This document shows positions 1 to 47,965 of a stretch of DNA of 47,965 bases, piece after piece (within the stretch, counting starts at the first letter, position 1; the number at the start of each line of letters is the position of its first letter). A program made the position numbers and the translations under genes. A model generated the notes under the pieces. That model ran no database searches. It saw only the letters and a list, made by a program, of their open reading frames with translations, and was not told where the DNA came from. Origin of the DNA: Serratia sp. M24T3 (GTDB lineage: Bacteria > Pseudomonadota > Gammaproteobacteria > Enterobacterales > Enterobacteriaceae); the NCBI RefSeq assembly GCF_000257645.1, contig NZ_AJHJ01000038.1, positions 1 to 47,965 on the forward strand. Reading direction: 5' to 3'.

Positions 1-40
1 GTTCGATGGCTTCTTTTGATATCTTAATCAGAAAATCTAA

Positions 41-51
41 ATGATAATCAT
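41..51. promoter_or_regulatory. Fur-box-like palindrome core
   Basis: The 11-base core ATGATAATCAT is a perfect match to the centre of the enterobacterial Fur consensus, but the flanks match poorly (about 13 of 19 positions overall). It lies about 230 bases before the small exported protein, so it may serve a gene left of the window. The rest of bases 1-284 shows no gene I can support. The assignment is inference from pattern only. Confidence 0.3.
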
Positions 52-284
52 CTTATTCACTTTAAGTCCTTTTACAACCGACTAGTCACTTGAGTTCGTT
101 ATCCTTTATCCGAGATCAATTTCCGTTAACCTCTGTCAGCATGGCGCAGCGTCGTTAGGATCGCGTAGGTAGTTGTAACCATGTATGTAAATAACGGTAA
201 CAAGATTGACGGCGATAGGTTTAGGTCTTATATCAGTCGGAAGAAGTTTGTAATCGTCTGTAGTTGACCCCTGAGGGGACTGAA

Positions 285-710
285 ATGAAAAAGCTTGCTG
301 CATCACTATTAACCCTGAGCCTGCTCTCACCTACGCTCGCGATGGCGCATCCGGGTGGACATGGATTCAACATTTTGCCTGATGCCGCAGCGGCCGTGGT
401 GATTGGCGGTTTAACTTACTGGGCATTGAACGGAAACTATTATCAGAAAAATGGTGATCAGTATGTTCAGGTTCAAGCTCCACCACAGAGTGAAGCTGCT
501 CCTCAGGATTACGAGCCCTCTCAAGATGAAGCCGCTCCTCAGGATGACACCCCGCCGCCACCTCAAGAGGAAGAAGAGTACGACTCTGCGCCACCAGACC
601 TTTCTCCTATCGACTTCCACGGCGAGCGTTTCTATGTCAGCCACGGGCATTATTACAAACGTGATCCATCTGGCCAGTATTTTGAAATCCCTCGCCCAGA
701 CGGACTATAA
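285..710 (+). CDS. small exported protein with G-x-Y-Y repeats
   Basis: The product is 141 aa. I chose the ATG at 285 because GAGGGG sits just upstream and the protein then begins with a textbook Sec signal peptide (MKK, hydrophobic stretch, then AMA before a histidine/glycine-rich mature start). The mature part has a short hydrophobic segment, a Pro/Gln/Glu/Asp-rich linker (about residues 65-110), and two related motifs of the form G-x-Y-Y-x(4-6)-G/D-x-Y, one on each side of the linker. This resembles small periplasmic or envelope proteins of the DUF6515 type. I do not recognise a specific function. It is followed at once by a perfect palindromic terminator and stands alone as a single transcription unit. 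Confidence 0.75.
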   Translation: MKKLAASLLTLSLLSPTLAMAHPGGHGFNILPDAAAAVVIGGLTYWALNGNYYQKNGDQYVQVQAPPQSEAAPQDYEPSQDEAAPQDDTPPPPQEEEEYDSAPPDLSPIDFHGERFYVSHGHYYKRDPSGQYFEIPRPDGL

Positions 711-730
711 CGTTTTTCAAAAACAACAAT

Positions 731-755
731 AGCAGGCCTAGGCCTGCTGTTTTTA
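731..755 (+). terminator. intrinsic terminator after exported protein gene
   Basis: Bases 731-748 form a perfect 18-base palindrome (AGCAGGCCT/AGGCCTGCT) followed by G and a run of five T. It lies between the 285-710 gene and the convergent 775-1950 gene, so it could also slow transcription arriving from the right. Confidence 0.75.
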
Positions 756-774
756 GCTGCTAAAGCGTCTGCGA

Positions 775-1950
775 TTAAGCTTTGTGAGAAACCGGCGGTA
801 CTGGCTCACGGTCCCCGGCATAGTCGGGTAGTTTAACTTTATAAATCTTGTAAGGCCGCTGCACCAGATCTTTACCTCCCGGCCCACGGTTATAAGCAAG
901 TCTGGCAGTCTGCGGACACGGAATATATAGCTCACGCTGATGGCTAATAAACAGCGCGTCCGGCCCCCAAATCCTGTCATCCTCGACAATTACTTTTAAA
1001 TCCCCGTCTGGGGTCAGCATGATCACCCTTGGTCGCTGGGCCTCAGCCATGTAAATATTGCCTTTGTTATCAATCGCTGTGCCAGAAAGTGCCGGAGTAT
1101 CGTAAACAAACTCAACCTGTTGTCCTAACGCCTGTTCAGAAAGCTTTTCATCACGTAGGGACGCAGTGGGAACCCGATACATTGGGCCTGACAATGTTTG
1201 ATAATAGAGCCATTTACCATCCGGGCTAAGCTCGATGGGATCGGAATTCACCACCTTCGGGCTGCCATCATCTTTCTGAAGCACTGTTCCGGTCTCATCC
1301 ATCGCCGGACGTTCCAGTTTGGCTTTTATCGAGGGGTGATTTCCTAATCGACGCCATGATTTACCGCTCTCGAGATCGGTATAAATAATACCGCCCAGTC
1401 CGGAATCAGTGAAATAAGCATATTTAGAATCAAGACGCAGATCATTGATGTTACCGCCCTTGGGAAGGACGTGTTCGTCGAAGGTGATTTTTTTCAGCAA
1501 TTTCCCTGTTTTGGTATCAAATTGCAGGATTTTTTGCGCCTTACGGTCGAGTTTTGGATCGCCCTGATCGACCACCCAAAGTGTATCGTCATCGAAAATA
1601 TGAACCGTATTGATTAAAACAAAAGCGTCGTCACCAGGTTGGCCGGGCTGCCATTCATTCCAGCTTCCGCCAGGGAAAGGTTTGAGAGTGCCATCAGGAA
1701 GTAATTCAGCGACTGAGGGGGTTTTTTCATTGGTTGGCCAGCGAGGTAAGCCAACAAAATTGCGACCGGTGCTGGTTACGGCTATAGCATTTGATAGCCA
1801 ACGCAGACTGGCAACCTGCTTTAGCTCAGAACCAAGCCCCTTGCTTAGGCCATAATCCGTTGCTGCAAATGCCTGCGCCAAATTAGTACCAAGTAATGCC
1901 ATGGAACCCGTTGTGAGCAAAGAAGCTTTAAAGAAATCTCTTCTGTTCAT
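775..1950 (-). CDS. Tat-exported MRJP/Yellow-like (L-dopachrome tautomerase-related) protein
   Basis: The product is 391 aa. The N-terminus NRRDFFKAS followed by a hydrophobic stretch and A-x-A is a twin-arginine (Tat) signal, implying export in folded form. The start has a good ribosome site (AGAGGAAA). The mature protein aligns along its length with the protein at 35275-36408: the N-terminal W-x-x-x-x-V-T block, the NEWxPxxP segment, L-W-x-x-D-x-G, and the C-terminal phrase Y-P/R-x-K-I-Y-K-x-x-L-P. These are features of the major royal jelly protein/Yellow beta-propeller family. Bacterial members are annotated as L-dopachrome tautomerase-related, but their substrate is unknown. It is transcribed alone, convergent with the small exported protein gene. 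The family call is firm and the activity is not. Confidence 0.8.
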   Translation of the reverse strand: MNRRDFFKASLLTTGSMALLGTNLAQAFAATDYGLSKGLGSELKQVASLRWLSNAIAVTSTGRNFVGLPRWPTNEKTPSVAELLPDGTLKPFPGGSWNEWQPGQPGDDAFVLINTVHIFDDDTLWVVDQGDPKLDRKAQKILQFDTKTGKLLKKITFDEHVLPKGGNINDLRLDSKYAYFTDSGLGGIIYTDLESGKSWRRLGNHPSIKAKLERPAMDETGTVLQKDDGSPKVVNSDPIELSPDGKWLYYQTLSGPMYRVPTASLRDEKLSEQALGQQVEFVYDTPALSGTAIDNKGNIYMAEAQRPRVIMLTPDGDLKVIVEDDRIWGPDALFISHQRELYIPCPQTARLAYNRGPGGKDLVQRPYKIYKVKLPDYAGDREPVPPVSHKA

Positions 1951-2038
1951 ACCATTTCCTCTGAGTTAAAAAATTCGAATTTTTATTTCAAAAGTTTAAC
2001 GAACGGAAATAATTATATGTACAGATGAAAATTTTGTA

Positions 2039-2064
2039 TAAAAAAGCCCGAGTTATCGGGCTTT
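2039..2064 (-). terminator. intrinsic terminator of the fabF-like gene
   Basis: The stem AAGCCCGA/TCGGGCTT has a four-base loop and is followed on the minus strand by a run of U. It lies just downstream of the ketosynthase stop codon. Confidence 0.8.
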
Positions 2065-2084
2065 ATGGCACTAAATGAAAAAAA

Positions 2085-3359
2085 TCAAGCTTCCCAGCGT
2101 TTCAACAGTACGCAGGCATTAACACCACCGAAGCCGAAACCGTTAGATAATGCATAGTTAATTTCATGCGGCTGAGCGGTATTACCTATGATATTCAGGC
2201 CTTCTGCTGCTGGATCTTTGTTATCCAGGTTCAGCGTTGGTGGCACGATTTGGTCGCGGACGGCCAAAACGGTGAAGATAGTTTCCAGACCACCTGCCGC
2301 GCCCAGCAAATGACCGGTCGCTGACTTGGTAGAAGTAATGGCCAGCTTGTCACCAGTGCCGAACAGATTTTTGATGGCATTGATTTCGCCGAGATCGCCA
2401 ACTGGAGTTGAAGTCGCGTGAGCGTTCAAGTGATCGACCTGCTCAGGCTTAAGTCCACCCTGACGCAAAGCGATTTTCATTGCACGGCCTGCACCGTTGC
2501 CGTCTTCTGCACCGGAAGTCATGTGATAAGCATCACCGCTGGTGCCGTAACCGATGATTTCGGCCAATGGTTTTGCACCACGCGCCAAAGCATGTTCCAG
2601 CTCTTCAATCACCAAAATGCCCGCACCTTCACCCATCACGAAACCATCACGCGCGCTGTCAAACGGACGCGACGCTTTTTCAGGATGATCTTCATGACCA
2701 GTAGACATGGCTTTTGCCGCGGCAAAGCTGCCCAGGGTCACAGTATCGATAGTCGCTTCAGCGCCGCCACACAGGGCAACGTCGGCTTCATCATTGCGAA
2801 TCAAACGAACAGCATCGCCAATTGCCTGCACGCCAGCCGCACACGCAGTTACCGGAGCGCCAATTGGCCCCTTGAACTGATGTTTAATGGAAACCTGACC
2901 CGCAGCGAGATTGACCAAGAATGAAGGAATAGTAAATGGAGACAGACGCTTAGGACCGCGCTGGTCGTTGGTTCTTACTGCATTGGTAATTGCCGGGAAA
3001 CCACCGATACCTGAGCCAATAACTGTAGCTGCGCGCTCTTGCTGCTCAGGAGTTTCAGCTTTAAAACCAGACTGCGCGAGCGCTTTGTCTGCAGCAGCCA
3101 TAGCGAAAAGAATAAAACGGTCCATCTTCTTCTGGTCTTTTGGCAAAACGTGTAAGTCAGGATCGAACCCAGACTCAGGGTCTTGCTCAAGCGATAATAC
3201 CTGGCCACCAATTTTAACAGTCAGGGTCTCGCAAATTTCAGCAGGCAGAACACCAACGCCTGACTGACCGGCAAGCAGTCGTTTCCAAATGGTTTCGATA
3301 TCACAGCCGAGCGGGCTCACCGCCCCCATGCCAGTAATTACTACGCGACGATGAGTCAT
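2085..3359 (-). CDS. FabF-like 3-oxoacyl-ACP synthase (solitary paralogue)
   Basis: The product is 424 aa, starting at the ATG preceded by GTAGAGGAAT; an in-frame upstream start (3380) lacks such a site. It is a thiolase-fold ketosynthase with the Cys-His-His triad visible: Cys173 in VTACAAG, His314 in NAHATSTPVGD and His350 in SATGHLLGAAGG. These enzymes condense malonyl-ACP with acyl-ACP. The gene is not in a fab cluster. It follows a TetR regulator on the same strand after 68 bases, so it is probably a second, regulated copy rather than the housekeeping FabF. Its role could be in adjusting chain length or unsaturation, or in a special acyl product; that is inference. Confidence 0.85.
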   Translation of the reverse strand: MTHRRVVITGMGAVSPLGCDIETIWKRLLAGQSGVGVLPAEICETLTVKIGGQVLSLEQDPESGFDPDLHVLPKDQKKMDRFILFAMAAADKALAQSGFKAETPEQQERAATVIGSGIGGFPAITNAVRTNDQRGPKRLSPFTIPSFLVNLAAGQVSIKHQFKGPIGAPVTACAAGVQAIGDAVRLIRNDEADVALCGGAEATIDTVTLGSFAAAKAMSTGHEDHPEKASRPFDSARDGFVMGEGAGILVIEELEHALARGAKPLAEIIGYGTSGDAYHMTSGAEDGNGAGRAMKIALRQGGLKPEQVDHLNAHATSTPVGDLGEINAIKNLFGTGDKLAITSTKSATGHLLGAAGGLETIFTVLAVRDQIVPPTLNLDNKDPAAEGLNIIGNTAQPHEINYALSNGFGFGGVNACVLLKRWEA

Positions 3360-3427
3360 AAATATTCCTCTACGGATCATTCCATTAAAAGTTTAGATGT
3401 GAGTAGCACACGTTTTTATAAGTCTGG

Positions 3428-4048
3428 TCATTTCACCAAACTTCGTAAAACTAAATTTGTAATTACTACAACTCGCTCTTCCAACTGCTCAGGGGTCTTT
3501 TCCTCAAGCATTAGCGGATGCGAAAATGGTGTCATCACGCTGGCAATCGCCATACAGACTTCATCCAGCGGCGTTTCAGATTCGAATTCGCCTGATTCAC
3601 GCCCTTCGAAAATTACCTGTTTCAAAATACTATAAAGCGCAGCGCGGTGATTATTAGCCGAATCCCAATGGTTTGCTGCCGCTACAGCAGCGATATCATG
3701 CAGTTTCCGCTCTTCGAAAAACAACGCCAAACTCTTGATTAACAGTGAGGCAAATAGCTCTCGCAACCGGTCCGATGCAGATTGTTTGCTCTGCGCAATC
3801 TCTCTGAGTGCATCGTCGATTTGTCCCAGGCAATGAGTGCAAACGGCCTCACCAATAGCCTGTTTAGATTCAAAAAATTTGTAAACGTAAGCGCTTGAAA
3901 CACCAATAGCCTTCGCCAAATCTGCCACTGAAGTCTTCGAATAACCATAGTGGCGAAAATGATCCAGCGCAGCCTGAATTATCTGCTCTCGGCGTTCATG
4001 CAACGCAGGACCACGCTGCGGCAACACAACCGGGATTTCATGTTTCAT
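3428..4048 (-). CDS. TetR/AcrR-family transcriptional regulator
   Basis: The product is 206 aa. The N-terminal helix-turn-helix is typical of TetR (RREQIIQAALDHFRHYGY, then TSVADLAKAIGVSSAYVYKFF, about residues 20-60). The C-terminal ligand domain is all-helical and not recognisable. It lies 68 bases upstream of the FabF-like gene on the same strand, so the two likely form one transcript with the ketosynthase as target and autoregulation likely. A perfect TATAAT lies upstream of its start. The ligand may be an acyl compound, but this is guesswork from the neighbour. Confidence 0.85.
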   Translation of the reverse strand: MKHEIPVVLPQRGPALHERREQIIQAALDHFRHYGYSKTSVADLAKAIGVSSAYVYKFFESKQAIGEAVCTHCLGQIDDALREIAQSKQSASDRLRELFASLLIKSLALFFEERKLHDIAAVAAANHWDSANNHRAALYSILKQVIFEGRESGEFESETPLDEVCMAIASVMTPFSHPLMLEEKTPEQLEERVVVITNLVLRSLVK

Positions 4049-4063
4049 GCAGCACTCCAGGGC

Positions 4064-4097
4064 ATTATAAAAGCTAGATGTTTAGTTTGAGTTTACA
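4064..4097 (-). promoter_or_regulatory. tetR promoter and possible operator
   Basis: On the minus strand TATAAT (4064-4069) lies 16-21 bases before the tetR start codon. The imperfect inverted repeat TGTTTAG...ACA at 4079-4097 lies in the spacer/-35 region, where a self-repressing TetR would bind. Only about half of the arm positions pair, so the operator is tentative. Bases 4098-4330 are AT-rich with nothing else recognisable. Confidence 0.4.
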
Positions 4098-4332
4098 GGT
4101 GATAAATATACACATTCGTCACCATAACCCCTAGAAGTTTTATTCAAGGAGATTTACTGCGAGGGATTAATAGATATTCAAGAGGATTTTTATGCAATAA
4201 AAAGTAATGCCAATATAAAATTAATTGTTAAAAAATCCAATTAAATAAGCATCTTATTATACTTATACATTAGATTAAATAATTTGAAGTGGCTGTTTTA
4301 AAAAAACTCAGTCGAGGCTCCCCTCAAAGCTA

Positions 4333-4352
4333 ATTACTCTATAGTGAGTAAT
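4333..4352. promoter_or_regulatory. palindrome before yicG
   Basis: Seven-base arms ATTACTC and GAGTAAT flank TATAGT, a possible -10 element, 28 bases before the yicG start codon. A repressor site overlapping the promoter would look like this. No known regulator is recognised. Confidence 0.35.
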
Positions 4353-4379
4353 CTTCCGCGTATTTGACTGGCGAAATCT

Positions 4380-4997
4380 ATGTTGCTCACTGTTCTTTAT
4401 ATCATTGGCATAACTGCCGAAGCGATGACTGGCGCGCTTGCGGCTGGCCGTAGAAAGATGGATGTTTTCGGCGTCATTATCATTGCCTGCGCCACAGCAA
4501 TAGGCGGTGGTACTGTGCGCGATATGGTATTAGGGCACTACCCTCTAGGCTGGGTGAAACATCCACAATATGTTCTGATTGTTGCTGCTGCAGCTATTGT
4601 GACCACTTGGCTAGCACCTTTGATGAAGCATCTGCGCAAACTGTTTCTGGTGCTCGATGCTCTGGGCTTGGTGGTGTTTTCTATCATAGGTACACAAATC
4701 GCACTGGATACCGGTCATGGCCCGCTGATTGCCTCTATCGCCGCTGTCATCACAGGCGTTTTTGGTGGCGTGCTTCGCGACATGCTGTGCAATCAAATTC
4801 CTTTAGTGTTTCAAAAAGAGATTTACGGCGGCATCTCCTTTGCTTCAGCCTGGATCTACATTTTCTTGCAATATCTGTCCGTGCCACAAAATCTGGTAGT
4901 TATCGCAACGCTGTTAATTGGCTTTGCCGCCCGCCTGCTGGCGCTGCGCTTTAAGCTTGGCTTACCTGTGTTTAACTACCCGGATTCTGAACACTAG
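4380..4997 (+). CDS. yicG: YicG, TRIC-type channel/UPF0126 membrane protein
   Basis: The product is 205 aa with about seven hydrophobic segments. It contains the duplicated family motif: G-G-G-T-V-R-D at about residue 41 and G-V-F-G-G-V-L-R-D in the second half, each beginning a re-entrant half. The family (UPF0126, trimeric intracellular cation channel type) has potassium-channel structures from prokaryotes, but the physiological role of YicG is unknown. It lies convergent with ligB, with four bases between stop codons, as in E. coli. The ribosome site upstream is weak. Confidence 0.9.
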
Positions 4998-5001
4998 CAG
5001 T

Positions 5002-6747
<1,746 letters not shown>

Positions 6748-7002
6748 TCAATGCCTTTACCTTTGCCATAACCAGCGGCATTGAACATTCTTTCGAGAGG
6801 TCGCGGAAACTTATTTCAGAATTACATAATTGCCATTTATTAATGGAATAAGCCTCGCAAAAAGATGAGTCAGGGCTGTTTTATGCCGATTACTTGCGTT
6901 CAAATGTGTCGGAACGCTGCACCCTAAGCGGTGAACGTGTATACTGTGCCGAAGATCACTCTTCTGTATTTTCATTTCAACCCAATCAGCTGAAACGTCA
7001 AC

Positions 7003-7626
7003 ATGGTCCAAGGCACTTTATATATTGTCTCCGCCCCCAGTGGAGCAGGTAAATCAAGTCTGATTCAGGCTTACCTAAAAACTCAACCGCTCTACGATAC
7101 GCAGGTCTCGATTTCTCACACAACCCGTCAAGTCAGGCCGGGCGAGAATCACGGCGAGCATTATTATTTTGTCTCCAAAGACGAATTCTGCGAGATGATC
7201 GAGAGAGATGAGTTTTTAGAACATGCGCAAGTGTTCGATAATTATTACGGCACTTCCCGCAAAGCCATTGAGCAGGTTTTAGCTTCTGGCGTTGATGTAT
7301 TTTTAGATATCGACTGGCAGGGCGCGCAGCAGATTCGCCAGCGCATGCCTCAGGCGCGCAGTATTTTCGTGCTGCCTCCGTCGAAAGATGAACTCGATCG
7401 CCGCCTTCGTGGCCGCAATCAAGACAGTGAAGAAGTTATCGCTAAACGCATGGCTCAAGCCGTTGCTGAAATGACGCACTTTGCTGAATATGACTATTTA
7501 ATTGTGAATGATGATTTTGATTTGGCTTTATCCGATCTTAAAACCATTATTCGTGCAGAACGTCTTCGTCTGAGCCGTCAAAAGCTCCGTCATGACGGAT
7601 TAATCACCAAACTATTGGCAGACTGA
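7003..7626 (+). CDS. gmk: guanylate kinase
   Basis: The 207-aa enzyme phosphorylates GMP to GDP with ATP and is essential for GTP, dGTP and (p)ppGpp supply. The P-loop SAPSGAGKS is at residues 10-18, and the GMP-binding region follows ([11 protein letters not shown], then GEHYYFV). It is first in the gmk-rpoZ-spoT-trmH-recG run. The ribosome site is poor. TATACT at 6940-6945 is a plausible -10 element with no good -35, and the remaining 6724-6939 stretch shows no gene. Confidence 0.97.
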
Positions 7627-7680
7627 AGACACTTTCAGTATTATGCCCAGTCTTTCGTCACCCTGTGGAGTAGCACATAT

Positions 7681-7962
7681 ATGGCACGCGTAACTGTTCA
7701 AGACGCTGTAGAAAAAATTGGTAACCGTTTTGACCTGGTGTTGGTGGCTGCTCGTCGCGCTCGCCAGCTGCAATCTGGTGGTAAAGATCCACTGGTCGCT
7801 GAAGAAAACGACAAATTCACCGTTATTGCCCTGCGTGAAATCGAAGAAGGTCTGATCACCAATCAGATCCTCGACGCTCGCGATCGTCAGGAGCAAAAAG
7901 ACCAAGAAGCCACTGAGATTCAAGCGGTTACTGCTATCGCCGAAGGTCGCCGTCCAACCTAA
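7681..7962 (+). CDS. rpoZ: RNA polymerase omega subunit
   Basis: The 93-aa protein starts [21 protein letters not shown], the conserved omega N-terminus. It chaperones the beta-prime subunit into RNA polymerase and forms part of the first ppGpp-binding site. It lies between gmk and spoT, the classic order. It starts at an ATG preceded by GTGGAG and ends 14 bases before spoT. Confidence 0.97.
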
Positions 7963-7976
7963 TCAGCGGGTCTATC

Positions 7977-10085
7977 TTGTACATCTTTGAAAGCCTGAAT
8001 CAGCTGATTCAAAAATACCTGCCAGAGGACCAGATCAAGCGCCTCGTGCAGGCATACCTCGTCGCGCGGGACGCGCACGAGGGTCAGACACGCTCGAGCG
8101 GTGAGCCGTACATTACTCACCCGGTAGCCGTGGCCTGTATCTTAGCTGAAATGAGACTCGACCATGAGACCTTGATGGCGGCGCTATTACATGACGTCAT
8201 TGAAGACACGCCTGCGACTTACCAAGACATGGAGCAGTTATTTGGTAAAAGCGTGGCCGAACTGGTTGAAGGTGTTTCAAAGCTAGACAAGCTGAAATTC
8301 CGCGACAAAAAGGAAGCCCAGGCGGAGAACTTCCGCAAGATGATCATGGCGATGGTGCAAGATATCCGCGTCATTTTGATCAAACTGGCTGACCGCACCC
8401 ATAATATGCGCACGCTGGGTTCTCTTCGCCCGGACAAACGTCGCCGCATTGCCCGTGAAACGCTGGAGATATACAGTCCTCTGGCGCACAGGCTGGGTAT
8501 ACATCACCTTAAAACCGAGCTTGAAGAGCTAGGTTTTGAGGCGCTTTACCCCAATCGCTATCGCGTTATCAAAGAAGTGGTGAAAGCCGCGCGTGGTAAC
8601 CGTAAAGAGATGATCCAGAAAATCCTCTCCGAGATTGAGGGACGCCTGACCGAAGCCGGCATTCAATGTCGTGTTAGCGGGCGTGAAAAGCACCTCTACT
8701 CGATTTACCTCAAGATGCACCTGAAAGAGCAGCGTTTCCATTCCATTATGGATATCTATGCTTTTCGAGTGATCGTAAAGGAAGTCGATACCTGCTATCG
8801 CGTTCTCGGACAGGCCCATAGCCTCTATAAGCCTCGTCCGGGCAGAGTCAAAGATTATATTGCCATTCCAAAAGCCAACGGCTATCAATCGCTGCATACT
8901 TCTTTGATAGGCCCGCACGGCGTGCCTGTTGAGGTACAGATCCGTACTGAAGATATGGATCAGATGGCAGAAATGGGTGTGGCAGCGCACTGGGCTTATA
9001 AAGAGAACGGCGAAAGCAACGGCACAACGGCACAAATCCGCGCACAGCGCTGGTTGCAGAGCCTGCTTGAGTTACAGCAGAGTGCGGGTAACTCCTTTGA
9101 ATTCATCGAGAGCGTTAAATCTGACCTCTTCCCTGATGAAATCTATGTCTTTACTCCGGAAGGCCGCATTGTCGAGCTGCCTGCTGGCGCAACACCGGTC
9201 GACTTTGCTTATGCAGTACACACCGATATAGGTCATGCCTGTGTAGGTGCGCGCGTCGACAGACAGCCTTATCCGCTTTCGCAGCCGCTGACCAGCGGCC
9301 AGACCATAGAGATCATTACTGCTCCGGGCGCGCGTCCGAATGCGGCGTGGCTAAACTTTGTGGTCAGTTCCAGAGCGCGAGCAAAAATTCGCCAGATGCT
9401 GAAAAATCTTAAACGTGACGATTCCGTTTCACTGGGTCGCCGTTTGTTGAATCACGCATTTGGTAGCGGTCGTAAAATCAGCGATCTGCCGCCAGAAAAC
9501 ATCCGCAAAGAGCTTGATCGCATGAAGCTCGGCGAGATGGACGACCTGCTGGCCGAAATCGGTCTGGGCAACGCCATGAGTCTGGTGGTGGCTAAAAACC
9601 TAATGGGCGACCAGTCATCAATGGCGACCTCGGGTTCTCGCAATCTGCCAATCAAGGGTGCAGAAGGCGTACTTATCACCTTCGCCAAGTGTTGCCGTCC
9701 GATTCCGGGTGACCCGATTATTGCTCACGTCAGTCCAGGCAAAGGTTTGGTAGTACACCATGAATCGTGCCGTAACATCCGTGGCTACCAGAAAGAGCCT
9801 GAGAAATTTATGGCCGTGGAATGGGATGACCAGGAAACTGAGCAAGAATTTATCGCCGAAATTAAAGTCGATATGTTCAATCATCAGGGTGGATTAGCGA
9901 ATCTGACCGCCGCGATTAATGCCGCACAGTCAAATATTCAGAGCCTGAGCAGCGAAGAAAAAGACGGTCGCGTCTACAGCGCGATTATTCGCCTGAGTAC
10001 TCGTGACCGCGTACATCTGGCCAACATTATGCGTAAAATTCGTATCATGCCGGATGTGATTAAAGTTACCCGTAATAGAAACTGA
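7977..10085 (+). CDS. spoT: bifunctional (p)ppGpp hydrolase/synthetase SpoT
   Basis: The product is 702 aa. The order is: HD hydrolase domain with the His72-Asp73 pair in ALLHDVIEDT, a synthetase domain (IYLKMHLKE...DIYAFRVIV, about 240-340), TGS domain (EIYVFTPEGRIVELPAGATPVDFAYAVH, about 385-415), zinc-finger/RIS region (FAKCCRPIPGD), and a C-terminal ACT domain. The start is TTG, with residues MYIFESLNQLIQ matching E. coli SpoT; the initiation site is weak, suggesting low or coupled translation. It balances the alarmone during carbon, iron and fatty-acid starvation. Confidence 0.97.
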   Translation: MYIFESLNQLIQKYLPEDQIKRLVQAYLVARDAHEGQTRSSGEPYITHPVAVACILAEMRLDHETLMAALLHDVIEDTPATYQDMEQLFGKSVAELVEGVSKLDKLKFRDKKEAQAENFRKMIMAMVQDIRVILIKLADRTHNMRTLGSLRPDKRRRIARETLEIYSPLAHRLGIHHLKTELEELGFEALYPNRYRVIKEVVKAARGNRKEMIQKILSEIEGRLTEAGIQCRVSGREKHLYSIYLKMHLKEQRFHSIMDIYAFRVIVKEVDTCYRVLGQAHSLYKPRPGRVKDYIAIPKANGYQSLHTSLIGPHGVPVEVQIRTEDMDQMAEMGVAAHWAYKENGESNGTTAQIRAQRWLQSLLELQQSAGNSFEFIESVKSDLFPDEIYVFTPEGRIVELPAGATPVDFAYAVHTDIGHACVGARVDRQPYPLSQPLTSGQTIEIITAPGARPNAAWLNFVVSSRARAKIRQMLKNLKRDDSVSLGRRLLNHAFGSGRKISDLPPENIRKELDRMKLGEMDDLLAEIGLGNAMSLVVAKNLMGDQSSMATSGSRNLPIKGAEGVLITFAKCCRPIPGDPIIAHVSPGKGLVVHHESCRNIRGYQKEPEKFMAVEWDDQETEQEFIAEIKVDMFNHQGGLANLTAAINAAQSNIQSLSSEEKDGRVYSAIIRLSTRDRVHLANIMRKIRIMPDVIKVTRNRN

Positions 10086-10089
10086 CCTG

Positions 10090-10785
10090 ATGACTCCTGA
10101 ACGTTATGCGCGCATACGCGAAATGCTGGCAGCCCGACAACCTGATCTGACCGTTTGTATGGAACAGGTACATAAACCGCATAACGTTTCAGCCGTGATT
10201 CGCACCGCCGATGCCGTAGGCGTCAATGAAGTCCACGCCGTTTGGCCCACCAGCAGAATGAAAACCCAAGGCTCTTTTGCTGCCGGGGCCAATAGCTGGG
10301 TGCAGGTTAAAACGCATAAAACAATTCAGGAAGCCGTTGCCAAAATGAAGGCAATGGGTATGCAGATTTTAGCGACCAACTTGTCAGAGAAAGCCGTAGA
10401 TTTCCGCGCCATAGACTATACCCGCCCGACCTGTATTCTCCTCGGTCAGGAAAAAACGGGTATCACCCCCGAAGCTTTAGCTCTGGCAGACAGCGATATC
10501 ATCATCCCTATGGTCGGCATGGTGCAATCACTCAACGTTTCGGTGGCCTCGGCGCTGATTCTCTATGAGGCCCAGCGCCAACGGGAAAATGCCGGGATGT
10601 ATCAGCGCGAAACCAGCCTGTTAAAAGAAAAAGAACAGCAACGCCTGCTGTTCGAAGGGGGTTATCCGGTGCTGGCCAATGTTGCCAAGCGAAAAAAACT
10701 GCCTCGCCCGTTTATTGACGAGACTGGCAGTATTGTCGCTGACGATGCCTGGTGGGCCGCTATGCAAATGACGGTTGCCAGATGA
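10090..10785 (+). CDS. trmH: tRNA (guanosine-18)-2'-O-methyltransferase
   Basis: The 231-aa SPOUT methyltransferase modifies Gm18 in the tRNA D-loop. The SPOUT knot motifs are visible: N-x-S-A-V-x-R-T-A-D near residue 33, LLGQEKTGI near 119, and IPMVGMVQSLNVSVA near 140. It starts four bases after the spoT stop and overlaps recG by four bases (ATGA), so translation is coupled. Confidence 0.96.
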   Translation: MTPERYARIREMLAARQPDLTVCMEQVHKPHNVSAVIRTADAVGVNEVHAVWPTSRMKTQGSFAAGANSWVQVKTHKTIQEAVAKMKAMGMQILATNLSEKAVDFRAIDYTRPTCILLGQEKTGITPEALALADSDIIIPMVGMVQSLNVSVASALILYEAQRQRENAGMYQRETSLLKEKEQQRLLFEGGYPVLANVAKRKKLPRPFIDETGSIVADDAWWAAMQMTVAR

Positions 10786-12863
10786 AGGGCCGCCTGCTCG
10801 ATGCCGTCCCGCTTACGTCCCTGACCGGCGTTGGCGCAAGTCAGGCAGAAAAGCTCGCTAAAATCGGCCTCGAAACTATTCAGGATCTGCTGCTTCACCT
10901 GCCTTTGCGCTATGAAGATCGCACACGTCTTTATGCTATCAATGATTTACTGCCCGCGATTTACGCCACCGTTGAAGGTGAAGTGTTGCGTACCGACATT
11001 AGTTTTGGTCGTCGCCGCATGCTGACCTGTCAAATTAGCGACGGTACGGGGCTGCTTACACTACGTTTTTTCAATTTTAACGCAGCTATGAAAAACAGTC
11101 TGGCACCTGGCCGACGCGTAACTGCTTATGGTGAAATCAAACGCGGAACGATTGGCGCAGAAATCATTCATCCTGAATATCGCGTTCAGGGCGAGAACAG
11201 TGAAGTAGTGTTGCAAGAATCGCTGACGCCGGTGTATCCGACTACTGAAGGCATTCGTCAGGCAACCTTGCGTAAACTGACCGATCAGGCGTTATCACTG
11301 CTTGATACCCAACCTATTGCCGAACTTCTGCCACAAGAGCTAAGCCGTTCGCTGATGCCGCTATCGCAGGCATTGCATCTGCTGCACCGACCACCGCCCG
11401 ATATGCAGCTTGCCGATCTTGAAAAAGGCCAGCATCCTGCCCAACGTCGGCTGATTATGGAAGAACTCCTGGCACATAATCTCAGCATGTTGGCGGTTCG
11501 CGCCGGAACACAGAGTTACAAAGCTCTGCCGCTGGTCAAAGACCACAAGCTGATGGACGCATTTCTGGCATCTCTGCCGTTTAAACCAACCAACGCTCAG
11601 AGTCGCGTGGTCGCCGAAATCGAGCATGACTTAGCTTTAGGTTATCCAATGATGCGTCTGGTACAGGGCGATGTTGGCTCGGGAAAAACGCTGGTTGCCG
11701 CTCTCGCCGCACTTTGCGCAATTGCTCAGGGCAAGCAGGTTGGATTAATGGCTCCAACGGAGCTGCTGGCAGAACAGCACGCCAACAATTTTCGTCAATG
11801 GTTTGAGCCGCTCGGCATTCAGGTCGGTTGGCTGGCAGGAAAGCAAAAGGGCAAAGCGCGTATCGCACAGCAAGAGGCGATTGCCAGCGGACAAGTTTCA
11901 ATGGTTGTCGGCACGCACGCCATCTTCCAGGAACAAATTCAGTTTTCGGCGCTGGCCTTGGTTATTATCGATGAACAGCACCGTTTCGGCGTACACCAAC
12001 GTCTGGCTCTTTGGGAAAAGGGCAAGCAGCAGGGTTTTCATCCGCATCAGCTGATCATGACCGCCACTCCAATCCCGCGCACGCTGGCGATGACCGCCTA
12101 TGCAGATCTTGACACCTCAGTTATCGACGAACTACCGCCAGGGCGAACGCCGGTCACTACCGTTGCTATTCCTGACACCCGTCGCAGCGACATTATCCAG
12201 CGGGTGAAAAGTGCCTGCGTGGAAGAAAATCGTCAAGCTTATTGGGTCTGCACGCTAATTGAAGAGTCAGAAATGCTCGAAGCTCAGGCCGCGGAAGCTA
12301 CCTGGGAAGGTCTGAAAGTCGCCCTGCCGGAGCTGAAAATCGGTCTGGTTCATGGCCGTATGAAAGCTCAGGAAAAGCAGGCAGTGATGCAGGCTTTTAA
12401 GCAGGGTGAAATTCAACTGCTGGTCGCCACCACGGTAATTGAAGTTGGTGTTGACGTGCCAAACGCCAGTCTGATGATTATTGAAAACCCCGAGCGACTC
12501 GGACTAGCACAGCTGCACCAGCTTCGCGGCCGCGTTGGCCGTGGTGCTATCGCCTCTCACTGTGTGCTGTTGTATAAAACGCCTTTAAGCAAAACGGCAC
12601 AAAAGCGGCTGCAAGTTTTACGTGACAGTAATGACGGCTTTGTGATTGCTCAGCAGGATTTGGAGATCCGCGGCCCAGGTGAACTGCTTGGCACACGCCA
12701 AACCGGCAGTGCTGAATTCAAAGTTGCCGATCTGCTTCGTGACCAGGCAATGATCCCTGAAGTTCAGCGTATCGCCCGCCATATTCAGCAACAGTATCCT
12801 GAACATGCCAAAGCGTTGATCGAGCGCTGGCTCCCGGAACGTGCCCGCTATACCAACGCCTGA
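10782..12863 (+). CDS. recG: ATP-dependent DNA helicase RecG
   Basis: The 693-aa protein has the same length as E. coli RecG when started at the ATG overlapping the trmH stop. An in-frame upstream GTG inside trmH is not needed. It remodels stalled forks and Holliday junctions. The N-terminal wedge/OB domain is followed by Walker A GDVGSGKT, the DEQH box (IIDEQHRFG), TATPIPRTLAMT and the C-terminal QLRGRVGRG motif. In E. coli gltS follows; here it is absent and xanP comes next. Confidence 0.97.
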   Translation: MKGRLLDAVPLTSLTGVGASQAEKLAKIGLETIQDLLLHLPLRYEDRTRLYAINDLLPAIYATVEGEVLRTDISFGRRRMLTCQISDGTGLLTLRFFNFNAAMKNSLAPGRRVTAYGEIKRGTIGAEIIHPEYRVQGENSEVVLQESLTPVYPTTEGIRQATLRKLTDQALSLLDTQPIAELLPQELSRSLMPLSQALHLLHRPPPDMQLADLEKGQHPAQRRLIMEELLAHNLSMLAVRAGTQSYKALPLVKDHKLMDAFLASLPFKPTNAQSRVVAEIEHDLALGYPMMRLVQGDVGSGKTLVAALAALCAIAQGKQVGLMAPTELLAEQHANNFRQWFEPLGIQVGWLAGKQKGKARIAQQEAIASGQVSMVVGTHAIFQEQIQFSALALVIIDEQHRFGVHQRLALWEKGKQQGFHPHQLIMTATPIPRTLAMTAYADLDTSVIDELPPGRTPVTTVAIPDTRRSDIIQRVKSACVEENRQAYWVCTLIEESEMLEAQAAEATWEGLKVALPELKIGLVHGRMKAQEKQAVMQAFKQGEIQLLVATTVIEVGVDVPNASLMIIENPERLGLAQLHQLRGRVGRGAIASHCVLLYKTPLSKTAQKRLQVLRDSNDGFVIAQQDLEIRGPGELLGTRQTGSAEFKVADLLRDQAMIPEVQRIARHIQQQYPEHAKALIERWLPERARYTNA

Positions 12864-12952
12864 TCTTCTCTCAATAGCAAACATCTTCACAGCGCGATAA
12901 TTTTGAACCTCTTCATGCTGGCTTATCTCTAATTATCCACTAAAAATGCTGA

Positions 12953-12968
12953 TAGCAACCGATTGCTT
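12953..12968. promoter_or_regulatory. PurR operator upstream of xanP
   Basis: TAGCAACCGATTGCTT contains a perfect match to the PurR core GCAANCGNTTGC. It lies about 58 bases before the chosen xanP start, as expected for repression of a purine transporter when hypoxanthine or guanine is plentiful. The match is read directly; the role is inferred. Confidence 0.65.
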
Positions 12969-13025
12969 TTATCCTCGATATCATGAAAAATGCCCGCTTT
13001 GCGGCTAACCGGGGAAATGCCCAAC

Positions 13026-14417
13026 GTGACTACACAACCAGCCGAGCCAGAAGCTCAGCGCCAGACGGCAGAAACGCCGCGCAGCAGTGAATTAATTTAT
13101 CGTTTAGAAGACCGTCCGCCGTTGCCACAGACAGTGTTTGCGGCCTGCCAGCATTTACTGGCCATGTTTGTTGCGGTGATTACTCCGGCATTGTTGATTT
13201 GCCAGGCTTTAGGCCTGCCAGCGCAGGATACTCAGCACATCATCAGCATGTCGCTGTTCGCCTCTGGTTTAGCGTCAATCCTGCAAATTAAAACCTGGGG
13301 ACCCGTCGGTTCGGGCCTGCTGTCGATTCAAGGCACCAGCTTCAACTTTGTTTCTCCTTTGATCATGGGCGGTATGGCGCTGAAAAATGGCGGTGCCACC
13401 GTTCCTGTCATGATGGCGGCGCTGTTCGGCACACTGATGGTCGCCTCCTGTACCGAGATCCTGCTTTCACGGGTGTTACACCTCGCTCGCCGTATCATCA
13501 CCCCGTTGGTATCCGGCATCGTGGTGATGATCATCGGCCTGTCACTCATTCAAGTTGGCCTGACCTCAATTGGCGGTGGTTACTCGGCAATGAGTGACCA
13601 CACCTTTGGTTCACCGAAAAACCTGATTCTGGCAGCCATCGTTTTGGTGGTGATTATCCTGCTGAACCGCCAGCGTAATGCTTACCTGCGAGTGGCTTCT
13701 TTGGTGATTGCCATGGCCGTCGGTTATATCGTTGCCTGGGCAATGGGCATGTTGCCTGTGTCTGCACCAGCCGTAGCCACGCATCTGATCACCATTCCAA
13801 CTCCGCTGTATTACGGACTCGGGTTTGACTGGAATCTGCTGGTTCCGTTGATGCTTATCTTTATGGTGACCTCGCTGGAAACCATTGGCGATATTACCGC
13901 GACCTCCGACGTTTCGGAGCAACCGGTCAGCGGCCCGATTTATATGAAGCGCATCAAGGGCGGCGTGCTGGCCAATGGCCTTAATTCGATGCTTTCCGCC
14001 GTGTTCAACACATTCCCCAACTCCTGTTTTGGCCAGAACAATGGCGTGATCCAACTGACCGGCGTTGCCAGCCGTTATGTCGGATTCGTAGTTGCATTGA
14101 TGCTGATCGTGCTCGGTTTGTTCCCGGCGGTGGCGGGTTTTGTGCAGCACATTCCTGAGCCGGTTCTGGGCGGCGCAACCATCGTAATGTTCGGCACTAT
14201 CGCAGCCTCGGGTGTGCGCATCGTTTCACGCGAACGCCTCAATCGCCGCGCGATCATGATTATGGCGCTGTCGTTGGCCGTCGGCATGGGCGTATCGCAG
14301 CAGCCATTAATCTTGCAATTCGCTCCTGACTGGCTGAAAACGCTGCTCTCTTCCGGTATCGCTGCTGGCGGTATTACCGCTATCGTGCTGAATTTGATCT
14401 TCCCGCGCGAACCTTGA
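13026..14417 (+). CDS. xanP: xanthine:proton symporter XanP
   Basis: This is a nucleobase-cation symporter-2 protein of the inner membrane that imports xanthine with protons. From [11 protein letters not shown] onward it is almost superimposable on E. coli XanP, with about 14 hydrophobic segments and the signatures [16 protein letters not shown] and [18 protein letters not shown] chose the GTG at 13026 because GGGGAA then has normal spacing and the product is 463 aa, the E. coli length. The ATGs at 13017 and 12990 are in frame, but the first is too close to the ribosome site and the second has none. A PurR-type box lies upstream and a strong terminator follows. Confidence 0.93.
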
Positions 14418-14444
14418 GATTCAAAACTTAACGCAAATACCACC

Positions 14445-14479
14445 ACGGCGGCAGGGTTATCCCTCCCGCCGTTTTTTTT
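14445..14479 (+). terminator. intrinsic terminator of xanP
   Basis: ACGGCGG and CCGCCGT enclose a second stem, AGGG/CCCT, with loop TTAT and a single C-C mismatch. A run of eight T follows. Confidence 0.88.
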
Positions 14480-14574
14480 GCCTGTAACATGGTAACCTAT
14501 TGAGAAAGATTGCTGATTACGGCATAAACAATTGTACGTTTTTCCGACTTACCCAACGGATATGGATTGCGACG

Positions 14575-16260
14575 ATGAAATTTCTCGGTAAATTGCTGCT
14601 GACACTCGTTATGTTGTTGGTTCTGGCAATCGTCATACTGTACTTATTATTGCAAACACGCTGGGCCGCTGGCTCGATTAGCCGTTGGGTAACCGAGAAC
14701 AGCCAATATCGCCTGTCCATAGATGAAGTCGATCACTCCTGGTCTGCTCCTTCGCGCATCACGCTTAACGGTGTGAAATTCGCCGAGAAAAATAAACCTG
14801 ATGTTCTTGATGCAGGTGAGGTCGATTTAGACCTGAGCTGGCGTCAAATTACAAATCCATACTATTTTGACCGCGTGGTGCTAGTTAACGGCAGGCTGAA
14901 TCTCTCCCCCGATCCGCTGACTCTTCCGTTGCAGGCAAATACCTTGCAGCTGAATAATATTTCGCTGGACGGTGACATCGAGCAATGGAAAGTCGTTGGC
15001 ACCAACGTTAATGCCGGCATCACGCCTTGGCAGCCAACGAAAACCGCAGTTTTGGGCAATAACGCGCAATTCCAACTCAGTGCTGACACGCTGGCGCTGG
15101 ACACTATTCCGGCCAGCAACGTATTGATTCAAGGGCGAATTGATAACCAGCAGCTGACACTTAGCAATTTTGGTGCCGATATGTCACGCGGGCAACTGAC
15201 CGGCAAGGCCAGCCGCGGCAGTGACGGTAGCTGGACTCTGGACAACCTGCGCCTGAGCCACGTCCGACTGCAAAGCTCGCAACCGCTCTCCGCTTTTTGG
15301 CAGGAATTCATCAAACTGCCGAAAGTAGATATCAAACGCTTTGACCTTATTGACGCCCGTTTGCAGGGCAATAATTGGGCATTTAACGATTTGGATTTGA
15401 CGGTAACCGATTTGACTCTCGAAAAAGGAGACTGGCAAAGCACTGATGGTCAGCTCTCGTTGAATGCTACAGACTTGATCGACGGTAATCTGCATTTCAA
15501 CGATCCTAATATTAATCTCGACCTGACGCCGCAAGGCATTAATATCAGGCAGTTTTCGACTCGATGGGAAGGCGGTTTACTGCGCACCTCGGGCAACTGG
15601 GAGCGTGCCAGTCACAATCTGAATCTTGATGAGTTAAGCATTGCTGCCTTGGAGTACACGCTGCCGCAAAACTGGCGTCAGCTGTGGCTCGATGCTTTGC
15701 CGGATTGGCTTTCAGACGTCACAGTCAGCAAATTCACGGCCAACCGTAACCTGATCATCGATATTTCCCCGGAATTCCCGTGGCAGATTACCGGTGTTGA
15801 AGGTTATGGTACTGACCTTAAGCTGGCAGAAAACCATCAGTGGGGGATTTGGTCGGGCAAACTGAATCTTAATGCCGGTGACGCAACCTTTAACAAGAAT
15901 GACGTTCGACGCCCTTCTCTGGCGCTGGAAGCCAGTGCCGACAAGCTCAACATTACCGGGCTTAGCGCGTACACCAAAGAAGGTTTACTTGAGGCCACAG
16001 CTACCGTTAGCCAGCAGCCGCAGCGTAATTTTACCGTGAATCTAAACGGCCGCGCGGTGCCTGCCAATGAACTGCAAAACTGGGGCTGGCCGCAGATCCC
16101 GTTGCAGGGCAATGTGAACATGCAATTGACTCTGCAAGGGCAGATGCCCGCCAACGTCGATTTCAAACCAACGTTGAGTGGCACGCTGCACGCCACGGCA
16201 AACGAGGGCAAGCAGATACAGCAGCAGATGAGCCAAGGTGTGACTGGCCCGGCTCAGTAG
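14575..16260 (+). CDS. yicH: AsmA-family inner-membrane protein YicH
   Basis: The product is 561 aa. The ATG at 14575 gives the MKFLGKLLL start of E. coli YicH; an upstream in-frame TTG would add 25 residues without homology. One N-terminal membrane helix (residues 6-27) anchors a long periplasmic beta-rich domain typical of AsmA-like proteins (TamB/YhdP relatives), which are linked to phospholipid transport between the two membranes. The function of YicH itself is unknown. It follows xanP as in E. coli but is separated by a strong terminator, so it has its own promoter. Confidence 0.92.
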   Translation: MKFLGKLLLTLVMLLVLAIVILYLLLQTRWAAGSISRWVTENSQYRLSIDEVDHSWSAPSRITLNGVKFAEKNKPDVLDAGEVDLDLSWRQITNPYYFDRVVLVNGRLNLSPDPLTLPLQANTLQLNNISLDGDIEQWKVVGTNVNAGITPWQPTKTAVLGNNAQFQLSADTLALDTIPASNVLIQGRIDNQQLTLSNFGADMSRGQLTGKASRGSDGSWTLDNLRLSHVRLQSSQPLSAFWQEFIKLPKVDIKRFDLIDARLQGNNWAFNDLDLTVTDLTLEKGDWQSTDGQLSLNATDLIDGNLHFNDPNINLDLTPQGINIRQFSTRWEGGLLRTSGNWERASHNLNLDELSIAALEYTLPQNWRQLWLDALPDWLSDVTVSKFTANRNLIIDISPEFPWQITGVEGYGTDLKLAENHQWGIWSGKLNLNAGDATFNKNDVRRPSLALEASADKLNITGLSAYTKEGLLEATATVSQQPQRNFTVNLNGRAVPANELQNWGWPQIPLQGNVNMQLTLQGQMPANVDFKPTLSGTLHATANEGKQIQQQMSQGVTGPAQ

Positions 16261-16287
16261 ATAAAATTTATTCTTTAAACAGCTAAA

Positions 16288-16393
16288 CGCCCTAAGTCAT
16301 TGGAGTTGTAGCAAGGCGGCAAGTCCCCAGAAGCTTACTCAGGTAAGTAACTGGGGTGCGCCTGTGTAGCTACAGCTTCAAGTACGACGGGGC
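16288..16393. repeat. palindromic intergenic repeat element
   Basis: This stretch of about 106 bases folds back on itself over its whole length. The centre is CCCCAG...CTTAC TCAG GTAAG...CTGGGG, the middle arms are TTGGAGTTGTAGC and GCTACAGCTTCAA, and the outer arms begin GCCC and end GGGC. It fills the gap between the convergent yicH and fabY genes and stops three bases before the fabY stop codon. It resembles the mobile palindromic repeats (MITE-like, YPAL/ERIC style) of Yersinia and Serratia; I do not assign it to a named family. I saw no second copy in the window. Confidence 0.75.
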
Positions 16394-16395
16394 TT

Positions 16396-17328
16396 TCAGT
16401 TTATAGCCGGTTCAAGAGGAGCATCGGCGGAGGCCGGGAGAACCAGATAAGTCCCCTCAAATATCGCACCCTCGCCTTCATCCCCCATCAGTTGCACATC
16501 TAATTGCACCCGCGCCTTGCGCCCTTTCGCCAGACGATCCAAATCTCCGCTAATTGAACTGAGATCGGCTATCGCTCTTGGACGCCCAGTGACCGGCGAA
16601 CTATAGCGGATGTGTGCATCGGCCAGCACGATGGTGCCGCCAAGATGACGTTCGCGCAGTAGCAGCCAAATCAGGCCCCAACCGGTTAAGGTTGCCAGTG
16701 AAAACAGGCTTCCGGCAAACAGTGTATGGTGCGGATTTTGGTTACCCGTTTCCGGCATAGTCGTCACAAAACGCTGGCCGGTGTACTGGCTAATCCGCAC
16801 GCCCATCTTCTCGCTCAGAGGAATGTGATCATACCAGGCCTGCTGAAGCTGCCCGCACCAGTCTGGGCGATGCAAAATATCATCCAGCGTTTCGACCGGT
16901 TTGATCATCAAAAAGTGACGCACCGGCGTGGTCTGCGGCGTAGTGATTTCGCCCTGATTAATGAATCCCAAGGTAGCAAAGAACTCGACGGCATCTTCAC
17001 GGGCGCTACACACTACACGTTTAACCCCTTCCTGACGCGCGACGGATTCCAGCGTCATTGCGACCAGCGTTCCAAGCCCTTTCGCCTGTACGTCGGGATC
17101 TACCGCCAGAAAGCGAATAGAGGCTTCATTGTCAGCATTGATATACAAGCGCCCTACGGCGACTGTTCTTCCTTGCTCATCGACCACCATCTGGTGATGG
17201 GCCATGGCATCATAAGCATCACGCTCCGATCCCTCTGGTTGATGAAGAGGCTTGCGCAGCATTTCCCAACGAAATTTATAATATGCAGCTAATTCTGATT
17301 CGGTAACGGGAACTCTAAGGTGATACAT
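16396..17328 (-). CDS. fabY: FabY (YiiD) acyltransferase-thioesterase fusion
   Basis: The product is 310 aa in two domains. The N-terminal GNAT fold (residues 1-150) has the acetyl-CoA loop [14 protein letters not shown]. The C-terminal hot-dog domain of YiiD type (about 165-305) contains [21 protein letters not shown]. In E. coli FabY allows fatty-acid synthesis to start without FabH. It is the last gene of yihX-yihY-dtd-fabY on the minus strand, 34 bases after dtd. A palindromic repeat sits directly behind its stop. Confidence 0.9.
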
Positions 17329-17362
17329 AGATGCTTTCTCTCTCAGGCAGTGCGGCGTTGCT

Positions 17363-17800
17363 TTAAACCTGCAACCAGAAGGTTACTGGCCCGTCATTGA
17401 CTAAGGCCACCTTCATGTCCGCTGCAAAACGTCCGGTTTCGGTATGGATGCCCTTCTCGCGGCACTGACCATAAAAATATTGATAAAGCCTGTCGGCATC
17501 TGCAGGGGCTGCGCCACGCGAAAAGCCGGGACGCGTGCCCTTCTGGGTGTCCGCAACCAGGGTAAACTGTGAAACCACCAGCAGACTCCCTCCCGCCTGG
17601 GTCACATTTAAATTCATCTTGTCGTCGCTGTCGGCAAACACGCGATAGGCCGCCACTTTTTCACACAGCTTTTTGGCTTTTTGCTCGTCGTCTCCCTGTT
17701 CAACGCCCAGCAATACCAGTAATCCCGAGCCAATTTTTCCGCAGACTTCGCCATCTATCGTCACGCTGGCTTCTAAAACACGTTGAATTAGTGCAATCAT
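17363..17800 (-). CDS. dtd: D-aminoacyl-tRNA deacylase
   Basis: The 145-aa enzyme hydrolyses D-amino acids (and glycine mischarged on tRNA-Ala) from tRNA. The two active-site motifs are intact: [17 protein letters not shown] in the middle and [11 protein letters not shown] at the C-terminus (the cross-subunit Gly-cisPro motif). It lies seven bases after yihY and before fabY, as in E. coli. Confidence 0.97.
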
Positions 17801-17807
17801 AACTGCC

Positions 17808-18680
17808 TTATTTCTCCTGCGTCGCGGCCTGTTGTGCTTCGGCCGCCTCGAGTTCTTTAGCTCTGTACTCGCCCAGTGTGATGGTGATTTCTGCCCCTAA
17901 CAATACGATACACCAGCTCACGTAGACCCATAAAAATAATATCGGGATCACCGCCAATACACCATAAATCAGCTGATAAGAAGGGAATAGCTGAACATAA
18001 AGGGCAAAAATTTTCTTACCTAACTCGAACAACGCACCCGCCACCAACGCGCCAATTAGCGCGTCGTGATAAGGAACTCGAGCTTTGGGCACAATCGAAT
18101 ACAGCAGGAAGAATGTTATCCACGAGATTAACAGCGGCAGTGCACGCAACATCCAGTCAACGAGGGAATGAACGCCGTTGAGGCTCAGCCAGTTAAGCGA
18201 TAAAAGGTAAGAACTGACTGCCACGCTGGCCACCAGCAGGATAGGCCCCAAAGTCAGCACCATCCAGTACACCGCAAAAGAATAAACGATGGGCCGTTTG
18301 GTGTGGCTGTTCCAAATTTTGTTCAGCACGCTGTCTACCGAGGCAATCAACAGCAGCGAGGTGACTATCAGTCCGCAAGTCCCCACCGCCGTCATTCTGC
18401 TTGAGTTGGCAACGAACTGTTCAAGATAGTGCTGAATAATATTGCCGGTTGCTGGCAAAAAATTGGCAAAGATAAAATCTTTCAGCTGAGTACTGATGTC
18501 GGAGAACACCGGAAAAAGCGCAAATAGCGAGAATACCACGGCTATCAGCGGCACCAGCGAAAGCAAAGAGACATAGGCCAGATGGCCCGCCAACAAGGTT
18601 AGTCCATCGTTGTCGGCGCGCTTGATCAGCATATGACTAAAACGGGCAGCACACTTCAGTCTCGGATGGAGCCTCGGCAT
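17808..18680 (-). CDS. yihY: YihY inner-membrane protein (formerly called RNase BN)
   Basis: The product is 290 aa with about six membrane segments and a charged cytoplasmic tail rich in Glu/Ala at the C-terminus. It matches YihY in [21 protein letters not shown] and [19 protein letters not shown]. The old name rbn came from a wrong assignment to RNase BN, and its real function is unknown. It sits 18 bases after yihX and 7 before dtd. Confidence 0.93.
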
Positions 18681-18698
18681 TCTTACATCCTTTCAAAC

Positions 18699-19301
18699 TT
18701 AGGTGATTTGGTTTCCAGAAAAATGACGCGGCAGTGTCTGGTCATCTGAAACCAGAATGGCCTGGATGCCAAGAGAGCTGGCAGCATTGACGTTTTCGGC
18801 TACATCATCAAAGAACACGGCTTCCTGTGCGCTGAATCCTTCTTTATCCAACACATATTGGAAGATTGCCGGATCAGGTTTACGCAGGCCGATCTCTTGA
18901 GACAAGTATAACGCATCGGCATTTTGCTCAACTTCTGGGTAGTGAGTTGGCCAGTGCTCAAGATGCAGGTTATTGGTGTTGGATAAAACCACCACGCGAT
19001 GACCCTGCTCGCGAAGGTCTTTCATCACAGCGATAGCATCGGGACGCAGGCTAACAAAAATCGATTGCCATCCGGCACTGAACTGCTCAAAGCTCAGGGC
19101 GATCCCCATCTCGTTGCACAGCGATTCGGCAAACTGTTCATCGCTGATTTCGCCACGCTCGTGCTGCTGAAACACCTCACCCATAGTGAATCGTTCCATT
19201 AGATGTGCCAGCGGGGCTCCACTGAGATTGCTCCATACGCCCAGCACACGTTTGAAATCTATATCAATTAACACGTTGCCCATATCAAATATATACAGCA
19301 T
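18699..19301 (-). CDS. yihX: HAD phosphatase YihX (alpha-D-glucose-1-phosphate phosphatase)
   Basis: The product is 200 aa. The HAD nucleophile motif is F-D-M-G-N-V at residues 5-10 with Asp6, followed by the motif II region VVLSNTNN, a motif III lysine in GLRKPDPAIF, and the motif IV acids in FFDDVAEN. E. coli YihX releases phosphate from alpha-D-glucose-1-phosphate. It is first of the yihX-yihY-dtd-fabY group. Confidence 0.94.
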   Translation of the reverse strand: MLYIFDMGNVLIDIDFKRVLGVWSNLSGAPLAHLMERFTMGEVFQQHERGEISDEQFAESLCNEMGIALSFEQFSAGWQSIFVSLRPDAIAVMKDLREQGHRVVVLSNTNNLHLEHWPTHYPEVEQNADALYLSQEIGLRKPDPAIFQYVLDKEGFSAQEAVFFDDVAENVNAASSLGIQAILVSDDQTLPRHFSGNQIT

Positions 19302-19355
19302 TGCACGCTCCTGATTTCAAAGATGAAGCTTACTTTATTGATAACTTACTTCATT

Positions 19356-19405
19356 GGTAAATAGTAGGTTATGGGTAAATAGAGGTTAGCGGTAAATCTT
19401 GGCTC
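19356..19405. repeat. three short tandem repeats upstream of yihX
   Basis: GGTAAAT recurs at 19356, 19374 and 19391. The first two units run on as GGTAAATAGTAGGTTATG and GGTAAATAGAGGTTAGC (18 and 17 bases), and the third diverges after GGTAAAT. They lie in the yihX leader/promoter region and could be a protein-binding array or a small tandem duplication. No known site is recognised. Confidence 0.45.
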
Positions 19406-19456
19406 TGAACAGTGACACGGATAGAAGCTTGATGCTTGTTTAATGAAAAAATAGGT

Positions 19457-19484
19457 AAAAAAAAGAGCACCCAAAGGTGCCCTT
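19457..19484 (-). terminator. intrinsic terminator of typA
   Basis: On the minus strand GGGCACC...GGTGCTC forms a hairpin with one imperfect pair and is followed by a long run of U. It lies 31 bases after the typA stop. Confidence 0.82.
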
Positions 19485-19514
19485 ATGACAACAAACGTTT
19501 AACCGGGAAGAAGA

Positions 19515-21338
19515 TTAAGCTTCTTTAGGACCACGGCTAGCACGTTTACGGTCGTTCTCGGTCAGGTGGCGTTTACGGATACGCACAGACAGAGGAGTAA
19601 CTTCTACCAATTCGTCATCATCCAGGAACTCGATGGCTTGTTCCAGAGACATTTTGATAGCAGGAACCAAAGTTGTTGCTTCGTCAGTACCTGAAGCACG
19701 CATGTTGGTCAATTTCTTACCAGTCAGGCAGTTAACAGTCAGGTCGTTGGAACGTGAGTGAATACCGATAACCTGGCCTTCATACACTTCCGCACCGTGA
19801 CCCAGGAACAGTTTGCCGCGATCTTGCAGACCGAACAGAGCAAATGCAACTGCTTTACCCTGGCCGTTAGAGATAAGCACGCCGTTCTGACGCTGGCCGA
19901 TGTCACCCTGACGAACGTCGTCGTAGTGGCTGAATGTTGAGTACAGCAGACCGGTACCAGAAGTCATGGTCATGAATTCGGTACGGAAACCGATCAGGCC
20001 ACGAGCCGGGATCAGGTAATCGAGACGAATACGACCTTTGCCGTCAGGGATCATGTCCTTAACGTCGCCTTTACGCTCACCCATGGCTTGCATGACTGAA
20101 CCCTGGTGTTGCTCTTCGATATCCAAAGTCACGTTTTCGAACGGCTCTTGCATGCGGCCATCGATTTTACGGTTGATAACTTTAGGACGAGAAACAGCCA
20201 GCTCGAAACCTTCACGACGCATGTTTTCGATCAGAACCGACAGGTGAAGTTCACCACGGCCTGAAACGCGGAATGCGTCGGAGTCTTCGGTTTCTTCAAC
20301 ACGCAGTGCAACGTTGTGCACCAGCTCTTTGTTCAGACGGTCAAGGATCTGACGTGAAGTCACATACTTACCTTCTTTACCACAGAACGGAGAGGTGTTT
20401 ACGTTGAAGTACATGGTAACGGTTGGTTCATCAACGCTCAGAGCTGGCAGCGCTTCGACATTCTGTGGATCACAGATGGTGTCGGAGATGTTCAGTTCGC
20501 CCAGACCGGTGATTGCGATGATATCGCCCGCTTCGGCGGTAGCAGCTTCGATACGCTCAAGACCCATGTGGGTCAGAACTTTACCGACTTTACCGTTGCG
20601 AGTTTTGCCTTCGCTATCAATGATAGTGACTTGCTGGTTAACTTTAGCTACACCGCGTTTGATACGGCCGATGCCGATAACGCCAACGTAGTTGTTATAG
20701 TCCAGCTGGGAGATTTGCATCTGCAGTGGGCCATTGCTGTCAACCTGTGGAGCAGATACGTGGTCAACGATTGCCTGGTACAGCGGAGTCATGTCTTCGG
20801 CCATATCGTTATGGTCGGTACCCGCGATACCCATCAGTGCAGAAGCATAGATGATAGGGAAATCAAGTTGCTCATCGGTAGCATCAAGGTTTACGAACAG
20901 GTCGAATACCTGGTCTACAACCCAGTCAGGACGCGCGCCAGGGCGGTCGACCTTGTTGATTACCACGATCGGCTTCAGACCGTTAGCAAATGCTTTCTTG
21001 GTCACGAAGCGGGTTTGCGGCATAGGGCCATCCATTGCATCCACAACCAGCAGCACCGAGTCAACCATTGACATCACACGCTCTACCTCACCGCCGAAGT
21101 CGGCGTGTCCTGGGGTATCAACGATGTTGATGCGATAGTCTTTCCAATTAATGGCGGTGTTTTTTGCGAGGATGGTAATCCCACGCTCTTTCTCCAAATC
21201 GTTGGAGTCCATTACGCGCTCGGTGGCTTCTACACGCTCTCCGAAAGTTCCGGATTGCTGCAGCAGTTTATCAACCAGGGTAGTTTTACCATGGTCAACG
21301 TGGGCAATAATGGCGATGTTACGCAAATTTTCGATCAC
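19515..21338 (-). CDS. typA: ribosome-associated GTPase TypA/BipA
   Basis: The 607-aa translational GTPase is an EF-G/LepA relative that binds the 70S ribosome and helps 50S assembly, especially in the cold and under stress. The G1 motif is [10 protein letters not shown]3 is [15 protein letters not shown] and G4 is [16 protein letters not shown]-like domains II, III and V and the BipA-specific C-terminal domain follow. It is divergent from glnA as in E. coli. Confidence 0.97.
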
Positions 21339-21498
21339 AGCTTTGCCTCAGGCATTTAGAAATATAGAAATAGCGCGCTATTGTACACGTATTAGGCTAG
21401 GTTCTAAACAAGTTCACAAGATTCTCTTCGAAACAAGTTCTGTCTGGTTAATTAACGATCCCTTTCACGGTGCAAAAGTCTCTCTGACCCAAAATGGC

Positions 21499-21566
21499 GC
21501 ACCAATTTGGGTCACTACTGGCGTGACGATGAACCAAAATGGTGCATAAATCCCGTTATGGTGCAT
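21499..21566 (+). promoter_or_regulatory. NtrC enhancer sites upstream of glnA
   Basis: At least three NtrC-like elements are present. GCACCAATTTGGGTC lies at 21499-21513, TGAACCAAAATGGTGCA (near-perfect dyad) at 21530-21546, and a half site TATGGTGCAT ends at 21566. They lie 55-120 bases upstream of the sigma-54 promoter, the usual enhancer position. Phosphorylated NtrC bound here would activate glnA under nitrogen limitation. Confidence 0.8.
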
Positions 21567-21619
21567 ACTAACTATCCATGCAACCCGCATAGAATGGCTT
21601 TCACACCTCTTTGTCAAAG

Positions 21620-21636
21620 TTGGCACAGATTTCGCA
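21620..21636 (+). promoter_or_regulatory. sigma-54 promoter of glnA (glnAp2)
   Basis: TTGGCACAGATTTCGCA matches the -24/-12 sigma-54 pattern TGGCAC-N5-TTGC with one deviation and is the same sequence as at E. coli glnAp2. It is about 137 bases before the glnA start codon. Confidence 0.88.
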
Positions 21637-21772
21637 ACCGTTAACCAAGGGTGAAAAGAGACTTATCAGAGCAATTAGAAAAGCTGTTTAAGCCACACGC
21701 CATTTTCAACAATGTTTGTTTATTCGTTTCGTTACACGACGATGACATAATGAGAAATTCGGGAGAACTAGT

Positions 21773-23182
21773 ATGTCCGCTGAACACGTTTTTGCGATTA
21801 TCAAGGAAAATGAAGTCAAATTCATTGACCTTCGCTTCACTGACACCAAGGGTAAAGAACAGCACGTAACCATTCCATCTCATCAGGTAAGCCCTGATTT
21901 CTTCGAAGATGGTAAAATGTTCGATGGTTCATCTATCGGCGGCTGGAAAACTATCAACGACTCAGACATGGTTCTGATGCCAGATCCAAGCACTGCGGTT
22001 CTTGACCCGTTCTTTGAAGAATCAACCTTGATCATCCGTTGCGACATCGTTGAACCAAACACGCTGCAAGGTTATGACCGTGACCCGCGTTCAACTGCAA
22101 AACGTGCTGAAGACTTCCTGAAATCTTCAGGCATCGCGGACACCGTTCTGTTCGGACCTGAGCCAGAGTTCTTCCTGTTTGATGACGTTCGCTTCGGCAG
22201 CAGCATCTCTGGTTCTCATGTTGCTATCGACGATATCGAAGGCGCATGGAACTCAAGCACCAAATACGAAGGCGGCAACAAAGGCCACCGTCCAGCAGTT
22301 AAAGGCGGTTACTTCCCGGTTCCTCCTGTCGACTCAGCTCAGGATCTGCGTTCTACCATGTGTCTGACCATGGAAGAAATGGGCCTGGTTGTTGAAGCTC
22401 ACCACCATGAAGTTGCTACCGCTGGCCAGAACGAAGTGGCAACCCGCTTCAACACCCTGACCAAAAAAGCTGACGAAATCCAAATCTACAAATACGTGGT
22501 TCACAACGTGGCTCACGCATTTGGCAAAACTGCGACCTTTATGCCAAAACCAATGTTTGGCGATAACGGTTCAGGCATGCACTGCCACATGTCTCTGTCC
22601 AAAGACGGTAATAACCTGTTCTCTGGCGACAAATACGGCGGCCTGTCTGAAACTGCGCTGTACTACATCGGTGGTATCATCAAGCACGCAAAAGCAATCA
22701 ACGCGTACGCCAACCCGACTACCAACTCCTACAAACGTCTGGTCCCAGGCTACGAAGCCCCTGTTATGCTGGCTTACTCAGCGCGTAACCGTTCTGCTTC
22801 TATCCGTATTCCACACGTTTCCAGCCCTAAAGCCATGCGTATCGAAGCTCGCTTCCCTGATCCAGCGGCTAACCCATACCTGGCGTTTGCTGCACTGCTG
22901 ATGGCTGGCCTCGACGGCATCATCAACAAAATCCATCCTGGCGATGCGATGGACAAAGACCTGTACCACCTGCCACCAGAAGAAGCGGCAGAGATCCCAC
23001 AGGTTGCAGGCTCTCTGGAAGAAGCATTGAACTGTCTGGATGCAGACCGTGAGTTCCTGACTCGTGGTGGCGTATTCACCAACGACGCTATCGATGCTTA
23101 CATCGCACTGCGTGTTGAAGAAAACGATCGTATTCGCATGACGCCACACCCAGTAGAGTTCGAACTGTACTACAGCGTTTAA
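21773..23182 (+). CDS. glnA: glutamine synthetase (type I)
   Basis: The 469-aa subunit of the dodecamer makes glutamine from glutamate, ammonia and ATP. Visible signatures are FDGSSIGGW, the ATP-binding region [17 protein letters not shown], and the adenylylation loop [14 protein letters not shown] with the regulatory Tyr near residue 397. So it should be switched by GlnE/GlnB as in E. coli. It heads glnALG, controlled by the NtrC enhancers and sigma-54 promoter upstream. Confidence 0.98.
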
Positions 23183-23239
23183 TTTAACGTTGTAGCGCAA
23201 CGGGAGTGGATGGGTTCGCTCCCTGAGCCGAGCTTTACT

Positions 23240-23275
23240 CTGCGCCGCCGCCCTTTGCTGGCAACGACGGCGCAG
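23240..23275. other. stem-loop in glnA-glnL intergenic region
   Basis: CTGCGCCG and CGGCGCAG form a perfect eight-base stem around a 20-base loop, 57 bases after the glnA stop. A small AT-rich hairpin (ATATC/GATAT) follows near 23284-23295. There is no U run in the gene direction, so these are more likely mRNA-stabilising or processing structures than terminators. Confidence 0.45.
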
Positions 23276-23317
23276 AACAAAAAATATCGAGATATTTTTG
23301 TTGCCGTGGAAATTTCT

Positions 23318-23342
23318 AGCCCATCTCCGGATGGGCTTTTTT
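23318..23342 (+). terminator. terminator between glnA and glnL
   Basis: AGCCCATC-TCCG-GATGGGCT is followed by six T. It would end most glnA transcripts while allowing some read-through into glnLG, as known for this operon. Confidence 0.85.
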
Positions 23343-23403
23343 CTCCACGCTACTTTCCTGTTTGACACCTCTGACCCGACTGTTTGGCGGGTAGCGGTTT
23401 AAA

Positions 23404-23420
23404 TGCACCAATCAGGTGCG
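23404..23420. promoter_or_regulatory. NtrC site at the glnL promoter
   Basis: TGCACCAATCAGGTGCG is an almost perfect NtrC dyad (TGCACC-N5-GGTGCA) placed 13-29 bases before the glnL start codon. At this place in E. coli NtrC represses the glnL promoter and limits its own synthesis. Confidence 0.85.
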
Positions 23421-23432
23421 GGAGACTGCTGT

Positions 23433-24482
23433 ATGGCAACTGGCAAGCTGCCCGATGCTGGGCAGATCCTCAATTCTCTTATCAACAGCGTTCTGCTGTT
23501 GGACGACGAATTGGCCGTGCATTACGCCAATCCGGCGGCTCAGCAATTATTAGCGCAGAGTTCACGCAAGCTTTTCGGGACACCACTGCCCGATCTGGTG
23601 GGCTACTTTTCGCTCAATATCGAGCTTATGCGTGAAAGTATCGAGGCTGGGCAAGGGTTTACCGACAGCGAAGTCACCCTGGTGGTCGACGGTCGTGCGC
23701 ATATTATGTCGCTGACCGCACAGTCTTTGCCGGAAGGTTTTATCTTGATTGAACTGGCGCCGATGGATAACCAGCGTCGCTTGAGTCAGGAACAGCTTCA
23801 GCACGCGCAGCAGGTTGCCGCAAGGGATCTGATCCGCGGACTGGCACATGAAATTAAAAATCCGCTGGGTGGTTTACGCGGCGCGGCGCAGCTGCTGTCA
23901 AAAGCGCTTCCCGATCCTGCCCTGCTGGAATATACCAAGGTCATTATCGAGCAGGCCGACAGATTACGTAATCTGGTGGACCGCCTGTTAGGCCCGCAGC
24001 GCCCGAGTCAGCACATCACACAAAGCATCCATCAGGTTGCCGAGCGTGTTTGCCAACTGGTGTCGATGGAAAAACCTGACAACGTCCAACTGGTTCGTGA
24101 TTACGATCCAAGCTTGCCGGAACTGGCCCACGACCCGGATCAAATAGAGCAGATTCTGCTCAACATTACCCGGAATGCCTTGCAGGCATTGGGAGAAGAA
24201 GGCGGCACAATTACGCTAAGAACGCGTACCGCTTTCCAGATTACCTTGCACGGTGTGCGTTATCGCCTGGTGGCTCGCATTGATATTGAAGATGACGGTC
24301 CCGGCGTACCTGCGCATCTGCAGGATACACTTTTTTACCCTATGGTCAGTGGCCGCGAAGGGGGAACAGGTCTGGGCCTGTCCATCGCGCGCAGTTTGAT
24401 TGACCAGCATTCGGGTAAAGTTGAATTTAACAGTTGGCCAGGACACACCGAATTCTCGGTCTTCCTGCCTATTCGCCAGTGA
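23433..24482 (+). CDS. glnL: nitrogen sensor kinase/phosphatase NtrB
   Basis: The 349-aa protein equals the length of E. coli NtrB from the ATG at 23433; an upstream in-frame ATG at 23403 lies inside the NtrC site. A PAS-like N-terminal domain (about 15-110) is followed by the H-box [12 protein letters not shown] with His139, the N-box [10 protein letters not shown], and the G boxes DDGPGVP and [13 protein letters not shown]. It is cytosolic, lacks membrane segments and is controlled by PII. It ends seven bases before glnG. Confidence 0.97.
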
Positions 24483-24489
24483 GGTTCTT

Positions 24490-25902
24490 ATGCAACGAGG
24501 GATAGTCTGGATCGTCGATGACGATAGCTCCATCCGCTGGGTTCTTGAACGCGCGCTCACTGGGGCGGGTTTAAACTGCACCACGTTCGACAGCGGCAAT
24601 GAAGTGCTGGAAGCCATTGCGACTCAAACCCCTGACGTTTTGTTATCAGATATTCGCATGCCCGGAATGGATGGGTTGGCGCTGTTAAAACAAATCAAAC
24701 AACGTCATCCGATGTTGCCGGTGATTATCATGACCGCGCATTCTGATTTGGACGCGGCGGTCAGCGCATACCAACAGGGCGCATTTGATTATTTGCCGAA
24801 ACCTTTTGATATCGACGAAGCGGTTGCCCTGGTTGAACGTGCTATCAGCCATTATCAGGAACAACAGCAGCCGGCGCGGAGCCAGCCTGCCAGTGGCCCA
24901 ACGGCGGATATTATCGGTGAAGCGCCAGCGATGCAGGACGTGTTTCGCATCATTGGTCGTCTTTCCCGGTCATCAATAAGTGTGTTGATCAACGGCGAAT
25001 CAGGAACGGGTAAAGAGCTGGTCGCTCACGCCCTGCATCGTCACAGTCCACGAGCCAAAGCGCCGTTTATCGCATTGAACATGGCGGCTATTCCCAAAGA
25101 CTTGATCGAGTCAGAACTGTTTGGTCATGAGAAAGGGGCCTTTACCGGCGCTAATCAGATCCGCCAGGGACGTTTTGAACAGGCCGATAACGGCACCTTA
25201 TTTCTGGATGAAATCGGCGATATGCCGATGGATGTTCAGACCCGTTTGCTGCGCGTTTTGGCTGATGGTCAGTTCTATCGCGTAGGCGGCTATGCGCCAG
25301 TGAAAGTGGACGTGCGTATCATTGCCGCAACCCACCAGAACCTGGAGCTGCGCGTACAGGAAGGCAAATTCCGTGAGGACTTGTTCCACCGCCTGAACGT
25401 AATTCGCGTACATTTGCCACCGCTGCGTGAACGCCGTGAAGATATTCCACGTCTGGCGCGTTATTTCCTGCAAGTTGCCGCTAAAGAGTTGGGTGTTGAA
25501 GCCAAGAATCTTCATCCAGAGACTGAAACGGCACTGACGCGTTTACCGTGGCAGGGCAACGTGCGCCAGCTAGAGAACACCTGTCGCTGGTTGACAGTGA
25601 TGGCGGCCGGTCAGGAAGTATTGATTCAGGACTTGCCTTCTGAGTTGTTTGAAAGCAGCGCGCCGGAGACCGGTGGGCAAAGTCTGCCTGACAGCTGGGC
25701 AACCCTGCTGGCACAGTGGGCCGATCGCGCGCTGCGCTCCGGTCATCAAAACCTTCTTTCAGAAGCACAGCCAGAAATGGAACGCACTCTACTGACCACC
25801 GCGCTGCGCCATACGCAAGGTCACAAGCAAGAAGCTGCAAGACTGCTGGGCTGGGGACGTAACACGCTTACCCGCAAGCTTAAAGAATTGGGCATGGAAT
25901 AA
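24490..25902 (+). CDS. glnG: nitrogen response regulator NtrC
   Basis: The 470-aa sigma-54 activator starts MQRGIVW; in-frame starts inside glnL are ignored. The receiver domain has Asp54 in LLSDIRMPGMDG. The AAA+ domain has Walker A GESGTGKE, the sigma-54-contacting GAFTGA loop and Walker B GTLFLDEIGDM. The Fis-type helix-turn-helix is at the C-terminus (KQEAARLLGWGRNTLTRKLKEL). It is translated right after glnL (AGGT overlapping the stop region) and is followed by a strong terminator. Confidence 0.98.
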   Translation: MQRGIVWIVDDDSSIRWVLERALTGAGLNCTTFDSGNEVLEAIATQTPDVLLSDIRMPGMDGLALLKQIKQRHPMLPVIIMTAHSDLDAAVSAYQQGAFDYLPKPFDIDEAVALVERAISHYQEQQQPARSQPASGPTADIIGEAPAMQDVFRIIGRLSRSSISVLINGESGTGKELVAHALHRHSPRAKAPFIALNMAAIPKDLIESELFGHEKGAFTGANQIRQGRFEQADNGTLFLDEIGDMPMDVQTRLLRVLADGQFYRVGGYAPVKVDVRIIAATHQNLELRVQEGKFREDLFHRLNVIRVHLPPLRERREDIPRLARYFLQVAAKELGVEAKNLHPETETALTRLPWQGNVRQLENTCRWLTVMAAGQEVLIQDLPSELFESSAPETGGQSLPDSWATLLAQWADRALRSGHQNLLSEAQPEMERTLLTTALRHTQGHKQEAARLLGWGRNTLTRKLKELGME

Positions 25903-25985
25903 ATTCGCTGCATCTTGATTTAAGGTAAGTTAACTTAAGAGATGTTAAAGTTTCAGGCAGTGTCGCGAAGCCCGAACAAAATAGT

Positions 25986-26013
25986 CCCGGCCCTTGAAGC
26001 CGGGCTTTTTTTT
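25986..26013 (+). terminator. intrinsic terminator of glnALG
   Basis: CCCGGC-CCTTGAA-GCCGGG followed by C and eight T lies 84 bases after glnG. It also marks the left border of the 10-kb insertion relative to E. coli. Confidence 0.9.
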
Positions 26014-26087
26014 GCCTTTTTGCTGGCAAAATAGGGTTCAAGTCTATGTTCTTTCTAGGTAACCGTGTAGTGAGAATTTCACCGGCC

Positions 26088-26116
26088 TTGGAGAGCATTC
26101 ATAGCCTGCGTATAAT
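26088..26116 (+). promoter_or_regulatory. sigma-70-type promoter of the luxI homologue
   Basis: TTGGAG and a perfect TATAAT are separated by 17 bases, ending 47 bases before the first in-frame ATG and 86 before the EsaI-like ATG. I see no clear lux box over it, so expression may be constitutive or controlled elsewhere. Confidence 0.65.
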
Positions 26117-26202
26117 ATTAATCATTAACACCACGATTATGGGGAACTGAGGCTCAATAAAAAATGAATAAAACAGTATTGGAAGAAGACACTTTCGACG
26201 GG

Positions 26203-26834
26203 ATGCTTGAACTGTTTGACGTCAGCTATGAAGAGCTGAAGATGACGCACTCGAATGAGCTTTATCGACTAAGAAAAAAACCTTTAGCGATCGGCTGGGA
26301 TGGGATGTGGTTTGCAACGTCGACATGGAGTTCGATGAGTTCGATAACCCCAGCACTCGTTATATTCTGGGTCTGTGTAAAGGCCAGCTGATTTGTAGCG
26401 TGCGTTTTACCGATCTCGATCAACCCAACATGATTACTCACACTTTTCGTGAATGTTTTGATTCTGTTCCGCTGCCACTCGGTGGCATGGAATCGAGCCG
26501 TTTTTTTGTCGATAAAACGCGTGCGCGACAACTGCTTGGCGAACGCTTCCCGATTAGTCAGATTCTGTTTGTTGCCATGATTAACTGGGCACGACAAAAC
26601 AACCGCGATGGGATCCATACTATTGTAAGCCGACCGATGCTGACTATCCTGAAACGCTCAGGATGGCAGATAGAGCCACTTAAAGAGGCTTACCTCAGCG
26701 AGCGGGAGCGAATCTATCTTGTATATCTGCCAACCACTGCCGAAGACCAGTCACAGATGGCCTCAGGGCTTGTTAACGACCTTGGCCATGCTGAATCTTC
26801 GGTGATTACCTGGCCGCTGTCGCTGCCGGTGTAA
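26203..26834 (+). pseudogene. EsaI-type acyl-homoserine-lactone synthase, split by a one-base frameshift
   Basis: From the ATG at 26203 the frame reads MLELFDVSYEELKMTHSNELYRLRKK up to base 26280, then shifts and ends at 26391. From about 26280 to 26834 the -1 frame carries the rest of a LuxI protein with Trp34, Asp45, Asp48, Arg68, Glu97, Arg100 and Thr140 (EsaI numbering) all present. Adding one A to the A7 run at 26274-26280 restores a 210-aa protein, the length of Pantoea EsaI and very similar to it. EsaI makes 3-oxo-C6-homoserine lactone; Thr140 fits 3-oxo specificity. As read, the 0-frame product is too short to work. A7 lies in phase as A_AAA_AAA, a strong -1 ribosomal slip site, so some full-length enzyme might still be made. 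A sequencing error is also possible. The in-frame ATG at 26164 would add 13 residues. Confidence 0.9.
26274..26280 (+). other. in-phase A_AAA_AAA slippery heptamer at the luxI frameshift
   Basis: Frame-0 codons across the site are AGA-AAA-AAA-CCT. Slipping back by one gives AAA-AAA-ACC-TTT (Lys-Lys-Thr-Phe), exactly the family sequence. This is the right phase and direction for -1 frameshifting, and A runs also promote polymerase slippage. I saw no convincing stimulatory stem or upstream Shine-Dalgarno at the ideal distance. Confidence 0.75.
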
Positions 26835-27552
26835 TGAGTTCTAGTTCAACGCCCAGCCGGATTGCCTGGCGGGCGTTGCTGACCCCCAGCTTGCTGACAA
26901 TATTACCCATGTGAAACTTTACCGTGCTCACGGAAATACCCACGATGCCGACAATCTCGCCATAGGTTTTCCCCATGCTTGCCCAATAAAGCACCTCGTT
27001 CTCACGAGGGGTGAAAATAGCTTTGTTGGTATCGGCATTTTTTTGCCTTCCCGATGAAGCAGCGCTAGCCAAGTGATACATCTGCTCATTGATATCGATG
27101 AGCAGCATCTGCATGGCTCCCCGCTCGGAAGAGAGCCGGGCTTCTAGTTCCTCTTGTTGGTTGCTGGCAATAATGATCGACAGCAACGCCAGATTATTCA
27201 TATGGTCATGCAACACAAAGGTGAAGCCATTGACGATGTTGTACTTCCTGGAGAGAGAAAAAATCTTGGTAAACTTCAGATCGGACATCAGGGTAATATT
27301 TTCATCCCAGGCAAAAGGCGATGTGCGTTTAAACGCCGTCAATATTACCGGATCGGTCAGTTGAAAATTGTTGGTGCGATATAAATTCACCCATTCGTCA
27401 GGATAGCTCGAAATAATAAGCATATCTGAAGGTTTTTTCTTGCTGAGGACCGTGTAAGCGTATTCCACACAGCCGAGTGAGGACAATTTTCTATCGATGT
27501 GATCCCGGAGTGTTTCCGTGATGGTCTTATTTTCATTGAATGCAGAAAACAT
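26806..27552 (-). CDS. EsaR/YenR-type LuxR quorum-sensing regulator
   Basis: The 248-aa protein closely matches EsaR of Pantoea stewartii. The AHL-binding domain keeps Trp54, Tyr58, Asp67 (in NNFQLTDPVIL) and Trp82, and the block AFKRTSPFAWDENITLMSDL. The LuxR-type helix-turn-helix is TPRENEVLYWASMGKTYGEIVGIVGISVSTVKFHMGNIV. Members of this clade bind DNA without ligand and are released by AHL, so it is expected to be a repressor. It is convergent with luxI and the two genes share 29 bases at their 3' ends. It appears intact although its partner synthase is frameshifted. A lux-box palindrome lies 41 bases upstream. Confidence 0.93.
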   Translation of the reverse strand: MFSAFNENKTITETLRDHIDRKLSSLGCVEYAYTVLSKKKPSDMLIISSYPDEWVNLYRTNNFQLTDPVILTAFKRTSPFAWDENITLMSDLKFTKIFSLSRKYNIVNGFTFVLHDHMNNLALLSIIIASNQQEELEARLSSERGAMQMLLIDINEQMYHLASAASSGRQKNADTNKAIFTPRENEVLYWASMGKTYGEIVGIVGISVSTVKFHMGNIVSKLGVSNARQAIRLGVELELITPAATAAR

Positions 27553-27593
27553 GCAGGCTCCGTTACAGTCAGACTTTCCCTTTTAGCGTGACA

Positions 27594-27632
27594 ACCTGCA
27601 CTTAAGTACAGGTGCGCATCATACTTAAGTAC
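27594..27632. promoter_or_regulatory. EsaR/lux box and a second repeat upstream of luxR
   Basis: ACCTGCACTTAAGTACAGGT (27594-27613) is a 20-base dyad of the EsaR-box type (compare GCCTGTACTATAGTGCAGGT). Its core ACTTAAGTAC is repeated exactly at 27623-27632, 23 bases on, close to two helical turns. A minus-strand TATGAT lies between the two repeats at 27617-27622, so binding would cover the luxR promoter and give autorepression. Confidence 0.8.
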
Positions 27633-27639
27633 AACTTAC

Positions 27640-28205
27640 AAATTAGGAAGATCAACATATAATAAACCTCGTTAGGCGAATCGAAAAAACTCCCGACGAC
27701 TCAGTCAGGTAGCCGATTTGGCCGACACCAGGGAAAAATTATACCGGTCAGACAGGACGTTGATAAAGTCTCTGCTGGCCGATCTTTTTACTTTAACACC
27801 GCTTATATTTCCTATCAAACCCGCGTTTGCCAAATCATTAAGTCCATTTTTTAATCACTTTTCCTAAATCTCAATTCCCAGGAGAGACTCTCCTCGGCCA
27901 ATGCTGATATTCGGCTCAAAAAAATTGACGATTGCGACTGAAAACAGGCTTGAAACAGCCTAATTCCATACTCATTGGCAATAACTCTTTCAGAAAGCCA
28001 ATAGAAATATTTGTCCTTGCTCACAAACTCGAAACACCATTTTACCCGCACAGCTCAAGCTTTTGCCCTAAAGCTGCCTTTGAAATACTCCACAATGACT
28101 GCTTCGTATTTTCTTAAAAGTCACTATTATCAAGGTCGACAGCAAATTTCGAACCCTTTGGTACATTATTAGTTTAATTTATCAACATAATTTTAAGCGC
28201 CTCTC
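27640..28205. other. long AT-rich intergenic region without a supportable gene
   Basis: This gap between luxR and the CitMHS gene contains only weak open frames. The best is 27851-28051 on the minus strand, 66 codons from a GTG, with no recognisable motif and a poor ribosome site. I see no repeat, RNA gene or terminator here. It may be decayed DNA from the insertion. Confidence 0.5.
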
Positions 28206-28224
28206 ATTCCCTACAGGAATCAAT
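28206..28224. promoter_or_regulatory. palindrome ATTCC-N5-GGAATCAAT upstream of the CitMHS gene
   Basis: ATTCCCTACAGGAATCAAT has five-base arms and the T-N11-A form of LysR-type operators. It lies 133 bases before the CitMHS start. The same pattern, including the trailing CAAT, occurs at 33338-33356 next to the lysR gene. Confidence 0.5.
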
Positions 28225-28356
28225 TCATAAAACCAGATGACATTATTAACCTCTTGTTACTGACATAATCCTTGAAAATAACCCAAAAGAAACAAGCAGC
28301 TAACAGACTGTTGCAACACCCTACAACTTATCTCTACCCTACCGAGGAATGAAGCG

Positions 28357-29646
28357 ATGCTGGTGATATTGAGTGTTTTGATGCTCATCTTCTTTATATT
28401 TTGTTTGATGACCAAGCGACTGTCAGCCCTGACCGCCTTGATCCTTATTCCCACCATTTTCGCGCTGATAGGTGGTTTCTATGCCCACATCGGCAAATTT
28501 ATGATGGATGGGATAAAAACCGTCGCACCCAATGGGGTGATGATTATCTTTGCCATGCTTTATTTTATGGTAATGACCGAAGCAGGCATGTTTGACCCGC
28601 TGGTTAAACGGGTAATTAAGGCGGTAAAAGGCGATCCGGTAAAAATCTTTCTCGGCACAGTGCTGCTGGCGTTTATTGTCGCGCTGGATGGCGATGGGGC
28701 AACTATTTATATCATTGTACTCTCAGCTTTCCTGCCGATTTATAAACGTCTGGGCCTGTCTCTGCCGATGGTTTGCTGCCTGCTGCTGCAGGTATCCGGT
28801 CTCGGCAACATGGTGCCATGGGGCGGCCCAACGGCGCGTGCGGCCACTTCAATGCACGTTGATATTGGTACCATGTTTGTGCCGATGCTACCTGCCTTGG
28901 TGGCCAGTGCGATATGGACCTTTGTTCTTGCCTATATCTTTGGCCGCCGCGAGCGAGCGCGCTTAGGATCAGACTTGAACCTAAATTTCGAGAACGCAAT
29001 CGACGAGCAACATCGTTGTCGTGGCCCGAAAACCTTCTATTTTAACTGGGCACTGACCATTTTATTGATTATCGGTTTATGTGTCGAAGTGTTACCGTTA
29101 AGCTATCTGTTTATGATTGCCGCCTGTCTGGCGCTCATCGTTAACTTCCCGGACCTGCAAGCCCAAAAAGAACAGCTGGAACAACACGCGCCACCGATTC
29201 TCGCCGTGTCCAGCCTAATTTTTGCTGCGGGAGTCTTTACCGGCGTGTTTACCGGCACAGGCATGGTCAATGCGGTTGGTAGCGCGCTGCTGGATGTCAT
29301 CCCTGACGCGCTAGGGCCATACATGGCCGTTGTAACAGCCTTGCTGAGTATTCCGATGACCTGGCTGGTGTCCAACGATGTGTTCTATTTTGGTGTGCTG
29401 CCCGTGTTGGCAGATACCGCAAAACATCACGGCATTAGTGGTATCGAAATGGCGCGAGCCGCGTTGATGGGCCAGCCAGTTCATATTCTGAGCCCGCTGG
29501 TTGCTTCAACTTATTTGGTGGTCAGTATGCTGAAACTCGATTATTCAGAGAATCAGTACTTCACCTTTAAATGGTCTTTGGTCAGTAGTTTAATTTTGAT
29601 AGCGGTTTCGCTGCTGACCGGGATTTTCCCTTTTTACGCTGCATAG
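28357..29646 (+). CDS. CitMHS-family citrate/metal:proton symporter
   Basis: The 429-aa protein has about 12 membrane segments. It matches the CitMHS family in MIIFAMLYFMVMTEAGMFDPLV, the acidic motif FIVALDGDGATIYII and GLGNMVPWGGPTARAA. Characterised members take up citrate complexed with a divalent metal such as Mg or Ca. The ribosome site GAGGA is eight bases before the ATG. It is followed after eight bases by the TerC-type gene, almost certainly co-transcribed. The true substrate could be another di- or tricarboxylate, given the dehydrogenase and RraA genes nearby. Confidence 0.88.
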   Translation: MLVILSVLMLIFFIFCLMTKRLSALTALILIPTIFALIGGFYAHIGKFMMDGIKTVAPNGVMIIFAMLYFMVMTEAGMFDPLVKRVIKAVKGDPVKIFLGTVLLAFIVALDGDGATIYIIVLSAFLPIYKRLGLSLPMVCCLLLQVSGLGNMVPWGGPTARAATSMHVDIGTMFVPMLPALVASAIWTFVLAYIFGRRERARLGSDLNLNFENAIDEQHRCRGPKTFYFNWALTILLIIGLCVEVLPLSYLFMIAACLALIVNFPDLQAQKEQLEQHAPPILAVSSLIFAAGVFTGVFTGTGMVNAVGSALLDVIPDALGPYMAVVTALLSIPMTWLVSNDVFYFGVLPVLADTAKHHGISGIEMARAALMGQPVHILSPLVASTYLVVSMLKLDYSENQYFTFKWSLVSSLILIAVSLLTGIFPFYAA

Positions 29647-29654
29647 AGTGTTTT

Positions 29655-30341
29655 ATGACCTGGTTATTTGATCAATGGGACTTCATCGTCATCCTGCTAC
29701 AAATCATCGTAATTGACCTGCTGTTAGGCGGTGATAATGCGGTAGTCATTGCGATGGCCTGCCGGAAATTGCCGCCGCATCAACGCAACAAAGCCATTAT
29801 TATTGGCACCATTGGGGCGATTGTCGCGCGCGTGGTCTTGTTGATCATTGCGGTCAAGCTGCTGGACCTGCCATATCTGAAGTTAGTCGGCGGGCTATTG
29901 CTACTGTGGATCGGTATCAAACTGGTTGCCAATGAAGATGAAGAAAGCGATATCAAGGGCGGTTCCAGCCTGTGGAAAACCGCGATGACCATTGTGGTCG
30001 CTGACGTGGTGATGTCTCTGGACAACGTATTGGCAGTAGCCGCAGCGGGTAAGGGAAATTACCTGTTGGTTGCACTCGGCGTTGTTATCAGCATTCCAAT
30101 CATTATCGCCGGCAGTAAACTGGTGTTGGCAATCATCAACCGGTTCCCGGTGGTTATCATGCTCGGTGGCGCGCTAATTGGCTGGATTGCCGGCAGCATG
30201 TTCGTGACTGACCCGGCAATAGCCCATCTGCAAATTACGGCGATTAATCATCTGCCAACCATTGCCGGTATTGTGGGTGCATTGCTGGTTTTGGCTGTGG
30301 GAATGGGTAAAAGCAAACTGGCCGAGAAGAACAGCCACTAA
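29655..30341 (+). CDS. TerC/YjbE-family integral membrane protein
   Basis: The 228-aa protein has about seven membrane helices and the two acidic signature motifs LLGGDNAVVIAMA (residues 23-35) and MSLDNVLAVAAAGKG (about 121-135) that define TerC/YjbE proteins. Members export manganese or help metal loading of exported enzymes. It lies eight bases after the CitMHS gene. If the symporter brings in metal-citrate, a metal exporter would dispose of the co-transported ion; this pairing is inference. A bidirectional terminator follows. Confidence 0.87.
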   Translation: MTWLFDQWDFIVILLQIIVIDLLLGGDNAVVIAMACRKLPPHQRNKAIIIGTIGAIVARVVLLIIAVKLLDLPYLKLVGGLLLLWIGIKLVANEDEESDIKGGSSLWKTAMTIVVADVVMSLDNVLAVAAAGKGNYLLVALGVVISIPIIIAGSKLVLAIINRFPVVIMLGGALIGWIAGSMFVTDPAIAHLQITAINHLPTIAGIVGALLVLAVGMGKSKLAEKNSH

Positions 30342-30368
30342 ACTGCGATAACTCGAATCCCGTCATCA

Positions 30369-30406
30369 AAAAAAGCCTCAGTGGAGTTCATCCCTGAGGC
30401 TTTTTT
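30369..30406. terminator. bidirectional terminator between terC-like and hbpS-like genes
   Basis: AAAAAAGCCTCAG and CTGAGGCTTTTTT form a 13-base perfect stem with A and T runs on opposite sides, serving the two convergent genes. Confidence 0.92.
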
Positions 30407-30422
30407 ACTGCCGACTTACCGC

Positions 30423-30893
30423 TTACTTCAGGCTTTCGGCGGCTGCCTTGGCAATCTCTATTTCATTCGGATTGGCAGAACCACTGACGCCTACAGAGCC
30501 AATAACTGCATCGCGGTACACAATCGGGTTACCGCCACCCAATGGCACCATACCAGGCAATGTAGCAATAGCAGGCTCTGCGCCGTTGGCACGCCCCATA
30601 TATTTGTCAGTCGGGGTATGATAAAGCGCGCCTGCGCGTGCTTTTAAAATTGAGGAATCAATGCAGCCTACCGGTGCGTTATCCATACGCTTGAATGACA
30701 TCAGCTGGCCAGCCTGGTCAACTATGGCAATACAAACATTGGCATGCAGGCTCTGCGCTTTTTCTGTTGCCACTGTAATAAGTTTTGCTGCATCTTCTGC
30801 TGAAAGAATAGTTTGCGTGATTGTGGCATTGGCTGAAAATGCACTCAGGCTGCCGAGTGAACATAAGGCCGCTAACATCAGAATTTTTTTCAC
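30423..30893 (-). CDS. exported HbpS/GlcG-family protein (copy A)
   Basis: The 156-aa protein begins at a GTG preceded by CGGGAAT, giving a clean Sec signal peptide (KKILMLAALCSLGSLSAFSANA). The mature part is the HbpS-like/GlcG fold: L-S-A-E-D-A near the start, AIVDQAGQLMSFKRMDNAPVGCIDSSILKARAG, and the C-terminal GSVGVSG. HbpS proteins bind heme or haem-degradation products in Streptomyces; GlcG is of unknown function in glycolate gene clusters. It is 134 bases after a paralogue on the same strand. The paralogue lacks the cysteine in the VGCIDSS segment. Confidence 0.83.
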   Translation of the reverse strand: MKKILMLAALCSLGSLSAFSANATITQTILSAEDAAKLITVATEKAQSLHANVCIAIVDQAGQLMSFKRMDNAPVGCIDSSILKARAGALYHTPTDKYMGRANGAEPAIATLPGMVPLGGGNPIVYRDAVIGSVGVSGSANPNEIEIAKAAAESLK

Positions 30894-30973
30894 TGTTATA
30901 TTCCCGTATTGATTAATGAATAGCATTGTTGATAGCTGGAACTATGAATAGTTAACATTACTCACCAAATACG

Positions 30974-31001
30974 GGCCGACCCAATATCAGGCAGGTCGGC
31001 C
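30974..31001. other. stem-loop between the two hbpS-like genes
   Basis: GGCCGACC and GGTCGGCC make an eight-base GC-rich stem with a 12-base loop, 27 bases after the stop of copy B. Without a U run it looks like an mRNA-protecting or attenuating hairpin, which could set different levels of the two paralogues. Confidence 0.5.
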
Positions 31002-31027
31002 TAAAGTTAAATCTTATTATTATTTTA

Positions 31028-31504
31028 TTATTTCAGTACTGTCAGAGCCGCTTTAGCTGCTTCTGCATCAACGCTGCCATCAGGCGTGCTCACACCAATA
31101 GCGCCAACGACCTGGCCGTCTAATTTGATTGGGATCCCTCCTGCGAAAGGCAGAATTTTTGGGTTACCCAAAATAAGCATATTTCCTTTAGCAACTTTGT
31201 CTTGATAAGCCTCTGTCGGCTGTCCGAAATAAGCCGAGGTTTTTGCTTTCTCAGGAGCTAATGCAATATTAGCAGGTGTAGAACCGTCTAAACGATCGAA
31301 GGTAATTAATTGACCAGCAGCATCAACAATAGCCACTGCGCCACCAATGTGGTGCGATTTAATGGTTTCTTCGGCCTTTTTAACTAATTCGTTGGCCTGA
31401 TCGTGGGTAATGACTGGAACGCGAGTAATACCGTCGTCCGCCGCCTGTGCTGCAAAACCCACCAGCAGGCCAGAAACCAATAATGCACAACTTACTTTCT
31501 TCAT
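31028..31504 (-). CDS. exported HbpS/GlcG-family protein (copy B)
   Basis: The 158-aa protein starts at MKKVSCALLVSGLLVGFAAQAA, a Sec signal peptide; a start eight codons upstream is less likely. It shares with copy A the blocks GAVAIVDAAGQLITFDRLDGS, GGIPI and VVGAIGVS, but their overall identity looks moderate, so this is an old duplication. It is 77 bases after the doxX-like gene, which suggests one transcript doxX-hbpS-hbpS. A role in heme, flavin or small-acid binding in the periplasm is possible but unproven. Confidence 0.83.
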   Translation of the reverse strand: MKKVSCALLVSGLLVGFAAQAADDGITRVPVITHDQANELVKKAEETIKSHHIGGAVAIVDAAGQLITFDRLDGSTPANIALAPEKAKTSAYFGQPTEAYQDKVAKGNMLILGNPKILPFAGGIPIKLDGQVVGAIGVSTPDGSVDAEAAKAALTVLK

Positions 31505-31581
31505 AATAAATCTCACTTTATTTGACACATTACGCGGACACGATAAACGTGGAACCGCAGTTACAGATTTAATTCTGAACG

Positions 31582-32010
31582 TCAGGCCACGCTCTTCTGT
31601 ACACCAGCGGTTTTCTTGTTACCCAGCTTCAGGCTAATCAGGTGGTCAATGCTCCAGCGGCCCGGGCCATTGATAACCAGTAAAATGAATCCTGCAGCAC
31701 AAGAGGCATTTTTTAACCATACAATCAGGTGCGGCATGGTAAAGCCTTGATAAAAAAGAAAACCGGCAATGATAGAGAACGCCGCCATAAACACTGAGGT
31801 AAAACGGGTCAAAAAGCCGAAAGCGATAGCAATGCTGCCACCGACTTCAAGCAAGATAACCAGTGGCAGAAAGAAGCTCGGCACGCCATTCTGTGCCATC
31901 ACAGAGACGTTTTCCGAGTATTGAAATATCTTTTCTGCGCCTGACGTAAAGAACAATCCAACCGCCAGAATACGCGCAACAACATAAGCAAGATCTAAAG
32001 ATTTATTCAT
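31582..32010 (-). CDS. DoxX-family membrane protein
   Basis: The 142-aa protein has four membrane helices and the DoxX pattern ARILAVGLFFTSGAEKIF near the N-terminus and PLVILLEVGGSIAIAFGFLTR in the middle. DoxX proteins are small quinone-linked or redox-associated membrane proteins (thiosulfate:quinone oxidoreductase in Acidianus; detoxification complexes in mycobacteria). It heads the minus-strand run with the two HbpS-like genes. The precise role is not known. Confidence 0.85.
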   Translation of the reverse strand: MNKSLDLAYVVARILAVGLFFTSGAEKIFQYSENVSVMAQNGVPSFFLPLVILLEVGGSIAIAFGFLTRFTSVFMAAFSIIAGFLFYQGFTMPHLIVWLKNASCAAGFILLVINGPGRWSIDHLISLKLGNKKTAGVQKSVA

Positions 32011-32272
32011 AATTGTTTCGCCGTGGTGATAATTAATTTGAGCTACCCTTTCGCCCTTTCTGAAGACAGTATATTTGGCTGCAATCAGAAGTTTCGCAGG
32101 ATAAAAATATACTGACTAAAACGATTACTCACTAATTGATAACATTTGATATACATTTCTATCACGCCATTATCATTAAAAAAAGTGCCTATTGGTTATA
32201 GTTAGTAGTAAGTTTGGTTATTTATCACCGGACGAAATTACTTAAGTAAAAATATAGCAGGATAATCACGCC

Positions 32273-32306
32273 TATTGTTCTCTGGCATAAAACCCAGAGA
32301 ACAATA
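32273..32306. repeat. 13-base perfect inverted repeat in the doxX-lysR gap
   Basis: TATTGTTCTCTGG and CCAGAGAACAATA are perfect complements around an eight-base loop. It lies 138 bases beyond the lysR stop and 263 bases upstream of doxX. There is no U run in either direction, so it is either an unusual terminator or a protein site. A 12-base palindrome TTACTTAAGTAA (32238-32249) is nearby. The rest of 32011-32443 is AT-rich leader. Confidence 0.6.
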
Positions 32307-32443
32307 AGTCGTATTGGCTTGAATTTTGAGAAGGTATATAAGAGGTATATTCAGAGATCAGAGCGCTGGTTGTTTATTTTTTGAGTAGACAGGTATCAAT
32401 AGATTAATTAATCAACAATTACTCTTTTAATAAACAGTGCTGA

Positions 32444-33334
32444 TTAGTGATAATTCCAGATCTTCTCGGCGATCAGCACAAACTGCCGCGCGACTGGTGA
32501 TAGCTCGCTCCAGGAGTGGAACTGTAAACCAAAGGTACGCGGCATGACTAACAGCGGCATTGGGATCTCCACCAGCGGAATAGCATGTTGGATCTCTTGC
32601 AGAGCACGGCGCGAAATAAAGCTTAACAGGTTGGTCTCGACAATCACTGAATGCAGTGTCGCAATTGAATTGGCTTCGATTTGAATACGCGGGGGTGGAT
32701 AACCACCGGTCTGCAAGCGCTGCTCAAGCCATTGTCGGGTCGCGACCTTTCTTGAAGGCAGCAGCCAGTTATATTGATCGAGCTGCTCTGAAGTCGGGTG
32801 AATACCGGCCAAAGGATGGTCTTTGCTCGCTACCAGCACCACCGGATCGTCGAGTAAAGGCCGGGCAATAAATTCATTACTCTTGTCGGGTAAAAAGCCG
32901 AGAATAATATCCAGCTGCTTCTCGCGCAGAGTATTTTGCAGCAGGTCGTTCATCCCGACTTTTACATCCAGGCGCACGCTCGGGGCTTCCTCCAATAAGC
33001 GTTTTGCCAACTGCGGCAACATAAACTCTGCAGCCGTAGCCGCAGCACCGAGACGAATATAACCCGCAGTGCCATCGGCCAAAGCGCTCATGTCGCGCTG
33101 AGTGACTTCCATATCCTGCACGATTTTTTGAGCCCGCTCACAAAGTAGCAATCCCGCTTCGGTCAAACGGATCCCTCTCCCCACCTTTAATATCAGTCTG
33201 GTTTTATAAATTTTCTCCAGTCGCTGAATACATTTTGTAAGCGCAGGTTGAGTGATACCAAGGGTTATCGCGGCACGTCCCAGATGCCCGGTGTCCTGAA
33301 TAGCCAGGAAATAGCGTAGGTATTTCAGTTCCAT
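32444..33334 (-). CDS. LysR-family transcriptional regulator
   Basis: The 296-aa protein starts at MELKYLRYFLAIQ, with GAGGA seven bases upstream; an earlier in-frame ATG adds seven non-conserved residues. The winged helix-turn-helix is at 1-60 (HLGRAAITLGITQPALTKCIQRLE) and the effector domain runs from about 90 to the end. It belongs near the CbL/GalR-like (galactonate/aromatic) branch by look only. It is divergent from the dehydrogenase-rraA-MRJP operon with a 94-base gap, the classic LysR arrangement, so it should control that operon and perhaps the transporter. Confidence 0.9.
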   Translation of the reverse strand: MELKYLRYFLAIQDTGHLGRAAITLGITQPALTKCIQRLEKIYKTRLILKVGRGIRLTEAGLLLCERAQKIVQDMEVTQRDMSALADGTAGYIRLGAAATAAEFMLPQLAKRLLEEAPSVRLDVKVGMNDLLQNTLREKQLDIILGFLPDKSNEFIARPLLDDPVVLVASKDHPLAGIHPTSEQLDQYNWLLPSRKVATRQWLEQRLQTGGYPPPRIQIEANSIATLHSVIVETNLLSFISRRALQEIQHAIPLVEIPMPLLVMPRTFGLQFHSWSELSPVARQFVLIAEKIWNYH

Positions 33335-33337
33335 TCC

Positions 33338-33356
33338 ATTCCTCGTAGGAATCAAT
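33338..33356. promoter_or_regulatory. palindrome in the lysR/dehydrogenase divergent promoter
   Basis: ATTCCTCGTAGGAAT is a perfect six-base-arm palindrome with T-N11-A form, followed by CAAT. It overlaps the lysR ribosome site and lies 73 bases before the dehydrogenase start. It is the partner of the 28206-28224 element. Confidence 0.55.
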
Positions 33357-33428
33357 AAATAAAATTCAGGCGTTATGATTTATCTTTTAACAGTGCCAAT
33401 ATGGGTAAAAATAGCACTGGAGTAGCGT

Positions 33429-34397
33429 ATGACCTATAAGTTTTTAATGACCGCACCGGCCTTGGGTGCAGCTGGGCGCAAAGTATTGGCGGACGCGGGT
33501 TGCGAGCTAGATTACCTGCAAAATGCCAATGATTTTGAGGAAGTCGAACAGTTGATGTCCACCCGCGCCTATGATGCCGTCATTTCTCGTACCGTGACTT
33601 TGTCAGCCAAAGCCATCGAGTCTTGCCCTTCGCTAAAAATCATCTGCAAACATGGGGTTGGCGTCACCAATATTGATGTTGCGGCGGCTACGGCGCGCGG
33701 TATTCCAGTATTGACGACCCCGGCAACCAATGCTCAGTCCGTTGCAGAACTTGCTATAGGCCTGATGCTCAGCGCCGCACGCCAGTTGCCTTTCTTCCAA
33801 CACGAAATTGCCGAAGGACGTTGGACCCGCAGCAGCGAAGGGATTGAGCTGTTTGGCAAAACCTTAGGCTTGGTTGGGTACGGAGAAATTGGTCGCCGCG
33901 TTGCTCACATTGCCAAAGCCATTGGCATGCGCGCCGCCTTTTTTGACCCTGCTATTCCATTAGGAACCGACTCAACCGATGCCGTGCAGTACGCTTCTCT
34001 GCAAGAACTGTTGAAAAACAGTAACGTGCTGAGCCTGCACTGCCCAGTTAACAAGGCAACCGAAAAGATGCTGAATGCCGACACCCTGGCGCAGCTGCCC
34101 GATCGGGCTATCGTCATTAATACCTCTCGCGGTGAGCTGATTGATGAACCTGCACTTGCGCAAGCTCTGACTGACGGAAAACTCGCCGCTGCCGGTCTGG
34201 ACACCGTGGCCGTAGAGCCGTTACCCCTTGACCATCCATTCCGTCAATTCAGCAATATTGTCATGACTCCGCACATAGGCGGTACCACCCCTGAAGCACT
34301 GGATGCCGTATCGCGTTCGGCCGCTCAACAGTGTCTGGATTTCCTGCAACAGCAGCGTATCAACGCGCGTGCCTGCGTAAATCCTGAAATTCTTTAA
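33429..34397 (+). CDS. D-isomer-specific 2-hydroxyacid dehydrogenase
   Basis: The 322-aa NAD(P)-dependent enzyme has the nucleotide fold GLVGYGEIGRRVAHIAKAIGM (about 150-170). The catalytic triad motifs are Arg in INTSRGELIDE, Glu in the VEPLPLDHP region, and His in TPHIGGTTPEA. Relatives act on D-glycerate, hydroxypyruvate, glyoxylate or phosphoglycerate; the substrate here cannot be told. It is 16 bases before the RraA-family gene, so the two are likely steps in one pathway controlled by the divergent LysR regulator. Confidence 0.9.
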   Translation: MTYKFLMTAPALGAAGRKVLADAGCELDYLQNANDFEEVEQLMSTRAYDAVISRTVTLSAKAIESCPSLKIICKHGVGVTNIDVAAATARGIPVLTTPATNAQSVAELAIGLMLSAARQLPFFQHEIAEGRWTRSSEGIELFGKTLGLVGYGEIGRRVAHIAKAIGMRAAFFDPAIPLGTDSTDAVQYASLQELLKNSNVLSLHCPVNKATEKMLNADTLAQLPDRAIVINTSRGELIDEPALAQALTDGKLAAAGLDTVAVEPLPLDHPFRQFSNIVMTPHIGGTTPEALDAVSRSAAQQCLDFLQQQRINARACVNPEIL

Positions 34398-34413
34398 GAA
34401 AGGAGAATAACGA

Positions 34414-35106
34414 ATGACATCTCGCAGCGAATGGCCAGCTGGCTATTTTATCGGTCAACGTGACAACGTTCCTGATGCAGCCACTATTGAAGCATTTAGC
34501 CGCCTGCCAGTACCAAACATTGGCGACACCATGGGCCGCAGCGTGGGCGCGCTAGGATTACAGCCTTATCATGCTGACAACAAAGTCGTACTCTGCGGAC
34601 CAGCCATTACCGTTAAAGTCCGCCCTGGCGACAACTTGATGATTCATAAAGCGATTGAGATGGCTAATCCCGGCGACGTTATCGTTGTGGACGGTTCAGG
34701 CGACCTCACTCAGGCACTGATCGGCGGACTGATGCGTACCTCTGCTTTAACCAAAAAAATCGCGGGCTTCGTGATTGATGGCGCGATTCGCGATTTGAAC
34801 GAATGGGCAGAAGGCGGGATTGCCGTATTTGCTCGCGGCAATACGCTGCGTGGGCCAAGCAAGGACGGTCCGGGCCAGGTTAATATTCCAATCTCTTGCG
34901 CAGGTCTGCTGGTAAATCCGGGTGATCTGATTATAGGCGACGCGGACGGCGTGATTGCTATCCCTTACGAAGAGCTGGAACACCTGCTGCCGAAAGTGCA
35001 AAAACATGCCCAGCGCGAAGAAGAAATCCGCGCGCACAACGCTTCGGGTACGACTGATCCAGAGCGTTTCAATAGCCTGCTGCGTGCAAAAGGTTGTCCG
35101 CTCTAA
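34414..35106 (+). CDS. RraA-family aldolase/oxaloacetate decarboxylase
   Basis: The 230-aa protein has the RraA/HMG-aldolase fold, with the metal- and pyruvate-enolate-binding motif GFVIDGAIRDLNEW (about 125-138) and a conserved G-D-N-L after the substrate loop. Proteins of this length with intact G-x(n)-R-D usually are 4-hydroxy-4-methyl-2-oxoglutarate/4-carboxy-4-hydroxy-2-oxoadipate aldolases with oxaloacetate decarboxylase activity rather than the RNase E inhibitor RraA. A strong ribosome site (AAAGGAG) precedes it. It pairs with the dehydrogenase and probably cleaves or decarboxylates the carbon acid taken up by the CitMHS transporter (inference). Confidence 0.85.
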   Translation: MTSRSEWPAGYFIGQRDNVPDAATIEAFSRLPVPNIGDTMGRSVGALGLQPYHADNKVVLCGPAITVKVRPGDNLMIHKAIEMANPGDVIVVDGSGDLTQALIGGLMRTSALTKKIAGFVIDGAIRDLNEWAEGGIAVFARGNTLRGPSKDGPGQVNIPISCAGLLVNPGDLIIGDADGVIAIPYEELEHLLPKVQKHAQREEEIRAHNASGTTDPERFNSLLRAKGCPL

Positions 35107-35135
35107 TCAACCTGTTGAAATTTAGACTATCTTTG

Positions 35136-35157
35136 GGGGTGGCAACACCCCATTTTG
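35136..35157 (+). terminator. weak terminator or attenuator between rraA-like and MRJP genes
   Basis: GGGGTG-GCAA-CACCCC with a GNRA-type loop is followed by ATTTTG. The short U run suggests partial termination, giving less transcription of the MRJP gene. Confidence 0.5.
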
Positions 35158-35274
35158 CCGCACAACTTACGCAATGTGGCACGGTAAGAACGCGGCTTGG
35201 GCAACGGATGCTTATTCCCCTGTCTACACGCGAACTCCCCTCAATCTCTGGGTATTTTCTTGAAAGGAGCTGGC

Positions 35275-36408
35275 ATGAAACACGTGGTAAAAACGTTAAG
35301 TTTAACTATCGGCCTGTTACTGGCTGCAGGAGCACAGGCAAAGGATACCTTGCCGCCAACATTACCCACGCAGCAGGATGCGCGCTTACAGCAAGTTGCA
35401 ACTTCCTCACACGTTTGGAACGGCGTCACGGTCACCAAAGACGGACGCATTTTCGCATCATTTACTCAGTCTGAAGGCCCGGGCCTGGAATTGGGTGAAG
35501 TTGGCGAAAACGGCAAAATCACGCCTTATCCTGACAATGAATGGAATCAGTGGAAACCTTCTGATCCTGAACACCATTTTCTGCATGTCAACGCACTGCG
35601 CATTGGTCCCGATGGTAATCTTTGGGCGATGGATTCCGGTAACACGGGGATCGGCACTGGTGCAAAATCTGTCGACGGTGCTGCCAAATTGGTGAAAATC
35701 GATTTAGCCACCAACAAGGTCATCAAGACTTACCTCATCAAACCGCCGGTCCTTAAACCTGCCAGCTATATTGATGACGTACGTTTCAACGGCCATTACG
35801 CTTACATGACCGATCCGGGTGCCGTGGGTCTGGTGGTATTGGATCTTGATACCGGCAAAGCGCACCGCGTGCTGGATAATCAGCCGCTGTCGATTGACCA
35901 CACACCTATCTACGCTGACGGCAAAAAGCTTATTTTGCCGAATGGTAAAGAGAAACGCGTAGGTCTCGACCAACTGGAGGTTTCTCCAGACGGCAAATGG
36001 TTGTATTACCAGGCAATTCCTGGCCCTCTTGCACGTATCGAAACTCGCTATCTGAATGACGCTTCACTGCCAGCCGGCGAAGTGAACAAACACGCCAAAA
36101 AATTCCTTGATACCTGGAGCACAGGCGGTACGGCAATTGATAGCGAGGGCAATATCTACGCTTCGGATATCAACACTCGTTCCATCAAACGCATTACTCC
36201 AGAAGGCAAGGTTTCGACCGTAGTTTCCGATCCGCGACTGGTTTGGATTGATGCGATGTGGGTCAGTGACGGCGCGTTATATATGCCTTCAGGCCAAATT
36301 AACCGTACTCCGGCCACGACTGGCGGCAAACCATCAACGGTTGAATATCCGGTCAAAATCTACAAGTTGTCTCTGCCAATTAAACCTTCACCGATTGATC
36401 ATCCTTAA
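35275..36408 (+). CDS. Sec-exported MRJP/Yellow-like protein
   Basis: The 377-aa protein starts at ATG 35275 behind AAAGGAG and has a Sec signal peptide ending in AGAQA. The rest aligns with the Tat-exported paralogue at 775-1950 (NGVTVTKDGRIFASF, EWNQWKPSDPEHHFLHVNALRI, GTAIDSEGNIYASD, VKIYKLSLP). It is a predicted beta-propeller of the royal-jelly/Yellow family. It lies third in the plus-strand unit under LysR control, so the family member here is tied to a carbon-acid pathway; perhaps it is a periplasmic lactonase or isomerase making the transported acid. That is inference only. Confidence 0.85.
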   Translation: MKHVVKTLSLTIGLLLAAGAQAKDTLPPTLPTQQDARLQQVATSSHVWNGVTVTKDGRIFASFTQSEGPGLELGEVGENGKITPYPDNEWNQWKPSDPEHHFLHVNALRIGPDGNLWAMDSGNTGIGTGAKSVDGAAKLVKIDLATNKVIKTYLIKPPVLKPASYIDDVRFNGHYAYMTDPGAVGLVVLDLDTGKAHRVLDNQPLSIDHTPIYADGKKLILPNGKEKRVGLDQLEVSPDGKWLYYQAIPGPLARIETRYLNDASLPAGEVNKHAKKFLDTWSTGGTAIDSEGNIYASDINTRSIKRITPEGKVSTVVSDPRLVWIDAMWVSDGALYMPSGQINRTPATTGGKPSTVEYPVKIYKLSLPIKPSPIDHP

Positions 36409-36433
36409 TAAGCTTTGATGACTTGAATCTGAC

Positions 36434-36457
36434 AACAGCCGCATTGCGGCTGTTTTT
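36434..36457. terminator. terminator between MRJP gene and hemN
   Basis: AACAGCCGC-ATT-GCGGCTGTT followed by TTTATTT ends the plus-strand unit and probably also serves convergent hemN. It marks the right border of the insertion relative to E. coli. Confidence 0.85.
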
Positions 36458-36459
36458 AT

Positions 36460-37833
36460 TTAGATCACTCGGGAAAACTGCCGCTGACGAACCTGCTGCC
36501 GCAGATAACTATCAAAACACATGCAGATATTGCGGATCAGCAAACGGCCTTTAGGCGTTACCATTATTTGATGACCGGTTAATTCCACCAGCTCATCCTC
36601 AATCAATGGCTCGAGCAACGCTAAGTCTTCGGCAAAATAGTCTTTAAAAATCACGCCGTGCTCGCGTTCAATCGTCGCGAAATCCAGCTTAAAATGACAA
36701 ATCAGCGCTTTAATCACGTCACGACGTAGACAATCGTCACGCGTCATGGTGAGACCGCGCCAAAGAGCATGGCCCTGGTCCTCAATTTTGGAGTAATAGG
36801 ACTTGAGGTCTTTTTCATTCTGGGCATAGGTATCCCCGATCATGCTAATGGCCGAGACCCCAAGCCCAAGCAGGTCGGTGTCGCCCTGAGTGGTGTAGCC
36901 TTGGAAATTGCGATGCAACTCACCATTCTGCTGCGCGATAGCCAGCTCATCTTCAGGACGAGCAAAATGGTCCATGCCGATTAATCGATATCCGGCATCG
37001 GTCAGACAGGCGATGCTGCCCTGCAAGATGTTGAGCTTGTCTTCGGCGCTGGGTAAATCCGCCTCTTTAATCTTACGCTGAGCGGCAAAAAGCTGTGGCA
37101 TGTGGGCATAATTGAATACGCTCAGGCGATCAGGATTTAGCTGTGCAACACGTTGCAGCGTGAGGGCAAAACTTTCTGGAGTTTGTTTCGGCAGGCCATA
37201 GATTAGGTCGATATTAGTCGAGCTAAATCCCAGCGCCCTGGCGCGTTCAACCAGCGAGAAGATAAACTCCTCATCCTGTTCACGGTTAACCAATTGCTGA
37301 ACCTGTTTATTAAAATCCTGCACTCCCATGCTTAGGCGATTGAATCCTTCATGGCGTAAATGATCCAGTACATCCAACTCTATTTCTCGAGGATCGATCT
37401 CAAGCGACATCTCTACGTCGGGAAGAAAATCAAAATTATTGCGCAGTACACTAACCAATCGACTGATCTGCGATTTATTAAGATAGGTCGGTGTGCCGCC
37501 GCCCCAGTGCAACTGGCTGACTTGCCGATTTTTGAATAACTCGGCGCGCTGGATAATCTCCTGTTCCAACCAGTTCAGATATTCTTCAGCCTTATGCAGC
37601 TGACGCGTGACTAACTTATTGCAGCCGCAGAAATAACAAAGCTTGTGGCAAAAAGGAATATGCACGTACAGGGAAAGCGGGCGCTCAGGATAGCGCGCAG
37701 TGGCCAGAATAAAAGCGTCGTTTTGATATCTTGGGCTGAATTCTAACGCAGTAGGATAAGAGGTATAGCGCGGTCCGGAATAATTGTACTTTTGAATCAG
37801 GGCTCTGTCCCATTCGATAAGCTGTGCCGCCAT
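36460..37833 (-). CDS. hemN: oxygen-independent coproporphyrinogen III dehydrogenase
   Basis: The 457-aa radical-SAM enzyme makes protoporphyrinogen IX without oxygen. The iron-sulfur motif CHKLCYFCGC is at about residues 62-71, followed by HWGGGTPTYL and the family C-terminus MCFDSYLRQQVRQRQFSRVI. I chose the start at 37833 because GGAG lies six bases ahead and the length then equals E. coli HemN; a start four codons upstream is in frame. Confidence 0.97.
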   Translation of the reverse strand: MAAQLIEWDRALIQKYNYSGPRYTSYPTALEFSPRYQNDAFILATARYPERPLSLYVHIPFCHKLCYFCGCNKLVTRQLHKAEEYLNWLEQEIIQRAELFKNRQVSQLHWGGGTPTYLNKSQISRLVSVLRNNFDFLPDVEMSLEIDPREIELDVLDHLRHEGFNRLSMGVQDFNKQVQQLVNREQDEEFIFSLVERARALGFSSTNIDLIYGLPKQTPESFALTLQRVAQLNPDRLSVFNYAHMPQLFAAQRKIKEADLPSAEDKLNILQGSIACLTDAGYRLIGMDHFARPEDELAIAQQNGELHRNFQGYTTQGDTDLLGLGVSAISMIGDTYAQNEKDLKSYYSKIEDQGHALWRGLTMTRDDCLRRDVIKALICHFKLDFATIEREHGVIFKDYFAEDLALLEPLIEDELVELTGHQIMVTPKGRLLIRNICMCFDSYLRQQVRQRQFSRVI

Positions 37834-37875
37834 GCTTGTCTCCATTGCGGATAAAAAGCCCGCAGATACGAGCAG

Positions 37876-38058
37876 TTATCGGCTATCGTTTTTACGATGC
37901 CGGGCTGACCGTCGCAATGGAAGAGGTTTTCTGAGAGGTTGAGCCAGGCTCGCCCTGCGCAGGCGTGACTTCTGTCTCGACAGGCGCTTCAGTCTACATA
38001 ACAAGCAGGCGACAAAACACACGAAGAAAGAGCTTATGACCAATACAATGATATTCAT
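37876..38058 (-). CDS. putative small membrane protein
   Basis: Sixty codons begin at an ATG with AGGT upstream, 20 bases after the RcsB-like gene. The product has one strongly hydrophobic segment (residues 2-21) followed by a very basic, Arg-rich tail. No homologue is recognised. It could be a real small membrane protein co-transcribed with the regulator, or a chance frame in the hemN leader. Confidence 0.35.
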   Translation of the reverse strand: MNIIVLVISSFFVCFVACLLCRLKRLSRQKSRLRRASLAQPLRKPLPLRRSARHRKNDSR

Positions 38059-38078
38059 CAAGAAGACCTGAAAAATAA

Positions 38079-38762
38079 TTAAAAAGAGAGATTAAAAAGC
38101 CGAGTTTCTGCCAGTAGGCAAAACAGCTGACAGTCGGAGTTAACGTCAAGTTTACTCATGGCGCGCAACTTATGAGCGCTGACGGTTTTGATACTCAAGT
38201 TCATTCGGCCAGCGATACTGGTGAGATTATGCCCTTTACAGAGCAAACGCAGGACTTCCAACTCTTTTAACGAGATAGGTTTTCCATTGAGGTCTCCGCC
38301 TTGGAACAGGGTCTTCATCATACCTTTTTCAATATAAACTTCATTATTGATGACTGAAACAATCGCCCGCTCGAGGATCTTTTCACTTACGTTTAAACTG
38401 ATATAACCCAAAACGCCCATTTCGAGCACCATGCGTATTAATTGTGGGTGCCTGTACGGTGAGATGACTATTATTTTTAATTCAGGATACTTCCGAGCCA
38501 ACCATTTTATTAATGCGTAACCATCAAGAGCCGCAATCGGGCTATTATTCTGAAAAGTCTCTAGCGAATATCCAAGAATAAGTAAATCAACAGGTTTGCC
38601 AGACAGAACAGTGATTAATTCATTTGGCGTTGAGACATCAGCAACAATATTGAATGATGACGTATTTTCTAGCCGCTCAATGCTACGCATAGTGCTGATT
38701 AGAGAAATGACGCCTTTACGCACAAGTTGGAATTCGTCAGCCACCACAATATTGATATGCAT
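38079..38762 (-). CDS. RcsB-like LuxR-family regulator with degenerate receiver
   Basis: The 227-aa protein has the receiver-plus-HTH layout of RcsB. Asp9-Glu10 is present, but the phospho-acceptor position in DLLILGYSLE is Gly64 where RcsB has Asp, and the switch lysine in GYISLN is Leu. So it should not be phosphorylated. The HTH is KELEVLRLLCKGHNLTSIAGRMNLSIKTVSAHK. Such proteins (RcsA, BglJ, MatA types) often act as partners of RcsB or as phosphorylation-free regulators. Its codons are AT-richer than those of hemN, and a 450-base AT-rich leader precedes it, a sign of acquisition or H-NS silencing. The target is unknown. Confidence 0.8.
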   Translation of the reverse strand: MHINIVVADEFQLVRKGVISLISTMRSIERLENTSSFNIVADVSTPNELITVLSGKPVDLLILGYSLETFQNNSPIAALDGYALIKWLARKYPELKIIVISPYRHPQLIRMVLEMGVLGYISLNVSEKILERAIVSVINNEVYIEKGMMKTLFQGGDLNGKPISLKELEVLRLLCKGHNLTSIAGRMNLSIKTVSAHKLRAMSKLDVNSDCQLFCLLAETRLFNLSF

Positions 38763-39212
38763 GGTTTCCCTTAATAGGGTTAAATTTATTTAAGACATAC
38801 AGTTGTCGGCATCTCACCTGAGCTCTCAAAGCCGAGTTGTCCAACTAGGTAAAGCTCAGGGCTGCATTGGTTTTAGCAACTTAATGAGTTATCTGCGAGA
38901 GTAATCACATTAATTAAATATTTAAAAACCAGCAACGATCATCATAATTATATATATTCAGTGTAAACTATTTCTTTTATAAATGTATCAACTTTGATTA
39001 TCAACAATAAAAATCATCAGCCTTATTACAATCGTTGTACGTTAAAAACACTAAAATTAAATAGCGATGTATTTTAAATAATTTAACTTATTAGTGGTTA
39101 ATATTTTGGACTGCAGTGATTTAGGACTGAACTACTTAGCGAAGTTTATTAATAGTGATTTATTAAGCGAGCAGTATAAAGGATAGATTGCGTTAAAATT
39201 GATTAAATTAGG
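38763..39212. other. AT-rich leader of the RcsB-like gene
   Basis: This stretch is very AT-rich with no supportable gene. It holds the promoter region for the regulator. H-NS-type silencing DNA would look like this, but I cannot point to a single site. Confidence 0.4.
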
Positions 39213-39243
39213 AAAAAAAACAGCCAGCAACTATTGCTGACTG
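39213..39243 (-). terminator. intrinsic terminator of yihI
   Basis: On the minus strand CAGTCAGCAA-TAG-TTGCTGGCTG is followed by eight U. A second AT-rich hairpin (GCCGTAATT/AATTACGGC) lies at 39255-39277 between it and the stop codon. Confidence 0.88.
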
Positions 39244-39287
39244 CCATTTTACTGGCCGTAATTTTTATAATTACGGCGCGACGAAAA

Positions 39288-39818
39288 TCAGTTACCGCCT
39301 TTCAGCAGACGATACATATTTTCGCCCTGCTCTTCGTCTTCGTCATCTTCATCACCCAGCTCGATACCAAGCAGCTCCATCAGCACGTCGATACGATCCA
39401 GCGTCTGATCAACATAGCTTTGATCTTCAGCACTCAGCGTTTTGCCGTCATCGATCAAATCCAGCAATGAATCCAGGCGCGCATCGTTTTCAAGAAGAGT
39501 CAATTCTTCTTCTGGCGGCAGAACCGGCTTGGCTTCTATTTTCGGCTTAGGCGCTTTCTCAACTTTTGGAGCATTGTTGAAAACAGTTTCTACGATCAAC
39601 GGAACGGCTTTTTTGCTGCCGATACGTGGGTCAGATTTTTTGGCTGATGCAGACTGGTTCTTATCTGCATCAGGATTGGCGCGTGAGCCCGGCTTGTGGC
39701 CACGACGTTTGTTGTCACGCTTACGTTCGCGCGCTTCGATATCAAGCTCAACGCGACTTTTTTTCTTCGTTTTAGACGTCGCGGCTTTGGCACGCGGTGC
39801 TTTCGCTGACTGGTTCAT
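39288..39818 (-). CDS. yihI: Der GTPase-activating protein YihI
   Basis: The 176-aa protein has a Lys/Arg/Ala-rich N-terminal half (KAPRAKAATSKTKKKSR) and an acidic C-terminal half ending in Asp/Glu repeats, the known YihI composition. It stimulates GTP hydrolysis by Der and slows 50S ribosome assembly in early growth. It lies next to yihA across the E. coli csrC locus. Confidence 0.93.
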   Translation of the reverse strand: MNQSAKAPRAKAATSKTKKKSRVELDIEARERKRDNKRRGHKPGSRANPDADKNQSASAKKSDPRIGSKKAVPLIVETVFNNAPKVEKAPKPKIEAKPVLPPEEELTLLENDARLDSLLDLIDDGKTLSAEDQSYVDQTLDRIDVLMELLGIELGDEDDEDEEQGENMYRLLKGGN

Positions 39819-39879
39819 AGCATGTACTCTTAGGTGTGTTCATTTAGTATAGAATTGCGGCGGAATCTAGCAGAAAGCG

Positions 39880-39920
39880 GGCAAAGAAAAAAGGCAGCAA
39901 GCTAACCTTGGCACCTTTTT
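39880..39920 (-). terminator. terminator-like hairpin at the csrC position
   Basis: On the minus strand AAAAAGGTGCCAAG...CTTGCTGCCTTTTTTCTTT pairs imperfectly (two stems with an internal loop) and ends in a U run. It sits between divergent yihI and yihA, where E. coli encodes CsrC, whose terminator ends in a similar GCCTTTTTTCTTT. The upstream minus strand has no GGA at all, so I do not call a CsrC RNA. The remaining bases up to 40141 hold the yihA promoter (TATAAT at 40098-40103) and nothing else recognised. Confidence 0.4.
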
Positions 39921-40141
39921 CTTTATCTTCATGGAAGATTTTTTGTACACTACTGTGCTTATGCGCCAATAATACTCTTATTTTACTGCTTTCGTTCATC
40001 GAGTAATAAAACTTTACCCTAACGCGCTAAAGGCTCAATATACGCCCGCAGTGAATGCGTTATGTAAAACAGAACCACATCTCGCCTCTCTTACAGCTAT
40101 AATCGCCAGCCAGTTACTGAAGCCCCACGGAGACACACGTT

Positions 40142-40786
40142 TTGACCAGCCAAACTTACAACTATCATATGACCCATTTCGTCATCAGTGCCCCTGATAT
40201 CCGGCATCTACCGAGTGATGAGGGCATTGAGGTCGCATTTGCTGGTCGTTCAAACGCCGGAAAATCCAGTGCGCTCAATACGCTGACCGGGCAAAAAAGC
40301 CTGGCCCGTACCAGTAAGACGCCGGGCCGTACCCAGTTAATCAACCTCTTTCAGGTAGAAGAAGGTATTCGTCTGGTCGACTTACCGGGTTATGGCTATG
40401 CGCAGGTTCCTGAAGAAATGAAGCGTAAATGGCAGCGCGCACTGGGTGAATACCTGCAGATGCGTAACTGTCTTAAGGGCCTGGTAGTGTTGATGGATAT
40501 CCGCCACCCGCTAAAAGATCTCGACCAACAGATGATCCAGTGGGCCGTAGACGTTGGCACACCAGTGCTGGTGTTGCTGACCAAAGCCGACAAACTGGCT
40601 TCTGGTGCGCGTAAGGCGCAGACCACTATGGTTCGCAATGAAGTCGAGTCCTTTATGGGCGATATTCAGGTCGAAGCCTTTTCTTCACTGAAGAAAATCG
40701 GTGTCGATAAACTGACAGCCAAACTGAATACCTGGTTTAGCGAGATCCCACCGGAAGTCTTGGAAGATATTATCTCCGGGGAATAA
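40142..40786 (+). CDS. yihA: ribosome biogenesis GTPase YihA/EngB
   Basis: The 214-aa GTPase is needed for 50S assembly. It starts at TTG with GGAG nine bases upstream. G1 is GRSNAGKSS, the G2 threonine sits in TPGRTQ, G3 is DLPGYGYA and G4 is TKADKL. Its gene is convergent with spf and polA as in E. coli. Confidence 0.95.
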
Positions 40787-40926
40787 GCCATCAGCCGCTA
40801 TTTGCCTCGAACTTTATTAAAGGCATTGGCAGAGCACGAGTTTTGCACAATGAAACAGGGTAGCTTCGGCTGCCCTTTTTTGTTTCAGAAAAAGAGCAAA
40901 TTTCAGTAACTTTCTGCCAAAAATAC

Positions 40927-41037
40927 AATAAAAAACGCCCCAGACATAAATGCCTGGGGCGGCTAAAATATTCAGCCAAATCCGATTACGTGAAGTAAAA
41001 GGTCTGAAAGATAGAACATCTTACCTCTGTACCCTAC
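40927..41037 (-). ncRNA. spf: Spot 42 small RNA
   Basis: The minus strand reads GTAGGGTACAGAGGTAAGAT at the 5' end and continues almost base-for-base with E. coli Spot 42 (111 nt), including the UUCAGACCUUUUACUUCACG region used to pair with targets and the Hfq-binding AU-rich stretch. It ends in the terminator GCCCCAG-GCATTTATGT-CTGGGGC with a U run; only the terminator loop differs. The RNA represses galK and other carbon-use mRNAs when glucose is present and is itself repressed by CRP-cAMP in E. coli. It lies between yihA and polA, the conserved place. A TAAAGT element lies upstream at about -10. Confidence 0.97.
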
Positions 41038-41183
41038 GACTCAGACTTTACCTCATTTTTTTCCGGGGAAAAAGTATTTTTTGTAGTTTACTTACACAAA
41101 AGTTGAGGGATATGCGATCAGCCTCATCCTTTTTCCCGCGAATGATGTTGCTTAATTACAAAATCAGCTTATTTTATCGTCAC

Positions 41184-43982
41184 TTAGTGAGCTTGATCCC
41201 AATTTTTGCCCACTCCCACATCTACTTTTAATGGAACTTCTAATGTCATCGCTTCTTCCATTAATTGACGAATCGTTTCAGTTGCCTGCTCGACGTCATC
41301 TTTATGCACCTCAAAGACCAGTTCATCGTGTACCTGCATAATAATGCGGGCACGCGGTGCATCGGCCTGTTCTAACCAGCCTGCAACCTTGATCATGGCA
41401 CGTTTGATGATATCGGCAGCGGTTCCCTGCATTGGTGCGTTGATCGCCGCACGCTCAGCTCCCTTACGACGCATGGCGTTGCTGGATTTAATATCTGGCA
41501 GATACAGACGACGGCCATCCAACGTTTCAACATACCCCTGCTCGGAAGCCTGTAAACGCGTACGCTCCATATATTCGAGCACGCCAGGGTAACGCTCAAA
41601 GTACAAGTCCATATAACGCTGAGACTCTTTACGCGGAATATTTAGCTGACGCGACAATCCAAAGGCGCTCATACCGTAGATCAAACCAAAGTTAATCGCT
41701 TTGGCGCTACGACGCTGCTCATTGGATACTTTTTCAAGAGCGGTGCTGAACACTTCGGATGCCGTTGCGCGGTGGATATCCTGCCCCTCGGAGAAGGCTT
41801 TCAACAGGCCTGCATCTTTCGACAGATGCGCCATGATACGCAGTTCGATTTGTGAATAGTCGGCTGCAACGATGCAATAATCTTCAGGAGCAATAAATGC
41901 CTGACGAATACGACGCCCTTCATCATTTCGCACCGGAATGTTTTGCAGGTTAGGATCACTGGAAGACAGGCGGCCGGTCGCCGTTACCGCCTGATGGTAC
42001 GAAGTATGCACCCGTCCATCGACCGGGCTTATCATCAGCGGCAGCTTATCGGTATAGGTCGATTTCAGCTTGGCCAAACCGCGATATTCAAGAATGACTT
42101 TTGGCAACGGATAATCCAGCGCCAGCTCGGCCAACACTTCTTCGTTGGTTGAAGGTGCGCCACCCGGCGTTTTCTTGAGGATCGGCAGTTTCTGTTTTTC
42201 ATACAGAATTGCCTGTAGCTGCTTGGTTGAAGATAGATTAAAGGGCTCTTCTGCCAGCTCGTGGGCCTGTGTCTCAAGCTCATTCAAACGAATGGTCAGC
42301 TCTTTAGAGTGCGCGGCCAAAATGTTCTGATCGATTAACACGCCGGTGCGCTCAATGTGCGAAAGCACGGCAACCAACGGCATATCGATATCGGTAAATA
42401 CTGTCTTCAGTCCCGGCTCTTTGGCTATTTTTGGCCACATTGCCTGATGCAGCTGTAAAGTTACGTCGGCATCTTCTGCGGCATACGGCCCCGCTTGCTC
42501 CAGCGCAATCTGGTTAAAGGTCAGCTGATTTTTACCTTTACCTGCAATCTCTTCGAAGGTCACGGTTTTGTGGCCCAGCAGCCTGTCGGCCATGCTGTCC
42601 ATGTCGTGGCGCCCCGACACGCTGTCGAGTACATAGGACTCAACCATAGTATCGAAGTCGATGCCTTTAAGGTCGATGTCATACTTCAGCAGCACGCCGC
42701 GATCAAACTTGAGGTTCTGCCCGACTTTAGCTTTTTTAGGGTTTTCCAGCAGCGGTTTAAGCTGTTTGATCACCTCATTGCGATCAAGCTGCGTCGGTGA
42801 GTCGAGATAATCGTGGGCAACCGGTAGATACGCGGCTTTGCCAGGCTCGACTGCAAACGACAAACCAATCAAATTAGCAGTCAGCGTGTCTAGGCCATCT
42901 GTCTCGGTGTCAAAGGCAAACACCTCGGCATTTTCGAGTAAGACCTTCCATTCATCAAACGTAGCCTGGTCGAGGATAGTCACATAACCGTCCTGAGAGA
43001 GCTGAGCGCGGTCTACGGCGGTTTGCGTACTGGTTTCGGCCTGAGACGTTGCCCCTTTCTTGCTAACCGCAGGAGTACCTTTCTTACCGTTTAACCAGCC
43101 ACCCTGATCCACGTCGGCCAGCCAGCGTTTAAACTCGTAACGCTCAAACATCGTTTTCAGGTCGCTATCGTCTGGTTCACTGACGGTCAGCTCTGCGCAG
43201 GTGATATCCAGCTCAACGTCGGTCTTGATCGTAGCCAGTTTATAGGAGAGGTAAGCCACCTCTTTATTTTCAGCTAATTTTACGCCCATGGTTTTGGCTC
43301 CACGGAAACTCAGCGTTGCAATCTTGTCAAGATCGCCGTAAAGCGCGTCTAATCCGCCGATGCCCTGTAGCAAGGCCTGAGCAGTTTTTTCACCCACACC
43401 CGGCACGCCAGGAATGTTGTCCGAGGAGTCACCCATTAGTGCAAGGAAATCAATGATCAATTCAGGCGGTACGCCGTATTTAGTCACGACTTCGTCAGGA
43501 CCAAGAATCGAGTTGTTCATGGTGTTAATTAACGTCACACCCGGCGTGACTAGCTGCGCCATGTCTTTATCACCGGTGCTGATAAGTACAGAGTGGCCCG
43601 CTTTTTCCGCTTCAAGCGCCAATGTGCCGATCACATCATCGGCCTCAACGCCAGGCACGACCAGCAACGGCAACCCCATAGACTTTACCATCTGATGCAA
43701 CGGCTCAATTTGCGCACGCAGGTCATCAGGCATCGGAGGGCGATGGGATTTATACTCGGTAAACAGTTCGTCGCGGAAAGTTTTCCCTTTGGCATCAAAT
43801 ACCACAGCGACGTGGCTTGGCTGATACTGCAATAGCAGGCTACGCAGCATGTTCAGCACGCCGTACATTGCGCCTGTCGGCTCCCCGGCTGCGTTGGTCA
43901 GCGGTGGGAAGGCGTGGTAAGCGCGGTAAAGGTAAGACGATCCGTCTACCAGGATCAGGGGGTTTTCAGCTATCTTGGCCAT
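41184..43982 (-). CDS. polA: DNA polymerase I
   Basis: The 932-aa enzyme repairs DNA and removes Okazaki primers. The N-terminal 5' nuclease domain (about 1-300) contains [12 protein letters not shown]. The 3'-5' exonuclease keeps its acids in [13 protein letters not shown]. The polymerase domain has motif [10 protein letters not shown], motif [15 protein letters not shown] and motif [10 protein letters not shown]. It is transcribed toward spf as in E. coli. Its upstream region has DnaA boxes and clustered GATC sites. Confidence 0.98.
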
Positions 43983-44066
43983 AACTCATCTTTATTCGTG
44001 GCATGTCATCCCCTAAGCATGCCATAGCTGAGGGTAAAGTCGAACCTCGAAAGGGAATTTGATGTT

Positions 44067-44092
44067 GATCCTGCGAGGTTTCTCGCAGGATC
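44067..44092. other. perfect 11-base hairpin with terminal GATC sites upstream of polA
   Basis: GATCCTGCGAG-GTTT-CTCGCAGGATC has no mismatch and no adjacent U run. The GATC at each end puts two Dam sites 22 bases apart. It lies 85 bases before the polA start. It may be an mRNA 5' structure, a protein site, or both. Confidence 0.6.
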
Positions 44093-44097
44093 GTCCC

Positions 44098-44338
44098 TGT
44101 GGATAAGTTTGTGAATAGTTTTACAGCCAGATCGTGAATCTGAGTTGCATATAGCAGAACAGATCGATATACGATGTTTAATCATCAAGTTATAGGTGTG
44201 TTAACTGCAATCGAGCTGTCATGTTAATTTAATCATCGTTGTGGATATAAATAGAATGCTTACTCATTATTTAGGATTTTTGTCATTCGTTATCAAATTA
44301 ACAGCAGTAAAAATTTAATCTAAATGAATTGTGGAAAA
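44098..44338. promoter_or_regulatory. DnaA box cluster upstream of polA
   Basis: TGTGGATAA (44098-44106) is a perfect DnaA box in reverse. TGTGGATAT (44240-44248) and TGTGGAAAA (44330-44338) are weaker boxes in the same orientation. Four GATC sites (44067, 44089, 44130, 44162) lie within 99 bases nearby. DnaA is known to influence polA expression in E. coli; whether these exact sites act here is inference. Confidence 0.6.
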
Positions 44339-44437
44339 GTAAAATTACAAAGCTTAAAACGCAGCCAAACCAATTGCAGTAATAGGTAATTGACAATGTT
44401 AATAGCCGGAACGTTTTATAGCTGTTTAGATCTGAGG

Positions 44438-44468
44438 CAAAAAAAAACGCCAGCATCACGCTGACGTT
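44438..44468 (-). terminator. intrinsic terminator of dsbA
   Basis: On the minus strand AACGTCAGC-GTGAT-GCTGGCGTT is followed by a run of about nine U, directly after the dsbA stop. Bases 44107-44437 beyond the DnaA boxes are AT-rich with no gene. Confidence 0.9.
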
Positions 44469-44490
44469 TCATTAACGACCTACTCGAATC

Positions 44491-45132
44491 TTATTTCTGG
44501 GTAGTCAGGAAATTAACTACGTCTGAGAATTGTTTTACGTAAGCGTCCATAGAGCTGGTATCAAGTCCGTCATTTTTAACCTGATATTTGCCATTAACGA
44601 AAACAGATGGCACACCTTGCAGGCCAAAGTCAGCGGCGGCCTTCTCTTCTTGAACAACTAACGATTTAACCACGAAGCTATTCATTGCAGCGTCGTAATC
44701 TTGCCCGCTAACGCCGGCTTTAATAAATACGTCACGAATATCTGCTTCAGTTTTTACTGTCTGAGATTTCTGAACAGCATCAAACATCAGTGGGCTAATT
44801 TTATCTTCAATACCCAGCGCCATGGCAACAGCCCACGCCTGAGTTAACTGCTTGCCTAATGGACCCAGGAATTCGACGTGATACTTCACATATTTTACAC
44901 CCTGTGGCAGGTTTTTACGCACGTTATCGGAAACATGCCAGACGCGTTCAAACTCGTAGCAGTGTGGGCAGTAGAAAGAAAAAAACTCTACAACCTGCGG
45001 TTCATTTGCCAGCGGCTTGTCTAATGTCGTGTACTGGGTGCCGTCAGAGAATTGGGCAGCAGAAGCGCTGAACGCCAACACCATGCCAAACACGGCTAAC
45101 ATTATCTTTCTGGCAGAAAAAAGGTTCTTCAT
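44491..45132 (-). CDS. dsbA: periplasmic thiol:disulfide interchange protein DsbA
   Basis: The 213-aa precursor has a signal peptide ending FSASAA. The active site CPHC is at residues 55-58 in [13 protein letters not shown], and the cis-Pro loop is [12 protein letters not shown]. It puts disulfides into exported proteins and is re-oxidised by DsbB. It follows srkA after 47 bases, the conserved stress operon. In E. coli yihF and yihG lie between dsbA and polA; here there are none. Confidence 0.97.
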
Positions 45133-45179
45133 AACTCATCCATCTCCGTTTAAATAATTATATAAAGCTTATTTATTTC

Positions 45180-46166
45180 TCAGTACATTGGCATCAACTG
45201 TAAAGGAGGTGCCCTCAGTTTATTAATTTGCTCTTTAAATGCCGCTGCCTGTCCCAGCCAAAAATCTTCATCCTTCATCCAGGGGAAGCTATTAGGGAAA
45301 GCGGGATCCTGCCAGCGGCGTGTTACCCAGGCCAAATAATAGACCATACGCATCGCGCGCAGAGGCTCAATAAGCGCCAGTTCGCGGCTGTCAAAATCCG
45401 CAAACTCGCCATAAGCCTCAAGTAAAATATCTAATTGAATGAGTTGCTCAGAACGATCGCCATGCAATAACATCCATAAATCCTGAACAGCAGGACCATT
45501 TCGCGCATCGTCTAAATCAACAAATATAGGACCATCGCGCCAAAGAATATTTCCTGGGTGACAATCACCGTGTAAACGACGCGGTTGCCAATCGTGGTGC
45601 CAATATTCTGTAATAGTGGCGATTAAATCATCTAGAACAGATATAAATGTGCTGCGTTGTTTGGCAGGAATTAATTCACTATTGGCCAGTACCGATCTTG
45701 GTTCAGTAAGATATTCTAATAGATCTATCGTAGGACGATGAGTAAACAAGTTTTCACTGCCGACCTGATGGATCCTGCCAAGAAAACGGCCAACCCATTC
45801 CATCTGATCCAGATTATCAATTTCGTACTGCCTGCCACCGATGCTTGGGAAAACGGTAAACATATATCCCTGATGGTGATGCAAGGTGTTCCCCATAATA
45901 GAAACGGGAGCCACTGCGGGAATTTCAGCAGCAGAGAGATCGAAGGAGAAACGATGCTCTTCTTCTATTTGCTCGGCGCTCCAACGCTCAGGGCGATAAA
46001 ACTTAACGACGTAACGCTGGCGATTTTCATCAAGAAACTGATACACCCGATTTTCGTAGCTATTGAGCGCAGTTAACCCTGACTCAGCAATCAAGCCAAC
46101 ACTTTCCAGCGCATCAAGGATAAGGTCTGGAGACAGTGCCTGAAAATTAAAAGCAGAATTATTCAT
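45180..46166 (-). CDS. srkA: stress response kinase A (SrkA/RdoA/YihE)
   Basis: The 328-aa Ser/Thr kinase of aminoglycoside-phosphotransferase fold has the catalytic loop LHGDCHPGNILW (about residue 200) and the metal-binding motif FVDLDDARNG. It protects cells from MazF-linked death and oxidative stress and is a Cpx regulon member with dsbA. A CpxR-like site lies upstream. Confidence 0.95.
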   Translation of the reverse strand: MNNSAFNFQALSPDLILDALESVGLIAESGLTALNSYENRVYQFLDENRQRYVVKFYRPERWSAEQIEEEHRFSFDLSAAEIPAVAPVSIMGNTLHHHQGYMFTVFPSIGGRQYEIDNLDQMEWVGRFLGRIHQVGSENLFTHRPTIDLLEYLTEPRSVLANSELIPAKQRSTFISVLDDLIATITEYWHHDWQPRRLHGDCHPGNILWRDGPIFVDLDDARNGPAVQDLWMLLHGDRSEQLIQLDILLEAYGEFADFDSRELALIEPLRAMRMVYYLAWVTRRWQDPAFPNSFPWMKDEDFWLGQAAAFKEQINKLRAPPLQLMPMY

Positions 46167-46243
46167 AACTTCATTCAGATTGGCCAGAAAGCAAAACGAT
46201 AGTCTGAAATAGTACCATCAATTTTTGGCCTGACGCATGAAGT

Positions 46244-46258
46244 TCACATAAGTTTACA
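46244..46258 (-). promoter_or_regulatory. CpxR box upstream of srkA-dsbA
   Basis: On the minus strand GTAAA-CTTAT-GTGAA matches the CpxR consensus GTAAA-N5-GTAAA at nine of ten positions, 78 bases before the srkA start. The srkA-dsbA operon is Cpx-controlled in E. coli. Confidence 0.75.
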
Positions 46259-46528
46259 TCAATCGTTAATAACGCCCCTGGCTCGCAAAAGCGCGGTTTT
46301 AAAATCCTCTTCATAGTCTTTTTTTAAACCGGGAATTTCATCCGTACTGGCACTGTCTCGCATTTTAAGCTGATAAATCAAGGCGTCATCACTTAGATTT
46401 TCGAGTTTATCCTTAAAGCCACACTCCCCAGCCAGTTGTTTGAGAAACTGTAACAAGCTTAAATCAGGCTGCTGTTTCCAGGCTGGATGCAACAGTTCTA
46501 TCAGCTCATTGACCCGATGATCTTCCAT
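46259..46528 (-). CDS. yihD: YihD, conserved small protein (DUF1040)
   Basis: The 89-aa protein matches E. coli YihD in [35 protein letters not shown] and the C-terminal [19 protein letters not shown]. It is cytosolic and its function is unknown. It is divergent from mobA and precedes srkA on the same strand. Confidence 0.92.
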
Positions 46529-46708
46529 AGTAAAGTCTCGAAGTTATGAAGTATCCTTCAAGCTAACAGGGTTATTTGTTGCTGAACAGCAGTGGCTCAG
46601 GGAAATAAAACAGAGCATGATCTAGAACAACTTTCATCAGTCTTGCTTCCGCTTTATCCCTTAAACCTTCACACTATAATAAAGTCATGCAAATTAAGGT
46701 CGAATAAC

Positions 46709-47293
46709 ATGATTGCGGATGCAATAACGGGGGTCATCCTTGCGGGAGGGCGCTCTTCAAGAATGGGGCAGGATAAGGGATTGCTGAATTCTGATGGCTT
46801 GCCACTGTTTGTTCACATTGCCCGGCGGTTAGCCCCGCAGGTCAGTACTATCTTGGTGAACAGTAACCAGAATCAGCAACAATACGCTGAGCATTATCCG
46901 GTGATCGGTGACCTTATTCCCGGCTTTGCCGGTCCGTTAGCGGGGATGCTTTCTGCGCTAGTCTCCAGTGAAACTGAATGGGTCGTATGTGTTCCCTGCG
47001 ACGAGCCAAGTTTGCCTGATGATTTGGTCGCGCGGTTGTGGCAAGCCAGAGATCAGGCCCAAGCGGTCTACGCCTGCGATACAGACCGCGCACATCCTGC
47101 AGTATGTTTGCTTAACAAAAGCCTAATACCCAGCCTTCGGGAATATCTTGAACAAGGTGAGAGAAAAGTGATGCTTTTCCTGACCCAGTGCAGAGCTAGT
47201 AAGGCGATATTTGCTAATCCTGCAGACTTTGCCAATCTGAATACGCCCGAGGACCTTGCTCAGTGGCAAAGTGCTTTAGGGAAAACACCATGA
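46709..47293 (+). CDS. mobA: molybdenum cofactor guanylyltransferase MobA
   Basis: The 194-aa protein equals the E. coli length from the ATG at 46709 (AAGGT upstream); an in-frame start at 46592 would add 39 residues without homology. It transfers GMP to molybdopterin to make the bis-MGD cofactor. The nucleotide motif GVILAGGRSSRMGQDKGLL is at residues 8-26, and the GPLAGMLSAL motif follows. It overlaps mobB by four bases (ATGA). Confidence 0.95.
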   Translation: MIADAITGVILAGGRSSRMGQDKGLLNSDGLPLFVHIARRLAPQVSTILVNSNQNQQQYAEHYPVIGDLIPGFAGPLAGMLSALVSSETEWVVCVPCDEPSLPDDLVARLWQARDQAQAVYACDTDRAHPAVCLLNKSLIPSLREYLEQGERKVMLFLTQCRASKAIFANPADFANLNTPEDLAQWQSALGKTP

Positions 47294-47805
47294 CGACGCC
47301 AATATTGGGGATCGTAGCACACAGCGGCAGTGGGAAAACCACTCTACTAAAGCAGTTGATTCCTTATCTGCGCGATCGCCAGATTCGTGTAGGTTTGATT
47401 AAACATAGTCATCACTCTGTAGATATCGACACGCCAGGAAAAGACAGCTATGAGCTGAGAAAAGCCGGAGCCGATCAAACTATGGTGGCAAGCAGTAATC
47501 GATGGGCGCTTATGACGGAAACACCAGAGGCTGAAGAGTTAGATTTGCACTTTTTAGCCAGCAGATTCGATGATTCAACATTGGATCTAATTCTGGTTGA
47601 GGGCTTTAAGCGTGAGAAGATAGCTAAAATCGCGTTATTCAGAGCAGCAAGCGGCAGAGAAATAGACGATATCTTAGACGATTTTGTCATTGCTATCGCC
47701 ACTGATACATTTTTCAAGTGGTCCGTGCCGCTGTTGGATCTTAATAATATTGCCGAAATAGGCGAGTTTATCGTTAACTGGTTGAGTGATCGGTCATCAA
47801 GCTAG
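47290..47805 (+). CDS. mobB: molybdopterin-guanine dinucleotide adapter protein MobB
   Basis: The 171-aa GTP-binding protein assists MobA in MGD synthesis. The P-loop is VAHSGSGKTTLLKQL, and the family blocks KHSHHSVDIDTPGKDSY and ILVEGFKREKIAKI are present. The start overlapping the mobA stop gives coupled translation. After its stop the last 160 bases of the window hold nothing I recognise; in E. coli an rRNA operon lies close by. Confidence 0.94.
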   Translation: MTTPILGIVAHSGSGKTTLLKQLIPYLRDRQIRVGLIKHSHHSVDIDTPGKDSYELRKAGADQTMVASSNRWALMTETPEAEELDLHFLASRFDDSTLDLILVEGFKREKIAKIALFRAASGREIDDILDDFVIAIATDTFFKWSVPLLDLNNIAEIGEFIVNWLSDRSSS

Positions 47806-47965
47806 CTTCTAATCCTCTGTTCTCCAGGTGAAATAGCTTCCATAGCGGCCCGCTTGCTTAGCGATAATGGCTGACGCGACTGTTTTCAGCGCTTTTTATC
47901 ACCCTGCGGGAAGCCGCTGACCGGAATTTGTGCCCTCCGCAACAGCAAAAGGGCCCCTGTCGTCA

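What the first reader, a model, noticed from the sequence alone, without database searches (positions are those of the whole stretch)
26203..26834. Quorum-sensing synthase split exactly at an in-phase A7 slippery heptamer
One A is missing from a run at 26274-26280. All catalytic residues on both sides are intact, and restoring the base gives a 210-aa EsaI-like enzyme. The run is A_AAA_AAA in the reading phase that favours -1 slipping, and a -1 slip gives back the exact family residues Lys-Lys-Thr-Phe. So AHL production may be tuned by ribosomal frameshifting or transcriptional slippage, or be phase-variable by A7/A8 switching. A recent mutation or a homopolymer sequencing error are the plain alternatives.
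Basis: partly seen in the sequence, partly recalled or inferred. Interest (0 to 1): 0.8.

Follow-up and report, generated by a model that had tools for sequence, protein, structure and literature searches.

The report
Broken quorum-signal gene in one strain
One strain of a Rouxiella bacterium carries a signal-making gene broken at a slip-prone run of A's, while the only other strain of its species that could be compared carries it whole, so this looks like an ordinary recent loss (or a sequencing slip) and not a new control switch.

Summary
An EsaI-type acyl-homoserine-lactone (AHL) synthase gene at 26203-26834 (+) is split at the seven-A run 26274-26280, which lies in the phase of a -1 slippery heptamer. 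Tuned frameshifting is not supported. The one other genome of the species that is held (G060) carries the gene as a single open frame; the two genomes differ in length at one place in 5.6 kb, this run, and the 39 and 175 residues compared on its two sides are identical. All 26 homologue loci found by similarity are single frames; 8 carry the same long A run in frame. Of 7 other split or truncated copies examined, 2, both multiply broken, also change frame at this motif, so it behaves as a break-prone site. No stimulating RNA structure was found. A recent null allele by replication slippage is the best reading. A sequencing error is less likely but not excluded: run-length differences between the two genomes are rare and depleted inside genes. 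Leaky synthesis or reversion by a second slip remains possible. The neighbouring luxR and a second luxI elsewhere are intact. The genus is Rouxiella; the species could not be named.

The parts
26164..26391 (+). Upstream piece of the AHL synthase gene (open frame from ATG 26164; homologous start ATG 26203), ending in an out-of-phase tail and stop
26274..26280 (+). Seven-A run where the reading frame breaks; in -1 slippery phase relative to the upstream frame
26259..26834 (+). Downstream piece of the AHL synthase gene (stop-to-stop open frame; first listed start codon GTG 26307)
26806..27552 (-). Intact LuxR-type regulator, convergent with and overlapping the synthase tail by 29 bases
24490..25902 (+). 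glnG (NtrC), left neighbour; next to citMHS without the lux pair in three other Rouxiella genomes
   Evidence: start inferred
28357..29646 (+). Citrate:proton symporter (citMHS), right neighbour

Best explanation
This is a strain-level null allele of an EsaI-type AHL synthase. The conserved stretch Leu-Arg-Lys-Lys-Thr-Phe is written in part of this subgroup with a long in-frame run of A's, a slip site for DNA polymerase. A one-base length change in that run, recent because the pieces on both sides still match the intact conspecific protein residue for residue, put the two halves out of frame. The strain most likely makes a 62-aa fragment (from 26203) and no functional enzyme from this gene. 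Its intact partner LuxR and a second intact luxI elsewhere in the genome may keep AHL sensing or signalling going. Shown: the split, the intact conspecific copy, the shared A run, the intact neighbours. Inferred: replication slippage, loss of enzyme, persistence of signalling.
For: Conspecific G060 has one open frame; the only length difference between the 5,601 and 5,602 bases compared lies in the run, beside 24 substitutions. The flanking protein pieces are 100% identical to G060 over 39 and 175 aa. The same A8 run stands in frame in 8 of 26 homologue loci found by similarity and in 1 of 30 best-scoring places of a family search; 54 distinct in all. Of 7 other split or truncated luxI-like places examined, 2 (G084, G389), both with further frame breaks, also change frame at this motif. 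Broken ORFs are ordinary between the two strains: 13 of 613 matched G060 ORFs are not full length in G000, and 20 of 616 the other way. The second luxI is whole in both strains.
Against: No reads are available, so a base-calling or assembly error cannot be ruled out. With no further lesion besides the run, the gene shows no sign of decay, which fits a very recent mutation but also an artefact or a leaky or switchable gene. One category of singleton frame breaks is expected to be sequencing errors rather than mutations (PMC3711429, passage).
Confidence: 0.7

Rival explanations
1. Sequencing or assembly error in the homopolymer of a 113-contig draft; the gene is really intact.
For: The gene is otherwise preserved. 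One-base differences in runs whose longer allele is 5 or more are shorter in G000 in 19 of 28 cases, p 0.087. Singletons of one category are expected to be errors (PMC3711429, passage).
Against: Of 120 runs of 7 or more inside ORFs of 150 aa or more, 3 differ by an indel, against 12 of 107 elsewhere (Fisher p 0.014): random errors would not avoid genes. G000 has fewer broken ORFs than the near-complete G060 (13 of 613 against 20 of 616). All one-base gaps together are 42 against 42, and with a longer allele of 7 or more 10 against 5, p 0.30.
Confidence: 0.18
2. Leaky decoding: RNA polymerase or ribosome slips at the run at a low rate, so a trace of active synthase is made and may matter because AHL circuits often amplify themselves (recalled).
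For: The run is in the correct -1 phase. An A_AAA_AAA cassette from another gene family gave 10% frameshifting in E. coli (PMC3711429 section 24). Insertion slippage on one A7 run by E. coli RNA polymerase was 0.39% (PMC6260861 section 20).
Against: Without stimulators, 39 heptamers (61%) raised frameshifting 2.1 to 10 fold over a no-motif background of 0.055% (PMC4066793 section 17; the value for A7 is in a figure that I did not see). Bacterial RNA polymerase needs at least seven T and even more A in a gfp test (PMC6260861 abstract passage). No clear stimulator here.
Confidence: 0.07
3. Phase variation: the run length flips at high frequency and switches AHL production on and off in sub-populations.
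For: The run length differs between two strains of the species, and the long A run is shared by several relatives. Poly-A/T of 7 or more was counted as a possible cause of phase variation in PMC3711429 (passage).
Against: No off allele among the 26 loci found by similarity. The two other copies broken at this motif have further breaks, so they look decayed and not switched.
Confidence: 0.04
4. Programmed -1 frameshifting that tunes AHL synthesis.
For: Heptamer phase, and the -1 frame continues with the family residues.
Against: The frame break is in 0 of 26 homologue loci found by similarity, conspecific included; the RNA after the run is no more stable than shuffled (z 0.70 and 0.41; -0.37 for a stretch spanning the run).
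Confidence: 0.01

Closest known systems
EsaI-type AHL synthase (LuxI family, Pfam PF00765; solved EsaI 1k4j/1kzf)
   Same: Both pieces align with EsaI in order, with 9 chain residues between the two aligned stretches; convergent LuxR partner, as also in the relatives
   Different: Here the gene is out of frame after the Lys-Lys of the Leu-Arg-Lys-Lys-Thr-Phe motif
Homopolymer frameshift pseudogenes (singleton 'hypothetical pseudogene / error' class of Antonov et al. 2013, PMC3711429)
   Same: Single occurrence, poly-A at the break, intact relatives
   Different: Nothing of substance; a conspecific with an intact copy is at hand, which shows that the break is recent or an artefact
Programmed -1 frameshift sites such as dnaX or insertion-sequence transposases
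   Same: Heptamer A_AAA_AAA in the right phase
   Different: No conserved break, no stimulator structure found, and no second product known

Membership tests
Functional LuxI/EsaI AHL synthase | Sequence match to the Autoind_synth family | tested here: met
   Downstream piece PF00765 147.3 bits, cut-off 24; both pieces match EsaI
Functional LuxI/EsaI AHL synthase | One continuous reading frame | tested here: not met
   Frames change at 26274-26280; the 26 homologue loci each have one frame
Functional LuxI/EsaI AHL synthase | AHL synthesis | not testable with these tools
   Needs a biosensor or mass spectrometry
Programmed -1 ribosomal frameshifting | In-phase slippery heptamer | tested here: met
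Programmed -1 ribosomal frameshifting | Frame break conserved in orthologues | tested here: not met
   0 of 26 homologue loci found by similarity, G060 included; the 30 loci were picked as best-scoring and read as open frames, so they do not count; 2 of 7 split or truncated copies break at the motif but have further breaks
Programmed -1 ribosomal frameshifting | Downstream RNA structure | tested here: not met
   z 0.70 (70 nt) and 0.41 (100 nt); pseudoknots not modelled
Programmed -1 ribosomal frameshifting | Upstream Shine-Dalgarno-like stimulator | tested here: inconclusive
   Best matches 4 of 6 letters, the nearer 13 nt before the run
Programmed transcriptional realignment | Homopolymer, often of eight or more | tested here: not met
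   Seven A's; 'often eight or longer' from PMC3711429 section 9
Phase-variable contingency locus | Run length differs between strains | tested here: met
   G000 against G060; two strains only
Phase-variable contingency locus | Reversible switching within a population | not testable with these tools
   No reads or colonies
Recent pseudogene / null allele | Intact copy in a close relative and frame-breaking lesion here | tested here: met
Recent pseudogene / null allele | Lesion present in the organism and not only in the assembly | tested here: inconclusive
   Indirect only

The most novel reading that the evidence does not exclude
The Lys-Lys codons of EsaI-type synthases form a shared slip site, so that AHL production in this group can be lost and regained by one-base slips (a quorum-sensing on/off locus), with a trace of enzyme still made in the 'off' state by polymerase or ribosome slipping. 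Three of eight broken copies looked at (the window's and two decayed ones) change frame at this motif.
Probability: 0.08. Interest if true: 0.6.

Novelty: new member of a known kind. Interest (0 to 1): 0.17.

Why it matters
As it stands it is one more strain-specific loss of a quorum-sensing synthase, useful for annotation: the strain should not be assumed to make this AHL, and its LuxR partner may now answer only to other signals. If the shared A run proved to switch, it would mean that signal producers and non-producers can interconvert by a single slip in this subgroup.

Tried and rejected
Programmed frameshifting: tested by conservation, RNA folding and a Shine-Dalgarno scan; rejected. Error as the main reading: tested by comparing about 731 kb of the two genomes; weakened, not excluded. 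Caveats: my ORF lists are mechanical and include spurious short ORFs; 69 of 682 G060 ORFs and 27 of 643 G000 ORFs had no match at 88% identity and were not judged; the first 38,415 bases of contig C2 were left out of the G000 ORFs. A first run-length script based on flank matching gave many 'not found' and false differences and was replaced by an alignment-based count. That count defines runs in G060 only, which favours 'shorter in G000', so I repeated it symmetrically. An internal start at GTG 26307 as a functional shorter enzyme: rejected because it would lack the N-terminal 35 residues that align with EsaI.

Species naming failed: the plasmid of G060 has no match covering 80% in the plasmid collection.

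Paper searches for AHL synthases or luxI with phase variation, slipped-strand mispairing or single-nucleotide deletion gave 0, 1 and 0 papers. A search for luxI with frameshift and pseudogene gave 4. I opened none of these five and make no claim about what is in print.

Full report
What is there. The run 26274-26280 is seven A's. The upstream frame, from ATG 26164 or the homologous start ATG 26203, ends at 26391. The downstream frame is open from 26259 to 26834. Searched apart, the 26-residue upstream piece matches residues 21-46 of the solved EsaI chain (E 2.9e-7). The 175-residue downstream piece matches residues 56-230 (E 1.7e-71) and Pfam PF00765 (147.3 bits). The convergent LuxR-type gene at 26806-27552 is intact (248 aa). 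The genome holds a second luxI without stops (G000:C2:365427-365948, 217.5 bits). Its counterpart in G060 has a convergent luxR beside it.

Where it is. The window is one whole 47,965-base contig of a 5.25-Mb, 113-contig assembly. A same-genus genome has the contig length and hit of Rouxiella aceris SAP-1, so the genus is Rouxiella. The species was not identified. The lux pair lies between glnG and citMHS in this species. In three other Rouxiella genomes (G001, G003, G004) those two genes are neighbours without it; in G002 citMHS was not seen next to glnG. The nearest synthase found outside the species is 75% identical over the downstream piece, in Serratia quinivorans.

The decisive comparison. 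The only other genome of the species that is held, G060 (chromosome 5,274,856 bases), has the gene as one open frame. Across 5.6 kb the two genomes show 24 substitutions and one length difference, which lies in this run. The protein pieces on either side are identical to G060's over 39 and 175 residues, although three of the substitutions fall inside the gene. Over the whole window there are 375 mismatches and two gaps in 47,899 aligned columns. The break is therefore either very recent or an artefact.

Family comparison. I read the codons at this site in two sets. The first is every locus brought in by similarity to the downstream piece or as the genome's own second copy: 26 loci after repeats of the same place were dropped, not chosen for being open, and all 26 are single open frames. 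The second is the 30 best-scoring places of a search of 392 genomes of the family; these were read as open frames and cannot show broken copies. Together they are 54 distinct genes. The eight-A run in frame occurs in 8 of 26 and 1 of 30, in each case where the residues are Leu-Arg-Lys-Lys-Thr-Phe; 19 of the 30 in the second set have Leu-Arg-Lys-Glu-Thr-Phe instead.

Broken copies elsewhere. In the 392 genomes, 116 had a match and 114 one over the cut-off; the match list was cut. Seven split or truncated places from that list were fetched. Two change frame at this motif: G084, a 1.2-Mb genome, with several breaks, and G389, with at least one more break further on and a short A run. In the other five the piece that covers the motif runs on in one frame. 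So the motif is a place where this gene breaks more than once, but in copies that look decayed; this supports a break-prone site and not a conserved recoding signal.

Error or mutation. In about 731 kb of aligned columns, 613 of 682 G060 ORFs of 100 aa or more had a match in G000, and 600 of the 613 were full length there. Of the 13 others, three are frame breaks at or beside a run: luxI, an 893-aa helicase-like gene and a 251-aa gene with a marginal Trans_reg_C match. Six are in-frame stops and four are rearranged, repeat-bearing or divergent. In the other direction 616 of 643 matched and 596 of these are full, so G000 is not the worse assembly. Of 120 runs of seven or more inside ORFs of 150 aa or more, 105 were unchanged, 12 had substitutions and 3 had indels. 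Elsewhere the counts were 86, 9 and 12 of 107. The difference in indels has p 0.014 and suggests selection, hence real mutations. A symmetric count of one-base gaps gave 42 shorter and 42 longer in G000 in all, 19 and 9 for runs of five or more (p 0.087), and 10 and 5 for seven or more (p 0.30). The lean towards shorter in long runs is against my reading but weak. Reads would settle it.

Could a trace of enzyme be made? From the papers: without stimulators, 39 heptamers (61%) raise -1 frameshifting 2.1 to 10 fold over a 0.055% background in E. coli (PMC4066793, section 17; the value for A7 is in a figure that I did not see). Insertion slippage by E. coli RNA polymerase on one A7 run was 0.39% (PMC6260861, section 20). 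An A_AAA_AAA cassette of an unrelated gene family gave 10% (PMC3711429, section 24). The RNA after the run folds no better than shuffled sequence (z 0.70 and 0.41). A trace is plausible, a tuned output is not.

Classification. By the criteria of Antonov et al. (PMC3711429, section 9 part 1), programmed frameshifts need a cluster of at least five such genes with a conserved site. In what I examined this is at most one of three, the other two decayed; it fits their class of indel mutations and errors. For the genus, PMC9749400 (passages and section 19) reports Rouxiella badensis as an onion pathogen and lists a homoserine-lactone cluster among nine found in the ten R. badensis genomes it examined. 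It was not shown that the window is that species.

Noticed in passing
26164-27552: The luxI/luxR pair sits between glnG and citMHS in this species; in three other Rouxiella genomes examined (G001, G003, G004) glnG and citMHS are neighbours without it, suggesting gain here or loss there.
   Followed up: partly
L001 (G000:C2:363927-366911): A second luxI without stops lies near the end of contig C2, 37% identical to the window's; its G060 counterpart (L061) has a convergent luxR beside it.
   Followed up: partly
L070:1275-3956 (G060) and its G000 counterpart on C2 near 270610: An 893-aa gene with superfamily-1 helicase and DUF2726 matches is whole in G060 and split in the window's genome next to an A run.
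   Followed up: no
30423-30926 and 31028-31528: Two neighbouring genes on the - strand with similar short proteins (167 and 166 aa), possibly a tandem duplication.
   Followed up: no
L162 (G084:C1:436500-437800) and L159 (G389:C1:821500-822700): Two other genomes of the family keep luxI-like genes with more than one frame break, one of which falls at the same motif as in the window.
   Followed up: partly
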